From Paenibacillus sp. FSL M7-0420 (GTDB lineage: Bacteria; Bacillota; Bacilli; Paenibacillales; Paenibacillaceae): DNA of 64,000 nucleotides. The stretch covers positions 6,572,001 to 6,636,000 of the forward strand of contig NZ_JBBOCJ010000001.1 of NCBI RefSeq assembly GCF_038002345.1. Reading direction: 5' to 3'. Every line of letters begins with the position of its first letter. Within the stretch, counting starts at the first letter, position 1. The notes under the pieces were generated by a model, which was not told the DNA's origin, searched no databases, and worked only from the letters and a program-made list of their open reading frames with translations. Of the stretch, positions 1-64,000 are shown piece after piece. A program made the translations under genes and the position numbers.

Positions 1-344
1 CATGAGAGTACACGTGAAAAAGGATATATGTACTTAGGCATGTACACCTTATTTATTAATGAAGCATTTTGTATAATGCATGTCATTGCCTGAGACGTCG
101 CTTCAGACATAAAATTAAATATTACAATACCACTAAGTAAATAAACAGCATAATTAGGTATATCAAAGCGGAATAAAGTTGAAAATACCATATATTGAAC
201 AGTCATAATCAAAAGCGGATTTAACAGACTCCACAGGACACCAAGAACAGATCTTCTATACTTTGTTTTAAAATCTCTTTCCACTAATTGTGCAAGAAGA
301 AAACCATATTTTTTATAATAGGTTAAACCAGTATTTTTAAGCAC
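1..344 (-). CDS. ABC-2 type polysaccharide export permease, N-terminal part only
   Basis: Reading the minus strand from a GTG at 344 gives about 114 codons without a stop that run off the window edge. A GGGGG ribosome site lies just upstream. The start has a short cytoplasmic arm with the motif RDFKTKYRRSVLGVLWSLL, which is typical of Wzm/TagG/RfbA-type permeases that move undecaprenyl-linked polysaccharide or teichoic acid out of the cell with an ATPase partner. Two hydrophobic segments follow. The gene sits 57 bp downstream of a glycosyltransferase on the same strand, so both probably belong to one surface-glycan operon. The C-terminal two thirds and the ATPase lie outside the window. The family call is fairly safe; the substrate is unknown. 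Confidence 0.8.
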   Translation of the reverse strand, partial: MLKNTGLTYYKKYGFLLAQLVERDFKTKYRRSVLGVLWSLLNPLLIMTVQYMVFSTLFRFDIPNYAVYLLSGIVIFNFMSEATSQAMTCIIQNASLINKVYMPKYIYPFSRVLS

Positions 345-401
345 CTAAATCCCCCATAACCTTTTTTATATCCATCTTTTATATCCATCCTTTAATCTTC
401 A

Positions 402-1322
402 TTAAATGTATCCGATAACAATAAGAATTTTAAACCATAAATTTTCAATCGAGCCTTGTCTATGAAGCTTGCTTTTTTTAAGATATTTTAAACTCCTAAG
501 CAAATTATTTCTTGGTTCTAAAAAAAGCTTAAGCTGTTCTTTTACATCATCCTTTATCTCATGCTCATAACATCGCCAAAACTCTAAGGCCTGATGATAC
601 AGAATCCTACTTTTTTTATTAGAAGAGTAACTTCGGTATTTTCGAAGTATTAAGTCCTTTATTGATTTATTTCCCCCAATTAGGTTTTTCTCATGTTGCC
701 TGTATAACACTGAAGGTGAAGAATCATAAATCACCTCTCCTAATGCAGAAATACATAAATAAAACCACCAGTCATGCATAATAATATTTTTTTCTACTGG
801 ATTCTTTGAAAGGAGCATCTCTCTAGCAACTTTATTAATGGTGATGGTAGTGCCTACTGCAATATTCTCTATCAATGCATTATAAAAAAGCAGTTTCTTG
901 GCCGGGGGAGGTGGCCATACTTTAATTATTCCCAAATTAGAATCCGTTAGATACGTTGAAGTGAAATGCATTAGAGGTTCATTCTCAACTAGTTTATTCA
1001 AAGTGTTAACAGCTTTCTCAACTTTGTGTGGTAACCAAACATCATCTTGATCACAAAATGCATAAAACGAATGTCCGCTTTCTGCCTCTTCTAATAAGAA
1101 GCGAAAACTGCTAATAACGCCGATGTTATGTCCTTTTATTAACCTTACCCTTTCTGGATATTTCAATGTATATATTCTAATTTTTTCCACTGTTTGGTCT
1201 CGAGAACCATCATCTCTTATCAGTATACTTAGATCCTCATAGCTTTGATTCAGAATGCTTTCTATTTGTTCAACAATGTATTGTTCACCATTATAAGTTG
1301 ATAATAATACTTGAACATGCAA
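402..1322 (-). CDS. Family 2 glycosyltransferase, rhamnosyltransferase-like
   Basis: The 306-residue protein opens with the GT2 Rossmann signature (VLLSTYNGEQYIVEQIESIL), a DDGS motif at residues 37-40 for the nucleotide and a DQDD metal site at 91-94. No strong transmembrane span is seen in the catalytic half. GT2 enzymes transfer a sugar from a nucleotide donor to a growing glycan at the cytoplasmic membrane face. The closest general look is to rhamnosyltransferases of O-antigen and cell-wall glycan clusters, but donor and acceptor cannot be read from sequence. A GGCGG site precedes the ATG at about 11 bases. It lies upstream of the ABC export permease on the same strand. Codon use is AT-rich compared with everything after 1.5 kb. 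Confidence 0.85.
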   Translation of the reverse strand: MHVQVLLSTYNGEQYIVEQIESILNQSYEDLSILIRDDGSRDQTVEKIRIYTLKYPERVRLIKGHNIGVISSFRFLLEEAESGHSFYAFCDQDDVWLPHKVEKAVNTLNKLVENEPLMHFTSTYLTDSNLGIIKVWPPPPAKKLLFYNALIENIAVGTTITINKVAREMLLSKNPVEKNIIMHDWWFYLCISALGEVIYDSSPSVLYRQHEKNLIGGNKSIKDLILRKYRSYSSNKKSRILYHQALEFWRCYEHEIKDDVKEQLKLFLEPRNNLLRSLKYLKKSKLHRQGSIENLWFKILIVIGYI

Positions 1323-1489
1323 TAAGATTACCGCCTTTTACTCCTAATTCTCTGAAACCCGTAAATAATAATTAAGTTAGTCCACATATTTATTTCAAAT
1401 ATCAAAATCAAGTTACGATGGTAACTAGCTCCTTTGCCAACTCATATGCTAAAATATCCTCGTACCTACAGATAAAGGAGATTAAAAAC

Positions 1490-3949
1490 GTGTCGAAACC
1501 AGTATACGGTAAAAATGCGGTTCAGTCGAGAAATGTTGAAAAGATATCCAGTTACATATGGGCGTTAGCGATAGGGTTTATTGTTTTTTTGGTCTGGGCC
1601 CCGTTTCAAGTAGGATTATTTAATGGGCAGCAGATTGACTTTGAGAAGCCGGTCTATGTGTCTTCACTCCTAAGCAGCCTGTTGCTGCTGGTGTGGGTAG
1701 GCCTATACTTCACCAAGTTCAGACTGGAGGGACAGCGTGATGCGCTGGCTGTGGCCTCGCTGCTGTTGCCTGCTACCTACGCGTTGTCGCTTATTGGCGC
1801 TGCTTCACATTATATGGCGATGAATCTGCTGTTTGTACAGAGCATGTATGTCGCAATATTCATTATAGCGTTATATTTGCTCCAGCAAAAGCAACTAAAT
1901 GTTGTCATTCAAAATGCTATTCTAGCGATTGCTTATTTCATCGTCGGTTTCGGTCTGCTGAACTGGCTTGGCAGTTGGAAATTCGCTGGGGGGCTGATCG
2001 GCTGGTTTTCCAATACGGTGCGTGGTGGTAAATACTTGGATGCAGTCATGACGGACTCTAACGGGCTGCGTCTGACCTCCATTTTCCAGTATGCCAATAC
2101 TTATGCGGCCTTCCTGATGGCCTTCCTGTTCGTAGCGGTGTTTGCCCTGGTACGCTCCAAAAAGTGGTACGGCACACTAACGCACAGCTTCATGCTGGTA
2201 CCGATTATTGTATCTCTGCTGCTGACCTTGTCCCGTGGGGGACTTGTCATGCTGCCTGTAGTGTTCATCCTGCTCCTGTTGTTCCTGAAGCCTGCACAGC
2301 AGATTCTCTGGATTATTCATCTTGCCCTGTCTGGCCTCGCGGCTCTGCTGGTTACTAACCCACTGACTACACTTGGAACAGAGCTAAATACTACGTACTC
2401 CTCATCAGCAGCACTTAAGGCTTGGGCCTATCTGATTGGGGCCTCGGCAGTCGTTGCTGCTTTGGGCTGGGTGATCCAAAGATTTGCGGCGCCATGGCTG
2501 CATGGGAAGCTGGGGGGCTCAGAAACCCGCAAATTCACAGGATTATGGATTCCTCTCGGTTCACTCGTGGCTGTAGCTGTTGTTGCTTTCCTGCTGATTG
2601 GGACAGGCTTGAAAAGTGTTTTACCGGATAATATTGAGACACGGCTGGAGAACATTAACTTCAAGCAGCACAGTGTACTCGAACGCTTTACTTTCTATAA
2701 AGATGCTATGAAGGTAGTGAAGGATTATCCGATTCTCGGATCAGGCGGCGGCGGTTGGGCTTCCTTATATGAAGAGTACCAGAACAACCCTTATATAAGC
2801 CGTCAGGTTCATAACTTCTTCTTGCAGTATTTGATCGAAGTCGGGATTGTCGGATTCATTGTGTTTATGGGCTTTATCGGATATATTTTCTACAAATACA
2901 TCCGGGCATATCTGAAGCGGGACAAGGACGAGTTCAATAATGGATTCTTTTTCTACATCATTGCTCTATCCATTCTTGTTCACAGTCTGCTGGACTTTAA
3001 CATGAGTTACGCGTTCATGGGGATTCTGGTCTTCATCGGCTTGGCTGGTATGGGTGCTGTGATGGAGAACAAACCGCTCCGCCAGAGCTGGAATAAAGCC
3101 GGGATTCGCATGGGGTACATGGCTGTCCTGAGCATCGGGACGATATTCCTGCTGTTCCTGTCGATCAGCTACATCGGGTCCAGTAACGCTGCGCTCAAAG
3201 GCAAAAACTTAGTTTCCGTGAGTACTTCCTATGAGGAGATCAAAACTCCGTTGGTCAAAGCATTAGATGCCCGTCCGTACCATCCGGAAGCAGCATTATA
3301 CTTGTCCACTCTTGACATGCAGGTATTCAAGCAAACTCAAGATGAGCAGTATCTGGCTGAAGCGTCCAATGTGTTGACGCGCGCTTTGAAAGATGAGCCG
3401 TATAACAAAAATCTATTGGCTCAGTTGGCAAGCTATTACGATCTGAAGGGCCAACCAGATATGGCACTGGCAGTATACAGTGACAATGCTTACAAGTTCA
3501 ACTGGGATATCACCTGGTATGAGTCATTGATTAACCGTGCTCAGACGCTTGTTGCGGCAGCTAGTGAGCAGAAGGATGATGCCAAGAAACAGGAATACCT
3601 CACCGCCGGACTGAATGCATATAAGCATGTTGAGGATGGTGTGGAGCATCTGAAAACTTTACCACCAGAACAAATGCAAGGCCGTCCTTTCTCTGTTACT
3701 CCTGCCATTGCACTAAATGTGGGTAAGCTACAGGTTATCTCAGGACAAAATGATGTAGCTGCTGCTACTTTGAAACTTGGATTGACTGAAGATTACAGTG
3801 ATACCACTAACCGCGAGGTAGCCCGCTGGTACTTAGCAGCACTAAAAAAAGCAGGAGCAGTAGTAGATCAGCCAATCTATGACAAGCTGGTTGCCGCTGA
3901 TCCGGCTGAGGCTGCAGCCATTGAGGCGGTTGTGAATACGCAGTACTGA
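1490..3949 (+). CDS. O-antigen ligase/polymerase-like membrane protein (Wzy_C) with repeat tail
   Basis: The reading frame is open from an ATG at 1418, but that ATG has no ribosome site. A GTG at 1490 lies 9 bases after AAAGGAG (1474-1480), so I choose 1490, giving 819 residues. The first ~550 residues hold a dozen or so membrane helices. A long extracytoplasmic loop then carries the O-antigen ligase/polymerase pattern ERFTFYKDAMKVVKDYPILG followed by GSGGGGWASLYEEYQ and a conserved QVHNFFLQYLIEVG. The last ~200 residues after the final helix are soluble and helical with TPR-like periodicity (PYHPEAALYLSTL, EPYNKNLLAQLASYY). Proteins of this kind polymerise or ligate lipid-linked glycan on the outer membrane face. 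It points away from the neighbouring glycan genes and ends at a strong terminator. Confidence 0.85.
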   Translation: MSKPVYGKNAVQSRNVEKISSYIWALAIGFIVFLVWAPFQVGLFNGQQIDFEKPVYVSSLLSSLLLLVWVGLYFTKFRLEGQRDALAVASLLLPATYALSLIGAASHYMAMNLLFVQSMYVAIFIIALYLLQQKQLNVVIQNAILAIAYFIVGFGLLNWLGSWKFAGGLIGWFSNTVRGGKYLDAVMTDSNGLRLTSIFQYANTYAAFLMAFLFVAVFALVRSKKWYGTLTHSFMLVPIIVSLLLTLSRGGLVMLPVVFILLLLFLKPAQQILWIIHLALSGLAALLVTNPLTTLGTELNTTYSSSAALKAWAYLIGASAVVAALGWVIQRFAAPWLHGKLGGSETRKFTGLWIPLGSLVAVAVVAFLLIGTGLKSVLPDNIETRLENINFKQHSVLERFTFYKDAMKVVKDYPILGSGGGGWASLYEEYQNNPYISRQVHNFFLQYLIEVGIVGFIVFMGFIGYIFYKYIRAYLKRDKDEFNNGFFFYIIALSILVHSLLDFNMSYAFMGILVFIGLAGMGAVMENKPLRQSWNKAGIRMGYMAVLSIGTIFLLFLSISYIGSSNAALKGKNLVSVSTSYEEIKTPLVKALDARPYHPEAALYLSTLDMQVFKQTQDEQYLAEASNVLTRALKDEPYNKNLLAQLASYYDLKGQPDMALAVYSDNAYKFNWDITWYESLINRAQTLVAAASEQKDDAKKQEYLTAGLNAYKHVEDGVEHLKTLPPEQMQGRPFSVTPAIALNVGKLQVISGQNDVAAATLKLGLTEDYSDTTNREVARWYLAALKKAGAVVDQPIYDKLVAADPAEAAAIEAVVNTQY

Positions 3950-3978
3950 TCGCAATAACAGAACAGATATAGAAAAAA

Positions 3979-4014
3979 GCGGCTTACTGTCTGAGTACAG
4001 TGAGCCGCCTTTTA
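3979..4014. terminator. Bidirectional intrinsic terminator
   Basis: A 12-bp stem (GCGGCTTACTGT with ACAGTGAGCCGC, one G-T wobble) closes a 6-base loop and is followed by CTTTTATTAT on the plus strand and preceded by AAAAAA. It sits between the convergent Wzy-like gene and galU and can serve both. Confidence 0.85.
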
Positions 4015-4069
4015 TTATGATTTAAGTGAGATTGAATAAGAATACGTATGAAGATAAGCGCTAGTATCC

Positions 4070-4957
4070 TTATCTGCTAAACAGTCTCTCCTCGTTCTCG
4101 ATAACCTGCTTCAAATACTCCAACAGCCCTTCCTTGAGCTCCTCATGCTGAAGCGCGTAATGAATGCTTGTCTGGATAAAACCCATCTTCTCGCCGACGT
4201 CATGCCGTCTGCCTTCAAAGTCGTAAGCAATAATCCGCTCCACTTCGCTTAAGCGTGAGATAGCATCAGTAAGCTGAATCTCACCGCCTACCCCTACCTG
4301 CTGTTCACCCAGCATATCGAAGATACGTGGAGTCAGGATATAACGTCCCAGAATCGCCAGGTTGGATGGAGCGTCCTCACGCTTCGGCTTTTCTACAAGC
4401 CGGTTAGCTTTATAGACACGTTCAGCTAATTCAGATCCGTCCACTACCCCATAACGGGAAACCTCTTCCCAAGGCACCTGCTGGACACCCACAATGGAGG
4501 ATCTATATTGATCGTACACTTCAATCATCTGCTTGAGACAAGGCTTGTTCGACTCCACGATGTCATCCCCCAACAGCACTGCGAAGGGCTCGTTACCGAT
4601 GAACTTCCGTGCACACCAGATTGCGTGTCCGAGGCCACGGGGTTCTTTTTGGCGGATGTAGTGGATGTCGGCCATCTCGGAGGATTTGCGCACCGATTCC
4701 AGCAGCTCCCACTTCTGCTTCTCAGCCAGATTGAATTCCAGTTCGAATGAATTATCGAAATGGTCTTCGATTGCACGCTTGCCTTTACCTGTCACAATAA
4801 TAATATCTTCGATCCCGGAAGCTACTGCCTCCTCAACAATATATTGAATCGTGGGTTTGTCTACGATGGGCAGCATTTCTTTGGGCATCGCTTTGGTCGC
4901 AGGCAGGAAGCGGGTTCCCAGACCGGCAGCGGGAATAATCGCTTTACGGATCTTCAT
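4070..4957 (-). CDS. galU: UTP-glucose-1-phosphate uridylyltransferase
   Basis: The 295-residue protein has the nucleotidyltransferase signature [20 protein letters not shown] at residues 10-29, then [14 protein letters not shown] and a central LGDDIVES metal-binding region, all classic for GalU/GtaB. It makes UDP-glucose from UTP and glucose-1-phosphate in the cytoplasm, the donor for glycolipid, teichoic acid and exopolysaccharide synthesis. Length matches B. subtilis GtaB. The ATG at 4957 is preceded by AAAGGAG at normal distance. It stands alone on the minus strand, facing the Wzy-like gene, which fits a general supply role for surface glycans. Confidence 0.95.
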
Positions 4958-5144
4958 CTCATGGCTCCTTTAACAGATATACTCATAATCTCAATTATAA
5001 CAGTTCCTGCTGATTTTGGGCAGTATACTGAGGCAGAGACAAACAGGGACGAAGATCTCTGGGTGAACGCCCGGCGTTGACGTTCCCATTGGATGTTGAT
5101 ATAACAGCACTATACAGCACTTCCATTCGAAGAGGAGGGTATCC

Positions 5145-5978
5145 ATGTTAGACTTATCCAGTCCGGTATGGCAACAGCTTCACGGCCCTTTCGGCCCGGC
5201 TGAAGCGGTCCCCGGGTTACTGCAGCAGTTGCAGAAGGAGTATAGCACCGAGGTTAAAGATCAGCTGTACTGGGAGCACCTATTCCATCAGGACACGATC
5301 TACAGTAGCACTTATGCCGCGTTGCCTTATCTGGCGGAATTGGCCGGGCAGTCGGCTGATCCCGAAGTAAAATTGGACATCTACGTGACTTGCGGAATCT
5401 TCGTGGCAAATCAGCGGACAGTGAACAGCGGAAATCTACCTGCTGAATTTGCTCACCAGAACCCGCCGCTTGCTGAGGAACTTGTACGGGGGATTTATAC
5501 AGCCTACCTCATTGCTGTTGAGCATCTGGGCAAGCTATCAGAAGAAGTCTTCCGCTATGCAGAAGCGGCTCAAAAGGATGACCAGGAGAAGCGATACATC
5601 CTCGCTGCGGATGCTGCTTACCGGGGAGATCAGGCAGTAGCGGGTATATTGTTGACCTATTCGGAAGGCGATGAATACATGGTTGGATGCCCGAGCTGTT
5701 ATGAGGAAATGTATATTTGGCCGAATGAGAACAGCCTCGGGATGACCGCCTATTCTGACGACCCGGTATTCAACGGCAAGGAGAATGGTCAAGCCGTTAC
5801 GCCTTCCGTGCTTGGCAGCGTCAGTTCTGAAGACAGCCCGTTAGCACGCCTATGGCAAGCAGCTCATACCATCAAGAACGGTCAGCTGATGGAGCAACTG
5901 CCTTATCTCACCGGAAAGGTGAACTGCCCGGCCTGTGGTGAAGCTCTGGACATCTGGCCGGAGCTGTTGCCGTTGTAA
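5145..5978 (+). CDS. Unrecognised protein with helical-repeat-like N-terminus and two CPxC zinc-ribbon-like motifs
   Basis: I do not recognise this 277-residue protein. The ATG at 5145 follows GAGGAGGG at good spacing. Residues ~35-175 look like short helical repeats (HQDTIYSSTYAALPYLAEL and similar), resembling HEAT-like proteins found scattered in Gram-positive genomes. The C-terminal third holds two copies of a small motif, VGCPSCYEEMYIWPNE and VNCPACGEALDIWPE. The repeated CPxC...IWP pattern suggests that the four cysteines bind one metal ion across the two half-sites. No signal peptide or membrane segment is seen. It is a single gene between galU and the U32 gene. Function cannot be assigned; a protein-binding role is only a guess. 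Confidence 0.75.
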   Translation: MLDLSSPVWQQLHGPFGPAEAVPGLLQQLQKEYSTEVKDQLYWEHLFHQDTIYSSTYAALPYLAELAGQSADPEVKLDIYVTCGIFVANQRTVNSGNLPAEFAHQNPPLAEELVRGIYTAYLIAVEHLGKLSEEVFRYAEAAQKDDQEKRYILAADAAYRGDQAVAGILLTYSEGDEYMVGCPSCYEEMYIWPNENSLGMTAYSDDPVFNGKENGQAVTPSVLGSVSSEDSPLARLWQAAHTIKNGQLMEQLPYLTGKVNCPACGEALDIWPELLPL

Positions 5979-6171
5979 GAAAGAGCTGATGGGTAAAAGG
6001 TTTGGTTGGCCTGGATATTGTGGAGGATACAAAAACAGACCCGGAAGAATATCGGGAGCCATCTGGTTGGATGGCCCCGGTAACTGCCGGGCCTGTTATT
6101 ATGTCCTTAGCTGACTATGTGCGCGAAACGCCGAAAACAAGTCCACCCTCAGGGGAATGGGTCTTATACAC

Positions 6172-8691
6172 TTACTTCGCATTCACCAGTTGTCCGCGTG
6201 TAACCCCAAGCTGGTTTGTGGCCTTCAGGCTTTTCCAAACCTGGGTGCCGGAGATTTCACCACGCAGTGCGCGGCTGTAAAGGCTGATGACCTCTCCTAC
6301 CTGCTCTGGAGTTTCCTCCAGGAACTCTACACGGAAAGAAGCTACGCCTAGCTCACGGAAGTGATTCAGGTATTCTGCACCGGACTGCTCGACCGCGTTA
6401 TAGACGGTGTTGCGGCAGCCTTCGTCTACACGGACGGGATGGGACATGCCGATGCGGTCCTGCAAGGATGCACGCTGCTCCTCGCAAGGGCGGCCACAGT
6501 TCGTGTAATCTGTGCCTTCACTCATGAAGGTACAGTAGACACAGTGTTCGGTATGGAACATCGGCAGATGCTGATGGATGACCACCTCCATGCGGGAGGT
6601 GTCGCTGTGCCCGAGCAGATCAACCATCTGCTGGATGTTCAGGTCATATGACGGTGTCACCCTGTCACAACCGGCGTCCAGGAACAGGTCTACGGCTCTG
6701 TGATTGGCGATATTCAATGAGAAATCGCCGATCAGCCGGGGATGCGCAGCCTCCGGGTGCTCCATGCGGTGGCGCAGGTAATAATACAGCGCGCCGGTGT
6801 TGCGCACCAGCACAGCATCCGGCTGCAGCCGCAGGATGTTGGCATGGTAGCCGTTCTCGTTCGGCATATGGATGCGCGGGGTGGCCAGCGCAATGCTGGC
6901 CCCTGCTGCCCGCACAGCATCTACTGCCGCCGGGAACTGCTTGATGAACTCGAAATCGGCGTATATATTCGTTACGCCGGCTTCGAGCGCAGCCTGTACC
7001 TGCGGCAGGCTGCGGCACAGCGCGGTGAGCTCCGCTTCACCGCTGCCCGCTGCGGCGCCCCTGCGGGAGGTGCCGCCGTAGACCTCAACCTCCCGTTTCA
7101 CATACACGGGAGGCTTCGGGCGCTCGCCCGCAAGCAGCTCCACCGCCTGACGGCGGATGCTGTTCAGCTCGCGCATGGGCACGATCACGTCGCCTTGCAG
7201 ATGCGACTCCAGCGCTTCAAGCTGGAACAGGGTCCCGCCCAGGCGGCCGAATTGTTCTTCCAGCAGCGCGGTATCCATCGGACGCTTCTGCGCTGTCTCC
7301 AGCGCGAGCTCCGAATCCACACGGACAGTGACGTTCTTCTGAACGTCTGTCCACCAGGTCGTCAGCTTCTCGCCTGCGCAGCCCTGCACCCGCACATGAA
7401 CCGGGAATACCCGGTACGGCTTCTCGGTCTCATACGACTGCCGCAGCGCCTTGTCGAGCGCCGGGTCGTTCGTCTTCCAGATGCGATCCCCCACATGCAG
7501 ACGGCGCAGATCTACGTCATTCCGGCCCGGAACGATGTCAATAATCCATCCTTCGCCTGCTTCGCCCTCAAGCTTGACGCCCTTGCGGCGCAGATCGTAG
7601 ATGCGGCCGCCTTCCTCCTTCTTCGTCGGATCTCCGGCGTCGAACACAATGCCGTCTCCACGTTTAAGCGGAGCATGAATGCGGCAGACCACGCCATCGC
7701 GCAGGATCTGCTCCACGGTGCCCAGATACACCCCCCGGCTCTTGGGGAAGGTGCCATCGACTAATTTCTTATTATTGGTACCTTCAAGGAAACCGTTCGT
7801 GAACCCGCGTGAGAAGCTCTGTTGCAGCTCACGCATATCCTCCTTCGAGGTAGGCGTCCAATTACCCTCAAAATACTTATCGATCGCCTTACGGTACTTA
7901 CTGACCACATTAGCGACATACTCCGGGGTTTTGAGCCGGCCTTCGATTTTGAACGAAGTCACTCCGGCTTCAATCAGCTCCGGCATCAGGTCGATGGCGG
8001 CAAGATCCTTCGGCGACAACAGATAAGTCACATCGCCCATCGGCTTCACTTCACCGTCAATCATCAGATCATACGGCAGACGGCAAGCCTGAGCGCATTC
8101 CCCGCGGTTCGCCGAGCGGCCGCCCCACATTTCGGAGGTCAGACACTGGCCCGAATACGACACGCAGAGCGCACCATGCACGAATACCTCCATCGGCAGA
8201 CGGGCTTGCTCGCCAATCGTGCGGATCTGCTTCAGATTATTTTCACGGCCGAGGACGACGCGTTCCAGCCCCCATGGCTTCGTGAATTCCACCGCTTCCG
8301 GCGAGGTAATCGTCATCTGCGTAGAACCATGAATCGGGAAGTCCGGCGAGATCTCGCGGATCATCTTCACCAGCCCCAGGTCCTGAACAATAACGGCATC
8401 CACACCCGCATCCACGCAGGCATCAATCAGTCCCTTGGCATCCGGCAGCTCATTCTCGAACACCAGTATATTAAAGGTCAGGAACCCCTTCACTCCATAG
8501 CTGTGCAGAAACGCCATAATCTCCGGCAGCTCGTCCATCCGGAAGTTGTTCGCTCTGGCCCGTGCATTAAATTTCTCTACGCCAAAAAAGACAGCATCCG
8601 CCCCGTTCGCCACCGCCGCACGCATGCAGTCCCAATCTCCCGCCGGAGCCAGCAGCTCTACGTCTTCTCTGCGTATTCCTTGCTCTTTCAT
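6172..8691 (-). CDS. U32-family protein (RlhA/YdcP-like, long form)
   Basis: The 839-residue protein begins DVELLAPAGDWDCMRAAVANG, the hallmark start of peptidase U32 family proteins, and continues with GADAVFFGVEKFNARARANN and EVFVHGALCVSYSGQCLTSE. Cysteines cluster around residues 180-210 (GQCLTSE..GECAQACRLPY) and again near the C-terminus (CVYCTF, NCGRPCEEQ), as expected for an iron-sulfur-type centre. E. coli RlhA of this family hydroxylates C2501 of 23S rRNA; the longer version with a central and duplicated C-terminal part is common in Firmicutes. A 23S rRNA modification role is inferred from family, not shown here. GGGAGGA precedes the ATG by about 5 bases. It is transcribed alone, divergently from rfbA. 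Confidence 0.85.
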   Translation of the reverse strand: MKEQGIRREDVELLAPAGDWDCMRAAVANGADAVFFGVEKFNARARANNFRMDELPEIMAFLHSYGVKGFLTFNILVFENELPDAKGLIDACVDAGVDAVIVQDLGLVKMIREISPDFPIHGSTQMTITSPEAVEFTKPWGLERVVLGRENNLKQIRTIGEQARLPMEVFVHGALCVSYSGQCLTSEMWGGRSANRGECAQACRLPYDLMIDGEVKPMGDVTYLLSPKDLAAIDLMPELIEAGVTSFKIEGRLKTPEYVANVVSKYRKAIDKYFEGNWTPTSKEDMRELQQSFSRGFTNGFLEGTNNKKLVDGTFPKSRGVYLGTVEQILRDGVVCRIHAPLKRGDGIVFDAGDPTKKEEGGRIYDLRRKGVKLEGEAGEGWIIDIVPGRNDVDLRRLHVGDRIWKTNDPALDKALRQSYETEKPYRVFPVHVRVQGCAGEKLTTWWTDVQKNVTVRVDSELALETAQKRPMDTALLEEQFGRLGGTLFQLEALESHLQGDVIVPMRELNSIRRQAVELLAGERPKPPVYVKREVEVYGGTSRRGAAAGSGEAELTALCRSLPQVQAALEAGVTNIYADFEFIKQFPAAVDAVRAAGASIALATPRIHMPNENGYHANILRLQPDAVLVRNTGALYYYLRHRMEHPEAAHPRLIGDFSLNIANHRAVDLFLDAGCDRVTPSYDLNIQQMVDLLGHSDTSRMEVVIHQHLPMFHTEHCVYCTFMSEGTDYTNCGRPCEEQRASLQDRIGMSHPVRVDEGCRNTVYNAVEQSGAEYLNHFRELGVASFRVEFLEETPEQVGEVISLYSRALRGEISGTQVWKSLKATNQLGVTRGQLVNAK

Positions 8692-8959
8692 TTATATCCT
8701 CCCAAACCGCCTGATGGCGGGTCATTTACAGCTTTTTAACTTATTAATTGTATCAAATATCACAGCTGTCTGCCAGTAAAATAGAAACACTTGGATTTTG
8801 CTTTCCATAAGATTCTATTTTAAAATAGTCCAGAAGCTCCTGCTTTAATAGACAAATGAAGAAGAACCTGCGTAAAATATGAATAGAAAAGATTAAATAC
8901 GCAAAAGATCTCACGGTTCCCAATATTTATATACAGTAAAAGGAGAGTCGAAACCCATC

Positions 8960-9838
8960 ATGAAAGGCATTATTCTTGCGGGAGGAAGCGGCACCCGCCT
9001 TTATCCACTGACAATGGTTACCAGTAAACAATTACTGCCGGTCTATGATAAACCCATGATCTATTATCCGCTGTCCACATTAATGCTGGCAGGCATCAAA
9101 GAAATTCTTATCATTTCTACCGCTGAGGATACACCGCGCTTTGAAAATTTACTTGGCGACGGCTCCCAGTTCGGAATCTCGTTGCAATATAAGATTCAGC
9201 CGAGTCCGGACGGGCTGGCGCAGGCTTTTATTCTGGGGGAAGACTTTATCGGGGAAGACTCCGTAGCTATGGTTCTCGGAGATAATATATATTACGGCAA
9301 CGGTATGACCAAGATGTTGAAGCAAGCTGCCGATAAAACAAGCGGGGCGACTGTATTCGGCTATCATGTTCCCGATCCCGAACGTTTTGGTGTAGTGGAA
9401 TTTGACGGAGACGGCAAGGTCCTCAGCATCGAAGAGAAACCGGAGCATCCAAAATCCAATTATGCGGTTACCGGCCTTTATTTTTATGACAACCGGGTAA
9501 TTTCTATTGCTAAGGAAGTCAAGCCTTCACACCGTGGCGAGCTGGAAATCACTTCGATTAATGAAGCCTATCTGAAGCTGGGCGAGCTGGATGTTGCCCT
9601 GCTGGGACGCGGGTTTACCTGGCTAGATACCGGAACTCACCAGAGTCTGGTGGATGCCACCAACTTCGTCAGAACCATTGAAGACCATCAAGGGATCAAA
9701 ATCTCCGCACCCGAAGAAATTGCTTATATCAATGGCTGGATTACCAAGGAACATCTCCTGGAATGCGGACATAAGCTGAGCAAGACCGGATACGGCCAAT
9801 ATTTAATTAAGGTCGCTACAGGTAAAATCCAATTTTAA
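8960..9838 (+). CDS. rfbA: Glucose-1-phosphate thymidylyltransferase
   Basis: The 292-residue protein starts [18 protein letters not shown], the sugar-nucleotidyltransferase signature in its RmlA form, and contains [25 protein letters not shown] and a late [10 protein letters not shown], all diagnostic for RmlA. It couples dTTP with glucose-1-phosphate to give dTDP-glucose, the first step towards dTDP-L-rhamnose. The length matches the family. AAAAGGAGAG lies 12 bases upstream of the ATG, a little far. rfbC follows after 21 bp, so they form one transcript; rfbB and rfbD for the middle and last steps are not in the window. Confidence 0.95.
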
Positions 9839-9859
9839 ACCATAGAAAGAGTGGATACG

Positions 9860-10420
9860 ATGAAGTTTATCAAAACCAATCTGGAGGATGTTCTTGTCGT
9901 TGAACCGGCAGTCTTCGGGGACCACCGTGGCTGGTTCATGGAGACCTACAGCGAGGCCAAATTCCATGAACACAATCTCCGTTACCAGTTCGTTCAGGAT
10001 AATCAATCCTATTCCGCTGTAAAAGGTACTTTGCGCGGACTTCACTTCCAGCTAAACCCGAAGGCACAGACCAAGCTTGTACGCTGCACACGCGGATCGA
10101 TCTTTGATGTAGCTGTAGATATCCGTCAAGGCAGTCCTTCTTACGGCAAGTGGTTCGGCGTTGAGCTAAATGCTGAGAACAAGAAGCAGCTTCTCATCCC
10201 CAAAGGGTTCGCCCACGGCTTCATGACACTAACGGAGGATGTCGAGGTGCAGTACAAGTGCGATGAGCTGTACGCGCCTGAATGTGACGGCGGAATTCTG
10301 TGGAATGACCCTGAAATTGCCATTGAATGGCCGATCGATGTGATTCCTGTGCTGTCTGCCAAGGATGAACAAGCACCGCTGTTGAAGGATGTAAAGCATA
10401 ATTTTGTTTATGAGGCTTAA
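9860..10420 (+). CDS. rfbC: dTDP-4-dehydrorhamnose 3,5-epimerase
   Basis: The protein (186 residues from the ATG at 9860) carries the RmlC features FGDHRGWFMETY near residue 19, VQDNQSYS, GTLRGLHFQ with the catalytic histidine, and GFAHGFMTL. It epimerises dTDP-4-keto-6-deoxyglucose at C3 and C5 in dTDP-rhamnose synthesis. A GTG at 9851 is also in frame, but AAAGAGTGG overlaps it and sits 5 bases before the ATG at 9860, where family members normally begin. It follows rfbA closely and ends at a terminator. Confidence 0.93.
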   Translation: MKFIKTNLEDVLVVEPAVFGDHRGWFMETYSEAKFHEHNLRYQFVQDNQSYSAVKGTLRGLHFQLNPKAQTKLVRCTRGSIFDVAVDIRQGSPSYGKWFGVELNAENKKQLLIPKGFAHGFMTLTEDVEVQYKCDELYAPECDGGILWNDPEIAIEWPIDVIPVLSAKDEQAPLLKDVKHNFVYEA

Positions 10421-10485
10421 GTAATTACATTCTTAGTAAATGCATTCGGATTAAAGCGATCTTTTCATTGTAATATCACAAAAAC

Positions 10486-10524
10486 AACGTCCCGGCTCAT
10501 CGGTAGCCCGGGACGTTATTTTAT
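10486..10524. terminator. Bidirectional intrinsic terminator after rfbC
   Basis: A long stem, AACGTCCCGGCT with AGCCCGGGACGTT (one bulged C), is followed by ATTTTATTT on the plus strand and preceded by ACAAAAAC. It lies between convergent rfbC and the stalk-like protein gene. Confidence 0.85.
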
Positions 10525-12486
10525 TTACCCCACCCAACCAAACGACCCCAGCACCCGCTCCAGCACCGCCTGCTGGCTCGCCGTGGCGTTGGCATCATTC
10601 AGTGTGACAGTAAGCGTATAGACCACATCGTTGCGGCTGAACACAATGATCTTCGTGCCCACCGGGATGCTGTTCTTGGTTTGCTCTACCGTGAGCATCG
10701 TAGCTGGTACACCGGCGAAGGTGGTTTCTGTGACGCTTTTCACCTGCGGGCCCTTAGGGTCTTGCTTGGTGTTCTGGTAATAGCTCTGGAGCTGGCTGAC
10801 AGCATATTCTGGCGTAACCTCGGGACTGGCATAGAGCTGGAACCGGCCGCCGGTGAAGCGGTATTCCACGCTCTGACTCTCAAACAAATCCTGGACCGAA
10901 CTCCACAGCCGCGGAATCTCGAGCTTGTAGCCGTAGGTCTTGGAGATCTTGGTGACCGACTTCTGGCTGAGCTGGGTATAATCCTCGGACGCCAGGCGTC
11001 CGAAGTTACTCTTCGTCTGGGCAAAATCAATATCGATCGAGTTCAGCACCTCTGTGAAGTGCGCCTGATCCCCACTCTGCCCGGGCCCGGAAGCCGCTAC
11101 ATATTCAAAATAATAACGGTACCCGTTCTTCAGCAGCAGAACTTGATATTCCGTACTCCACCCGCTGCCCGCGTTAAGCCCGATCTCATTAATCAGCGCC
11201 GGTTCACCTGAGACCTTGCCCGCTACGCTGTCCTTCAAGGTGTAGGCCTCGGTCACATAAGTGTCACGTAGCTGAGACCGCAGTTCCTCGTTCCAACTTG
11301 CCAGCGTGGAGCCTGCCGGGGCCGAGCTTACTTTTACACGCAGATAACTCCCCTGTTTGCCCGTATAATAGAGCTGCTGGTCATCCGCACTCCAGTCAGC
11401 AGGGACCTTAAGCGCAATCCCGTAGTCATCGTTGTACCCTTCGCGCAGCCCGTTGCGGATCGTGGAGAGGTCACGGATACTTCGGTCGGAAGCGTCAAAG
11501 GAAGGCTGGAACGAATTCAGCAACGCCGCATATTTGCCCAGGTCCTTATAATTGGCAGCATTGTCATCTGTCAGATAGATCTCATACAGCCTGCCTCCAG
11601 CATAATATTGCCTGCCCTCCCAAAGCGCGCCGCTCGAATCCTTGCTCACAGTCCGGGCATAAGGAACCTTGGCCTTAGATACAGCCTCCCGGTCCAGCAC
11701 AATCTCCCCGCCGTCCTCCGAGGAGCGGACCAGATTCTCCAGCAGCCCTTCGGGATCAAGCGGAACGGCCAGCGGCGAAGCGTGCACCTCCAGATAGTAC
11801 CCGTTCTCTGCACTCGTAAAAGTCGCTACGCTCTCATTCCCTCCGCTGTCGCCTACCACCAGCCCTGGCGGATAGTTCATACTCCACTCCAGATAACTGT
11901 TGCCGATCCGGGTTTTGCCGGCGTCGCTGTCAATTCCGCTCTGTGCTTCAACGTCTACTACTACTACTGGAGGAGATAACGTAACCAGTACCCCTCCGCC
12001 CTCCGCCGGAGTCATCCGCGCACCCAGCACCCCAGCCACGAACCTCAGCGGCACCATCAGCACACCGGATACCATACTCGGGGGCGCTGCGAGCTTGATT
12101 TTGACACCATCCTTCCAGGCAGTCGTACTGCCTATCGTCATCGCACCGGTATGAGGCCCGTACATTACCTTGACTACATCGTCGCCTGTGAGGGAGACGG
12201 TGCTGCCGAAGGCTTTTTTGAAAATTCCCAGCGGGACCAGCAGCGTTCCATTCTCAGAAAAAGGCTTCGGAATGGTGACCGGCTTCCCGTTAACTGTTGC
12301 AGCTGTACTGCCCGCTCGAATACTAAACTGTAGCAATGCCCCCTCTGCCGCCCGGGCCCTTCCCACGGGAAATAGGCTGAGCAGCAACAATAGGACTACA
12401 ATAATAGACACTCCGCGCCGTATATGCCCCGTTCTGCTGCCCGGCCCGGCTGTATCTGCCGTTACCTCACTCTGTCGTCTGATCAT
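10525..12486 (-). CDS. Exported protein with copper-amine-oxidase N-terminal-like (stalk) domain
   Basis: I place the start at the ATG at 12486: GGAGGGG lies 6-8 bases upstream, while the longer frame from 12543 has no such site. This gives 653 residues. A basic N-terminus and a strong hydrophobic segment (VSIIVVLLLLLSLFPVG) form a signal peptide or anchor ending near AARA. Residues ~45-150 have the two-part VNGKPV...LLVPLGIF / VLMVPLRFVAGVLGA pattern of the copper-amine-oxidase-like N-terminal domain (PF07833), common in Paenibacillus surface proteins. The rest shows three similar modules beginning near GNSYLEWSMNYPPG, DDYGIALKVPADW and KTYGYKLEIPRLW, which look like repeated stress-response-lipoprotein-type folds. 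The start overlaps the protease gene end by 20 bp, so translation is coupled. Role unknown; probably a surface or wall-associated partner of the protease. Confidence 0.75.
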   Translation of the reverse strand: MIRRQSEVTADTAGPGSRTGHIRRGVSIIVVLLLLLSLFPVGRARAAEGALLQFSIRAGSTAATVNGKPVTIPKPFSENGTLLVPLGIFKKAFGSTVSLTGDDVVKVMYGPHTGAMTIGSTTAWKDGVKIKLAAPPSMVSGVLMVPLRFVAGVLGARMTPAEGGGVLVTLSPPVVVVDVEAQSGIDSDAGKTRIGNSYLEWSMNYPPGLVVGDSGGNESVATFTSAENGYYLEVHASPLAVPLDPEGLLENLVRSSEDGGEIVLDREAVSKAKVPYARTVSKDSSGALWEGRQYYAGGRLYEIYLTDDNAANYKDLGKYAALLNSFQPSFDASDRSIRDLSTIRNGLREGYNDDYGIALKVPADWSADDQQLYYTGKQGSYLRVKVSSAPAGSTLASWNEELRSQLRDTYVTEAYTLKDSVAGKVSGEPALINEIGLNAGSGWSTEYQVLLLKNGYRYYFEYVAASGPGQSGDQAHFTEVLNSIDIDFAQTKSNFGRLASEDYTQLSQKSVTKISKTYGYKLEIPRLWSSVQDLFESQSVEYRFTGGRFQLYASPEVTPEYAVSQLQSYYQNTKQDPKGPQVKSVTETTFAGVPATMLTVEQTKNSIPVGTKIIVFSRNDVVYTLTVTLNDANATASQQAVLERVLGSFGWVG

Positions 12487-13654
12487 CCGTATCCCCCTCC
12501 GCCTTAGCAGCATTAACCAGAGGGTCGCCTTGTCCAAGAACAAGGCTTCTGGCTACGATATCGCCGTCACTCTGCATCAGAAGCTTGACCACTGCCCCCG
12601 GCTTGTACTGTCTGAATAATTCATTAACGTCAACAAGTGAAGTCACCCGGTGTCCGTCTATGGCATATAGTGCATCTCCCGCCGTAATTCCTGCCTTGCG
12701 CGCTTCTGCCGTAAGCACCTTCGTCACTGTTAACGGCTCCTGCCCAGGCAGTCCGACAATTACGGGCCAGCTCTCCTCAAGCTCAATTCCGAGGCTCGGA
12801 CGCCGGACCTCTCCATATTGGAGCAGCTGATTCATGATGTACTTCACCGTATCTGCGGGAATCGAGAAGCCCATATTCTCCACACCCACGGCTGCGAACT
12901 TCATGCTGTTGACCCCGAGTACCTCCCCCTTCATATTGACCAGCGGTCCTCCGCTGTTGCCGGGATTGATGGCCGTATCGCTCTGGATCAGCCGGTACGC
13001 CGCATCCACCGAACGGTTAAGACCGCTGATCACACCTACAGTAGCCGAATTTCTCAGGGAAAAGGAGATCGGCGTCCCGATTGCGATAACCTTCTCCCCT
13101 ACCTGAAGCTTGGCGGCGCTGCCTGCGAAGGTTGCGGGTTTTAAGGCTTTGGCTTTGATTTTGACCAATGCAAGATCACTGAATTCGTCCGAGTATGTAT
13201 CTGTGATGTTATAGCTCGTCCCGTCTGAGGTGACCACTACCGCCTTCTCCAGCCCGGCCATCACATGGGCATTGGTAATGATCCATCCGTCTGCTCTGAC
13301 GATAATTCCGGAGCCGTGGGTCAGATTGTAACGGTCATCCGGTCCGCCGGTTTCTCCGCCCGCTTTGCCTATAATGCCGACTACAGACGGCGAGACTGTA
13401 CTTATGATTTGCGGAACCGGGTCTGCTGCTGCAGGCTGGCTCCATTGCCCCTTGCTCTCCTTTTGCACCTTACCTGCTTGTCCGGCCTTCATTACGTTCA
13501 CAGCCGTGCCTCTCTCAGCCGCTAATGCTCCTGTCCCGCCGTAGCCCGCCCCATGAACCACACCGGCTGGACCTATGAATCCCGACAATAATAACAACAG
13601 AATACCCGGCAGTACCACACTACCTCGGGCAATCCCGCTCCTCCCCATTCCCAT
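12467..13654 (-). CDS. HtrA/DegP-like trypsin-type serine protease with PDZ domain
   Basis: The 395-residue protein has an N-terminal hydrophobic export segment (residues ~11-36), then a trypsin-like S1C domain with the triad His130 (WIITNAHVMAG), Asp160 (EFSDLALVKIK) and Ser234 (INPGNSGGPL). A PDZ domain follows at ~290-375 (AGITAGDALYAIDGHRV). Family members degrade or refold damaged proteins at the outer membrane face and are often induced by envelope stress. GGGGAG sits 5 bases before the ATG at 13654. The next gene begins inside its last codons, so the pair is one operon. A specific HtrA/HtrB/HtrC name is not justified. Confidence 0.88.
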   Translation of the reverse strand: MGMGRSGIARGSVVLPGILLLLLSGFIGPAGVVHGAGYGGTGALAAERGTAVNVMKAGQAGKVQKESKGQWSQPAAADPVPQIISTVSPSVVGIIGKAGGETGGPDDRYNLTHGSGIIVRADGWIITNAHVMAGLEKAVVVTSDGTSYNITDTYSDEFSDLALVKIKAKALKPATFAGSAAKLQVGEKVIAIGTPISFSLRNSATVGVISGLNRSVDAAYRLIQSDTAINPGNSGGPLVNMKGEVLGVNSMKFAAVGVENMGFSIPADTVKYIMNQLLQYGEVRRPSLGIELEESWPVIVGLPGQEPLTVTKVLTAEARKAGITAGDALYAIDGHRVTSLVDVNELFRQYKPGAVVKLLMQSDGDIVARSLVLGQGDPLVNAAKAEGDTDDQTTE

Positions 13655-13702
13655 GGCTCTCCCCTTCTTTCCTGCGCGCGAAGCATATGAATTCTTATCT
13701 TC

Positions 13703-13748
13703 AAAAAAAGACGCCTTTAGGATCGCCGCTGGCGGTAAAGGTGTCTTT
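13703..13748 (-). terminator. Intrinsic terminator of the small membrane protein gene
   Basis: Arms 13707-13719 and 13736-13748 (AAAGACGCCTTTA with TAAAGGTGTCTTT) pair over 13 positions with one wobble and hold an inner CGCC/GGCG stem. Reading the minus strand, the stem is followed by seven T. It ends transcription before the protease gene. Confidence 0.85.
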
Positions 13749-13785
13749 AAGATGAGCTTGCCTCTGAGGTTATGTGTGCCTTACT

Positions 13786-13995
13786 CTAGCTGAACCAGTT
13801 CAGAATCATTGCATAATCGGATACCACAAAAACCAGCAGGCTTACCACTGCAAAACCGATGGCAAACTTGTTCTTCTGCGGAGCTCTAAGCAGCCGGACC
13901 ACACCGATAAGTATCAGGATCGTGAATACAATCATAAACGCATCGAAGGTATGAAATTTAGACGGTTCTTGCGCGGCAGCTTCTGCAAGCAGCAT
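13786..13995 (-). CDS. Small two-helix membrane protein (possibly DUF2759-like)
   Basis: The 69-residue protein has two hydrophobic helices (FMIVFTILILIGVVRLL and AIGFAVVSLLVFVVSDYAM) joined by a short basic loop (RAPQKNKF). GGGAGGG precedes the ATG by 6 bases, and a strong terminator follows, so it is a genuine gene. The pattern resembles the small Bacillus YqgW/DUF2759 proteins, but I am not certain. No function is known. Confidence 0.7.
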   Translation of the reverse strand: MLLAEAAAQEPSKFHTFDAFMIVFTILILIGVVRLLRAPQKNKFAIGFAVVSLLVFVVSDYAMILNWFS

Positions 13996-14339
13996 GGCAA
14001 TCCCTCCCTGAGAGTGTTGTCAAGCAAGTTTCTCTAATCCATATCACCTTCTATGTTATCGTTACCATTTCCGTCACGCAATAGAAATATTTTAAAAATG
14101 GCGTATTTGTCACAAAAAAGTTTCCTCATGGCTAAATCGCGCCTCGGATTGGCGATATTCATCATTGACCGCTGTTTTTTTCAATTTTCAATGAGCCAAT
14201 CCACCTCAATCCAGCCTACAGCTGCTGCTATTCAATCAACGCAAAAGCTTCTCATTAAATCTTACGGTGGACATGCTATAGATATGCCTGTTTGGACTTG
14301 GTGGATTGGGTGGACTAGGTGGACCTCTATACCACGAAA
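13996..14339. other. Intergenic region, no gene seen
   Basis: This AT-rich stretch holds the upstream region of the small membrane protein gene on the minus strand and the downstream side of gmd. A TCATTGA/TCAATGA inverted repeat brackets a T-rich tract near 14160-14195. No convincing reading frame or clear gmd terminator is seen. Confidence 0.6.
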
Positions 14340-15371
<1,032 letters not shown>

Positions 15372-15469
15372 CTATTAACAAAGCCTGCAGAATATGTCTA
15401 AGCCAGCCCTCCGCAGAAATCCATCTCGAGAATCGGTATACATTATTTAGAAAGAGCGGTGACCCCTGC

Positions 15470-15709
15470 TTGAAATACATTGAATTCGGAATCGGAAACA
15501 CATGGTGGGTGCGAACAGAGATTGAACAGCCCGATGGCACAGAGGTCGAAGCACAGGGGATCGTCCGGCCGATTATCTTCCGTTCCTTATATCTCAGAGT
15601 CTGGATCGGAAGAACAGTCTGGATTGCGGACTCACAGGAAGGGTTCAAACGGGGATCTAAGACTGCCCGCCGGTTTAAAATTATCTTGGGCATCCGCAGT
15701 GAGTTGTAG
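15470..15709 (+). CDS. Small DUF3977-family protein
   Basis: Starting at TTG 15470, the 79-residue product begins KYIEFGIGNTWWVRTEIE and continues GIVRPIIFRSLYLRVWIG and DSQEGFKR, which matches my memory of the DUF3977 family of short Bacillales proteins. The reading is strengthened because the family normally begins exactly here. The ribosome site is weak (GCGGTGA). The protein looks soluble and beta-rich, with no signal peptide. Function is unknown. It is a single gene between gmd and uvrA. Confidence 0.7.
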   Translation: MKYIEFGIGNTWWVRTEIEQPDGTEVEAQGIVRPIIFRSLYLRVWIGRTVWIADSQEGFKRGSKTARRFKIILGIRSEL

Positions 15710-15980
15710 CGGGAGAGCAGATCATGTAAAATCCAGACCGGATAACATTACTGTTGATTACTTAAAGAATGCATTCAGTTTGTAGCGAACCCTCAGAGAT
15801 AAGTGTATTCTGTGCAACTAAAAACAATAAAACGGAAGGCTTTCCTCTTCTAATTGTAGTTTGTACAACTACATTTGCCCGAATGGGTGAAAATTCAGGT
15901 ATTGAGGCATTTTAATTGCACGAAATACAGCTAAACAGAGATTCGGCGGCACATCCGGCGATTTAGTTGTACAGATTACA
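15710..15980. repeat. MITE-like palindromic intergenic element
   Basis: From 15807 to 15977 the sequence is bounded by imperfect inverted repeats: ATTCTGTGCAACTAAA (15807-15822) and TTTAGTTGTACAGATT (15962-15977), 14 of 16 positions complementary. Inside lies a perfect 7-bp stem hairpin, TGTAGTT-TGTAC-AACTACA (15855-15873). No coding frame is convincing. It looks like a short non-autonomous repeat; copy number elsewhere is unknown. Confidence 0.55.
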
Positions 15981-16060
15981 ATTAAGCCTACCTTTGCACT
16001 TAATCGGCGCGCTCGTCCTGGCTCTCATTACGTATGAAACGTGTGAAACCTGCCGCCATA

Positions 16061-16104
16061 TTAAAATCCCCCATGCTCTCCTGTAAGAAGAGTCATGGGG
16101 GATT
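16061..16104 (-). terminator. Intrinsic terminator of uvrA
   Basis: An 11-bp perfect stem (AATCCCCCATG with CATGGGGGATT), extended inside by CTCT/AGAG, is followed on the minus strand by TTTTAAT. It sits 13 bases after the uvrA stop. Confidence 0.9.
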
Positions 16105-16116
16105 GGGGTTCTACAG

Positions 16117-18993
16117 TTACACCGTCTCTGAAGTCTGCAGCTCCATAGCCTGTGTGCGTTCCGTATCACGGATCAGGACAGGCTTCAGGTAGCGGCCAGT
16201 GTAGGATTCTTCAACAGTAATCAGCTTCTCTGGTGTTCCGGTGGCCAGGACCGTACCGCCGCCGCTGCCGCCTTCCGGCCCCATATCGATGATGTAGTCG
16301 GCCGTCTTGATGACATCGAGATTATGCTCGATGACCAGTACCGATTCGCCGGAATCGACCAGACGGTGCAGCACCTCCAGCAGACGGCCGATGTCGTCGA
16401 CATGCAGGCCGGTTGTCGGCTCATCCAGGATATAGAGGGTCTTGCCGGTACTGCGGCGGTACAGCTCGGAAGCCAGCTTCACACGCTGGGCTTCGCCGCC
16501 GGACAGGGTGGTTCCCGGTTGGCCAATGTTGATATAGCCCAGACCTACATCCAGCAAGGTCTGCATTTTGCGGTGAATCTTGGGAATATTCTTGAAGAAC
16601 TCCGTGGCATCCTCCACCGTCATCTCCAGCACATCCGAGATATTCTTGCCTTTATATTTCACTTCCAGCGTCTCGCGGTTATACCGTTTGCCTTTGCAGA
16701 CTTCACAAGGTACGTAGACATCCGGCAGAAAGTGCATCTCAATCTTGATAATGCCGTCTCCACGGCATGCCTCACAGCGGCCGCCCTTCACATTGAAGCT
16801 GAAGCGCCCCTTCTGGAAGCCGCGCACCTTGGCCTCGTTCGTCTTGGAGAACAGGTCGCGGATATCATCGAACACACCTGTATACGTAGCCGGATTGGAA
16901 CGCGGAGTACGTCCAATGGGGGACTGATCAATCTCAATGACCTTGTCCAGATTCTCCAGGCCGCGGATCTCTTTGTGCAAGCCGGGACGGACCTTGACCG
17001 CCTTGTTCAGCTGGCGGGCCAGACTCTTGTAGAGAATCTCGTTAATGAGCGAAGATTTGCCGGAGCCGGATACGCCGGTTACCGCTGTGAAGACACCTAG
17101 TGGAATCTTAACATTCACATTCTTCAGGTTATTCTCTTTCGCTCCGCGAATCTCGATCCAGCGTTCATTGTCGGTTGGCCGCCGCTTGGCCGTCACCGGG
17201 ATGAACTTGCGTCCGCTCAAGTATTCACCGGTCAGGGAACCGGGGTCCTTCATAATTTCCTCCGGTGTTCCTTGGGCAATGACCTGACCGCCGTGTTTGC
17301 CGGCACCCGGTCCAATGTCGATAATATAGTCAGCCGCCATCATGGTATCCTCATCATGCTCAACAACGATGAGCGTATTGCCCAGGTCACGCATATGGGC
17401 CAGCGTGGCAATCAGCCGGTCATTGTCCCGCTGATGCAGGCCGATACTTGGCTCATCCAGAATATAGAGGACGCCCATTAGACTGGAGCCAATCTGGGTA
17501 GCCAGCCTGATGCGCTGGGCTTCCCCGCCGGATAGAGAACCTGCTGCCCGGCTAAGGGTCAGGTAGTTCAGCCCCACATTCACCAGGAAGCCGAGCCGGC
17601 TGCTGATTTCCTTGAGGATCAGATTGGCAATCGCTGTTTCTTTCTCACTAAGCTTGAGGTCTGCGAAGAAGTCCAGGCAATCCCCAATCGAAAGATCCGT
17701 CACATCCGCAACATTCTGCTCATTGATGGTCACCGCCAGAATCTCTTTCTTGAGCCGCTTTCCCTTGCATGAATGGCAAGGTTTGGCGCTCATGAAGCCT
17801 TCTATAAACTCGCGGATACCTTCCGAGGCTGTATCACGGTACCGGCGCTCCAGATTCGGAATAATGCCCTCAAACGCAACCAGGGCGTCTTTGCGCTGGC
17901 CGAAGTCGTTCTCATACCGGAAACGGATCTTCTCGCTGCCCGTTCCGTGCAGCAGCTTGTTCATATGCTCCGGCGACAGGCTGCTTACGGGTACATTCTG
18001 CGGAATCTTGAAATGCTCGCACACGGATTTCAGGAACTGCGGATAGTAGTTCGACGTACTGCCTGTCCAGGCCAGGAAAGCTCCTTCTTCAATGGATTTC
18101 TCTGTATCCGGGATCAGCAGATCGGGATCGACTACCATATTCATTCCCAGTCCGTCACACTCAGGGCAGGCTCCGAATGGGCTGTTGAAGGAGAACATGC
18201 GCGGCGCCAGCTCTTCTATGCTGAATCCGCAGACCGGACAAGCAAAGCTGGCACTGAACAGCAGCTCTTCCTGGCCCATCACATCAACGAGAATCTGACC
18301 ACCCGACAGCTTCAGGGCAGTTTCAAGCGAATCGGTAAGCCGGGTTTCGATATCATCCTTAATCACAATCCGGTCCACGACAACCTCAATGGTATGCTTC
18401 TTATTCTTCTCCAGTACAATATCTTCCGTCACTTCCCGCAGCTCACCATCCACACGTACACGGACGAAGCCTTGCTTCGAGATATCGGTGAACAAGCCTT
18501 TATGCTCACCCTTACGGCCGGAAATGACCGGGGCCAGAATCTGCAGACGGGTCTTCTCCGGGTATTGCATGATCCGGTCCACCATCTGTTCAACGGTCTG
18601 CGAAGTGATCTCTATGCCATGATCCGGACAATGCGGATGGCCAATCCGGGCAAAGAGCAGCCGCAGATAATCATAGATTTCGGTAACCGTCCCTACCGTG
18701 GAACGCGGGTTACGGCTAGTCGTCTTCTGGTCAATCGATATGGCCGGGGAGAGTCCGTCGATGGAATCCACATCCGGCTTCTCCATCTGGCCCAGGAACT
18801 GGCGCGCATAGGCAGACAACGACTCGACATACCGGCGTTGACCCTCGGCGTAGATGGTGTCGAAGGCCAGGGAGGATTTGCCCGAGCCGCTCAGTCCCGT
18901 CAGCACGACGAAGCGGTCACGCGGAATCGTTACGTCGATGTTCTTGAGGTTATGGGCCCTCGCGCCCTTGATTACTATACTTTCATGTGCCAA
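16117..18993 (-). CDS. uvrA: Excinuclease ABC subunit A
   Basis: The 958-residue protein is full length for UvrA. It has two ABC ATPase halves: the first begins [20 protein letters not shown] and the second [15 protein letters not shown], with signature motifs [15 protein letters not shown] and [15 protein letters not shown]. CxxC zinc modules are visible (CPVC...CPEC and CEAC...CEVC). UvrA dimers scan DNA and load UvrB at lesions in nucleotide excision repair. The start is a TTG at 18993, five bases after GGAGAGG. uvrB lies upstream on the same strand, but a 609-bp repeat-rich gap separates them. Confidence 0.97.
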
Positions 18994-19063
18994 CGGTACC
19001 TCTCCTTTAAGAGAAAATTAAAATTCAAAACATTTTGGGAAAATATTTTCGATCCCTCCCAAA

Positions 19064-19083
19064 CCCTCCCTTCCAAGGGAGGG
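19064..19083. repeat. GC-rich perfect inverted repeat upstream of uvrA
   Basis: CCCTCCCTT and AAGGGAGGG pair perfectly around two C. No T-run follows on either strand, so a terminator role is doubtful. It may cause pausing or be part of the intergenic repeat region. Confidence 0.5.
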
Positions 19084-19232
19084 CCCCAAGGGTTGCACCC
19101 TCTGGACACCCGCAAGCTCGGCGGAAGGAATTAGGCGGGTGAATGGACGACTACTGGGGCTATGAGCCCGCTAACCCCTACGGGGCCGCTATACTTCAAG
19201 ATCAGGCTACGGCTCGCTGCCGCTTGCCGCAG

Positions 19233-19530
19233 ACGCTGTCCCTTCGGGATACGCGCTAAGGGCTTAACTGCACGCTGTCCTTGCGGGATACGTGCTTAGG
19301 GCTTGAGTGCACGCTGTCCCTGCGGGATACGCGCTAAGAGCTTAACTGCGGGCTGTTCCTGCGGAATGCGCAAAGAGCTTCAACAGCACGCTGTCCCTCC
19401 GGGATACGCGCAAAGGGCTTGACTGCGGGCTGTTCCTGCGGAATGCGCAAAGAGCTTCAACAGCACGCTGTCCCTCCGGGATACGCGCTAAGTGCTCAAC
19501 TGCGGGCTGTCCCTCCGGGATATGCAAGGG
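19233..19530. repeat. Tandem repeat of 38-39 bp, seven units plus a partial
   Basis: Units begin at 19233, 19272, 19311, 19350, 19388, 19427 and 19465, with a partial unit from 19504. The common core is CTGTCCCTNCGGGATACGCG followed by an A/G-rich half and CTTAACTGC. Two sub-types alternate in the second half (ACGCTGTCC... and GGGCTGTTC...), showing that pairs of units were duplicated together. The array lies between uvrB and uvrA. A short frame through it merely repeats 13-residue words and has no ribosome site. Confidence 0.9.
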
Positions 19531-19602
19531 CATGGCCCCTTTATCTTCAAAAGGAACGGCCTGAATAGCGCCGTTCCCTGGATCGTTAACTTCAGCGGCG
19601 GG

Positions 19603-21594
19603 TTACTCTGCCCGCAGCTCAAGCAAGGCATCGCGCAGCTCGGCGGCGCGCTCGAATTGCAGGTTCTTGGCGGCGTCCTTCATCTCGGCCTCCAGACGCT
19701 GCATCAGGCTCTGCTTGTCTTTCTTGTTCAGCTTGCCGCCGACACCTGTGAGATAATCGGCCTTGGACTCGGCCACCTTGGTCGCCTCGATGATATCGCG
19801 CACCTTCTTGTTGATGGTCGTCGGGGTAATCCCGTGCTTCTCATTATGGGCGATTTGAATCTCGCGCCGCCGCTGGGTCTCGCTCATGGCCTTCTCCATG
19901 GAGTCCGTAATGCGGTCCCCGTACATAATGACCCGGCCCTCCGAGTTACGGGCGGCACGGCCGATCGTCTGGATCAGCGAACGCTCGGAACGGAGGAAGC
20001 CTTCCTTGTCGGCATCCAGAATCGCGACCAGCGACACCTCCGGCAGGTCAAGACCCTCTCTGAGCAGGTTAATACCGACCAATACGTGGAATGTGCCCAG
20101 ACGGAGATCACGCAGTATCGCCATCCGCTCCAGTGTCTTGATATCGGAGTGCATATAACGTACCTTGATGCCAATCTCCTTGAAGTAATCCGTCAGGTCC
20201 TCAGACATCTTCTTCGTAAGAGTGGTAACGAGAACACGCTCATCGCGCTCTACCCGGTCACGGATTTCATTGATGAGATCATCGATCTGCCCTTCGGTAG
20301 GGCGCACTTCAATGATCGGATCAAGCAGACCGGTAGGACGGATAATTTGCTGAACCATCGTGTCGCAATGCTCCATCTCATAAGGTCCCGGTGTTGCGGA
20401 CACGTATACAATCTGGCTCACCTTGTCTTCGAATTCCTCGAATTGCAGCGGACGGTTATCCAGCGCAGACGGCAGGCGGAACCCGTGTTCTACAAGGACT
20501 GTCTTACGCGCACGGTCACCGTTATACATCGCCCTGATCTGCGGCAGCGTCACATGAGACTCGTCAATCACAATCAGCATGTCATCCGGGAAATAGTCCA
20601 TCAGTGTATAAGGAGTCGCTCCCGGCTCACGGAAGGTAAGCGGACCGGAATAGTTCTCGATCCCCGAACAGAAGCCGACTTCCTTCATCATCTCGATATC
20701 ATAACGGGTCCGCTGCTCCAGCCGCTGGGCCTCCAGCAGCTTGCCCGCTTCACGGAGCACAGCCAGCCGCTCCTCCAGCTCACGCTCAATATTAACCAGC
20801 GCGACACGCATGGTCTCTTCCTGGGTAACGAAGTGGGACGCCGGGAAAATCGCGATATGATCACGTTCGCCGATCAGCTCGCCTGTCAGAACATCAATCT
20901 CCGTAATCCGTTCGATCTCGTCTCCGAACAGCTCTACCCGGATCGCATGCTCGCCCTGGGATGCCGGGAAGATCTCAACGACATCCCCGCGCACACGGAA
21001 CGTACCGCGCACAAAATTAATATCATTACGCTGATACTGGATATCTACAAGCCGGCTCAGAATCTGATTACGCGGCTTCTCCATCCCTACCCGCAGCGAG
21101 AGCAGCAGGCTTCCGTATTCCTGCGGCGAACCGAGACCATAAATACAGGACACGCTCGCCACGATAATGACGTCACGGCGTTCGAACAGTGAGCTCGTTG
21201 CCGAGTGGCGGAGCTTGTCGATTTCTTCATTTATGCTGGAGTCTTTCTCAATGTAGGTATCGGAGGAAGGGATGTACGCCTCTGGCTGGTAATAATCGTA
21301 GTAACTGACGAAGTAATCCACGGAATTGCTCGGAAAAAATTCTTTGAACTCACTCGCCAGCTGCGCAGCAAGCGTCTTGTTGTGCGCAATAACCAGCGTG
21401 GGGCGGTTCAACTTGGAAATCACTTGTGCGATGGTAAAGGTCTTGCCTGTACCTGTCGCTCCCAGCAGCGTCTGGTGCTTCTTGCCCTGCCGGATGCCGT
21501 CCAATAACTCTTCTATGGCATGAGGCTGATCGCCCTGGGGTGTATACTCGGACTCCAGTTCAAAAGTCTTCGTACTGACGACAATATCACTCAT
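19603..21594 (-). CDS. uvrB: Excinuclease ABC subunit B
   Basis: The 663-residue protein carries all UvrB landmarks: Walker A GATGTGKT at residues 45-52, the beta-hairpin region [20 protein letters not shown], the helicase motif [11 protein letters not shown], and the C-terminal UVR coiled-coil domain that contacts UvrC ([20 protein letters not shown]). It verifies damage and recruits UvrC for incision. GGGGAG lies 8 bases before the ATG. A near-consensus promoter with an overlapping LexA-like box is seen upstream, consistent with SOS control. Confidence 0.97.
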
Positions 21595-21692
21595 TTGCCC
21601 GTCTCCCCTCTATCGTCTAGAATATATGAATATATTATAATTGTAACCCAATAGCTTCCTCCTCCATACCATACTGAAAAATATGGAAGATA

Positions 21693-21740
21693 GGAATGCA
21701 CGTTCCCGTTTATTATACAGCGTTGCCCAGACTGTTGCAA
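21693..21740 (-). promoter_or_regulatory. uvrB promoter with LexA (DinR)-like box
   Basis: On the minus strand TTGCAA (21740-21735) and TATAAT (21717-21712) are spaced 17 bp. Just downstream is GGAACGTGCATTCC (21706-21693), which fits 12 of 14 positions of the Bacillus SOS box CGAACRNRYGTTYC. The promoter is strong; LexA binding is inferred. Confidence 0.65.
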
Positions 21741-21750
21741 ACCATAATAT
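21723..21750 (+). promoter_or_regulatory. Putative sigma-A promoter for motA
   Basis: TTGCCC (21723-21728) and TAATAT (21745-21750) are 16 bp apart, 25 bp before motA. It overlaps the divergent uvrB promoter, so the two transcripts may compete. Confidence 0.45.
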
Positions 21751-21775
21751 ATAGAAATTTAAGGAGCCTGAATTT

Positions 21776-22561
21776 ATGGATTTTACTACAATAATCGGCC
21801 TGCTGGCCGGGATTGCCGCCATGATCGGCGGTTTTCTGTGGGAAGGCGGCAGCCTGTCCGGCCTGCTGCAGCCCAATGCTGCCCTGATCGTATTCGGCGG
21901 CACCCTTGCGGCGGTACTCATCAGCTTCCCGGCTTCCAAGCTCCGCAGCATTCCGGCGGCGCTACGCGTGGCTTTTGGCAGGCAGCAAGATAACAGCCGG
22001 GAACAAGCTGAAGAACTGATCGCTATGGCTGCACTAACGCGGCGCGGCGGTGTGCTTGCACTGGAGAAACGAGCGGAGGAACATCCAGATCCCTTCACCC
22101 GTGAAGGCCTGTTTCTGATTGTCGACGGCAATGACCCGGATCAGGTCCGGCAGATCCTGGAGCTTGGGATGGATGCCAAGGAACTGAAATATGAAGGCTA
22201 TGCCAAAATATTCGAAGCCGCTGGCGGCTATGCACCGACCATGGGCATTATCGGCACCGTTATGGGGCTGATCCGGGTACTCAGCAACTTAACGGACCCT
22301 TCGAATCTGGGCGCGTCCATTGCCGTAGCTTTTACAGCAACACTCTATGGCGTAGCCAGCGCCAATCTACTCTTTTTACCCATTGCCTCCAAAATTAAAT
22401 CCCGCAGCCAAAGTGAGCTAGGCACCATGGAGATGCTGCTTGTTGGCATTCTGTCCCTGCAGAACGGGGATCACCCGCATCTCGTCCGGCAAAAGCTGGC
22501 CCCCTTCCTGGCAGACGCCCCTAAACGCAGCGCCAGCACCAGTCCGGGAGACCCGCTATGA
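21776..22561 (+). CDS. motA: Flagellar stator subunit A (MotA/MotP family)
   Basis: The 261-residue protein has the four-helix MotA plan: two N-terminal helices with VFGGTLAAVLISFP between them, a cytoplasmic domain with charged residues, then two helices at ~150-205 (GYAPTMGIIGTVMGLIRVL and AVAFTATLYGVASANLLFLP) that carry the conserved prolines. With MotB it forms the ion-driven stator that turns the flagellum. AAGGAG precedes the ATG. motB overlaps its stop codon (ATGA). Whether it uses protons (MotA) or sodium (MotP) cannot be decided from what I can see. No other flagellar gene is nearby. Confidence 0.88.
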   Translation: MDFTTIIGLLAGIAAMIGGFLWEGGSLSGLLQPNAALIVFGGTLAAVLISFPASKLRSIPAALRVAFGRQQDNSREQAEELIAMAALTRRGGVLALEKRAEEHPDPFTREGLFLIVDGNDPDQVRQILELGMDAKELKYEGYAKIFEAAGGYAPTMGIIGTVMGLIRVLSNLTDPSNLGASIAVAFTATLYGVASANLLFLPIASKIKSRSQSELGTMEMLLVGILSLQNGDHPHLVRQKLAPFLADAPKRSASTSPGDPL

Positions 22562-23454
22562 GACAAAGAAACCGCCGGCAGCCCCGGGCCGCCGCAGGCA
22601 AAGAGAGCCGGGACCGCTGGATGATTACCTACGCGGATCTGATCACGCTTCTGCTTATTTTCTTCGTGATTCTGTATGCCATGAGCAGCCTCGACTCGCA
22701 GAAATATGCCATTGTCAGCGGCTCCTTATCGGATACCTTCAAAAGCGGAAGTACAGTACTGGAGGGCGGAAACGGCGTTCTGGAGGGCAATCAGGGAAAC
22801 ACAGGGACTGGCGTCGCGAAGGGGCATAATGAAGACGGCGGAACGGCTGGCGGTCCTTCGGCCACAGATTCTGCGAATGCGGACGGGACGGATGGAACCG
22901 GGGCGGGTACTCCTGCAGCCGGACAAGAAGGAGACGGGGCTGGACACCAGCCGTCAGCGCGCGAGCTTGCTTTTCGGGAACAGGAGGCGAAGCTGGCTGC
23001 GCTTATGTGGGTTATCACCCAATACGTGGAGGAGAATAACCTGGGTGAGCAGATTTTTGTTGCGGATAAGCCGCAGGGCATTGCCATCACGCTCAGTGAC
23101 CGCTTCCTGTTCGATGCGGGTAAGGCTGAGCTGAAATCGCCTGCACTCCCTGCACTACGCCAGCTCTCCGGCCTGTTCCGCGGCATCGGCGCGACCATCA
23201 GCATCGAAGGCCACACCGACAATGTTCCGGTAACCGCCGCTTCGGAATATACGGATAACTGGGAGCTGTCCGGCGCCCGCGCATTATCTGTGCTGCGCTT
23301 TTTCCTGGATAACGAGGGCCTTAGCCCTGATACTTTCCAGTATGCCGGTTACGCGGATACCAGACCTGCATATGATAATGCTACTACCGAAGGCAGACAG
23401 AAGAATCGCCGGGTCGAACTCATTGTGCTGCGTCAGCTGCAGGAGGAAGAATAG
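22558..23454 (+). CDS. motB: Flagellar stator subunit B (MotB/MotS family) with OmpA domain
   Basis: The 298-residue protein has a basic N-terminus and one membrane helix carrying the ion-binding aspartate, Asp27 in WMITYADLITLLLIFFVILY. The C-terminal ~120 residues form an OmpA/MotB peptidoglycan-binding domain (FLFDAGKAELKSPALPALR, ISIEGHTDNVPV, RQKNRRVELIV). It anchors the stator to the cell wall. Between the helix and the domain is an unusually long Gly/Ala/Thr/Asp-rich, low-complexity linker (about residues 65-140). It is translationally coupled to motA through ATGA. Confidence 0.88.
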   Translation: MRQRNRRQPRAAAGKESRDRWMITYADLITLLLIFFVILYAMSSLDSQKYAIVSGSLSDTFKSGSTVLEGGNGVLEGNQGNTGTGVAKGHNEDGGTAGGPSATDSANADGTDGTGAGTPAAGQEGDGAGHQPSARELAFREQEAKLAALMWVITQYVEENNLGEQIFVADKPQGIAITLSDRFLFDAGKAELKSPALPALRQLSGLFRGIGATISIEGHTDNVPVTAASEYTDNWELSGARALSVLRFFLDNEGLSPDTFQYAGYADTRPAYDNATTEGRQKNRRVELIVLRQLQEEE

Positions 23455-23588
23455 CACGGAACCACGAGCGAATCTGCTCAGATACCGGCAGGCGGCAAAA
23501 GCATATATCCATTCGCTAATATAAGGAGATAGACCGCTATGCAGGATACAAACAGAGCGGCGCCGGAGGCCGCAGGGTTTTCAGGTTT

Positions 23589-24170
23589 TTGCGGCTGGCA
23601 GTTTCGCTGATCATGATCATTATTGCCCAAGGGATGCTTACCCTCTTCGTCGGATTTTTTGCCGCCTTCATGCAGTTCTTCTCCTCCCGCTACTTCTGGG
23701 GAGACCTGGCCCGCGTCTACCCGCTGGATAAGCTGATTGCCATTGGCGCTGATTACCTTATTGCCGGAGCTATCTTCGCCCTGGCCTGGTTCGGGGTCTG
23801 GTGGATGCTCTACGGCTTGTCCGGGAATGGGCGGATCCGCTGTTTCCCCCTGCTTCTGCTGAGCGCGTATTCGACGTTTCTTCTCCTCTTTTTACAAGTC
23901 AATCCGGTCTATAACCCGGAAGCCATGATTCCAAGTTCTGCCGGGGAAGCGACATTTATCGTTTGTATGGGGATGTCCGCCGCCGTGCTTTTCCCGTTTT
24001 ATTCAGCCGGAGTGTATTATTTCGTGCTCAAGCCCGCCACCCGTCCGCGAAAAAGATACCGTTTCCTGCTGCTGTGCTCTGCATTTTCCCTTGCAGGTCT
24101 GGCTCTTCTGCCCCTGTTGTGGCATCTGGCTCCGGGCCTGTATCCGGGTCTGCTCGGGTATCCAGAATGA
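23589..24170 (+). CDS. Polytopic membrane protein of unknown function, start uncertain (possible frameshift)
   Basis: The frame from TTG 23589 gives 193 residues with about five hydrophobic helices (for example AVSLIMIIIAQGMLTLFVGFF and LIAGAIFALAWFGVWWML). I do not recognise the family. The only good ribosome site, AAGGAG at 23523-23528, serves an ATG at 23539 in another frame that stops after 23 codons at the point where this frame takes over. The long frame is itself open back to 23520 and encodes a natural-looking basic stretch (GRRVFRFLRL) but has no start codon there. So either TTG 23589 is used, or a one-base change separates the real start from the body. It follows motB by 134 bp. Confidence 0.6.
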   Translation: MRLAVSLIMIIIAQGMLTLFVGFFAAFMQFFSSRYFWGDLARVYPLDKLIAIGADYLIAGAIFALAWFGVWWMLYGLSGNGRIRCFPLLLLSAYSTFLLLFLQVNPVYNPEAMIPSSAGEATFIVCMGMSAAVLFPFYSAGVYYFVLKPATRPRKRYRFLLLCSAFSLAGLALLPLLWHLAPGLYPGLLGYPE

Positions 24171-24181
24171 TATACAGACGC

Positions 24182-24236
24182 AAAAAGGCAGACCTCTCAC
24201 ATTAGTAACATCTAATGTAATAAAGAGAAGTCTGCC
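24182..24236 (-). terminator. Intrinsic terminator of gcvH
   Basis: Arms GGCAGACCTCTC (24187-24198) and GAGAAGTCTGCC (24225-24236) pair with one mismatch and enclose a perfect ACATTAG/CTAATGT stem. On the minus strand five T follow. Confidence 0.88.
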
Positions 24237-24268
24237 GTATTCAGCCGCTTTCGCAAATAAGCTAAGCC

Positions 24269-24661
24269 TTATTCCCCAACCAGTTCCTTGTACGCTGCCG
24301 CATCCAGCAGGCCGGTTACTGCCTCTGCGAACTCAGCATCAGGCTCCAGCTCAAAAATCCAACCGTCTCCGTAAGGCTGATCATTGATCAGCTCCGGGCT
24401 GGCCTCCAGCGCATCGTTGATCTTGGTCACCTTACCGGATACGGGTGAATATAGCTCCGATACGGTCTTCACGGATTCGATACTGCCCACGCTGTCGCCT
24501 GCGGAGATTGCTGCACCCACTTCCGGAAATTCTACAAACACGATATCGCCCAGCAGATGCTGCGCATGATCCGTAATCCCTACACGTACTACGCGTCCCT
24601 CGCCCTGCTGCGCCCACTCATGCTCTTCGCTGTATAGCAGGTTGTCCAGCACTTCACTCAT
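24269..24661 (-). CDS. gcvH: Glycine cleavage system H protein
   Basis: The 130-residue protein (ATG at 24661, behind AGAGGCGG; a TTG at 24667 is less likely) is a lipoyl carrier. The lipoylated lysine is Lys65 in GSIESVKTVSELYSPVSG, the canonical site. It shuttles the aminomethyl group of glycine between the P, T and L proteins. Unusually for the pathway layout here, it is divergent from gcvT-gcvPA-gcvPB and outside the riboswitch-controlled transcript, so its expression need not follow glycine. It has its own terminator. Confidence 0.96.
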   Translation of the reverse strand: MSEVLDNLLYSEEHEWAQQGEGRVVRVGITDHAQHLLGDIVFVEFPEVGAAISAGDSVGSIESVKTVSELYSPVSGKVTKINDALEASPELINDQPYGDGWIFELEPDAEFAEAVTGLLDAAAYKELVGE

Positions 24662-24785
24662 TTCCAAGCCGCCTCTTTTCCGTAATTGGAGTTCTAAATT
24701 TAGTTATAGCCTAAGTTATCGGCTTGCCTAATGTCAATATAACTGACAGTAAAATTAAATTTGTCAACTTTTTGACGTTTTTTGA

Positions 24786-24815
24786 TTGACAGGGCGGAGG
24801 GTTACCCGGTTTAAT
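24786..24815 (+). promoter_or_regulatory. Promoter of the gcvT operon leader
   Basis: TTGACA (24786-24791), a perfect -35, is followed after 18 bp by TTTAAT (24810-24815). Transcription would begin some 35 bases before the riboswitch. Confidence 0.65.
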
Positions 24816-24856
24816 GGAGTCAGTAGAAAAACATATGGTTTGCGAATGATGGCATA

Positions 24857-25047
24857 GGGAGAGACTGTCTCACAGGAAGACAGCGCCGAAGGAGTAAGCC
24901 CGGGATGGGTGAATCTCTCAGGCAAAAGGACCTTTGCCGGACGCATCTCTGGAGAGCATCCAGGCCTGTAGCATAGGCTGACGGATCACCAACGGGGAAA
25001 CCTGCACCAACAGCTGCAGGGTAACTCTCAGGTACAAAGGACAGAGC
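24857..25047 (+). promoter_or_regulatory. Tandem glycine riboswitch
   Basis: Two consecutive glycine aptamers are visible. The first starts GGGAGAGACTG and holds GCGCCGAAGGAGTAAGCCCG and TCTCTCAGGCAAAAGGACC. A short linker (ATCTCTGGAGAGC) leads to the second, with CACCAACGGGGAAACCTGC and AACTCTCAGGTACAAAGGAC. These conserved blocks are those of the gcvT riboswitch class. In known members glycine binding turns downstream gcv genes on. The 3' end overlaps the left arm of a strong terminator. Confidence 0.93.
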
Positions 25048-25096
25048 GAAAGTCCATTTATGCATGCGTGCATAATGGCTTTCGCCTGTCCTTTTT
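25039..25096 (+). terminator. Riboswitch-controlled terminator before gcvT
   Basis: From GGACAG (25039) a very long hairpin folds back to CTGTCC, through CGAAAG/CTTTCG, CCATT/AATGG and TATGCA/TGCATA, with a TGCG tip, followed by TTTTTC. Its left arm shares bases with the end of aptamer 2, so ligand binding can block it. Confidence 0.9.
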
Positions 25097-25127
25097 CGTA
25101 TGTAATCAAAGCCAAGGGAGTGACGAG

Positions 25128-26252
25128 ATGGAGTCTTTGAGAAGAACACCTTTTTATGATCTCTATGCCGCGTATGCGGAGTCCAGATGTATTGATTTCG
25201 GCGGCTGGGAGCTGCCGGTGCAGTTCACAGGGATCGTGAAGGAGCATGAAGCCGTCCGCAATCAGGCCGGACTGTTCGATGTATCCCACATGGGGGAATT
25301 CATGGTTACCGGAGAGGGCGCGGAAGCCTTCCTCCAGAGAATGACCACGAATGATGTCAGCCGCCTGGAAGACGGCGCGGCGCAGTATACTCTGATGCTC
25401 TATCCAAGCGGCGGAGTGGTGGACGATCTGCTCGTATACCGGCTGGGTGAGGAGCGTTACATGCTTGTCGTCAATGCGTCCAATATCGACAAGGACTTCC
25501 AGTGGCTGCAGGAGCATCTTACCGCTGAATTCAGCGGTGTTACCCTGAAGAATATCTCGGATGAGACGCTGCTGCTCGCCTTGCAGGGTCCGCTGGCAGA
25601 GACGATTCTGTCCAAGGTCACGCAGGTGTCTCTAACAGAGCTTAAGCCGTTCCACTTCATCGAACATGCTGAAATCTGCGGCGTCACCGTCCTGCTCTCC
25701 CGTACCGGATATACTGGCGAGGACGGCTTCGAACTGTATGCTCCCGCAGATACAGCAGCAGCACTCTGGAACGGCCTGCTGGCCGCAGGCGCACCCCATG
25801 GCCTGACTCCCGCCGGACTCGGCGCACGCGATACGCTCCGCTTCGAAGCCAAGCTGCCGCTGTACGGCCAGGAGCTGTCGGCGGAGATTACGCCGCTTGA
25901 AGCGGGTGTCCAGTTCTTCGTGAAGCTGGATGCAGGCGATTTCATCGGCCGTGACGCCCTGCTGAAGCAGAAGGAAGCCGGTCTGCCCCGGCGTCTTGTG
26001 GGCCTGGAGATGATCGACCGCGGCATTCCCCGCTCCCACTACCCCGTGTACGCGGACGGAGTCAAGATCGGTGAAGTAACGACAGGCACCCAATCCCCGA
26101 CACTGAAACGGAATCTCGGACTTGCCCTGCTGGATGCTGCCTATACGGAGATCGGCACAGAGGTGTATGTGGAGATTCGCGGCAAGCAGCTTAAGGCTGC
26201 CGTCATCAAAGCCCCATTCTACAAAAGAAGCCAAGGAGTGAAGCCGCAATGA
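25128..26252 (+). CDS. gcvT: Aminomethyltransferase (glycine cleavage T protein)
   Basis: I start at ATG 25128, nine bases after GGGAG, giving 374 residues; the open frame reaches back to 25068, but that lies inside the terminator. Motifs include [54 protein letters not shown] and [15 protein letters not shown], all typical for GcvT. It takes the methylene group from H-protein-bound intermediate to tetrahydrofolate and releases ammonia. First gene of gcvT-gcvPA-gcvPB, with the next start overlapping its stop (ATGA). Under glycine riboswitch control. Confidence 0.97.
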
Positions 26253-27601
26253 AGCACCGCTATCTGCCTATGACCGAGCAAGACCGTGCAGAAATGATGG
26301 AGACCGTAGGCATCCAGTCCATCGATGAGCTGTTCGCGGATATTCCGCAGTCCGTCCGCTACCAGGGAACGATGCCGATGTCCGGCGCTCTGGACGAATA
26401 CGCACTGCTTCGCCATATGAAGGGTCTGGCTGACAAGAATGCCGACTTCGACACGCACACCAGCTTCCTGGGCGCCGGATTGTATGATCACCATGTTCCG
26501 GTTGTCATCAACCATGTGATTTCCCGTTCGGAATTCTATACTGCTTACACTCCTTACCAGCCGGAGATCAGTCAGGGGGAGCTTCAGGCGATCTTTGAAT
26601 TCCAGTCGTATATCTGTGAGCTGACCGGAATGAAGGTTGCCAATGCCAGTATGTATGACGGCGCAACCGCCTTCTCCGAAGCGGCTGTGCTGGCCGCAGG
26701 CGCCACCAAACGCAAGAAGCTGATTGTCTCCCGTACGGTTCACCCGGAAGCGCGTCAGGTGCTTCGTACCTCCGCCAACGCCTGGGGTCTGCAAATTGTG
26801 GAGATTGACTACGCAGACGGGGTAACGGATCTCGCCAAGCTGGCCGAAGCCATTGATAGCGATACGGCCGCTGTGCTGGTTCAGTCGCCGAACTTCTTCG
26901 GCGGTATTGAGAATCTGCGCCAGATCGAGCCGCTGATCCATGCGGTCAAGGGACTGCTCGTGGTCAGCGCGAACCCGATTGCGCTCGGCGTGCTGGAATC
27001 CCCGGGAAGGCTCGGGGCAGACATCGTCGTCGGTGATGCGCAGCCGCTCGGAATTGCCGCTTCGCTCGGCGGTCCGACCTGCGGATTCTTCGCGGTGGCT
27101 GAGCCGCTGATGCGCCGGATGCCGGGCCGAATCGTCGGCCAGACGGTTGACCGGAATGGCAAGCGCGGCTTCGTGCTGACGCTGCAAGCGCGCGAACAGC
27201 ATATCCGCCGTGAGAAGGCGACCTCGAATATCTGCTCCAACCAGGCACTCTTGGCACTGTGCGCTTCCGTCTACTTGTCCGTAATGGGCAAGGAGGGCAT
27301 GCGTGAGGTTGGTGAGCTGAACATCCGCAAGAGCCATTATGCCGCTGGGCGGCTGGCTGAAATCACTGGCGCAGAGCGCGTCTTCACTGCCCTATTCTTC
27401 AATGAATTCGTCCTGAAGCTCCCGGAGGGCAGCAGTGTGAGTGCAGTTAACTCCAAGCTGCTGAAGGAAGGCTATCTGGGCGGCTATGACTTAAGCCGGG
27501 ATTATCCCGAGCTGGCCGGACATATGCTGGTGGCCGTAACGGAGAAACGAAGCAAGACCGAAATTGACGAATTCGCAAGCGCACTGGAGGGCTGTGTATG
27601 A
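26249..27601 (+). CDS. gcvPA: Glycine dehydrogenase (aminomethyl-transferring) subunit 1
   Basis: The 450-residue protein is the N-terminal half of the split P protein found in Bacillales. It begins [20 protein letters not shown] and has [39 protein letters not shown] and [14 protein letters not shown], signatures of the subunit. It pairs with GcvPB to form the PLP-dependent decarboxylase of the glycine cleavage complex. Both ends overlap neighbours by four bases (ATGA), giving tight coupling and equal output of the two subunits. Confidence 0.97.
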
Positions 27602-29058
27602 AACCGGAACAAAGTCTGATTTTTGAATTAAGCCGTCCCGGCCGCTCGGCCTACTCCCTGCCTCTGTGTGATGTGCCGCAGGGCGAGGCCCTTGGCTCAC
27701 TCATTCCCGAAGGGCTGCTGCGCAGTGAGCCGGTCGTACTGCCGGAGGTATCGGAAGTGGATGTCATCCGCCACTATACCGCCCTGTCCCGCCGCAACTT
27801 CGGAGTCGATAACGGCTTCTATCCGCTTGGCTCCTGCACGATGAAATACAACCCCAAGATCAACGAGGATGTCGCCCGCTTCCCGGGACTCTCCAAGATC
27901 CATCCGTACCAGCCGGAAGAGAGCATCCAGGGGGCGCTTGAACTGATGTACACGCTGCAAAAGGATCTCGCCGCCCTGACCGGCATGGATGCCGTATCCC
28001 TGCAGCCCGCTGCCGGCGCCCATGGCGAGTGGACCGGCCTGATGATGATCCGCGCCTACCATGAGAGCCGCGGCGAGGTCCGCACCAAGGTCATCGTGCC
28101 GGATTCCTCGCACGGGACCAACCCGGCGAGCGCAGCAGCAGCGGGACTGGATACCGTGACCATCCCCTCCAACGACAAGGGAATGGTTGATCTCGAAGCG
28201 CTGAAGGCGGCGGTTGGCAGCGACACCGCTGCGCTGATGCTCACGAACCCGAGTACCCTCGGACTCTTCGAGACGCAGATTGTCGAGATCGCGGCGATTG
28301 TCCATGAAGCGGGCGGCCTGCTCTATTATGACGGAGCGAACTCCAACGCGATTATGGGCATCACCCGGCCGGGCGATATGGGCTTCGATGTGGTGCATCT
28401 CAACCTGCACAAGACGATGAGTACGCCGCACGGCGGCGGAGGTCCGGGAGCCGGACCAGTCGGTGTGAAGGCGAAGCTGATCCCGTTCCTGCCGCAGCCT
28501 ACGGTGGCCCAGAACGAAGACGGCAGCTTCACGCTGGACTGCGGCGGGCCGGAATCGATCGGCCGCGTCAAAGCCTTTTACGGCAACTTCGGGATTCTCG
28601 TCCGTGCATATGCCTATATCCGCACCTACGGTCCCGACGGCCTGCGTGAGGTGTCCGAGAACGCTGTGCTGAACGCCAACTATATGATGCACCGGCTGGC
28701 TCCTTACTTCGAGATTCCCTTCCCGGGGGTCTGCAAGCATGAATTCGTGATGTCCGGCAAGAACCTTAAGCAGTACGGTGTACGTACCCTCGATGTAGCC
28801 AAACGGCTGCTTGACTTCGGCTATCATCCGCCAACCGTCTACTTCCCACTGACGGTAGAGGAATGTATGATGATTGAGCCGACCGAGACCGAGAGCAAGG
28901 AGACGCTCGACGGCTTCATTGAGACCATGATCCGAATCGTCAAGGAAGCCGAGGAGACGCCGGAGATTGTCATTAATGCACCGCATACGACTGAAATCAG
29001 CCGCCTGGATGAGACGCAGGCCGCGCGTAAGCCGGTACTTAACTGCTCCTGCGGTTAA
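27598..29058 (+). CDS. gcvPB: Glycine dehydrogenase (aminomethyl-transferring) subunit 2
   Basis: The 486-residue protein is the catalytic half of the split P protein. The PLP-binding lysine is Lys272 in [18 protein letters not shown], preceded by the [15 protein letters not shown] and [14 protein letters not shown] regions. It decarboxylates glycine and loads the aminomethyl group on GcvH. Last gene of the operon; the 3' end CSCG tail is unremarkable. A terminator-like inverted repeat follows 36 bases later. The lipoamide dehydrogenase (L protein) is not in the window. Confidence 0.97.
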
Positions 29059-29094
29059 CCTTCTGCCAGAGAAGCCGGACTTAGATGGTACACC

Positions 29095-29139
29095 AAATAG
29101 CCGGGTCAGCGATACATTGGTATCACTGCCCGGCTATTT
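29095..29139. terminator. Terminator-like inverted repeat after gcvPB
   Basis: AAATAGCCGGG (29095-29105) pairs perfectly with CCCGGCTATTT (29129-29139), with GATA/TATC inside. T-runs are short on both sides. It lies between gcvPB and the convergent regulator gene. Confidence 0.7.
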
Positions 29140-29169
29140 GACATATGTACCTGATGCAGATTTCCCCGG

Positions 29170-29976
29170 CTACGGCGTAAGCCGCTTCACGAACTGGAAG
29201 CGGTCATTCACCCGCATTTTACTATAGATGCTCTTCAGCATATTGCGCACGGTGCCTTCACTGATTCCCAGATCGCTTCCGATATGCAGCGCACTCTTCT
29301 CCATCAGCCACAGCCTCGCTACCTCCTGCTCCCGCGCGGTCAGCTTATACTCCAGCAATGTGGATTCAAGCCGGTACTGCTGCATCTCCGGGTTCTTCTC
29401 CATCCACTTCTCCATGATATTCTCAGCAATCTGCTGCACGAAGGGAATGGCGAATTCAATAGGCTCTCCTCTATTAAAAGAAATATCAACATATCCGTAA
29501 ACGGTATCATGATCCTGCAAGGGAGCGCATACACAGTTCCAGTCGCGGAAGGTCTGATCCGTATGCTCCGTCCCCCGCACCACCCCGATGCAGTTCATCT
29601 CCATCGCCAGCGATACGGCATTCATTCCCGCCTGCTGCCTGCTTAAGCTGACCCCCGGACGCAGCTCCGCCTGCTCCATCTCGGCCTGCGTCTCCGAAGA
29701 AGAATAGACCAGCTCCAGAATGGTCCCCGCCTTGTCCGTCAGGAACACCACATAAGGAATGGAGAGCAGCTGGCTTAATTTGTTCATTTCACTGCGGATG
29801 GAAGCAATCATAGCTCTATGATAGATATGCTCCCTGGATTCTTCAGAAGAACCCGCCACGGACATTCCGCTCTGGACATCAACTTGGGTTGCATCCAGCG
29901 GCCGGAAGGCTTCAAGTTCGCTTGCTTCTAAATCTCCAGGCATACTCCATGCTCTTGATTGATTAAAGACTCTCAC
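29170..29976 (-). CDS. LuxR-family transcription regulator with GAF-like sensor domain
   Basis: I choose the GTG at 29976, seven bases after GGAGGG, giving 268 residues; ATG 29991 and TTG 30000 lie upstream in the same frame but lack a good site. Residues ~50-185 form a GAF-like sensor (PYVVFLTDKAGTILELVYSS, GVSLSRQQAGMNAVSLAMEM) similar to the N-terminal domain of AcoR-type activators. The last ~65 residues are a LuxR helix-turn-helix (KLTAREQEVARLWLMEKS, GISEGTVRNMLKSIYSKM). It is a probable cytoplasmic DNA-binding regulator that senses a small ligand. Its targets are unknown; it converges on the gcv operon and diverges from a small membrane protein gene. Confidence 0.82.
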   Translation of the reverse strand: MRVFNQSRAWSMPGDLEASELEAFRPLDATQVDVQSGMSVAGSSEESREHIYHRAMIASIRSEMNKLSQLLSIPYVVFLTDKAGTILELVYSSSETQAEMEQAELRPGVSLSRQQAGMNAVSLAMEMNCIGVVRGTEHTDQTFRDWNCVCAPLQDHDTVYGYVDISFNRGEPIEFAIPFVQQIAENIMEKWMEKNPEMQQYRLESTLLEYKLTAREQEVARLWLMEKSALHIGSDLGISEGTVRNMLKSIYSKMRVNDRFQFVKRLTP

Positions 29977-30153
29977 AAACGATCCCTCCATTTTTACCAA
30001 TTCCTATATAATCAATTTTAAAAGAAAGCATTATAACATACAATTACGGAATAATGAACATTCAGTATTGGATCTGTAAATCCCCGCGTTAGCGCTGTAA
30101 AATGTAGAAATCTGTTCACTCTTATATTTCCACATCATTCCGGGAGGTTCGAC

Positions 30154-30504
30154 ATGCTTCGCATCGGCTATCTATCGGCTGCTCTTAATCTGGCTACTGC
30201 CATGGTGTCATTCCTGCGCTTCGGCAGTAATTATGCCCTGCTCATCATGGCCAGCTATACCCTCTTAACCCTTGCGGGATACCGGCTGCTGCAGAACAAA
30301 AGGACATTATATCTTATCCCTCTGCTCACCTTCAGCTGTTCATTCCTCTTATACAACGTGACCTATGTATTGTTGAAGCAGATTAATCTCGTAGACCTGT
30401 ATGCTGTAGACTGGAGACTCGAGGTTCAGCTGGCGCTTCCCCTGCTGGTAGGGTTCGCCGTCCAGTCTCTCTTTAAGCGGAGCGGCAAATCCCGGTTGGT
30501 GTAG
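30154..30504 (+). CDS. Small polytopic membrane protein, unknown function
   Basis: The 116-residue protein has about four hydrophobic helices (LSAALNLATAMVSFL, YALLIMASYTLLTLAG, YLIPLLTFSCSFLLYNVTYV, LALPLLVGFAVQSLF) and a basic C-terminal tail. GGGAGG precedes the ATG. A perfect terminator overlaps the end of the gene, so it is transcribed alone. I do not recognise the family. Confidence 0.7.
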   Translation: MLRIGYLSAALNLATAMVSFLRFGSNYALLIMASYTLLTLAGYRLLQNKRTLYLIPLLTFSCSFLLYNVTYVLLKQINLVDLYAVDWRLEVQLALPLLVGFAVQSLFKRSGKSRLV

Positions 30505-30529
30505 GCTTCCGGGGTTGCCGCTTTTTTTT
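30481..30529 (+). terminator. Intrinsic terminator overlapping the gene end
   Basis: AGCGGCAA (30481-30488) pairs with TTGCCGCT (30515-30522), with CCCGG/CCGGG inside, then eight T. The left arm lies within the last codons of the small membrane protein gene. Confidence 0.9.
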
Positions 30530-30673
30530 GCAAAATCGACTTAAACTGATAGTTTTCGACATCTGCTCAGTGATATATTTACTCTTACGTCTGTCAGACC
30601 GCTGAGGATTCAGAAGTTTTCTCCGCAGGCATCTGCGGTAACGCTTTCAGAGCAATGAACAGGAGGGTTAAGC

Positions 30674-31729
30674 TTGAGTATGATTGAAGCCAAAGGGCTG
30701 AGTAAGTCCTTCATGCAGGCGGTGAAGGAGCCGGGCCTTAAGGGGGCGGTGAAGCATCTCTTCCTGCCCAGGCATATTGAGAAGGTGGCGGTCAAGCCGC
30801 TGGACCTGAGGATCGAAGCGGGGGAGACGGTGGCCTACGTGGGACCGAACGGCGCCGGTAAATCGACTACCATCAAGATGCTGACCGGCATTCTGATGCC
30901 TTCCTCCGGGAGTATCTCGGTGAACGGGATTAATCCGTACCGCAAAAGAATGGAAAACGCCGCCCAGATCGGCGCAGTCTTCGGGCAGCGCACCCAGCTG
31001 TGGTGGGATATTCCGATTGCCGAGTCCTTCTCGCTGCTGAAGGATATCTATCAGATTCCGGATGCCCTCTACAGGAAGAACATGGACTTGTTCACCGACA
31101 TGCTCGGGATGAGCGAATTCATCCACCTGTCCGCACGTAAGCTCTCGCTGGGTCAGCGCATGCGTGCCGATCTGGCCGCAGCCCTGCTGCATAATCCGCC
31201 GATTCTGTATCTCGATGAGCCGACGATTGGCCTTGATGTATCTGTGAAGGAGAAGATCCGCGGGTTCATTAAGCAGATCAACCAGGAGCAGCAGACGACC
31301 GTGATGCTGACGACCCATGACCTGGGCGACATTGAGGACCTGTGCAAGCGGCTGGTCATTATCGATCACGGCGCGATTATTTATGACGGTACGCTGAGCG
31401 AGGTCAAGGCCCGTTTTGCCAAAAACCGGGTCATCTTCTTCCAGGTACGCTCCCCCATGCCGGAATTGTACGAGCTGCTGGAGCAGAGCCCCGGGCTGAA
31501 GCTGGAACAGCAGAGCAGCCAGGAGTTCTCGGTCACCTTTGACCGGTATGAATATACCGCCAGTGAAGTGGTTAGCCGGGTGATGAAGCATGGGGAGGTA
31601 CTCGATTTCCGCATGGAGGATACCCACATTGAGCAGGTCATTAAAGCTGTCTATGACGGTCATCTGGACTTGAACGAGCACCGGGGAGCAAGGGGGCAGG
31701 CGCACCATGACGACAGCAGCCCGGCTTAA
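30674..31729 (+). CDS. ABC transporter ATP-binding protein (COG4586 type)
   Basis: The 351-residue protein has Walker A GPNGAGKST at residues 57-65, signature LSLGQRMRADL, Walker B ILYLDEPTIGLD and a TTHDLGDIEDLCKR switch. The long insert before Walker A (KEPGLKGAVKHLFLPRHIE) and the FGQRTQLWWDIP motif mark the COG4586 group, which pairs with two ABC-2-like membrane proteins, exactly as found here. TTG at 30674 lies six bases after GGAGGG; ATG 30680 is 12 bases away, so I keep the TTG. Substrate unknown; an export function is typical for the family. Confidence 0.9.
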   Translation: MSMIEAKGLSKSFMQAVKEPGLKGAVKHLFLPRHIEKVAVKPLDLRIEAGETVAYVGPNGAGKSTTIKMLTGILMPSSGSISVNGINPYRKRMENAAQIGAVFGQRTQLWWDIPIAESFSLLKDIYQIPDALYRKNMDLFTDMLGMSEFIHLSARKLSLGQRMRADLAAALLHNPPILYLDEPTIGLDVSVKEKIRGFIKQINQEQQTTVMLTTHDLGDIEDLCKRLVIIDHGAIIYDGTLSEVKARFAKNRVIFFQVRSPMPELYELLEQSPGLKLEQQSSQEFSVTFDRYEYTASEVVSRVMKHGEVLDFRMEDTHIEQVIKAVYDGHLDLNEHRGARGQAHHDDSSPA

Positions 31730-32516
31730 CAAATACAGAAGTATTGCCAATCGTTCTCTGCAAAATGTGATGGCCTACCGGAACTCCTATATCATTAATT
31801 TACTGGCGAACTCGATTAATCTCGTAGCGATCTTCTTCCTCTGGCAGGGAATCTATGGCGGGCGCGAGGCGGTGGGCGGTTACTCCTGGGATCAGATGAA
31901 GACCTATCTGCTGGTGACCTTCCTGGCTAATTCCGTCTTATCCTGGTATTCCGAGACTGCCATTTCCGGCAAAATCCTGGACGGCAGCGTCGCCATGGAC
32001 CTGCTGAAGCCGATTGATTTCCAGACGGCCCGATTCGCCGAGACCTTGGGTGCGAGCCTGCTGGAGGGGGCGATGAGTACGGTTCTGCTGATCGTGTTCG
32101 CCACCTTCCTTACCGGAGTGACCTTCCCCCACTCGCCGATCGTCTATCTGCTGTTTGCGGTTAGTCTGCTCTGCGCGGTTGTGGTCAAATTCGGCGTGGT
32201 CTATCTGGCGGCTCTCTTATGCTTCTGGTCGACGGGTTCACTGGGGATTGTCTGGACGCGGATTGCGCTCACTAACCTGCTGTCGGGCGCGCTGGTGCCA
32301 TTGGCCTTCTTCCCGGACTGGCTGGAAAAGCTGGCGCTGCTGCTGCCCTTCCAGGCCATCATTCATACGCCGACGATGATCTTCCTGCAACAGGCAGATA
32401 CGTGGGAAAGCCTGCGGCTGATCGGCCTTCAGCTCTTTTGGGGGGCAGGGCTCTGGATGGCGGGCAAAGCCATGTGGAACTGGGCGGTCCGCCAGGTGAC
32501 CATTCATGGGGGCTAA
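31707..32516 (+). CDS. ABC transporter permease (COG4587-like)
   Basis: The 269-residue protein has six hydrophobic segments and begins NKYRSIANRSLQNVMAYRNS, a start seen in COG4587 permeases. An internal VAMDLLKPIDFQTARF region is typical of this pair of permeases. It overlaps the ATPase gene by 23 bp, with the ribosome site inside it, and is followed by a second permease after 19 bp. It forms the membrane channel with its neighbour. Confidence 0.88.
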   Translation: MTTAARLNKYRSIANRSLQNVMAYRNSYIINLLANSINLVAIFFLWQGIYGGREAVGGYSWDQMKTYLLVTFLANSVLSWYSETAISGKILDGSVAMDLLKPIDFQTARFAETLGASLLEGAMSTVLLIVFATFLTGVTFPHSPIVYLLFAVSLLCAVVVKFGVVYLAALLCFWSTGSLGIVWTRIALTNLLSGALVPLAFFPDWLEKLALLLPFQAIIHTPTMIFLQQADTWESLRLIGLQLFWGAGLWMAGKAMWNWAVRQVTIHGG

Positions 32517-32535
32517 GGCTGAAGGAGGACGCAGA

Positions 32536-33333
32536 ATGAAAATATCGCAAATGCTCTATCTCTATAGAAGGCTGTATGTGCAGCAGCTTAAGGCGATTCT
32601 GGAGTATAATAAAGACTTTTACATCCTGATGTGTTCGGCAGCCTTGACGCAGGTATTGGGGTTCGTGTTCCTGTGGGTGATCTATGACCGGATTCCGGAT
32701 ATTCAGGGCTGGCAGTTCTGGGAGGTCACCTTCATGTACGCTATGATCTTCCTGACGGAGGGGGCGGGTTCGCTGTTCTTCGAGGGCAGCTGGAGGCTGG
32801 GCAGGCTGGTCAACACAGGAGAGCTGGACCGTTATCTGCTGCGGCCGGTGCCGGTGGTTCTTCAGGTGTTCTGCACAGGGATTGGGATTAACGGACTCGG
32901 CAATCTGCTCATCGGCGGGGTCATCATCTGGCAGTCGCTTGTGCACAGCCCCATCCACTGGACTACGGGCAAGGCCGCCATTCTTATCCTGTTATTCGTC
33001 ACAGCGGTCATTATCCGGGTATCCATTAACCTCATGGGTAACTCGGCGGCCTTCTGGATTCGCAATGCCGGGAATGCATTCCCGCTAATGGTGCATAATC
33101 TGTCCGATCTGGCCAAATATCCGATTACCCTGTTTCCGCAGGCGATCCGCATCTTCATTTCGACGGTGCTGCCCTATGCGTTCATCAGCTTCTACCCGGC
33201 AACCTATATTTTCGGCAAAAGCGGCTGGTCCGGCTGGTGGCTCCTCGCCCCTGTCGCGGCTATCGGAAGCGCGGCTGCGGCTTACGGGGTCTTCCGGTAC
33301 GGGCTGTCCCGGTATGAGAGTACGGGGAACTGA
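32536..33333 (+). CDS. ABC transporter permease (COG3694-like, ABC-2 family)
   Basis: From ATG 32536, eight bases after AAGGAGG, the protein has 265 residues; a GTG at 32506 in the same frame has no site. It begins KISQMLYLYRRLYVQQLKAI and has six hydrophobic segments plus a FFEGSWRLGRLVNTGELDRY loop shared in type with the preceding permease (DLLKPIDF equals DRYLLRPV in position). The three genes together form an ABC exporter of unknown substrate. No clear terminator; a small GCTCTGC/GCAGAGC hairpin lies at 33414-33434. Confidence 0.88.
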   Translation: MKISQMLYLYRRLYVQQLKAILEYNKDFYILMCSAALTQVLGFVFLWVIYDRIPDIQGWQFWEVTFMYAMIFLTEGAGSLFFEGSWRLGRLVNTGELDRYLLRPVPVVLQVFCTGIGINGLGNLLIGGVIIWQSLVHSPIHWTTGKAAILILLFVTAVIIRVSINLMGNSAAFWIRNAGNAFPLMVHNLSDLAKYPITLFPQAIRIFISTVLPYAFISFYPATYIFGKSGWSGWWLLAPVAAIGSAAAAYGVFRYGLSRYESTGN

Positions 33334-33467
33334 ATGTTAGTTTAAATACATTTGGAGCAGGACCAGTGTTAGTTCATTGATGGACGCTCCGCAAACGGAC
33401 CGTTGTTCCAATCGCTCTGCTGTTTAAGCAGAGCACGGGTACCTCTTAAAAAGACCGCATAACACCT

Positions 33468-34292
33468 CTAACGCGCGATAAACAGCCGCTTCTCCAGATC
33501 CAAGTCGTACACCTGCGGCTTCAGCTCCGGGTCGGTCCCGGCACCCTCAGGCGAGTGTACCACTAACTGTTCATTCTGGTTAGCGGGTACGGGTTGAATC
33601 TCGGAGTAGACCAGCGTGTCATGCACGATATCCCCTTGCTTGAAGGACAGGGGAAATACTTCTCCGCTCATCTTATTGACCGCGAAGGCGTAAGCAACTA
33701 ATCCATGCCCGGACTTATACTGGGGAGCAAACAGATATACTTCTGCATCCTTGAAGCTGACTTTATCGAACTCGAGGACCTGGTCTGATGGGCGTACGAA
33801 CAAGAAAGCAGGCAGCTTAAGCAAGACCTGATCCTGATCCTGATCCCCCGCCCGGTACACGATGGAGTAATCAGCCTGATACGTCTGCTCCCCTTCGAGA
33901 CCGTAATTGCTGGATGCCTCCAGATGTCCGCGCTCCTCGGAGCTGCTTGCGATCATCAGCAGCTCGCCTTGTCCCGCTGCACTTCTAGCGCGGATGGTTC
34001 CCGCAGCATTAACGGAATCGGCAATTACCAGGTTGGCGGGAGCTTCTGGCTGGACCGGATTCGATAGGCCTGCTGTAGTTGCCGGAACCGCTGCGGATGC
34101 AGTTTCTGAGGCTGCGGGTGAAGCGGTTGTTGCCGGTGGAGACGCAGAAGCAGATGCTATGGCAGACGGAGTCGTTTCTGCCGACGGAGTAGCTGTGCCG
34201 GATACATCCTGGCTGCTGCACCCCAGCAGCAGGCCGAGTGCCAGGAGTGCGCCCGCTGTACGTGTTGTAGCTGTAGACCGGATTGGACTCAT
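33468..34292 (-). CDS. Lipoprotein of unknown function with Ser/Thr/Ala-rich linker
   Basis: The 274-residue protein has a lipoprotein signal peptide: a basic start, a hydrophobic core and the lipobox LLLGC with Cys25 as the lipidated residue. Residues ~26-85 are almost all Ala, Ser, Thr and Pro, a spacer that would hold the domain off the membrane through the wall. The remaining ~190 residues are a beta-rich globular part (YQADYSIVYRAGDQDQDQ, VSFKDAEVYLFAPQYKSGHG). I do not recognise it. The ribosome site AGAGGGG lies very close to the ATG. Confidence 0.75.
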   Translation of the reverse strand: MSPIRSTATTRTAGALLALGLLLGCSSQDVSGTATPSAETTPSAIASASASPPATTASPAASETASAAVPATTAGLSNPVQPEAPANLVIADSVNAAGTIRARSAAGQGELLMIASSSEERGHLEASSNYGLEGEQTYQADYSIVYRAGDQDQDQVLLKLPAFLFVRPSDQVLEFDKVSFKDAEVYLFAPQYKSGHGLVAYAFAVNKMSGEVFPLSFKQGDIVHDTLVYSEIQPVPANQNEQLVVHSPEGAGTDPELKPQVYDLDLEKRLFIAR

Positions 34293-34383
34293 TCCCCTCT
34301 AATCGTTTTTTGAGTACAACCTATTATATAAGATTATCACGGTCCACAAATTTAGAGATTGTCTTATTTTCTTTAAAAAATAG

Positions 34384-35514
34384 TCACCGGAACATGCCCT
34401 TGAGCAGCGGCGGCGTGACAAGTGTGGTTACAATTACAGCAATAATCACTCCAGTGAAATACTCCGGCTGCAGCAGCCCGCTCGACAGGCCCGTGGCGGC
34501 TATTATCAGAGCGACTTCGCCTCTGGAGATCATGCCTGCGCCGATAATGAACGAGGACCGGGTATTGAACCCGGTCAGCCGTGCGCCGATTCCGCCGCCC
34601 AGCCATTTCGCCAATATTGCGAACAAGGATAACACCACCACAAATAGAATGTGGCTGCCCAGCCCCTCGAAGCTGACACTAAGCCCGATGCTCACAAAAA
34701 AGACTGGTACAAACAGCGTATAGGCAATCGGCTCTACTTTGGACTCCACCACCTGCTTGAAGGACGTCTGGGCAATAGCAATTCCGGCGGCAAAAGCGCC
34801 GATGATGCCGGCCATCCCCATCCGTTCGGCAAAGTATGCATAGGCGAAGAGAATCACCAGTGCGGCGGTCATGACCGCCTCGGTCACCCGCAGAGGGGCG
34901 AGCCAGCGCAGCAGCCGCGGCACGGCCAGCCAGCCGGCGAGAATGGCGACGGCGAAGAACAGCAGTTTTTTGCCGATCAAGAGGGGAATGGAGATGTCAC
35001 TGCCTGTGCCGAAAAAGCTCATCAGCACCGCCAGCAGAATCACAACAAGAATGTCATCGATCACCGCCGCTCCCAGAATGGTCGAGCCTTCCGGCGAATT
35101 CAGCCGGTCCATCTCCTTCAGCACCTGAACGGAAATACTGACTGAGGTCGCACTTAGAATCACCCCTAGAAACAGCGCATTATGATCCGCGAAGCCGAAC
35201 CACGCCCCGATGCCATACCCGCCGATAAAAGGCAGCAGAATTCCGCCCACCGCGACCGCCAGAGCCGACTTCCAGTTCTCACGCAGCTGCTTCAGGTCTG
35301 TCTCCAGTCCCGCGATGAACATCAGCAGCAGCACGCCAATCTCGGACATGTAATGAATGAATCCGCCCGGCTGCACCCAGCCGAGCACGGCAGGTCCGAG
35401 AAGGATGCCGACCAGCAGCTTCCCCAGCACCGCAGGCTGCCCGAGCCGCACAGACAAGTCCCCGGCCAGCTTGGTGAATAATAGAATCAGCAGTAAATAC
35501 AATATGAATTCCAC
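34384..35514 (-). CDS. CPA2-family cation/proton antiporter
   Basis: The 376-residue protein is almost wholly membrane-embedded with about 12 helices. It starts EFILYLLLILLFTKLAGDLS and contains RLGQPAVLGKLLVGILLGP and GVLLLMFIAGLETDL, which identify the Na+/H+ exchanger domain of the CPA2 (KefB/GerN/NapA) group. No C-terminal nucleotide-binding (RCK) domain is attached. It probably exchanges Na+ or K+ for protons across the cytoplasmic membrane. The start is a GTG at 35514 with AAAGGAGTGG about 9 bases upstream. Transcribed alone. Confidence 0.9.
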   Translation of the reverse strand: MEFILYLLLILLFTKLAGDLSVRLGQPAVLGKLLVGILLGPAVLGWVQPGGFIHYMSEIGVLLLMFIAGLETDLKQLRENWKSALAVAVGGILLPFIGGYGIGAWFGFADHNALFLGVILSATSVSISVQVLKEMDRLNSPEGSTILGAAVIDDILVVILLAVLMSFFGTGSDISIPLLIGKKLLFFAVAILAGWLAVPRLLRWLAPLRVTEAVMTAALVILFAYAYFAERMGMAGIIGAFAAGIAIAQTSFKQVVESKVEPIAYTLFVPVFFVSIGLSVSFEGLGSHILFVVVLSLFAILAKWLGGGIGARLTGFNTRSSFIIGAGMISRGEVALIIAATGLSSGLLQPEYFTGVIIAVIVTTLVTPPLLKGMFR

Positions 35515-35665
35515 TTGCTATTTCCACTCCTTTTCTCCTGAAAAACTCCATAAAACGACAAAGAGAAGCCTTGGTGACAGGCTCCTCCTAATAACACTGA
35601 CCTATTCAGTTCACTTCACACGATTCTCTCCAGTATAACTCCAATGAATATTGCTGTAAACCGGA

Positions 35666-35989
35666 CTACTTCAGATAAAAGACCTCACGCAGCGGCACCA
35701 TCGGAACCGCATCGTTGAAATCGAAGGAGCCCTCGACCATCTTCGAGGTGATCGCATTCCAGCGGTTGCAGGCCTCGCTCCCGGCGATGTAGGCGAATGC
35801 TGCTTCCGTATCATCACATTCGAAGCAATAGAAGAACTGGTTGCCATTCTGAAAAATCGAATAGTTGCGGATGCCCGCTTTACTGTGCTCCTCCAGAATC
35901 TCCGGCCATGGGTCCAGATGCATCTGTACGTATTCCTCTAAGTTTTCCTCTTTCACCTTCCAGGTCCAAGCCAGCTTGTTGCTGCCCAT
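35666..35989 (-). CDS. rhaM: L-rhamnose mutarotase
   Basis: The 107-residue protein matches the RhaM/DUF718 family in length and motifs: the active-site His lies in YVQMHLDPWPEILEEH, and the substrate tryptophan and tyrosine residues lie in NRWNAITSKM and EVFYLK. It interconverts alpha and beta anomers of L-rhamnose in the cytoplasm, usually beside rhamnose catabolic genes, but none are adjacent here. A GGGGG site lies 8 bases before the ATG. Single gene. Confidence 0.88.
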   Translation of the reverse strand: MGSNKLAWTWKVKEENLEEYVQMHLDPWPEILEEHSKAGIRNYSIFQNGNQFFYCFECDDTEAAFAYIAGSEACNRWNAITSKMVEGSFDFNDAVPMVPLREVFYLK

Positions 35990-36097
35990 CCTCGCATCCC
36001 CCTGTCATTTGTTCCTTCGATTCAATCATATCACACAATTAAGTGGTTTGGACATGTCCGATTCGGACATTATGGGCAGCAAGGATATGCTTCGATA

Positions 36098-37258
36098 TCA
36101 GGTACTGGTTCCCGCTTCGTTCGGACGGAGAATGGCAGAGCCAATCGCCAGCAGGACGGCGGCCATCAGGCCCAGGATCGCAAACGGCATCCACAGCTCG
36201 TTCCAGCCGCCACCGGTCGCGGCAATGTCCACCGCCTGTATCGCCCATTTCTGCGGTGTAAAGTTGGCCAGCTTCTGCATATATTCCGGCATGATGGAGA
36301 CGGGCCAGAAGCAGCCGCCCAGCATGCAGGTCGGGGTAAGAATCAGCGAATTCAGCATCCCCGCATTACGCGGATTGCGGATCAGCCCGGCAACGGTGCT
36401 GGCAATCCCCATGGAGACCAGCATGAAGGCCGCCAGAACCAGGAAGTAGAGAAAGAGCGGCATCTCATAATCGTAGCGGAGCACCCATTTGCCCAGCACC
36501 AGCACGACAAGGATCTGAATCATTCCTACAAGAAAGCTGCCCAGGAAGTTGCCAAGCGCAATTTCATAGGAACGGACTGGAGCGCTGAACATGCGCATCA
36601 TGGTCCGCCCTCTGCGGTCATCCGTGATCTGGGAGACAGAGCTGGTCACCAGCGCCATCAGGAACATAAGCGTCATCCCTGTAACTACGCCTAGGGTCTG
36701 CCGCGGATAGAGATCATAATCGGTACGCGTGCTGCCCACGTTGTGCTGCTCCGACTGCTTCAGCACAGCTGCGAGCTGCGCCTGCATATCGCCTGTTCTT
36801 CCACTGGCGGCAGCAACGGTATGTGCCGCTTCGGCAATTTGTGCAGCAGTGGCGGTGATCTTCATCTTCATCATAATTGAGCTTTCACTTGCCCGAAGCT
36901 CATAGATGCTGATCTGCGGCGGCTCCCCCGCCATTAAGGCGGCAGTGTACCCGGCAGGAATGAACACCCCCACCGTTCCCTCCTGCTTAATTGTGGCTTC
37001 CTTCAAGGCAGCCTCGTCGCTGCGCGGCTCGAACTTATACTCTCCGGCCAGCTCCAGCTCCGTAATCAAATGTCTGCCGGCTGCCCCCGTATCCGAGTTG
37101 ACGTATAGAACGGTTGCCGGTCCCTCCGCCATCCCTCCGGTAAGGGAGATAATCGCTGCCACCACTACGCCGGGAAGCAGAATGAATACCATAAGCCCTC
37201 TGAAGGTGCCAATACTTCGTCTAATCATATTCCAGGCAATAATTAATATTTTATCCAC
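36098..37258 (-). CDS. ABC-2 type permease, LnrN/LnrM-like
   Basis: I start at the GTG at 37258, just after GAAGGTGGG, giving 386 residues; the longer frame from 37285 has no site of its own. The start lies inside the last codons of the upstream permease (8-bp overlap). The protein has one N-terminal helix, a large extracellular domain (~residues 45-180), and five helices near the C-terminus with PTCMLGGCFWPVSIMPEYMQ. This is the ABC2_membrane_3 plan of linearmycin-type exporters. It would form a heterodimeric channel with the upstream gene. Confidence 0.87.
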   Translation of the reverse strand: MDKILIIAWNMIRRSIGTFRGLMVFILLPGVVVAAIISLTGGMAEGPATVLYVNSDTGAAGRHLITELELAGEYKFEPRSDEAALKEATIKQEGTVGVFIPAGYTAALMAGEPPQISIYELRASESSIMMKMKITATAAQIAEAAHTVAAASGRTGDMQAQLAAVLKQSEQHNVGSTRTDYDLYPRQTLGVVTGMTLMFLMALVTSSVSQITDDRRGRTMMRMFSAPVRSYEIALGNFLGSFLVGMIQILVVLVLGKWVLRYDYEMPLFLYFLVLAAFMLVSMGIASTVAGLIRNPRNAGMLNSLILTPTCMLGGCFWPVSIMPEYMQKLANFTPQKWAIQAVDIAATGGGWNELWMPFAILGLMAAVLLAIGSAILRPNEAGTST

Positions 37259-38417
37259 GGTAACCCACCTTCCGGTATGAGACAATCACTGCCGCGAACA
37301 ATGCTGCGCTAATGATGCACATCACCCACAGATTCGGCAAAAGCTGCTCCAGACCGGAATGCAGCATCATCCGGATGACCGCCTGCTGTACCCAATGGTT
37401 AAGCGTGAATGCCCCTGCGCTGTTCACCCAGGAATCAGGAAGCGGCGCCATCCCGCCGCTGACGAAGGTCATTACTACAGTCAGGACACTAATGATATTC
37501 GTAGCCGTCGCTGAGGTCCGGCTGAAGAGGCAGATCAGTACGGCCAGTGTCATTGAGGCGGCAATCATCAGCAGGCAGAACAGCAGCAGCAGTCCCGGGC
37601 GGTTGCCCCAGTAGACGCCGAACAGCCAGTCAGACAGCAGAATAATCGTGAGGCACTGCAGGATGCTGACCAGGCCTACGCCGAGCATTTTGCCTATGAA
37701 CAGATGACTGTCTTTTACCGGCATGGAATGGATTCTGAACAGCGTATGGTTCTCTTTATCGTTAAAAAGTGAGGCTGTCACGGTCAACCCGCTGTACATC
37801 AGGAACATCAGCAGCATGGACGCTGCATAGAACTGGGCCGCCGAATAGGTCTTCCCGCCATTGTTCAGATCCCCCAGTACCACCCCCGGCTTACCGGCAG
37901 GTGCCTTAGTCGCTGTAAGAGCCTGTGGTCCAAGGGTTACGGCTGCCGCCTGCTTATAATTCAGCTCCATCAGCAGATTGTCGAAGGCGGTTCCGGCGAC
38001 CCGGTTATCGTCATGGCTCCTGCCCAGAATGAATTCCAGGCTGGCCTTCTTACCGCTCTGCACCTCCTGGTCGAAGCCCGGAGGAACAATCACCCCATAG
38101 GCATATTTACTGGTGCGCAGCCCGCTCTCTGCGGCTTCACGGCTCTCTGCAGTGACAGGAATTATAAGTTCCTTCACCTCAGGCGTCTCCAGAAAAGCCG
38201 TAAGGATCGCAGATTCCTCTGCCCCTCCGCCTCCATTATTCACAATAGCTACACGTACAGGCTTGATCTCATCTGCCCCCTGTACCCCGACCACCCCGGA
38301 GAGCGAAGCGCCCAAGAGGAAGATCAGCACCAGCGGCAGCAGGAACATATTCAGCAGCAAAGTGCGTGAACGGAGCTGTCTGCGCAGCTCAAATTTCATA
38401 ATAATCCAGGTATTCAC
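37251..38417 (-). CDS. ABC-2 type permease, LnrM-like
   Basis: The 388-residue protein begins with a GTG at 38417, five bases after GGGGGAG. It has the same plan as its downstream neighbour: N-terminal helix (LLNMFLLPLVLIFLLGASLS), long extracellular domain, then five helices, with FVSGGMAPLPDSWVNSAGAF late in the membrane part. It lies 14 bp after the ATPase gene. Order ATPase-permease-permease matches lnrLMN of B. subtilis, which exports linearmycin-type polyenes; the substrate here is not known. Confidence 0.87.
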   Translation of the reverse strand: MNTWIIMKFELRRQLRSRTLLLNMFLLPLVLIFLLGASLSGVVGVQGADEIKPVRVAIVNNGGGGAEESAILTAFLETPEVKELIIPVTAESREAAESGLRTSKYAYGVIVPPGFDQEVQSGKKASLEFILGRSHDDNRVAGTAFDNLLMELNYKQAAAVTLGPQALTATKAPAGKPGVVLGDLNNGGKTYSAAQFYAASMLLMFLMYSGLTVTASLFNDKENHTLFRIHSMPVKDSHLFIGKMLGVGLVSILQCLTIILLSDWLFGVYWGNRPGLLLLFCLLMIAASMTLAVLICLFSRTSATATNIISVLTVVMTFVSGGMAPLPDSWVNSAGAFTLNHWVQQAVIRMMLHSGLEQLLPNLWVMCIISAALFAAVIVSYRKVGYRG

Positions 38418-38431
38418 GTTTCTCCCCCTCT

Positions 38432-39367
38432 CTAGTCCCGCAAGGTCCGGCCGGTCAGGCTAAGGAACAAGGTCTCCAGATCCGGCTCTTCAATATTCAG
38501 AGAGGCAATGACCCCTTCGTGCTTGGAGAAAATAAACAGAATATCCTGGAGCGCACTTTGCGAGGAGGGAAGATACAGCTCTACCGCATCCTGCACCGCT
38601 TCTACCCGGTTGATCCGGGGATGCTGCCCCAGCTCGTTCACTAAGGCAGGGGTGATGCCCGCTGCCTTCACAACGATTTTCTCCTCGTGGGCCACCCGTT
38701 CGCGCAGCTCGTTCTCCGTACCGCAGGCAATAATATGCCCCTGGTCCATAATGGCCACCCGGTCACAGATCGCAGCGACCTCCTCCATATAATGGCTGGT
38801 GTAGATCACCGACGAACCCATCTTGTTCAAAGCCTTCACGGATTCCAGAATATGATTGCGCGACTGCGGATCAATGCCGACTGTGGGTTCATCCATAATA
38901 ATCAGGCGCGGCCGGTGCATGATGGCACAGGCGATATTCAGCCGTCTTTTCATCCCTCCCGAGAAGGTGGATGGTTTATCCCTCGCCCGGTCGCTTAGGC
39001 CGGTGAACTCCAGCGCCTCTTGGGTCCGCTCCTTCAGCAGCTGTCCGCGCAGCCCATAGAGCCTGCCGAAAAAGCTTACATTATCGGTTGCCGTCATATT
39101 CTCGTATAACGCCAGCTCCTGGGGCACAAGCCCGATGCGCTTCTTCACCTCAAGCGGCTGCTCCCGTACGGACAGCCCGTCAATGATAATATCGCCGCTG
39201 TCGGCTTGAAGCAGCCCGCAGATCATGCTGATGGTCGTGCTTTTCCCGGCACCGTTCGGGCCCAGCAGGCCGAAGATTTCACCCTCCTGTATATTGAAAT
39301 TCACGTGATCCACAATCAGCTTCCCGTCATATCTCTTCACAACATCGCTCAGTACTGCTAGTGCCAT
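38432..39367 (-). CDS. ABC transporter ATP-binding protein, LnrL-like
   Basis: The start is ATG 39367, eight bases after AGGGGG, giving 311 residues; an upstream in-frame ATG at 39424 lacks a site. Walker A GPNGAGKST lies at residues 36-44, the signature is FSGGMKRRLNIACAI, Walker B LIIMDEPTVGIDPQSR, and the switch YTSHYMEEVAAICDRVA. It powers the two following permeases. The operon is divergent from a histidine kinase gene, an arrangement seen where a two-component system induces a drug exporter. Confidence 0.9.
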   Translation of the reverse strand: MALAVLSDVVKRYDGKLIVDHVNFNIQEGEIFGLLGPNGAGKSTTISMICGLLQADSGDIIIDGLSVREQPLEVKKRIGLVPQELALYENMTATDNVSFFGRLYGLRGQLLKERTQEALEFTGLSDRARDKPSTFSGGMKRRLNIACAIMHRPRLIIMDEPTVGIDPQSRNHILESVKALNKMGSSVIYTSHYMEEVAAICDRVAIMDQGHIIACGTENELRERVAHEEKIVVKAAGITPALVNELGQHPRINRVEAVQDAVELYLPSSQSALQDILFIFSKHEGVIASLNIEEPDLETLFLSLTGRTLRD

Positions 39368-39440
39368 TGCCGATGCCCCCTGTTCCATCATTCTCGTATT
39401 CTTATTGTACAGTAGGGCGGACACAGCCGAAGGTACTAAA

Positions 39441-39470
39441 GGTCATGATCCAGAGGTGACGAAAGTCATC
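39441..39470. promoter_or_regulatory. Putative response-regulator site in the divergent promoter region
   Basis: GGTGAC-GAAA-GTCATC (39455-39470) is an inverted repeat with 5 of 6 pairs. GGTCAT (39441) and AGTCAT (39464) also form a direct repeat. It lies between the divergent exporter and kinase genes, where the LuxR-type regulator would be expected to bind. Inference only. Confidence 0.35.
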
Positions 39471-39561
39471 TCCTGAAGGGCAGCACTCTTATGCTAAGAT
39501 GGTTATACCTGAGAAGAATGTTGACCGATTAGGGATATTTTATCTAAAAGGATGAGCTTAC

Positions 39562-40725
39562 TTGACCAGAGAACTGATTCTGCTGCGCTATGGCCTGCTT
39601 ATGATCCCGGCGATCCTCTCGATTCAAGTCTATGCATTCGCCGACTATGACTGGTTCACTCTGCATTTCATGCTGCTGATGCTGCTGGTCACCCTGGGTG
39701 CAAGGCAATCCAGCTCTCTCTCCACACTGACCGGAGGCATGGAGCTGATCTTCACCGCCTGGCTTTGTTACGAATACGGGCCGCTGATGGTTTTTCCGGC
39801 CTTGTCTGCGGTGATCTCCTATACCCGGCGGCAGCAAAGGAATACGGCTCTTGCCTTCTTCTGTATTCACCTTGCCCTGCTGAATGCCGCCCTCCTTCAT
39901 GCGGCTCCGGCAGTGCTTGTGTTCACGAACCTTACCTTCCTGCTGTGCGCCGGCTTGAATCTGCTGCTGCTCCGGGCAGGACGCGGGCGTGCCGATACCT
40001 TATTTCTCTATGACGAGCTGCGCAAAAAGCATTTTGAGCTGGAAGAGGCCCGCGCAAGGCTGCTTCAGTTCACCTCGCACATAGAGGTGGCTGCGCAGGC
40101 AGAGGAACGGGTGCGGATCGCCCGCCAGCTGCATGATGACATCGGCCACCGGCTGATCCGGGTCAAGATGATGACCGAAGCGGCCATCCACACCCTCCCT
40201 GCCGCACCGGAAACGGGATTGCAGATGATGAACCAGATCCGGGATCAGCTCTCGGGCAGTATGGACGATATGCGTGCGGCGCTGAAGCGGATTAACCCTA
40301 CTCCGCAGCTTGAAGGAGCCTATGCGCTGGACCGGCTGCTGGAAGAAGTGGGCCGCGATACAGGCATTGCCACCTCCTATACGGTGCAAGGGATTCCATA
40401 TCCGCTCTATCCGAGCCTTCAGGTTGTGCTGTACACCAATGCCCGGGAGGCCATCACCAATGCGCTGCGGCACGGGCAGGCCAGCTCCGTATGGGTGGAG
40501 GTCACCTATACGGAGCATGAGGTGCGGATGGAGACTGGCAATAATGGGAGGCTGCCCGAAGCTGACCCGCTGAGCCGTCTGCCGGGCAGCAGCGGGATGG
40601 GCATGAAGGGCATGAGCGAGCGCTGCTCCATGGTGGGCGGGACGATGGAGCTGCGGCTGCAGCCGCAGTTCACAGTCATCACCCGGCTGCCCGTGTACCT
40701 GCAGCCGGAGGGGGTGCTGCGCTGA
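39562..40725 (+). CDS. Sensor histidine kinase (HisKA_3, LnrJ/DesK type)
   Basis: The 387-residue protein has five or so helices in residues 5-140, no extracellular sensor loop of note, then a short coiled coil (YDELRKKHFELEEARARLLQ). The dimer/phosphoacceptor motif is RIARQLHDDIGHRLI with His191, followed by an ATPase domain with NAREAITNALRHG and GMGMKGMSERCSMVGG. Such kinases sense membrane state or membrane-active compounds and pair with NarL-type regulators. The start is a TTG at 39562 after AAAGGATGA. Its presumed partner regulator is 558 bp downstream. Confidence 0.9.
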   Translation: MTRELILLRYGLLMIPAILSIQVYAFADYDWFTLHFMLLMLLVTLGARQSSSLSTLTGGMELIFTAWLCYEYGPLMVFPALSAVISYTRRQQRNTALAFFCIHLALLNAALLHAAPAVLVFTNLTFLLCAGLNLLLLRAGRGRADTLFLYDELRKKHFELEEARARLLQFTSHIEVAAQAEERVRIARQLHDDIGHRLIRVKMMTEAAIHTLPAAPETGLQMMNQIRDQLSGSMDDMRAALKRINPTPQLEGAYALDRLLEEVGRDTGIATSYTVQGIPYPLYPSLQVVLYTNAREAITNALRHGQASSVWVEVTYTEHEVRMETGNNGRLPEADPLSRLPGSSGMGMKGMSERCSMVGGTMELRLQPQFTVITRLPVYLQPEGVLR

Positions 40726-41283
40726 ATGGGGGAATGGGGGCGGGGGTGGAGGCGCCTGTGCTGCATACGGACAACTTGCGGTTCTCGGGGAGCTGCTCCC
40801 CCTCTGCCAGAAACAAGTGGAAAAACGCATCTTAAATTCACAGTTTCTGATGATTCCAGGAAATTAGTTGGAAAAACAGCATCTGCTGTCGCTGGTTGTG
40901 ATGCTGACGGACGATTCGGGAGTAATTAAGTGTCGTTTTTCCAACTGTTGTCCCCAAAGAGGGCATTTGCTAATCAGCAAGTGTTGTAAATCCAACTATT
41001 TTCCGTGTCGCAGTATTGGCAGACTGGTCAGTTCTCCAATTAGCCGTGTACCAGAGCATCGCCAAACTGATTAGCCATCTACCTATTCCCCCACGCCACA
41101 ATACCAGCAGACTGATCCGCTCTCCAACTGTAACGCATAGCGCAGATTCCCGTTATGCCGCATCACCCCAACTTTCCAATTAGTCTTATAAGAAATGGAG
41201 CTTACCTGAGAGTTCGCATACACTCATCAAGTTCGCCGGGGACGGGCAGCGGGAGAATATTCACAGATAAGAGGTGCTGATTC
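40726..41283. repeat. Intergenic region with inverted AGTTGGAAAAAC repeats
   Basis: AGTTGGAAAAAC at 40866-40877 and its exact complement GTTTTTCCAACT at 40935-40946 face each other; a degenerate copy (AAGTGGAAAAACGC) lies near 40815, and further ones (ATCCAACTATTTTCC, TCTCCAACTG, TTTCCAATTAG) are scattered to 41190. No reading frame is convincing. The region separates a kinase from its regulator, which are normally adjacent. Confidence 0.65.
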
Positions 41284-41946
41284 ATGATTAGCGTATTGAT
41301 TGTTGACGATGATTCTTTTATCCGCGAGAGCCTGAAGGTATTGATCGGGCTGGATGCCGGTATCGAAGTGGCCGGAACCGCAGGGGATGGCCGGGAGGCT
41401 CTCTCCTTGCTGGGGGATCTGCCCGGCGGAGCGGATGTTGTACTCATGGATATCCGGATGCCGGGATGTGACGGGGTGGAAGGCACACGGCTGATCAAAA
41501 AAGCCTATCCGGCCGTAGCCGTCCTGATGCTGACCACCTTCGATGATGACGAGTATATTATTGAGGCTCTGCGCGCCGGGGCGAGTGGATATCTGCTCAA
41601 GAACATCCCGCCGGACCGGATCATTCAAGGCATCAAAACCGTATATGAGGGCAATATGCTCATTCATCCCGAGATTGCCCGCAAGCTGACGGGCTTCCTC
41701 CAGCCATCCGCGCGTCAGGAAATTCCAGAGGCTCAGCCGCTTGCTTCCTATGGCCTGACCAAGTCCGAGCAGGCCGTCGTCACCTCCATTGCAGAGGGGC
41801 TCACCAACAAGGAAATCGCCGCCAAGCTGTTCCTGAGCGAAGGCACCATCAAAAACTATATCACCGACATCCTCAGCAAGCTCGGCGTACGTGACCGGAC
41901 GCAGATTGCGATTCTGTATCTGAAGAGCACGCAGGGGAACCCTTGA
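41284..41946 (+). CDS. NarL/LuxR-type response regulator (LnrK-like)
   Basis: The 220-residue protein has a receiver domain with acidic pocket DDD at 8-10, phosphoacceptor Asp56 in VVLMDIRMPG, Thr and Lys of the switch (LMLTTFDDDEY, GYLLKNIPPD), and a C-terminal LuxR helix-turn-helix (GLTKSEQAVVTSIAEGLTNK, EGTIKNYITDILSKLGV). AGAGGTG precedes the ATG by about 6 bases. With the upstream kinase it probably controls the divergent ABC exporter. Confidence 0.92.
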   Translation: MISVLIVDDDSFIRESLKVLIGLDAGIEVAGTAGDGREALSLLGDLPGGADVVLMDIRMPGCDGVEGTRLIKKAYPAVAVLMLTTFDDDEYIIEALRAGASGYLLKNIPPDRIIQGIKTVYEGNMLIHPEIARKLTGFLQPSARQEIPEAQPLASYGLTKSEQAVVTSIAEGLTNKEIAAKLFLSEGTIKNYITDILSKLGVRDRTQIAILYLKSTQGNP

Positions 41947-42029
41947 GCCATGTACTGGCAATATCTAAGGTGAACAATTATCGCTGTCTGGTGACATACA
42001 TCCAGCCCATATACCTTTTTGGTCACACC

Positions 42030-42313
42030 TTGTAGCCGGTTTTCGCATACGTTCTGAAGTGCCTCTTCCTTTCATGGTGGCGCTCCGCCTGTCTGTCGCC
42101 AATTCTGAGCGTTTCCTCTCAAGGGCCGCTTGTCTGGAGCCGCATTGTTGCACATTTTGCAGGATTCTTCTAAAAATGTTACGGGCTACGGGTACATTGT
42201 TGCATCATTTGCAGGAATTCTGGTGCTTAGTGCGATCCACTCCGTCCGAATGTGGTCGGTTTTTCGATTACATTTGGTCCACGCACCCAATCAGCGACGA
42301 ATGTGGTCGGTTT
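42030..42313. repeat. Left part of the interrupted hairpin-repeat region
   Basis: A complete 51-bp unit (42248-42298) starts GAATGTGGTCGGTTTTTCGA, and a second unit begins at 42299 but is cut after GAATGTGGTCGGTTT by the IS element. Upstream, two copies of CATTGTTGCA..ATTTTGCAGG-type sequence start at 42143 and 42195, 52 bp apart, and a degenerate GGTTTTCGCATACGTTC lies near 42037. The 41947-42030 stretch shows nothing recognisable. Confidence 0.85.
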
Positions 42314-42382
42314 AATACGAAAATAAAAGTACCGGACAATGCACCGCAGACTGGATTTTGACAAAAAAAGACCCACCGCCCT

Positions 42383-42404
42383 AAAAAAACGTTTCGTTTT
42401 TTTT
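42383..42404. terminator. Perfect A/T palindrome downstream of the transposase gene
   Basis: AAAAAAACG and CGTTTTTTT pair around TTT just after the transposase stop. It can act as a terminator on either strand inside the IS right end. Confidence 0.6.
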
Positions 42405-42417
42405 GAAAAAGGGGAGA

Positions 42418-43650
42418 CTATGGGGTAGGATTTAGTTGCACGCTATATCCTAACTGCTGGATATATTGCACGTACCGATCCAACCGGTTTTTCTTGGACG
42501 TCTCATCGCCTAGTGAGACGTCTATTTCTTGGTAGGACCTCTTCTCCCGCATCAGGGCATGGAGGATTCGAATCAGCAAATGCGCGGTGGCGACGTTTGC
42601 TTTTTTATCGCCTCGTCTCTTACGTATTCGTCGAAAGAATTGGCCGATCCGGTTCGAGGACCGAGAGTTCGCCCAAGCCGCCTGACACAAGGCCCCTTTC
42701 AGATGCTTGTTCCCTTGCATCGTTTTTGACTTTCTTCGCTTTCCCGCGCTTTCGTTGTTCCCTGGACACACCCCCGCCCATGAAGCAAACTGCGCATCAC
42801 TCGGGAACATTTCCGCGACATGCGGCCCCACTTCGGCAAAGATGGTCACGGCAGACGTCCGCTCAATTCCTGGAATGGAGTCAATTTGTTCAATCACCTC
42901 CAGGTACGGTTCTGCCTTCGCCTCGATTCGCGCTTCCAGCTCCGTGATCCTTTTCTCCAAATAGACCAAGTGGTCCCAATGGTCTCGAATCATCTCCCGA
43001 TGATGACGGCGCAACTTGCCATTGAGCGCGTCTAGCAACTGCGGAACTTTCTTTTTTAAACGGGTTTTGACCAGGCTTTTAACGGCCATTTCGTCTACGA
43101 CCTCGCCGTCCATGATCTTCTGGAGCAGGCCCCGGCCCGAAACCCCATATAGATCGGACATAAAGGTGGTCAGCTTGATGTTAGCATCCTGCAGGATTTT
43201 GTGAATACGGTTTTTCTCCGCCGTCACCGCCTGCACCATCTTACTCCGGTAACGGGTCAAGTCTCGCAAATCCCGGATGTCCTGTTCTGGCACCATACTG
43301 CCTTCAATGAGCCCGCAACGGTGCAATTGCGCTAACCAGCGCGCATCTTGCATGTCACTTTTTCGACCCGGCATATTCTTTACCCGCTGGGCGTTGGCCA
43401 AGACCAGATCACAACTGCCCTCTAAGATATTCCATACCGGTTTCCAAAACACGCCGGTACTCTCCATCACCACTTCCCGACAGCCGTGTTCATTCAGCCA
43501 ATCTTGCAGGCCTAGCAATTCTCGGGTTGTCGTCCCAAAGGTTTTCAGGTGACATTGTGGTTTCTGTTCGATCGGTCCTTTCAACACGCAGGCCACAACG
43601 GTTTCCTGGTGCACGTCTAGACCGGCGCAACACATACGTACAGCATCCAT
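42418..43650 (-). CDS. IS110-family transposase (RNA-guided recombinase)
   Basis: I start at ATG 43650, nine bases after GGAGG (the ATG at 43659 abuts the site), giving 410 residues. The N-terminal RuvC-like domain carries the DEDD residues Asp12 (AGLDVHQE), Glu63 (VVMESTGVFW), Asp99 and Asp102 (RKSDMQDARW). A coiled coil follows (~residues 225-260), then the IS116/IS110/IS902 domain with the catalytic serine Ser301 in CPGNNESAGKRRKSK. Proteins of this family join with a bridge RNA encoded in the element to recombine target and donor. The gene is intact, with no frameshift. Confidence 0.95.
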   Translation of the reverse strand: MDAVRMCCAGLDVHQETVVACVLKGPIEQKPQCHLKTFGTTTRELLGLQDWLNEHGCREVVMESTGVFWKPVWNILEGSCDLVLANAQRVKNMPGRKSDMQDARWLAQLHRCGLIEGSMVPEQDIRDLRDLTRYRSKMVQAVTAEKNRIHKILQDANIKLTTFMSDLYGVSGRGLLQKIMDGEVVDEMAVKSLVKTRLKKKVPQLLDALNGKLRRHHREMIRDHWDHLVYLEKRITELEARIEAKAEPYLEVIEQIDSIPGIERTSAVTIFAEVGPHVAEMFPSDAQFASWAGVCPGNNESAGKRRKSKTMQGNKHLKGALCQAAWANSRSSNRIGQFFRRIRKRRGDKKANVATAHLLIRILHALMREKRSYQEIDVSLGDETSKKNRLDRYVQYIQQLGYSVQLNPTP

Positions 43651-43682
43651 TCCAATCATCCTCCATCGTCAGCTTACAAATC

Positions 43683-43850
43683 ATGCGCTCGAGTGAGTGT
43701 AATTTAATACACGTACTTTTGGGGGCTACAATAGGCGATGCTCGAAAAGCGCAATAGAACAGTTTTTCGCACGGGGTGTATCCCAGTAACCGTTTCCGCC
43801 CTTTGATTTGTATATGTAGTGTTGACGACTACAGCCTCATTTAGAATGGT
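43683..43850 (-). ncRNA. Candidate bridge RNA of the IS110 element
   Basis: Read 5' to 3' on the minus strand: a hairpin TGTAGT-CGTCAAC-ACTACA (43833-43815), then a first internal loop whose sides hold CGGTT (43792-43788) and CGAAAAAC (43769-43762) around an AC-GGG/CCC-GT stem, then a second loop closed by GCGC..TCGAG (43752-43741) with CTCGAGCGC (43693-43685), whose sides hold GCCTATT (43736-43730) and GTATTAAA (43710-43703). The first pair matches the target halves flanking the insertion (CGGTT; complement of GTTTTTCG), the second the element ends (GCCTGTT; complement of TTTAATAC). This is the target-loop then donor-loop order known from IS621. Strand naming and exact ends are inferred. Confidence 0.7.
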
Positions 43851-43889
43851 TGCGACGGATGCCACCCACTTATTTTCATTCCTGGGGGT

Positions 43890-43909
43890 GACAAGGCCTC
43901 TGTCTTGTC
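43890..43909. repeat. Hairpin at the IS110 end next to the bridge RNA
   Basis: GACAAG (43890-43895) pairs with CTTGTC (43904-43909) six bases inside the element boundary. Its role is unknown; it may be the start of the non-coding RNA or a structural end motif. Confidence 0.5.
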
Positions 43910-43915
43910 ATGCCT

Positions 43916-44145
43916 GTTTTTCGATTACATTTGGTCCACATGCCCACGCAGCGCTGAATGTGGTCGGTTTTTCGATTACATTTGGTCCACGCACCCAATC
44001 AGCGACGAATGTGGTCGGTTTTTCGATTACATTTGGCCCATGTGCCCACGCAGCGCTGAATGTGGTCGGTTTTTCGATTACATTTGGTCCATGTGCCCAT
44101 GCACCTGGAATGTGATCGGTTTTTCGATTACATTCCAGGTGCCTC
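43916..44145. repeat. 51-bp tandem hairpin repeats, right part of the interrupted array
   Basis: Units begin at 43956, 44007, 44058 and 44108, preceded by the right 40 bp of the unit split by the IS. Each starts GAATGTGGTCGGTTTTTCGA and continues TTACATTTGGTCCACGC. AATGT..TCG and CGA..ACATT face each other around a T-rich loop, so each unit can form a small stem-loop. The last unit ends in an inverted CACCTGGAATGT/ACATTCCAGGTG pair. A frame through it only repeats 17-residue words and is not a gene. Confidence 0.92.
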
Positions 44146-44170
44146 ACATCACTTCCTTAACAAATATACA

Positions 44171-44211
44171 AGGCCCGTTCCCCCTGAACATAGTTCAGAA
44201 AGAACGGGCCT
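44171..44211 (-). terminator. Intrinsic terminator of the minJ-like gene
   Basis: AGGCCCGTTC (44171-44180) pairs perfectly with GAACGGGCCT (44202-44211), enclosing CTGAAC/GTTCAG. T-rich sequence follows on both strands (TTGTATATTTG on the minus strand). Confidence 0.88.
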
Positions 44212-44268
44212 CTTTAACCTCCCGCGCCAGCAGCCGCCGGGGGAATCAATTACGTTGATAATCTTCCG

Positions 44269-45615
44269 TCAGACACCGGCAGATTCCTGCTTAGCCTCTG
44301 CTGGCGAGGTCTGCTTGGCCTCTGCCGGCGGCGTCTTCTTCGCCCGGCCCAGCCGGTCACCCTGCACTCCCCGCTGCCGGATGCCTGTCCGCATCCCGAT
44401 GATGCTGAAGATGCTGGACGGCTTGGTCTCTGCGGTGATGCCCCCGTCCGGGTCCGGCACCAGAATGATGCCGAGCTGATGATGGTCCCCGGCATAGATC
44501 GCGCGCTGCAGATACTTGCTCTCGCCTTCGCGGTTCTGCACCTCCAGCTTGCAGAACGCGGGGTTCATGCGCAGCGCCTCATGCAGCTGCGCCGCGCTGG
44601 TCAACAGGACCCCGTTGACCTTCAGCAAGATCTCGCCGGGCAGGATGCCCAGCTCCTGCGCGGGGCTGCCCTGCAGCACGGCCAGCACCTTGCGGCCGGC
44701 CGGGGGATGCACGAAGACGGGGCTAAGGCTGCGCTCCTCCAGAGCGCTGTACCAGCTTAACCCTTCGTGCAGCAGAATAGCCGCGAGCGCCGCGACAACC
44801 GTCAGCGGGCTCCATAGGTCCGCAAGCAGGCTGAGGCCGAGCAGGACGGCGCTGTAGACCAGCAGCCGTCCGAACGTCCGGGCCGCCTTGCGTCCGGGCA
44901 GCATGCCCTGGGTCATCTCGCTGAAGCCGATGATGACCGGCAGCGAGACCAGGCCGAGGCCCCCGCCCAGCAGCGGATGCCACGGCAGTTCACCGATTCC
45001 CGTGCCTGCGGGAATCAGCACGAACAGCGGCAGCGGCCAGAAGGCCTGCAGCTGGTAGCCGCCCACCACCTTGCCGCGCTTGCCGGCAAGGAACAGCGGC
45101 GTCGCCAGCCGGGGCCCCTGCCAGCGCGCCAGCAGCGCCTCGGCCACGTGGAGCAGCGCGGCCAGCGCCAGCAGCGCCGGGATGTCCATCTCCCGCACGG
45201 CGCCGGCAACCGTTCCGGCGGCTCCGTTCTGCAGCGTCCCCGGGAAGAACGACAGTACAAACTGCACGATCCCCAGCGCGCCTATGGCATACGCAAAGCA
45301 TAAATAACGCACCCGAAACAGCATTAAGACAAGGCTGACCACCCAGATACAGGCAACAGCCGTATAGGTCACTGAGACTCCAAGTGCAACCGCGGCAAGG
45401 GAGACAAACAGCCCCATAAGTCCGCCGGTCCACACGGTCCGCCAGGTTTCCGGTCCCCAGCTATGCAGCTTCACATGAATAAGCTTCCGCTCCAGGGCTA
45501 CCTGTCTGCGGTAATATAGGGCAATAAATAGAATAGCGATATAGTAATAGGGCTGAATCAGCAGATGAAGCACTGCCGTGCCCCAGCTGGTCAGCAGCTC
45601 CGGGAGTACATTCAA
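44269..45615 (-). CDS. minJ: MinJ-like polytopic membrane protein with PDZ domain
   Basis: About eight to ten hydrophobic segments cover residues 10-290, then a PDZ domain (~310-400: LAVLQGSPAQELGILPGEIL, LKVNGVLLTSAAQLHEAL) and a low-complexity tail with AEAKQTSPAEAKQ repeats. Topology and location beside ctpB, ftsEX and near uvrBA match MinJ of B. subtilis, which bridges DivIVA and MinD to place the division septum. Identity rests on layout and context more than on sequence. AAAGGAG lies one base before a GTG at 45627 and 11 before the TTG at 45615; I favour the TTG. A 52-bp repeat array separates it from ctpB. Confidence 0.72.
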   Translation of the reverse strand: MNVLPELLTSWGTAVLHLLIQPYYYIAILFIALYYRRQVALERKLIHVKLHSWGPETWRTVWTGGLMGLFVSLAAVALGVSVTYTAVACIWVVSLVLMLFRVRYLCFAYAIGALGIVQFVLSFFPGTLQNGAAGTVAGAVREMDIPALLALAALLHVAEALLARWQGPRLATPLFLAGKRGKVVGGYQLQAFWPLPLFVLIPAGTGIGELPWHPLLGGGLGLVSLPVIIGFSEMTQGMLPGRKAARTFGRLLVYSAVLLGLSLLADLWSPLTVVAALAAILLHEGLSWYSALEERSLSPVFVHPPAGRKVLAVLQGSPAQELGILPGEILLKVNGVLLTSAAQLHEALRMNPAFCKLEVQNREGESKYLQRAIYAGDHHQLGIILVPDPDGGITAETKPSSIFSIIGMRTGIRQRGVQGDRLGRAKKTPPAEAKQTSPAEAKQESAGV

Positions 45616-45671
45616 CGGTTCGCACACTCCTTTTCATAGCCTAGAACAAATAGGGATTATCTGCACGCCGG

Positions 45672-45811
45672 CACAATGTATGCTGTTTTTCGCATACATT
45701 CGGGCCATGCGCCTGCACGTCAGCACAATGTATGCTGTTTTTCACATACATTTGGCCCATACGCCTGCACGCCGGCACAATGTATGCTGTTTTTCACATA
45801 CATTCGGGCCA
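45672..45811. repeat. 52-bp tandem hairpin repeats between ctpB and minJ-like gene
   Basis: Three units begin at 45672, 45724 and 45776. Each starts CACAATGTATGCTGTTTTTC and contains AATGTATGC and GCATACATT (units 2 and 3: one base changed), a 9-bp hairpin with a T5 loop. The framework AATGT...GTTTTTC...ACATT.GG.CCA is shared with the 51-bp array at 42.2-44.1 kb, so both are branches of one repeat family. Confidence 0.9.
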
Positions 45812-45851
45812 CAATTAAAAACAGAATTAAATGACAATATCCCATTTAAAG

Positions 45852-45880
45852 AAAAAAAGAAGGCTGAAATCAGCCTTCTT
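45852..45880 (-). terminator. Intrinsic terminator of ctpB
   Basis: AAGAAGGCTGA pairs perfectly with TCAGCCTTCTT around two A, followed on the minus strand by six or more T. Its right arm overlaps the ctpB stop codon. Confidence 0.9.
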
Positions 45881-47345
45881 ACTTGTTCGACGCCGCAGCC
45901 TTGATTTCCTTCTGAATTTCTTCGATCCCCTTATTCCGCTGATTGTCATTCACCGGATCCTGGATGACCTTGATCAGCGCCAGCTCCAGCGCTTCCGCGG
46001 TCTTGGCATCAATCGAGCCTGTCGATTTCAGCTTGGCTGCGCTCTGGAATTTCTTGACCGCTTCTTTGGTCCCGGCATCGAAGTAACCGTCCTTGCGGCC
46101 CGGCTTGTAGCCTAGCCCATCCAGCATAGTCTGTGCACTTTTGACATCTGCATTGTTCATATTATATTGCAGCGTAACGCTCTTGTTAATCGGCGCTACC
46201 GAGAAGTAATCCGGCTGAGCTACGGCGATATCCGGCTTAATACCCTTGCCGTGAATCCAGGTGCCGTCAGGCGTCAGCCACTTGGCAATCGTAATCTTCA
46301 GCAGGCTTCCGTCACCGAGCTGCTCCTCGAAGCTGGTCTGCACGGTTCCTTTGCCGAACGAATTCTCCCCGATCAGCTTGGCTCCGGCAGATTGCTGCAG
46401 GGCTCCGGCCATGATCTCCGAAGCGCTCGCGCTGCCTTTGTTCATCAGCACGACTACCGGATACTTCTTGCTTGATCCCTTCGAGGTACTGATCTCGCGC
46501 CGCTTGTTCTTATCTTCCACCTGCACAATGGCTTTGCCGGAAGGTACGAACTGCTCGACCATCTCAATGACGACCGGCAGCACACCGCCCGGGTCATTGC
46601 GGACATCAATAACGAGTCCCTTCATGCCTTGCTTCTCCAGCTTCGTCAGCTCTTCCTTGAACCGCTCCGAGGTGTTCTGTGAGAACTGCGTAACCTCGAT
46701 CACACCGACATGCTCCTTCTCCATCTTCGCATAGACCGTCTCCAGTCTGACATCATCACGGGTGATGACGAATTGCAGCGGCTCCGCTGTTCCAGTCCGC
46801 TGGACCTTCAGGGTCGCCTTGCTGCCCTTGGGACCGCGGATTTTGGCTACAGCCGCATTCAGCTCCAGCCCTTCCAGCGATTCACCGTTCACGGAGAGGA
46901 TCACATCCTTGGCCTGAATGCCGGCCTTCTCTGCCGGTGAGCCCTTGATAGGGGAGACTACAACGACTTTGCCGTTGTCGGAGGAGACTTCAGCGCCAAT
47001 CCCCGAGAAGGAGCCTTCAATGCTCTCCTCGAACCGCTGTGCCGTCTCCTTGCCCATGTAGTTGGAATACGGGTCGCCCAGTGCTTCCATCATTCCGTTG
47101 ACCGCACCATCAATCAGCTTCTCCCGGTCGACCTTCTCATAATAATTGCTCTCGATCAGGCTAAGAGCGGTACCCAGCTTCTTCGATTCCTTCTCCTGTA
47201 GTCCGGCAGTCTGCAGAACCGTTGCCAGCCCTTCTCCTGCCGCTTGTCCGAATACCTGTACATAACCGGTCACGCCCAGGGTCAGCAGACTGCCGCACAG
47301 CAGTGCCGCGACGATCATAAAGGCCGCAGTGCTTTTCTTTAACAT
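45879..47345 (-). CDS. ctpB: S41-family carboxyl-terminal processing protease
   Basis: From ATG 47345 (after GGTGGG) the protein has 488 residues; the frame to 47387 lacks a site. Residues 8-30 form a membrane anchor. A PDZ domain follows at ~105-190, then the S41 protease core with Ser307 (KGSASASEIMAGAL) and Lys332 (ENSFGKGTVQT), and a C-terminal peptidoglycan-binding domain (AQTMLDGLGYKPGRKDGYFD). In B. subtilis CtpB cleaves SpoIVFA during sporulation; the same substrate here is an inference. It lies downstream of ftsEX and the M23 gene. Confidence 0.92.
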   Translation of the reverse strand: MLKKSTAAFMIVAALLCGSLLTLGVTGYVQVFGQAAGEGLATVLQTAGLQEKESKKLGTALSLIESNYYEKVDREKLIDGAVNGMMEALGDPYSNYMGKETAQRFEESIEGSFSGIGAEVSSDNGKVVVVSPIKGSPAEKAGIQAKDVILSVNGESLEGLELNAAVAKIRGPKGSKATLKVQRTGTAEPLQFVITRDDVRLETVYAKMEKEHVGVIEVTQFSQNTSERFKEELTKLEKQGMKGLVIDVRNDPGGVLPVVIEMVEQFVPSGKAIVQVEDKNKRREISTSKGSSKKYPVVVLMNKGSASASEIMAGALQQSAGAKLIGENSFGKGTVQTSFEEQLGDGSLLKITIAKWLTPDGTWIHGKGIKPDIAVAQPDYFSVAPINKSVTLQYNMNNADVKSAQTMLDGLGYKPGRKDGYFDAGTKEAVKKFQSAAKLKSTGSIDAKTAEALELALIKVIQDPVNDNQRNKGIEEIQKEIKAAASNK

Positions 47346-47587
47346 GATGTTCCCACCGTCCCTTCTTGTCCATCTTAACACCAGCATGGGCCCGTTCCAT
47401 GAGAAACGGCATCTCTTCCAGTATATGCCGCAGCACGAAAATATATTTATTTTATAAATTGAAATGATGATTTTTATGTTTTGGGATTGGCCGTGACTCC
47501 AGAGAATATTTGGACTTTCCCTTAACTTAATTTTTTAGTTCAATCTATATAGTTCAGCTAAACTTGGAATTTCTCTGCTAAGCGCAC

Positions 47588-48904
47588 TTACAGATAAGGC
47601 ATAGGATTCACCGGTTTCCCGTTGATCCGCACTTCAAAATGCAGATGCGGGCCGGTCGAACGTCCGGTAGACCCGGATTCGGCAATCTTCTGCCCGCGCT
47701 CCACCCGTTGTCCCTGGCTCACCTTGATACCGCCCTCGCGGATATGTCCGTACAGCGTCCATACCCCGCCGCCATGGTCAATAATGACACAATAACCATA
47801 ACCGCTATACCACTGCGCTAACACAACCGTACCGGAATCCGCCGCATGGATACTCGTACCCTGCGGTACGGCAAAGTCCACACCGGTATGCAGCTTGCCG
47901 ACTTCATGCGTCACCGGATGGGTCCGGTAACCAAAAGGAGAGGAGATCCGCGCGTAGCCCACCGGCCGCAGGTAAGGACCGTCTCCACCGGAATAATCTT
48001 CTGCGCTCGCAACGGAGGAGCTGTCACCGCCGGAAGACTTGGAGGCCTTCGCCTTCTCCGCCGCCTTGGCTGCGGCTACTGCCGCCCGGCGCTGCGCTTC
48101 AGCCTTCGCTGCCGCTGCTCTGCGCGCCGCTTCCTCCGCCTTAAGCTTGTCCTTCTGCGCTTCCAGCGCAGAGCGGCTGCTAGCCAGCTCTACCAGCTTG
48201 GCATCCTGTTCAGCAGAGATGACCTCCGAATTCTGAATCTCCTCATCATAATAAGCGATGAGCTCCTGCTTCTCCGCTTCCTTCTCCTTCAGCACACTGC
48301 GCTGGGCCTCCAGATCGGTGTACAGCTGCTTCGCCGTGGCATATTGCCCTTCCAGCTCCTGCTTCTTGGCAATCACCGTCTGCTTGTCCAGCTTATGCTG
48401 CACCAGCAGATCCTGATCCTGATCCACGATCATCTTCAGGGAATCGGCCCGGTCCAGGAAGTCGGAGAAGCTGGTCGAGGACAGCAGCACATCCAGATAG
48501 GAGACTGCGCCATCCGTGTACATCAGACGGACACGGGATTCCAGCAGCTTTTCGCGGGAGGCCACACGCGCCTCCGCATCATCCAGCTCCGTTGCCGTCA
48601 CGGTAAGCGACTTCTCCGTGCTGGCAATTTTGCCGGATATCGTGGTCATCTCACCCTTCACCTGTGCAATTTGCCCCAGGACATAGTCCAGATTCAGCGT
48701 GGTCTTATTCTTATAGTGCTTAGCCTCCTGATTACGGGAGTCCGCCTTCTCCTGCGCCGCCTTGGCCGCCTGGACCTCCTGCTGCAGCTGCTTCAGCTGC
48801 TTATCAATCTCGGCAACGCTTGTTTTCTTCGCATACCCGTCAGAGGGCCCGAACATTGTGACAGCCAGCAATATTACGGCCATTCCGGCAGCAATTCTTT
48901 TCAA
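47588..48904 (-). CDS. Secreted coiled-coil murein hydrolase/activator with M23 (LytM) domain
   Basis: The 438-residue protein has a signal peptide (residues 1-25, ending at GYA), a long coiled coil (~28-265, rich in KQLKQLQQEV-type heptads and an AEEAARRAAAAKAEAQRR stretch), a Ser/Gly linker and a C-terminal M23 domain with HTGVDFAVP, GYCVIIDHGG and the HLHFEVRINGKPVNP zinc motif. All M23 zinc ligands appear present, so it may be an active endopeptidase rather than a dead EnvC-like activator. Directly downstream of ftsX, it is the likely wall hydrolase or activator driven by FtsEX. TTG start at 48904, six bases after GGAGAG. Confidence 0.9.
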   Translation of the reverse strand: MKRIAAGMAVILLAVTMFGPSDGYAKKTSVAEIDKQLKQLQQEVQAAKAAQEKADSRNQEAKHYKNKTTLNLDYVLGQIAQVKGEMTTISGKIASTEKSLTVTATELDDAEARVASREKLLESRVRLMYTDGAVSYLDVLLSSTSFSDFLDRADSLKMIVDQDQDLLVQHKLDKQTVIAKKQELEGQYATAKQLYTDLEAQRSVLKEKEAEKQELIAYYDEEIQNSEVISAEQDAKLVELASSRSALEAQKDKLKAEEAARRAAAAKAEAQRRAAVAAAKAAEKAKASKSSGGDSSSVASAEDYSGGDGPYLRPVGYARISSPFGYRTHPVTHEVGKLHTGVDFAVPQGTSIHAADSGTVVLAQWYSGYGYCVIIDHGGGVWTLYGHIREGGIKVSQGQRVERGQKIAESGSTGRSTGPHLHFEVRINGKPVNPMPYL

Positions 48905-48947
48905 CTTGCACTCTCCGTCCTTTGTTCAAAGATGTGAATCATACAGG

Positions 48948-49862
48948 CTATACCTTCAAGAACTTGCGGATCGACACCGTGCTGCCCCATACGCCAATCA
49001 GTACACCGAGGCCCACCAGCAGCCCGCATAGCAGCAACCAGATATTCTCAAACGGAATCAGCTGCAGCCCCAGCATCGGATCTCCCTTCACAGAAGACAC
49101 CAGACTGCTGTAACCGGCGTAGAGCGCGCCAGAGGTTACTACTGAACCGATCAACCCGATCAGAGCACCTTCGATAAAGAAGGGCCAGCGGATGAAATAA
49201 TTCGTCGCTCCCACAAGCTTCATAATGCCGATTTCCTTGCGGCGGGCCAGAATCGTTACCCGGATGGTATTCGAGATCAGGAACATCGACATCAGCGCCA
49301 GTCCTGCTACAAAAATAAACCCGATATTCCGCACCGCCTTGGTCACCTTGAATAAAGTCTCCACTGAGCCTTTACCGTAGTTCACCTTGTAGATCGGCTG
49401 CTCTTCATGCGTCTTGTTCAGTGCTTCTATCTTCTCCGCTACAAACGGAACCGTGGTCGGCTCAATGACTTCAACGAGCAGCTTGTCCGGCAGCGGATTA
49501 TTGTCTTCATCGAAGCCTTCCAGGAGCTCGGCGGCATCCGGCCCCATATCTTCACGGAATTCCTTCAAGCCCTGTTCTTTGGAGACGAACTCCACCTTGC
49601 TGACTTCCGGCATATTGCCGATTTCGTTTTCCAGCTTCTCCCGCATCTTCTGGTCCGTATTCAGCGTCAGATGCACATTGATCTGCACCTGGCTGTCTGC
49701 TTTGTCCGCAATTTGATTGACGTTGAGCACCAGCAGGATGAACACTCCGAGTACGAAGAGAGAGACAACGATGGAAGTGATGGACGCCACCGACATCCAG
49801 CCGTTGCGGAATACGTTTTTGAAGCCTTCCCGCAAATGCCGCAAGAAGGTTTTAAAACTCAT
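48948..49862 (-). CDS. ftsX: Cell division ABC transporter-like permease FtsX
   Basis: The 304-residue protein has the FtsX plan: N-terminal cytoplasmic helix (FLRHLREGFKNVFRNGWMSV), first membrane helix, an extracellular domain (~50-165), then three helices with IRVTILARRKEIGIMKLVGA. FtsX passes the ATPase signal of FtsE to wall hydrolases outside the cell. It overlaps ftsE by 11 bases and is followed after 43 bp by the M23 protein that it probably controls. Confidence 0.95.
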   Translation of the reverse strand: MSFKTFLRHLREGFKNVFRNGWMSVASITSIVVSLFVLGVFILLVLNVNQIADKADSQVQINVHLTLNTDQKMREKLENEIGNMPEVSKVEFVSKEQGLKEFREDMGPDAAELLEGFDEDNNPLPDKLLVEVIEPTTVPFVAEKIEALNKTHEEQPIYKVNYGKGSVETLFKVTKAVRNIGFIFVAGLALMSMFLISNTIRVTILARRKEIGIMKLVGATNYFIRWPFFIEGALIGLIGSVVTSGALYAGYSSLVSSVKGDPMLGLQLIPFENIWLLLCGLLVGLGVLIGVWGSTVSIRKFLKV

Positions 49863-50538
49863 AACCGTATTCCCCTCTCAATTGGTCTCTGACGATCGTT
49901 CCATTCTCAATCGCTAGCACCCGTTTGCGCATTTTGTTCACAATATCCCGGTTGTGGGTCGCCATAACGATCGTGGTGCCGCGAAAATTAATCTCATCCA
50001 GCAGCTGCATAATGCCCCACGAGGTCTCCGGGTCCAGATTGCCGGTAGGCTCGTCCGCAATAATAACGGAAGGGTTGTTGACGATGGCTCTGGCAATCGC
50101 GATCCGCTGCTGCTCTCCCCCTGAGAGCTGTGAGGGCTCACGCCCCGCCTTGCTGCGCAGTCCCACCAGATCGAGCACTTCATTCACACGCTTCTTGATA
50201 ATCTTCTTCGGCGCCTCAATAACATCCATCGCAAAAGCCACATTCTCATACGCCGTCATCTTCGGCAGCAGCCGGAAATCCTGAAAGACCACACCGATAT
50301 TGCGGCGCACATAAGGGATCTTACGGGGCTTCAGCTTGCCGATATTGAACCCGCCTACGGAGATCTGTCCTTTGGTCGGCGTTTCTTCTCTATAAATTAA
50401 TTTCATGAACGTTGATTTCCCTGCGCCGGACGGTCCGACAATGTAGACGAACTCATTGCGGTCGATTTTGACCGATATTCCCTGCAATGCATGGGTCCCG
50501 TTAGCATAGGTCTTCCACACATCCTGCATCTCAATCAT
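49852..50538 (-). CDS. ftsE: Cell division ATP-binding protein FtsE
   Basis: From ATG 50538 (after GGGAAGTGAG) the protein has 228 residues, the usual FtsE length; upstream in-frame ATGs at 50562 and 50577 are less well placed. Walker [10 protein letters not shown] lies at 35-43, signature [16 protein letters not shown], Walker [17 protein letters not shown]. It energises FtsX at the septum or elongating wall. First gene of an ftsE-ftsX-M23-ctpB-minJ-like gene row. Confidence 0.96.
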
Positions 50539-50727
50539 TTTCTCACTTCCCGATTCTGACATCTTCCGCCGGGCCACCGGGCCGGGGGAGCTTCCATAAA
50601 CTGCATGATTATCGCAGGCGTATCTATTGTAACAAATCCATAACCCCTTGAGTACCCGAAAGTTTTACCGAATCCTTACATATACATAAAAACATCAGGT
50701 TTCGCCCCATAGAAGGAGAGATTACTT

Positions 50728-52155
50728 ATGAAAAAAATACACGCCGCTCTCATCGCGGGTTTCGGTCTGATGCTGGCCGGTTCGCTGGCTGCCGGAGGAC
50801 TTCATCTATACGGCACCCAGCCTACCTTGCCCGCAAACACCGTTATCGCTGGCTGGGAGGTTGGCGGAATGAACATCGCTGACGTAACGGCCGGAATGGA
50901 TTCAAGACTTCAGGCGCTGGAAGCTACTCCACTCATGCTGAAGGCAAAAAATAATGCCGGACTACAGGTCACCCTTAAGCAGGCAGGTGTTACCTATGAA
51001 GCCGGGGACTTCCTACAGGCGCTGAAGACGCTGACGGACGGCACGCTGATGGAGCGGGTACAAGCCCGGCGCAGCTGGTCCGGCAGCTGGAATATGGAGA
51101 TTCAGCTGCAGACTGCGCAGCTCAGAAGTCTGTTGAATCCCGAATGGGAAAAAGCCTCCTTCGGCGTTCCGGTCGATGCGGTCCGGCGGATTACCGGAGA
51201 TGACCGGGTCGTATATACGCCGGGCACCTCCTCCTACGAGGTGGACTGGCAGGCGCTGGAGCTTGCGATGCAGGCGGCAGTGCCCACCCGGTTGGCTGCT
51301 GACGGCAAGCTTCAAGATCAGCAGATTCAGCTGGAGGTTCCCCTTGCCGTCAAGCAGCCGAAGATCACGCTGCAAGCGCTCAAGGATCAGGGCATCGATC
51401 GCAAAATTGTCCAGTTCAGCACCTCCCTCGGGGCCAGCGGCCCCGGGCGCAGCTTCAATGTAGAGGCCGCCGCCAAAGCTGTAAACGGTACGGTACTGCC
51501 GCCGAATGCGGTTTTTGATTACGGAAAAGCAATCCAGAAGGCCCAGACCGAATACGGCTTCCGCGAAGCCCCGGTCATCGTGAACGGCAAGCTCCAGCCC
51601 GGAACGGGCGGGGGGATCTGCCAGGTCTCCAGCACCCTGTATAATGCCGCGCTGCGCTCCGGGCTTGAGATTGTAGAGCGGCGCAACCACTCGCTTCCGG
51701 TCAGCTATCTGCCCAAGGGGCAGGACGCCACTTTTGCCGAGGGGTATATTAATTTCCGCTTCCGCAACAACACCGGCAAATATCTGATCATCAAGTCCGA
51801 AGTCCAGGGGCGCACGCTAACCATCAAGCTGTTCGGCACGTTCCCGAAGAACGTCACCTATTCCATTGAATCCAGAACCGTCGAGGTGCTGCCCCCCACA
51901 GATAAATATGTGAGCGATGCCTCGCTCCCCAAGGGCGGAACCCGGGTACTGCTTGCCGGCAAAACCGGCTATGTAGTTGAAACTTACATTACCCGCCATG
52001 TGGATGGTACAGCGGTAGAGAGAAATCTGCTCTCCCGCGATACCTATTACGCCCAGAAACGTGTCATCGCCATCAACCGCGGCGGGATGAGCAAATCCGA
52101 TCAGCCCGAATCCCCGCGCAGACAGCTGGTCGAGGACGGTGTGAAGGGGCGGTAA
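50728..52155 (+). CDS. VanW-family exported protein with G5 domain
   Basis: The 475-residue protein begins with a membrane anchor or signal peptide (residues 5-27). Residues ~35-220 hold peptidoglycan-binding-4-like modules (AGWEVGGMNIADVTAGMDSR). The VanW domain spans ~235-375 with FSTSLGASGPGRSFNVEAAA, PGTGGGICQVSSTLYNAALR and ERRNHSLPVSYLPKGQDATF. A G5-like domain (VEVLPPTDKYVSDASLPKGG) closes the protein before a short charged tail. Its B. subtilis relative is YoaR. A role at the cell wall is likely from domain content; biochemistry is unknown. AGGAGAG precedes the ATG. Divergent from ftsE. Confidence 0.88.
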   Translation: MKKIHAALIAGFGLMLAGSLAAGGLHLYGTQPTLPANTVIAGWEVGGMNIADVTAGMDSRLQALEATPLMLKAKNNAGLQVTLKQAGVTYEAGDFLQALKTLTDGTLMERVQARRSWSGSWNMEIQLQTAQLRSLLNPEWEKASFGVPVDAVRRITGDDRVVYTPGTSSYEVDWQALELAMQAAVPTRLAADGKLQDQQIQLEVPLAVKQPKITLQALKDQGIDRKIVQFSTSLGASGPGRSFNVEAAAKAVNGTVLPPNAVFDYGKAIQKAQTEYGFREAPVIVNGKLQPGTGGGICQVSSTLYNAALRSGLEIVERRNHSLPVSYLPKGQDATFAEGYINFRFRNNTGKYLIIKSEVQGRTLTIKLFGTFPKNVTYSIESRTVEVLPPTDKYVSDASLPKGGTRVLLAGKTGYVVETYITRHVDGTAVERNLLSRDTYYAQKRVIAINRGGMSKSDQPESPRRQLVEDGVKGR

Positions 52156-52198
52156 CGTCCGGTTCGCCGAATCATCTGAAGTATGTACAGCAAGCAGA

Positions 52199-52245
52199 AA
52201 CGGCTGTGCCCACCTTGTGACAAGGTCGGTACAGCCGTTATTTTA
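52199..52245 (+). terminator. Intrinsic terminator of the VanW gene
   Basis: AACGGCTGT pairs perfectly with ACAGCCGTT, with CCTTGT/ACAAGG inside, then ATTTTAT. Confidence 0.9.
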
Positions 52246-52279
52246 TGAAGCGCTGGATGGAACCTGAAGCCTCTGCTGC

Positions 52280-52882
52280 TTAGAAAAGGGTATCCGGCGA
52301 CATATCAATTCTCCAGTAACCGTTAACCTTCTTCAGCTTCACTGTTACTACTTCGGAAGACCCGTTCGCCCCTTCAGCAGGTACAGTCAATTCGAACACT
52401 GCCGCCTGTGCAGTCTTGGAGACCATCCGTGCAGTCGCTCTGGTGAAATCAAGCGAGTTGCCCAGATCGGAATTGACCTGTGCCATTCTGCCCTCATGCT
52501 CCAGGAACTGTGTCTGTGCATAGAAAGCAGCCGCATTATGCGTGAACCCCTTCTTGATGTAGCTCATTAGCTGCTGCTTCGTGCCCAGATCGCTCGACAG
52601 ATAGCGGTACTCCTGTGCTTTATAAGTGAACCGCTCCGGGCTGAATACATTGCCTCCCCGGCTGGCATACGTGTATAGCTTCTTGGCATGAACCACCAGC
52701 GGAACAACGCTCCGTTCCGTGAGATTGTTAATGGTCGCCGGCCCTTCCTTGCCCGGCGCAGACGCCGCAACCGTTCTTACGCCCTCAATGCTTGCCACCG
52801 GTGAAGCCGCAAGCGCTCCGCCCCCTGCAGAGACAAGACCCAGTGATAATGCCAGTGAACCGATCATCCATTTTTTGTTCAT
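52280..52882 (-). CDS. Secreted IseA-like DL-endopeptidase inhibitor
   Basis: The 200-residue protein has a clear signal peptide (residues 1-26, ending ALAAS). The mature part (SVVPLVVHAKKLYTYASRGG, YRYLSSDLGTKQQLMSYIKK, VKLKKVNGYWRIDM) resembles B. subtilis IseA (YoeB), a small secreted protein that blocks the catalytic site of wall DL-endopeptidases such as CwlO and LytE. The match is from pattern memory and should be treated as probable. It fits the setting: FtsEX and an M23 hydrolase lie nearby. Transcribed alone, ahead of no partner. Confidence 0.65.
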   Translation of the reverse strand: MNKKWMIGSLALSLGLVSAGGGALAASPVASIEGVRTVAASAPGKEGPATINNLTERSVVPLVVHAKKLYTYASRGGNVFSPERFTYKAQEYRYLSSDLGTKQQLMSYIKKGFTHNAAAFYAQTQFLEHEGRMAQVNSDLGNSLDFTRATARMVSKTAQAAVFELTVPAEGANGSSEVVTVKLKKVNGYWRIDMSPDTLF

Positions 52883-53031
52883 CTTGAACGCCTCCTCGTA
52901 TTCCTGTGTGGTAGCCTGAAGCGTACTTCAGACTAAGCTGCTGCGATAAGTACTGTATAACATTACAATAGCCCGTAAGCTGTAATACCCAAACCACCCG
53001 GGGGTATAAACGGGTAATGGGGGAAAAGCGT

Positions 53032-53070
53032 AAAAAAACTCTGCCCTCCGGGGAAACGGGGGGCAGAGTT
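53032..53070 (-). terminator. Intrinsic terminator of the type IV pilus operon
   Basis: AACTCTGCCC (53037-53046) pairs with GGGCAGAGTT (53061-53070), extended by CCG/CGG inside; on the minus strand it is followed by seven T. It lies 30 bases after the last pilus gene. Confidence 0.9.
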
Positions 53071-53099
53071 GGGAGAGCGGGAGATGCGAAGGATACAGC

Positions 53100-53708
53100 C
53101 TAATCACTAGACTTAGGCACCGTTGCTTCAAAGTATGCGGTAAAGGACACATTTGCTGTTAGGATACTGCCCGGTTTCATTCGGGTAGGGAATTCATAAG
53201 GCTTCTGGAAGGAGAAGGAGTCTACAGCAAGGATACGCGGCAGGTCATGTAACTGCTTCAACCATTCGTTAATCTCTGAGTAACTCCCTTGTACAATAGC
53301 AGCCATTTTGATTTCTCTCAAGCTGCCCACTGCCTCAGGGCTGATCCCGGTCCAAGGGCTAATTTCATTAGATTCTGTCAGCGAGAATCCGATATCCTTC
53401 AGTCTGGCATGTGAGCTGGTTCCAATCCGTTGTAAGGCCAGGATTAGCGCTTCGCTGTCATCTCCTTGAGGAATTCCTGCCAGTAGAGTATCCTCACTTG
53501 ATTCTGTTCCCTGCTCTTCACTCTTAAGCGCGTTAATCTTATTTGTAAGAATCCCCTTCTCCTGCTCCAGCAAGGAGAACTCACTATCTTGCATAACTAT
53601 ATCGTTATTTACCGGGCGTATGGCGAACATATAGAAGCCAAACAAAATCAGGAACAGAACTAACAATGCCAGCACAATAGCTGAACGGTATTTATTAATT
53701 TGTTCCAC
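53100..53708 (-). CDS. pilO: PilO-like pilus assembly protein
   Basis: I start at GTG 53708, after GGAGGGGAGG, giving 202 residues and a 14-base overlap with the upstream gene. One membrane helix near the N-terminus (IVLALLVLFLILFGFYMFAI) is followed by a coiled-coil stretch (EFSLLEQEKGILTNKINALK) and a small ferredoxin-like C-terminal domain with GSYSEINEWLKQLHDLPRIL, the usual PilO pattern. PilO forms, with PilM and PilN, the inner-membrane alignment complex of type IV pili. The overall sequence is weakly conserved, so the name rests on topology and position. Confidence 0.75.
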   Translation of the reverse strand: MEQINKYRSAIVLALLVLFLILFGFYMFAIRPVNNDIVMQDSEFSLLEQEKGILTNKINALKSEEQGTESSEDTLLAGIPQGDDSEALILALQRIGTSSHARLKDIGFSLTESNEISPWTGISPEAVGSLREIKMAAIVQGSYSEINEWLKQLHDLPRILAVDSFSFQKPYEFPTRMKPGSILTANVSFTAYFEATVPKSSD

Positions 53709-55293
53709 TGCTGTCCTCCCCTCCTTCTGACGGACTCTGGGCCTGAGCACTTTGTTCCACTACGGGTACCATATTCACCCTGAAGACTGCGGTATATTTT
53801 GCAACAGAGTTGCCGGAATTCTCAGTGCCTTCTGTCAGCTTCTGAATGGAAGCCCCCTTGGAAAAAGACATCTCACGTAATGCAGTTAAGTAGACTGTAC
53901 TATGCTCCATTGCCGTGAAATTCACCGACAGGATAATCTCGCTATGGTACGAATATTTAATATCTCTGATGACTCCGCCATAAGGAAGACTTGCCTCTAA
54001 TTCATTCATAACAGCAGCAGCATCTGCACGGCTGGCAGACATGGCTTCAATGATAACCGAACGATCCAGCCCCCCGCCTGATGAGTTACGGCCGTTAAGT
54101 CCGGCTAACTCTGTCTGGAGCATGCCGTTCTGTTCCTGATAAGCCAATATTTGTTCGCCCCGCTCTGCATATTGTCCTTGAACAGAGGCATACAATACGC
54201 CCGAACCGACCACACCCAGAATCCATATTGCGGCTAAAGAGATAGCGATATAAGGAAATACAATCGTCTCACGGTCTTCGCGGGGCAGCAGATTAATGCT
54301 CCGGACCTTGCTGTCACGCAAAGCAGCTCCGGCAGCGGTCCTGTAATCATTAAGAGTGTTGTCCGGCTTCGCGCCTTGTGAGAATTGGTCAACGGCAATA
54401 GGGGCAATAGCCATCTCTGGAAGCGCGGCTTGAAGCTCCTCCTGTAACTGTACACGCATCTCTGGAGAGCCGGTAATCAGGATCTCTGAGATTCGCGTCG
54501 AGCCGTCATGCAGACTGTATTGATAGAAGCTGAGCATCCGGGAAATTTCCGCTGTAATTTCGACAACCTGTTCCGTAGAGAGGTGTTCATGTGACGTAGC
54601 CGCAACCTCTGCTTCAGCAAGAAATGGTATGTTCTCTTGTAGATTCACATGCTTCTCTTGCGACAGATCGACCAGATCTATGGTTCTCATGAATACAGGA
54701 TGACCACTGCGGAACATATAGATATCCAGCAAAGATTGCTCCAGGTGAATCAACATCGTCTCACTGAACTCATGCCCATACCCCGCTACAATACTTCGGG
54801 CAAGCGCAGTGGCCGTTACTTCTACCGTCCTCACCCGCAATCCGGCATCCTCCAGAACATCCACATAATCCTGAACTACCTTACGCGGTGCGGCAAAAAT
54901 GATCAACTGGCTCTGGTTCTCATCCTGTTCGGTAATTACATAATCATACACCGGGTTCTCGAACGGAAGATGAAGCCCGGTTTCAACCTCCAGCTTCACA
55001 AGCTGTTCTATCTGCTTCTCGCCCGTACTCGGAATCATCATCTTGCGGACAATCATTTGCGATGGAGGGATCGAAACATCAACTGCGCTGCCACGCATAC
55101 CCTTTTGTTTGACCCATTGCTTCAACCGGTCCAGCAGAGCCTCCCTATCCGCGATCTGATTCTCTACAATCATTCCTGGGAGCAGAGGGATGAACCGCTT
55201 TTTATGAATCTGCTTGTTAGCTTTGAAACTTATATAGCGGATTCCAGTCTGCTCAATGGAGATCCCTGCTGCTTTGTGCCTTAATCCAATCAT
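53695..55293 (-). CDS. PilM-PilN fusion pilus assembly protein
   Basis: The 532-residue protein joins two normally separate subunits. Residues ~1-330 are an actin-like PilM fold (IGLRHKAAGISIEQTGIRYI, SAVDVSIPPSQMIVRKMMIP, EILITGSPEMRVQLQEEL). At ~332 the PilN motif VRSINLLPRED appears, followed by one membrane helix (AISLAAIWILGVVGSGVLYA), a coiled coil and a PilN-like periplasmic-type domain. In other bacteria the N-terminal peptide of PilN, INLLP, binds PilM as a separate chain; here it is tethered. The protein is 16 bp downstream of the prepilin peptidase gene. Confidence 0.85.
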   Translation of the reverse strand: MIGLRHKAAGISIEQTGIRYISFKANKQIHKKRFIPLLPGMIVENQIADREALLDRLKQWVKQKGMRGSAVDVSIPPSQMIVRKMMIPSTGEKQIEQLVKLEVETGLHLPFENPVYDYVITEQDENQSQLIIFAAPRKVVQDYVDVLEDAGLRVRTVEVTATALARSIVAGYGHEFSETMLIHLEQSLLDIYMFRSGHPVFMRTIDLVDLSQEKHVNLQENIPFLAEAEVAATSHEHLSTEQVVEITAEISRMLSFYQYSLHDGSTRISEILITGSPEMRVQLQEELQAALPEMAIAPIAVDQFSQGAKPDNTLNDYRTAAGAALRDSKVRSINLLPREDRETIVFPYIAISLAAIWILGVVGSGVLYASVQGQYAERGEQILAYQEQNGMLQTELAGLNGRNSSGGGLDRSVIIEAMSASRADAAAVMNELEASLPYGGVIRDIKYSYHSEIILSVNFTAMEHSTVYLTALREMSFSKGASIQKLTEGTENSGNSVAKYTAVFRVNMVPVVEQSAQAQSPSEGGEDSSGTN

Positions 55294-55308
55294 GCTATAT
55301 AGTTCCTC

Positions 55309-56058
55309 CTAACGAATGAGCGCAAGATAACCGCTGATAAGATGTGAGCCGTATGCGAAGGCAAGCAGCGCCCCTGCTGCCAGCCACGGACCAAAGGGAA
55401 TATGCTGTTTACGCTGGATTCTGCCTGTAAATAGCAAAGTGCCTCCAACCACAGTTCCTAACACACAGGCAAGCAGAAAGGCCAGGATCGTATTAGGGAA
55501 CCCCAGCACCATACCAAGCAATGCCATCAGCTTCGCATCCCCCATCCCCATACCGCCGAACAAGACTAACAACAACAGAATACCACTGCCTGCGACTGCT
55601 CCCAGCAGATGAGAGACTAGCGTACCCTCGGGAAAGAGCAGCACTACTGTAGCTAGTATCGGGAGAAAAAACAGCAATACCTTGTCGGGAATTAACATAA
55701 ACTTAAGATCAGACACTGTAACAATAACAGCTAGACTTACCAATAAGTATCCAATAATCCCCTTGCCCGTCAGACCGAATTGAAGGTAAATCCCTAGAAA
55801 CAGCAAGCCTGTCGTCGCCTCACCAAGCATATATAACGGTGAGATCCTGCTCCCGCAGTAGCGGCAGCTCCCTCTGTTCAGCACATAACTTAATACAGGT
55901 ATCAGATCCCTTGATCTTAGCTGTGTGTTGCAGCTTGGACAGTGAGAGGGCGGGCGCAGAAGAGATTCACCTGCCGGTATACGTAAGGCTACTACATTAT
56001 AAAAAGAGCCCAGAATCAGGCCGATCAGCGTGATATAACTGGCTACAATACTCGTCAT
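55309..56058 (-). CDS. pilD: Type 4 prepilin peptidase
   Basis: The 249-residue polytopic protein has the four zinc cysteines (Cys40, Cys43, Cys65, Cys68) in the first cytoplasmic loop and the two catalytic aspartates in VSDLKFMLIPD and GMGMGDAKLM. It cleaves the leader of prepilins after glycine and methylates the new N-terminus at the cytoplasmic membrane face. It could also serve competence pseudopilins. It lies between the pilin gene and the pilMN fusion. Confidence 0.92.
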   Translation of the reverse strand: MTSIVASYITLIGLILGSFYNVVALRIPAGESLLRPPSHCPSCNTQLRSRDLIPVLSYVLNRGSCRYCGSRISPLYMLGEATTGLLFLGIYLQFGLTGKGIIGYLLVSLAVIVTVSDLKFMLIPDKVLLFFLPILATVVLLFPEGTLVSHLLGAVAGSGILLLLVLFGGMGMGDAKLMALLGMVLGFPNTILAFLLACVLGTVVGGTLLFTGRIQRKQHIPFGPWLAAGALLAFAYGSHLISGYLALIR

Positions 56059-56085
56059 GGTTCAACGGTTCCTGTCTGGTGAATT

Positions 56086-56116
56086 TTAAAAAAGGAATCG
56101 GGAATTCCGATTCCTT
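56086..56116 (-). terminator. Intrinsic terminator between pilin and pilD
   Basis: AAGGAATCGG (56092-56101) pairs perfectly with CCGATTCCTT (56107-56116), followed on the minus strand by TTTTTT. It would let the pilin be made in excess over the downstream assembly genes. Confidence 0.85.
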
Positions 56117-56126
56117 GAAAAGTAAG

Positions 56127-56624
56127 TTATTTTAATTTTGACTCTAGGATTTGCTGCGCAGTAAATTTTTTCTCCACTGGAGTAGTAGAATCATCTCTTA
56201 ACAAAACTGCATATCCAGAAGAATTATCAGCCAATTTTCCTTCTGAATAGTAAATTATCGAACCACTTACAATATTCTTCTTAGTACTAGGCAATACTAA
56301 TGGAGTTTCTAAAAAACTCAATCCTTGGAGTCCTGTACCTGCGGCAGATTCGGTTGGAGCGGTACCTATAACTTGAATTGTAGCAGTACCAATCTTTCCA
56401 TCCAACTCAGTCGTAATATACATACGCGAGGCCTCATAGACTTGACGGGCAGTCGCCAAATCTGCCTTATCTCCTGTATTATTAATTAGTCCGCTAATCA
56501 TTGGAATAGCTATAACTGCTATAATCCCCATAATCACAATAACCGCCAGCAACTCAATCAGCGTGAACCCTTTTTCCTCTTTTACCGCCTTACCTAACCT
56601 CTTTCTCAGTGCCTGTACGAACAT
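56127..56624 (-). CDS. Type IV major pilin-like prepilin
   Basis: The 165-residue protein has an 18-19-residue basic leader and the class III cleavage motif EEKGFTLIELLAVIVIMGII, cut after Gly19, with Glu at mature position 5. A curved hydrophobic helix follows and continues to NTGDKADLATARQVYEASRM. The globular part lacks a cysteine pair. Being the only pilin in the row and followed by a terminator, it is the likely main structural subunit. AT-rich compared with neighbours. Confidence 0.9.
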   Translation of the reverse strand: MFVQALRKRLGKAVKEEKGFTLIELLAVIVIMGIIAVIAIPMISGLINNTGDKADLATARQVYEASRMYITTELDGKIGTATIQVIGTAPTESAAGTGLQGLSFLETPLVLPSTKKNIVSGSIIYYSEGKLADNSSGYAVLLRDDSTTPVEKKFTAQQILESKLK

Positions 56625-56721
56625 TGTAATTCCCCCTCAATAGTGGTGTAATCCTTGAACAGAACCGATCCTCTGCTATTTGACCGGCGTCACCCCTCTC
56701 AAATCATTCAGGATATTCCAA

Positions 56722-57927
56722 TTAAATATTGCTGTAGATACTGAACATCGGCAGCATAATAGAGGCTACGATAATTCCAACCACTCCTGCCAAAAAAGCA
56801 ATAAGCAGCGGCTCCAGCAGCGATTTCAGACGGTCCACTGTATTCTCTACATCCATCTCGTAGAAATCAGCCACCTTGGCGAGCATCTGATCCAGGGCCC
56901 CTGTCTCTTCACCAATGGCAATCATTTGTGTAACCAGCGGAGGAAAAACCCAGGCTTTCTTCAAAGGCTCAGACAGCGGCTTGCCTTGCCGGAGTGAGTC
57001 ACTAGCACTATGGATATATCTGCCTATCACCTTGTTTCCGGCTACATCCTCCACAATCGATAACGATTGAAGAATCGGCACCGAACTGGCATATAGAGAA
57101 GAGAAGGTTCGTGTGAATTGCGCAATGGAGCCTTTTTGATTCAGCTTGCCGAATACCGGAATTTTGAGCTTGGCATAATCAAGCGCATAAGCTCCGCGTT
57201 CAGTGCGTTTAACTAACTGATAGACAGTAATGAGCAGTACTATTGCCAGCAACCAAATATACCACTGGCCTTGAATGCTTGTACTAAGTGCCAATACCAT
57301 CTTGGTAATCGCAGGCAGCTCGGCATTCATTGACTCAAACATGCTGACGAACTGAGGCACAATCGCCCATAGAAGGTATACCACTGCCGCGATAGCCATA
57401 ATTCCAACGGTAATAGGATAGGTAAGTGCTGATTTGATCTTCTCAGTGGTTGTATGCTGCTTCTCGAAATAGACAGCCAACCGCTCAAGCGTCCCTTCCA
57501 GATCACCGGTCTCCTCTCCTGCACGAATCATGCTGACAAAGAGCGGCGGAAAGATCTTCTTGTGATCCTGAATCGCCTGTGAGAATGCAGTTCCTCTTAA
57601 CAGGCTGGAGTTTACATCCAACAAAGCTTTACGCAGAGGCTTGCTCTCTGTCTGTTCTGCTAATATTCGTGTAGCATCCACAATAGAAACACCGGCACGC
57701 ATCAGCGTGGCGAACTGGCGGCAATAGATAATGAAATGGATGGTCTTGACCGGATTTCCTATGTATATTTCCATAGACAGGATGGTGGTTTTGCGTTCTA
57801 CGAGCGAGAATACAGTCAGTCCGCGCTTACGAAGCTCCTCCATCGCTATGGACTTATCCGTTGCCGTGAGCTTCCCCTTCAGCTGCTTGCCCGCATGGGT
57901 CTTCACCTGATATTCAAACTGCGGCAT
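56722..57927 (-). CDS. pilC: Type IV pilus inner-membrane platform protein PilC
   Basis: The 401-residue protein has two T2SSF (GspF) domains (FIIYCRQFATLMRAGVSIVD and AQFTRTFSSLYASSVPILQS) with three membrane helices, the standard PilC architecture. It connects the PilB and PilT motors to pilus assembly. Its ATG overlaps the pilT stop by one base (TGATG). Confidence 0.93.
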   Translation of the reverse strand: MPQFEYQVKTHAGKQLKGKLTATDKSIAMEELRKRGLTVFSLVERKTTILSMEIYIGNPVKTIHFIIYCRQFATLMRAGVSIVDATRILAEQTESKPLRKALLDVNSSLLRGTAFSQAIQDHKKIFPPLFVSMIRAGEETGDLEGTLERLAVYFEKQHTTTEKIKSALTYPITVGIMAIAAVVYLLWAIVPQFVSMFESMNAELPAITKMVLALSTSIQGQWYIWLLAIVLLITVYQLVKRTERGAYALDYAKLKIPVFGKLNQKGSIAQFTRTFSSLYASSVPILQSLSIVEDVAGNKVIGRYIHSASDSLRQGKPLSEPLKKAWVFPPLVTQMIAIGEETGALDQMLAKVADFYEMDVENTVDRLKSLLEPLLIAFLAGVVGIIVASIMLPMFSIYSNI

Positions 57928-58976
57928 CAGCTGCCCACCTCCGTGAGATAGGCCTTGGCAGCTTCCGGATGAATAAGTCCATACTGCAATTGTTCACGAA
58001 TATTCATCTCAAGTGTATGCATCCCGAGTGAGCGCCCGGTCTGCATTACATTTTTGAGCTGGTGGGTCTTATCAGTACGGATCAGATTCGCTACAGCTGG
58101 CGTATTAATCAGCAGCTCCGTTGTGCTCAGCCTCCCCCGTCCACCCGCCCTCGGGAAAAGACGCTGTGAGAGAACCGCCAGCAGCACTGAAGCTAACTGG
58201 GAACGAATCTGACCTTGCTGGTGGCCTGGAAAAGTATCGATAATCCGGTCAACCGTCTGCGGGGCATCCGTAGTATGCAGCGTAGCCATCACCAGATGGC
58301 CGGTCTCCGCAGCCGTAACTGCTGCGGACATCGTCTCCAGATCACGCATCTCACCCACCAGAATTACATCCGGGTCCTGACGCAGCGCAGCCCGTAATCC
58401 GCTGGCGAAGCTCCCGGTATCACTTCCCACCTCACGCTGATCAATTAGGCATGTGCCGTGAGAATGTATAAATTCTATAGGGTCCTCAAGCGTCACGATA
58501 TGCTTACGCTCTGTCCTATTGATATAATTCAGCATGGCGGCAAGTGTGGAGGACTTCCCGCTGCCAGTTGGCCCCGTTACTAATATTAGCCCCTGAGGCT
58601 TCATAGCAAGACTGGAAAGTACAGCTGGCAATGATAATTGTTCAAGCGTCGGAATCTCTAATGGAATTGCCCGCGCCGCTATGCTGACTTCCCCTCTTTG
58701 CTTATACACGTTAACCCGATACCGCACCCCATTGTCCAAAGGATACGAGAAATCCATTTCCCCAACGCTATGGAAGATTGCACTTTTGTCACTCCCAAGT
58801 AAGGTTTCCGCCATACTAAGAGATTCTTCAGGCGCAACGTTCTCCCCATCCAGCGAATGGAGCGCTCCGTCTATCCGGATTACTGGCGGAGAACCTACAG
58901 ATATATGCAAATCTGAGGCTTTAGAGGTATAGGCCATATGCAGAAGTTGAACAATATCATGTTTGAATAATGGCAT
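57927..58976 (-). CDS. pilT: Type IV pilus retraction ATPase PilT
   Basis: The 349-residue hexameric ATPase has Walker A GPTGSGKSST at 135-144, an Asp box (TLEDPIEFIHSHGTCLID), Walker B region LRQDPDVILVGEMRDLETM and the retraction motif AIREGK-like segment in changed form. Starting ALFKHDIVQLLHMAYT-type sequence is typical of PilT. It powers pilus retraction and twitching. It starts 15 bp after pilB. Confidence 0.92.
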   Translation of the reverse strand: MPLFKHDIVQLLHMAYTSKASDLHISVGSPPVIRIDGALHSLDGENVAPEESLSMAETLLGSDKSAIFHSVGEMDFSYPLDNGVRYRVNVYKQRGEVSIAARAIPLEIPTLEQLSLPAVLSSLAMKPQGLILVTGPTGSGKSSTLAAMLNYINRTERKHIVTLEDPIEFIHSHGTCLIDQREVGSDTGSFASGLRAALRQDPDVILVGEMRDLETMSAAVTAAETGHLVMATLHTTDAPQTVDRIIDTFPGHQQGQIRSQLASVLLAVLSQRLFPRAGGRGRLSTTELLINTPAVANLIRTDKTHQLKNVMQTGRSLGMHTLEMNIREQLQYGLIHPEAAKAYLTEVGS

Positions 58977-58991
58977 TTATACTCCCCCTAT

Positions 58992-60656
58992 CTAATGCGA
59001 TACAGTCTCACGCATAACTTCCTGTAAGGTTGTAATTCCTTTGGATACTTTGACGAATCCATCCTCTACTAACTGGATCATGCCCTGCTCTCTACCTGCT
59101 GCCCGCAGCTCCTCTATGGATGCAGAATCTGTAATAAGCTGCCGCAGATGATCATTGATGGTCAGCACCTCATGAATGGCAATCCGTCCGCGGTATCCTG
59201 TATTGTTGCAGTTACCGCAACCTCTGCCCCGATAAATGACCTCGGAAGGCAGGCCATAGCGCCTAAGCATTATCGACTCCTGCTCTGTCGGTTTATGCTC
59301 CTCTTTGCAATCCGGGCAGATTTTGCGTACCAGCCGCTGAGCGACTACCCCCAGCAGCGAGGAAGCAATCAAGTAGGGCTCAACGCCCATGTCACGCAAT
59401 CTGGAAATTGTGCTAATGGCATCATTGGTATGTAATGTGGACAACACCAGATGTCCTGTAAGTGAAGCACGTACAGCAATCTCTGCAGTTTCAGTGTCCC
59501 GAATTTCTCCTACCATTACAATATTGGGGTCCTGACGAAGAATGGAGCGTAAGCCTGCGGCGAAGGTTAAGCCGATCGCCGGATTCACATGCACCTGATT
59601 CACGCCTTCCAGTTGATATTCCACCGGATCTTCAATCGTAATAATATTTGCATTCTCAGTATTTAATTGGCTCAGGGCGGAATACAAGGTGGTTGATTTC
59701 CCGCTGCCGGTTGGACCGGTAATCAGGAGTATACCGTAAGGCTTGCTGATCATATCTCTGAAGGCATCTGCGTTAAGGTCACTGAAGCCCAATGTATCTA
59801 CAGACTTAACTCCTGTACTTAGGTCCAGGAGACGCAGTACAATCTTCTCACCATGCATGGTCGGCAGCGAAGATACACGTATATCTACCATCTTGTAGTC
59901 AAATTGCATTTTAATCCGGCCATCCTGGGGCAAGCGCCGTTCTGCTATATTCAATCGGGCCATAATCTTCAGTCTGGCGGTGATGAAGCCCTGCATTTGC
60001 TTGGGAATGATCCGCTCTGTCCGTAAAGTCCCGTCAATCCGGTAACGGATGGAGAGATTATTCTCACCGGGGTCTACATGGATATCTGAAGCCCGCAATG
60101 ACACTGCCTGCTGAATCATCTGGTTGACCAGCCGCACAATCGGTGAATCCTCATCCGTAATCTCTGTTTCCTCTATCTCTTCCTGTGTTGGAAGCTCGAC
60201 CATCATCTGGCTCATAGAGTCCCGCATGCCATAGTGACGGGCTATCGCTCTAGTCAACTCGTCCCGGCTGGAGATTGCCGGCTCAATCCGGAATCCTGTA
60301 CTCATGCGCAAATCTTCAATAGCGAAGTAGTCCAAGGGATCTGCCATTGCCACCATCAGCTTGCTGCCTTCCTTCATGAATGGGAGCACTTGGTAGCGTT
60401 TGGCCATACTCTCGGGGATGATCTGTGTGATTGCCGGGTCAATCTGATATTTGAACAGACTTACGTGGGGGATACCTAACTGGAACTCAAGTACCTCTAT
60501 GAGCTGTTGCTCAGTAATATAGCCTTGGGTTATTAGCAGATCCCCTAACTTCCGTTTGGTTTTTCGTTGCTCTATCAGCGCTTCTTCAAGCTGTTCTTGA
60601 GAGATAATCCCATTTTCTACTAGTAAATCCCCCAGCCTCTTCTTCATGATAGCCAT
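58992..60656 (-). CDS. pilB: Type IV pilus extension ATPase PilB
   Basis: From ATG 60656 (after GGAGTG) the protein has 554 residues; the frame from 60704 lacks a site. The N-terminal MshEN domain (KKRLGDLLVENGIISQEQLE and a second KLGDLLITQGYITEQQL repeat) is a known cyclic-di-GMP-binding module. The ATPase core has GPTGSGKSTTLYSALSQLN, the Walker B stretch LRQDPNIVMVGEIRDTETAE and a four-cysteine zinc site (CPDCKEEH, CGNCNNTG). It extends the pilus. First gene of the operon. Confidence 0.95.
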   Translation of the reverse strand: MAIMKKRLGDLLVENGIISQEQLEEALIEQRKTKRKLGDLLITQGYITEQQLIEVLEFQLGIPHVSLFKYQIDPAITQIIPESMAKRYQVLPFMKEGSKLMVAMADPLDYFAIEDLRMSTGFRIEPAISSRDELTRAIARHYGMRDSMSQMMVELPTQEEIEETEITDEDSPIVRLVNQMIQQAVSLRASDIHVDPGENNLSIRYRIDGTLRTERIIPKQMQGFITARLKIMARLNIAERRLPQDGRIKMQFDYKMVDIRVSSLPTMHGEKIVLRLLDLSTGVKSVDTLGFSDLNADAFRDMISKPYGILLITGPTGSGKSTTLYSALSQLNTENANIITIEDPVEYQLEGVNQVHVNPAIGLTFAAGLRSILRQDPNIVMVGEIRDTETAEIAVRASLTGHLVLSTLHTNDAISTISRLRDMGVEPYLIASSLLGVVAQRLVRKICPDCKEEHKPTEQESIMLRRYGLPSEVIYRGRGCGNCNNTGYRGRIAIHEVLTINDHLRQLITDSASIEELRAAGREQGMIQLVEDGFVKVSKGITTLQEVMRETVSH

Positions 60657-60961
60657 ATCTGTTTCACTCCAGAGCACTGTATTTTCCAACCAGGTATAAG
60701 CCAATCATTTGGTAATCAGCAACGCATAAAAATCATAGTTTTCATAAAATATTTCAAATTTTATAGTTAATTAGTCTCAATTTTATAGGTTTTTATGCAC
60801 ATCTTTTAATTGCCTATCTACTAAATATGTCCTAGAATGTATATAGCATAGAATGGATAATTTTACAATGGAAACCCGCCTAAAACTACGATCTCATACG
60901 GCAAAATAGAAGTTTATATGACAAATTTTGTGTTATTAATAATTATTGGGGAGAGATCACG
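60657..60961. other. AT-rich divergent intergenic region
   Basis: It holds the promoter regions of the pilus operon (minus) and the large surface protein gene (plus). No gene, riboswitch fold that I can name, or terminator is seen. TAGAATG occurs twice, at 60833 and near 60849. Confidence 0.6.
60810..60838 (+). promoter_or_regulatory. Putative sigma-A promoter of the large surface protein gene
   Basis: TTGCCT (60810-60815) and TAGAAT (60833-60838) are 17 bp apart, leaving a leader of about 115 bases before the start codon. Confidence 0.5.
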
Positions 60962-63900
60962 ATGGAGGTCTTGAAAAGAAAAAGACTGCTGCTTATGCTT
61001 ATCCTTCCGTTGACCTTAATCTTGTTTGCTGTCATCTGGAGTATGGTATCAAGGATTGACGCTGATCAGAACAGTTATCCGGTTCGCCTGCTTGAAATCA
61101 CGGAAGATGGTACAAGCCAGTTAACCTCCTTCAAGACCGAGTTTCCAGATTTCACAGTTGTAACCATGAGTATGAAACGTTTTGTCGCTTTACGCGATGA
61201 TCTGGATGGGCAGTATGACGGTATATTTATAGGTAAAGGTACCTATAGTCCAGTAACCTTGGGAAACCTCAAGGATAAAGATGTCTCCGTGCGCTCCGCA
61301 GCTATGAACACCTCGTTAATTCAGAATGATATTACGCGCCTTCGTGTAGATGATATCAATAAGCTCTTTATTATGAAGGGCTTGTATGTGATTTTTCATG
61401 AACAGACTTTCTTAGATCAAGAGAAGCCTGAAGCCAGACAAGGAATCCTTTACGAAGCATTCAATCCCTTGCGCAGAACCTCAGCTTCGAAGAGTAACGT
61501 TCTCTTTTTGACTGATTCCGGAATTAAAGATTTTTTCAATAGATTGAAGACTGACAGCTCCAAGCTGAAACAACGCCCCCAACTGCAAATCACGAACAGT
61601 GACGAGATCCGCAATTATGTTCCAGCTTCTACAGGAGGTAAGATATATGCTCCCGGAGACAAATTGAAGTTCAACTTCAATGTCAGCAACACGACTGATC
61701 TTGCGAATCATCCTATGACCGCCAAGCTGTACATTAACCTTGATAAGTCTATTGCCATGGGCGAGCAGCAGGTTGTTGCATCTGTCAAAGTGAATAAAGC
61801 AAATGGTACGCTGGAGTACATTCTCCCACGGACATTCTCAGGACTGTTGTACTGGAAGCTTGAGATTAGTGACCCTACCAGCTTTGCGCAGCTAAAAAGC
61901 TATGAACGCGGAAGCATCCGTTACCGGAATGAGAAGACCGTTATACGAGTCCTGCAGATTACACCTCCAGGTTCCAATACAACTCCAATTCATGAGAGCA
62001 GTCTAAAAAAATCAATAAACATGAATCAGAACTTTTTAAGCAACGAGGATTACAAGCTGGATATTACTGTAATGAATATAGATGAATTCAATTATTATAT
62101 TGAAAGCACCTTTGCAAATACACGTGAATATGGCCTTAATGGCGTATATGATATGCTATTGTTCGGATTCCGGGATGAATATTACTCGAAGACAATAATG
62201 AAACCCTTATCTATCACAGCAGTAAAGGAATTCATTAATGAATCCAAACAGAGCGCAATGTTCACACATGATACAGTCATCAATCTGTATGGAGGTAATA
62301 CTTGGGTAGACAATTTCAAAGAGATTACAGGCCAGAAAGATCCGGTTGTTAACCTTGGTCATAATGCACTTAATCCATCAAAAAAAGTAACGCCGGTTAA
62401 TGACGGATTGCTTATGCAGTACCCTTTTTATCTGAGTCAACAGACTAGTAGCGGTACCCAGAACAGTATTGGTGAACCCAAAGTAGCCAAGACACACAAT
62501 CAGTACTTCACTCTGGATCTGGAAGACCGGACCGTTGTTCCCTGGTACAACATCATCAGCGAATCAGGTGATGCAACCAAACGGACTCCCGATGACAGCT
62601 GGAACCATTACTACACCTATTCCAAAGGAAACGTAACCTATTCTGGAACCGGCCATCTGTTTGGCTCTAATCTTTCGAGTAGCGAGTCTGTGTTCCCGGA
62701 GTGGGAACAGAAGCTTTTTGTTAACACGATGTACAGAGCATTTATGGGTGCTAACCACGCTCCCAGCATCACTGCATATTCACCTATTGAAGGGGCCATT
62801 ATTCCGTCCTATCAAGATAAGCTGACTGTAAGCTATTCGGTAGCCGATCTCGATTTGAAGGACCGCACCCTGACCACTAATCTGAAATTCATCGTGAACG
62901 GAAAAGAATTGACCAGCCCGGACTATATGATCCACAACCGGCGTATAGGATCTGAAGAGACTATTACACAGACTTTCAAGAACCCTCTTAGCGAGAGTGG
63001 CAATATTGAAATCATGATCACTGCACAAGATGACCAGGGCGCCTCCGCTTCACCAGTCATCATCCCATTGACTGTGTCAAAGGTGGAGTCCTCTTTATCC
63101 ATAAACAGAAGCCAATCCGCCACCAAAATAGGTCGGGACAAGCTGGTAACAATAGATTATAGCATTGCTCCAAAAACTTTAAGGCTAGAGGATGTTCAAC
63201 CTCAATACCAAGGGAAAAACAACCTGTTAATTTCCGGCTTGCGCTATGATGAAAAATTCGCTCCAAATCTTGAATTTGAGGGAGAATCACTACCGCAAGG
63301 GTTCACCAAGACCGGAAATCTCAGTGAAGGTTACACTATAAAAGGAACTTTTGAGAATATCACTTTTCAGTTAACAACAATCGATGGTAAGCAGTACTAT
63401 AAGCCGGTTAATCCTCACAGTACGTCTGACCCGCTTATATATAAATTCACCCTAAGCTTCAAACCTAAGGCAGCGGAGAAATATATACTTGATAACTCCA
63501 GCATTATGTTCGAGGATATCCATGCCCCCGCAGAATCTGTACCTACGGCAGTACCTACAGCGGCTCCTACTGTTGCAGCAACACCGACTCCGACACCTAC
63601 TCCGGCTCCTGTTCCAACTGTAGCACCTCCGGTGTTCCCGGGTTCTACAGCGCCTATTTCGGCTCTGGGGGTTGCTAAGGATTATTCAGTGTATATCCTG
63701 GAGGATATTGATTATTCATCTACTTCTTTTCAGAATAAAGCACGTACAGCAGCGGGTGGTAATTTTACAACTCCAAATCTGACCTTGGGTGGAAATTTAC
63801 CTGAAAGTGAATCAGGAGCAACTCTTGTAGTCGGCGGTAACATAAACTGGTCATCTAATAACGGAAGTATGCGAGGCAAAGCGTATTACGGAGGCAAAGT

Positions 63901-64000
63901 AATTGCTGTTGCAGAAGCCTACAAAAATAAGTTTTTCCTTGATACATCACTGCCATTTGCCCAAGTTAACCAGCATTTAAAGAATCTCTCTAGCTATTTG
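60962..64000 (+). CDS. Large membrane-anchored surface protein, DUF5057-like with choice-of-anchor-A-like domain (partial)
   Basis: The frame is open for 1013 codons from ATG 60962 (GGGGAGAG at proper spacing) to the window end. Residues 8-30 form a membrane anchor. The next ~600 residues resemble DUF5057 proteins (PVRLLEITEDGTSQLTSF, KTVIRVLQITPPGSNTTP, EFINESKQSAMFTHDTVI), perhaps an inactive glutamine-amidotransferase-like fold. Beta-rich modules follow, then a Pro/Thr/Ala-rich linker (~855-890, PTPTPTPAPVPTVAPP). The last visible part, from LGVAKDYSVYILEDIDYSS through RTAAGGNFTTPNLTLGGNLP to LVVGGNINW, resembles a choice-of-anchor-A domain seen in surface adhesins. Divergent from the pilus operon, it may be a pilus-linked adhesin; that is inference. 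Confidence 0.8.
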   Translation, partial: MEVLKRKRLLLMLILPLTLILFAVIWSMVSRIDADQNSYPVRLLEITEDGTSQLTSFKTEFPDFTVVTMSMKRFVALRDDLDGQYDGIFIGKGTYSPVTLGNLKDKDVSVRSAAMNTSLIQNDITRLRVDDINKLFIMKGLYVIFHEQTFLDQEKPEARQGILYEAFNPLRRTSASKSNVLFLTDSGIKDFFNRLKTDSSKLKQRPQLQITNSDEIRNYVPASTGGKIYAPGDKLKFNFNVSNTTDLANHPMTAKLYINLDKSIAMGEQQVVASVKVNKANGTLEYILPRTFSGLLYWKLEISDPTSFAQLKSYERGSIRYRNEKTVIRVLQITPPGSNTTPIHESSLKKSINMNQNFLSNEDYKLDITVMNIDEFNYYIESTFANTREYGLNGVYDMLLFGFRDEYYSKTIMKPLSITAVKEFINESKQSAMFTHDTVINLYGGNTWVDNFKEITGQKDPVVNLGHNALNPSKKVTPVNDGLLMQYPFYLSQQTSSGTQNSIGEPKVAKTHNQYFTLDLEDRTVVPWYNIISESGDATKRTPDDSWNHYYTYSKGNVTYSGTGHLFGSNLSSSESVFPEWEQKLFVNTMYRAFMGANHAPSITAYSPIEGAIIPSYQDKLTVSYSVADLDLKDRTLTTNLKFIVNGKELTSPDYMIHNRRIGSEETITQTFKNPLSESGNIEIMITAQDDQGASASPVIIPLTVSKVESSLSINRSQSATKIGRDKLVTIDYSIAPKTLRLEDVQPQYQGKNNLLISGLRYDEKFAPNLEFEGESLPQGFTKTGNLSEGYTIKGTFENITFQLTTIDGKQYYKPVNPHSTSDPLIYKFTLSFKPKAAEKYILDNSSIMFEDIHAPAESVPTAVPTAAPTVAATPTPTPTPAPVPTVAPPVFPGSTAPISALGVAKDYSVYILEDIDYSSTSFQNKARTAAGGNFTTPNLTLGGNLPESESGATLVVGGNINWSSNNGSMRGKAYYGGKVIAVAEAYKNKFFLDTSLPFAQVNQHLKNLSSYL

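Follow-up and report, generated by a model that had tools for sequence, protein, structure and literature searches.

In the published text on IS621 (PMC11208160, PMC11208158) a non-coding RNA (ncRNA) lies upstream of the transposase and presents a target loop and then a donor loop, and two bases past the core on the 3' strand of the target loop, the handshake guide, are described as pairing with the donor after strand exchange (Hiraizumi 2024, PMC11208158). The text of Siddiquee 2024 (PMC11187229) states that the seekRNAs of IS1111-type elements carry the top-strand complement first, whereas ISEc21, the sole IS110-type element studied there, has the opposite order; as for the position of the ncRNA, IS1111 types are said to have it mostly downstream and IS110 types mostly upstream, exceptions being noted, and guide order is tied to the IS110/IS1111 split and hence to ncRNA position. 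For IS1111 elements, a subterminal inverted repeat of 7-17 bp is given in the text of PMC11208160.

We analysed an IS110-family element in a 64,000-nucleotide stretch of DNA from Paenibacillus sp. FSL M7-0420 (the window). Judging from sequence comparison, it is very probable that the segment upstream of its transposase encodes a bridge (seek) RNA that would guide the recombinase, with predicted target guides that are reversed relative to the transposase in comparison with IS621. The new point is that ncRNA position and guide order, which can be read separately, disagree across a large clade, and this mismatch is relevant to the evolutionary route by which the bridge RNA changed ends, as well as to whether a donor end needs an RNA guide of its own.

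The element, its transposase and its target

The transposase belongs to the IS110 family, carrying both PF01548 and PF02371 (Table 1), and it scores above the cut-off of NCBIfam NF033542 (4.4e-79). In a comparison with solved structures (PDB) IS621 was found at 5.8e-9, and MESTG (by its E), KSDMQDAR (by both its D) and NNESAG (by its S) align with IS621, the N-terminal stretch of this alignment being weak by itself (9.1 bits). The DEDD residues and the C-terminal serine of the family are present, the first D being presumably that of LDVH, which lies outside the IS621 alignment. Relatives of the protein at 96-98% identity are found in Paenibacillus silagei, P. tritici and P. piscarius, and the host genome has four copies of the element with 100% identical transposases. 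Of the 18 relatives listed with a shorter transposase frame, ten (L036, L088, L038, L039, L044, L045, L047, L097, L112 and L113; not the window's own copy) share one break point: the Ser-Ala-Gly codons, presumed catalytic, are followed at once by 8-9 consecutive A, where the frame is interrupted and the C-terminal part goes on in the -1 frame; the remaining eight break elsewhere or otherwise. This A-run break, shared by several lineages, looks like programmed frameshifting or transcriptional slippage.

The element ends were placed by comparison of the flanks with the uninterrupted target repeat and by copies at other sites. A first-pass annotation of this DNA had proposed the insertion site, and the site is real: the uninterrupted pattern TCGAAAAACCGANNACA occurs five times in the window, always exactly, where 0.11 occurrences are expected (up to two mismatches), and the host genome offers 313 exact copies of it (201 forward, 112 reverse; 0 for the reversed-letter control). 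The DNA words quoted in that annotation were likewise found in place (CGGTT at 42308-42312, GTTTTTCG at 43916-43923, GCCTGTT at 43912-43918 and TTTAATAC at 42311-42318). All 23 members of the window's ncRNA cluster are inserted in this palindromic repeat (read in transposase sense), with small variations. When the flanks are laid on the uninterrupted repeat, the left and right matches overlap over four bases, AAAC, and in a relative whose own uninterrupted repeat is adjacent (L073) the overlap is narrowed to AA; we place the core at AA within AAAC because only AA is shared in L073. In the group of relatives at about 40% identity the core would be AG.

The palindromic repeat is also found at 42251-42267, the 51-bp spacing of the array at the left end (Table 1) recurs among the target sites listed across the host genome, and the strand counts of these sites are uneven (201 vs 112). 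A second tandem array at 45661-45811 (52-bp period, 2.9 copies) has a similar palindrome, ATGTATG...CATACAT, and a 39/77-bp tandem array at 19233-19522 is built of CGCTGTCCCT.CGGGATACGCG-like units.

Table 1. Features of the element and its predicted guide RNA, in window coordinates; LE and RE, left and right end of the element; counts are out of 5000 permutations.
Feature	Position	Strand	Basis or remark
IS110-family element body	42314..43917	-	Between both core copies; RE at 42314, LE at 43917
DEDD transposase/recombinase, 413 aa	42418..43659	-	Pfam PF01548 8.3e-25, PF02371 7.4e-20
Bridge-RNA core (target loop, then donor loop)	43674..43823	-	Covariance model R1, 111.6 bits, E 3.3e-22; score not independent, as an identical sequence (L004) is among the 15 used to build R1
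Target-binding stem-loop (loop 1)	43754..43804	-	Consensus structure
Predicted 5' target guide ACGGTTA	43787..43793	-	Covariation 0.638 vs 0.338, 0/5000
Predicted 3' target guide TGCGAAAA	43764..43771	-	Covariation 0.763 vs 0.351, 0/5000; out-of-sample 0/5000
Probable handshake guide AC	43762..43763	-	Equals first two LE bases past the core, 43916-43917
Donor-binding stem-loop (loop 2) with closing basal stem strand	43675..43753	-	Consensus structure
5' strand of donor loop (CGCCTATTGTA)	43727..43737	-	No supported pairing with LE
Predicted donor guide GTATTAA	43704..43710	-	Covariation 0.992 vs 0.852, 0/5000
Predicted core dinucleotide, RE side	42312..42313	.	TT on +, AA on transposase strand
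Predicted core dinucleotide, LE side	43918..43919	.	TT on +, AA on transposase strand
Subterminal inverted repeat, LE copy (GAAAATAA)	43870..43877	-	Inverted-repeat comparison
Subterminal inverted repeat, RE copy (GAAAATAA)	42319..42326	+	Inverted-repeat comparison
Tandem array of palindromic target repeat, 51-bp period	43916..44134	.	Repeat analysis

A predicted upstream RNA and its covariation with the landing site

Elements were gathered from a genome collection and from a survey of 394 genomes of the family, of which 63 had matches at E 1e-80 or better, the copies per genome in the family survey being a lower bound, as at most four candidates were scored in each. Duplicates and fragments (L005-L010, L013, L017 and L018, the last two never oriented) and loci with no anchor motif (L085, L015, L044, L045) were dropped, and L001-L003 and L019-L035 went uncounted, their places being covered again by other loci. 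The 94 elements kept, 3 of them without a usable left end and 12 without a usable right end, fell into 31 ncRNA clusters, the window's included, and each cluster entered the tests through a single representative, 29 clusters for the left flank and 26 for the right side.

A consensus of 15 RNAs of the window group gave 23 pairs, which form a basal stem, a donor stem and a target stem-loop that contains a further hairpin; three pairs of the donor hairpin were added by hand. Across the 15 RNAs these 26 pairs were paired in 95.9% of cells vs 83.6% in shuffled alignments (0 of 500) and 16 of them showed changes on both sides (0 of 500 shuffles); further pair types were no better than shuffles (68 of 500), and structure prediction on all 31 clusters returned 14 pairs only. 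The RNA of the window folded alone (43660-43920) was no better than shuffles (z -0.18), and an Rfam search of 41000-45500 gave no match. In a sample of 398 genomes drawn from the whole phylum, a covariance model built from the 15 RNAs, R1, detected the RNA in 16, that of the host among them, and it also matches a Citrobacter relative (E 2.3e-4). It did not match the IS621 loci L128 and L129, a silence that says little on homology because, of the 21 clade loci tried besides the window, 8 (L100, L103, L104, L112, L123, L124, L014, L016) likewise escape R1, as does the Streptomyces relative L160. The annotated span, 43683-43850, is close to the modelled core, and the guide words that had been read from it are present on the minus strand (CGGTT at 43788-43792, CGAAAAAC at 43762-43769, GCCTATT within 43727-43737 and GTATTAA(A), its GTATTAA at 43704-43710). 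In the model, the three supported guides fall in loops of a well-supported consensus structure and not in stable stems, as the annotation had predicted.

The left flank of each element was compared with its own RNA; the permutation counts overstate independence because the elements are related, but the longest word shared in sense was 8.83 vs 5.63 permuted (n=29, 0 of 5000) and the antisense comparison gave 1789 of 5000. On the right flank (n=26) it was the antisense that stood out, 6.50 vs 5.72 (0 of 5000), with 6.00 vs 5.79 in sense (643 of 5000). Column by column, three diagonals were prominent, corresponding to the guides of Table 1, and many single-column signals were subgroup effects; the left-flank signal was confined to one strand and one register. 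Thus, to the left and to the right of a two-base core, the landing site is matched by the predicted loop 1 and covaries with it, while the right end covaries with the 3' strand of loop 2; these are the positions that the first-pass annotation had given to both target guides and to the donor guide for the end at 42314. Counted over single elements, a match of at least 5 nt ending at the core is seen in 89 of the 91 with a usable left flank and is missing in 2, a raw count without a chance rate; the match of the window's own 5' target guide spans 5 nt only.

A common descent of flank and ncRNA, or hitchhiking of the target site, with the protein alone picking the target, is a highly improbable explanation of the covariation. 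Close relatives do have target and guide in common, as all 23 copies of the window's cluster do, but the signals persist when permutation is restricted to within subgroups (loop-1 3' strand with left flank, n=29; loop-1 5' strand with right flank, n=26; loop-2 3' strand with right end, n=26; each 0 of 5000), the left-flank signal keeps to its single strand and register, and RNAs that are otherwise almost the same have different guides and different flanks. For the loop-1 3', loop-1 5' and loop-2 3' guides in that order, the window subgroup alone gave 0, 0 and 3 of 5000 and the 40% group alone 0, 3 and 3 of 5000.

The R1 search supplied 26 new loci, 24 of which adjoin a relative of the transposase. 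They yielded 21 left flanks, 19 of them distinct (none from L131, L140, L142, L144 and L145), and with seemingly mis-anchored loci such as L133, L137 and L141 kept in, the 19 flanks matched their own RNAs at 8.26 vs 6.28 (0 of 5000; antisense 640 of 5000), a count that again overstates independence because many of these loci are near-copies. In a comparison of near-identical RNAs, 18 of 19 loci were read (L139 was left out). RNAs identical to that of L134 at 151/156, 152/156 and 153/157 positions carry different guides (AGTACTAAC, AGTGCTAAC, GGAACTAAC, GACTCTAAC), and most flanks track the guides (L134 GTACTAACC, L155 TGCTAACC, L138 GAACTAACC, L151 CTCTAACC); the flank of L137 has a mismatch to its guide and those of L149, L156 and L157 track theirs over 7-8 bases. 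Further away, the left flank (TTGAGTA) and the right end (GAATCAGATTC) of a Streptomyces relative (38% identical) agree by eye with its RNA, and a Nannocystis relative, L014 (40%), has the left flank GAGTGAGTC. Loop 1 is altered along with the landing site in homologues at other targets, and guide reprogramming seems to have been carried out already by nature. The clade would provide many naturally retargeted pairs of guide and site, together with a compact recombinase with a target code that is legible in the sequence.

Guide order in relation to IS621, ISEc21 and IS1111 types

On the transposase strand, the guides predicted for the window clade read as follows: the 5' guide is antisense to the right flank, and the 3' guide has the sense of the left flank. 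In the window itself, CGGTT of the 5' guide is antisense to the flank adjoining RE (42308-42312), CGAAAA of the 3' guide is the sense of the flank and core adjoining LE (43918-43923), and the donor guide GTATTAA is the sense of RE with the core (42312-42318). We read IS621 in the same way at two E. coli loci. There, again on the transposase strand, it is the 5' strand of loop 1 that has the sense of the left flank (one mismatch), and the right flank is matched in antisense by the 3' strand. As read from these sequences, the predicted guide order of the clade relative to the transposase is the reverse of that of IS621. The first-pass annotation had stated a rule of sense on the 5' side and antisense on the 3' side, framed on the plus strand, which is the strand opposite the transposase; the order is reversed because only on that strand does the rule read as in IS621.

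It is scarcely credible that the order is truly IS621-like and appears reversed through the imperfectly palindromic target in the window. The target, AATGTNNTCG-AAAAAC-CGANNACATT, is a near-palindrome, but the same order is seen at targets lacking this palindrome (for example TGCACAAAC in L079, GTCTCAAAC in L084 and GTCCCAAAC in L087), the IS621-like order gave no covariation signal in the window clade (best offsets 1668 and 5000 of 5000) and the left flank is matched in sense only.

With IS621, as the text of PMC11208160 and PMC11208158 describes it, the clade shares the upstream ncRNA and the order of the loops, the sense 5' guide and antisense 3' guide in the RNA's own frame, a two-base core inside the guides, and, on the 3' strand of loop 1, probable handshake bases that follow the core. 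It differs in an RNA frame that is antiparallel to the transposase, where that of IS621 is parallel, in the predicted core (AA or AG vs CT), in one donor end without a detectable guide, in the length of the transposase (413 vs 326 aa) and in the subterminal repeat (6-9 vs 2-3 bp). ISEc21, by the text of PMC11187229, has the ncRNA upstream as here and the opposite guide order. Of the features of the IS110 group, the clade has the placement of the bridge RNA, which is in the left end and precedes the transposase, whereas its bottom-strand match does not precede the top-strand match, as it does in ISEc21 (published) and IS621 (checked here), and its subterminal repeat is neither absent nor short.

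The order with the top-strand complement before the bottom-strand complement is that given for the IS1111-type seekRNAs of ISEc11, ISPa11, ISKpn4 and ISPst6 in the text of PMC11187229, and the subterminal inverted repeat falls mostly within the IS1111 range (text of PMC11208160): it measures 6-9 bp in 26 of 26 clusters, at least 7 in 25 and 6 in one (shuffled mean 4.2), counts that hold partly by construction because the motif served as anchor. The ncRNA, usually downstream in IS1111 types, is upstream here. The two likenesses could suggest an IS1111-group element whose ncRNA was relocated to the left end, which we consider unlikely. The LE copy of the repeat lies about 40 nt inside the element, behind a hairpin, and the transposase, at 413 vs about 340 aa, falls outside the group of IS4321, ISPsy16 and IS884 (support 100/100), the latter two being assigned to IS1111 through their relatedness to IS4321. 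The same tree joins the window clade as a single group at a support of only 63/94, does not fix the deep order, and has four rows of no group that may fall inside the clade; with ISEc21 added, on a branch of about 7, the deep order is equally left unfixed. The tree and the comparison of transposase lengths left out L083, L037, L041 (internal stop), L134 and L136.

We favour an upstream-ncRNA, long-transposase clade of IS110 elements with a predicted IS1111-like guide order. In the running text of the literature searched, we found no published statement of an upstream ncRNA combined with reversed guide order.

The left end, a probable handshake and the proposed mechanism

Guides for both sides of target and donor would make four, and three are supported. 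The first-pass annotation had four matches obeying one rule, of which three exceed chance by covariation in relatives; the fourth, GCCTATT in loop 2 as donor guide for the end at 43917, finds no support. Across 29 clusters no covariation with LE was seen for the 5' strand of loop 2 (at word lengths of 4, 5 and 6 nt the best offsets gave 350, 807 and 2209 of 5000), and longest-shared-word tests with the antisense of three LE stretches gave 547, 3579 and 4958 of 5000, such that neither test found a donor guide for the left end, be it in loop 2 or in the rest of the RNA. The comparison of loop 2 with the element ends in homologues is thus borne out for the 3' strand and the right end and not for the 5' strand and LE. 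A standard four-guide bridge RNA, with GCCTATT pairing with LE, is accordingly a rather improbable reading: GCCTATT matches GCCTGTT at six of seven positions in the window, and the RNA word is present in 23 of 23 members of the window's cluster with an LE word unchanged in 20 of 23 (one-base exceptions in L056, L068 and L069), but besides these negative tests, a sister cluster (L070) has an altered LE and an unaltered RNA word.

The left end may leave a trace in loop 1. The bases AC at 43762-43763 are probably the handshake guide, at the published position of IS621, where they are expected if the RNA follows IS621 logic in its own frame. The first base covaries with the left end (0.828 vs 0.542, 1 of 5000), the second, almost always C, hardly varies on either side and is hence uninformative, and both jointly gave 0.897 vs 0.754 (0 of 5000). 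As a control on this reading, the same two loop-1 bases were compared with the two bases that open the right flank, and they covary there too, less strongly (0.538 vs 0.384, 1 of 5000). The match extends across both bases in 72 of 91 elements, and in L073 the position is T in element and guide and A in the target, tracking the element and not the target. We grade the handshake as probable because one base is informative and because of the weaker right-flank signal; a donor-loop handshake signal was weak (396 and 286 of 5000).

Taken together these data show that the observation of a bridge-RNA-like ncRNA upstream of the IS110 transposase, with a target loop and then a donor loop, is real and well above chance, being backed by covariation and by the consensus structure, and that its first interpretation is right in the main and partly supported. 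We propose that the RNA would be transcribed upstream of and together with the transposase, bind it, and pair with the target and the circularised donor such that both are aligned on the AA core, where the recombinase would exchange strands (TT on the other strand), the extra bases past the core acting as a handshake guide by analogy with IS621. The logic of IS621 appears to be kept in the RNA's own frame, with that frame antiparallel to the transposase gene. Whether this amounts to a third bridge-RNA architecture, with an upstream RNA, a frame antiparallel to a long DEDD recombinase, one full donor guide and a short handshake, we put forward tentatively, as a possibility that falls somewhat short of an even chance; if true, guide order would be uncoupled from ncRNA position, and the clade could be an intermediate between IS110- and IS1111-type elements.

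The left end may be recognised via the handshake bases, the protein or the subterminal repeat. Between the left end and the subterminal repeat, LE contains a hairpin at 43880-43917 (ATGAC...GTCAC), which may take part in end recognition, and inverted repeats like it are seen by eye at the same place in many relatives.
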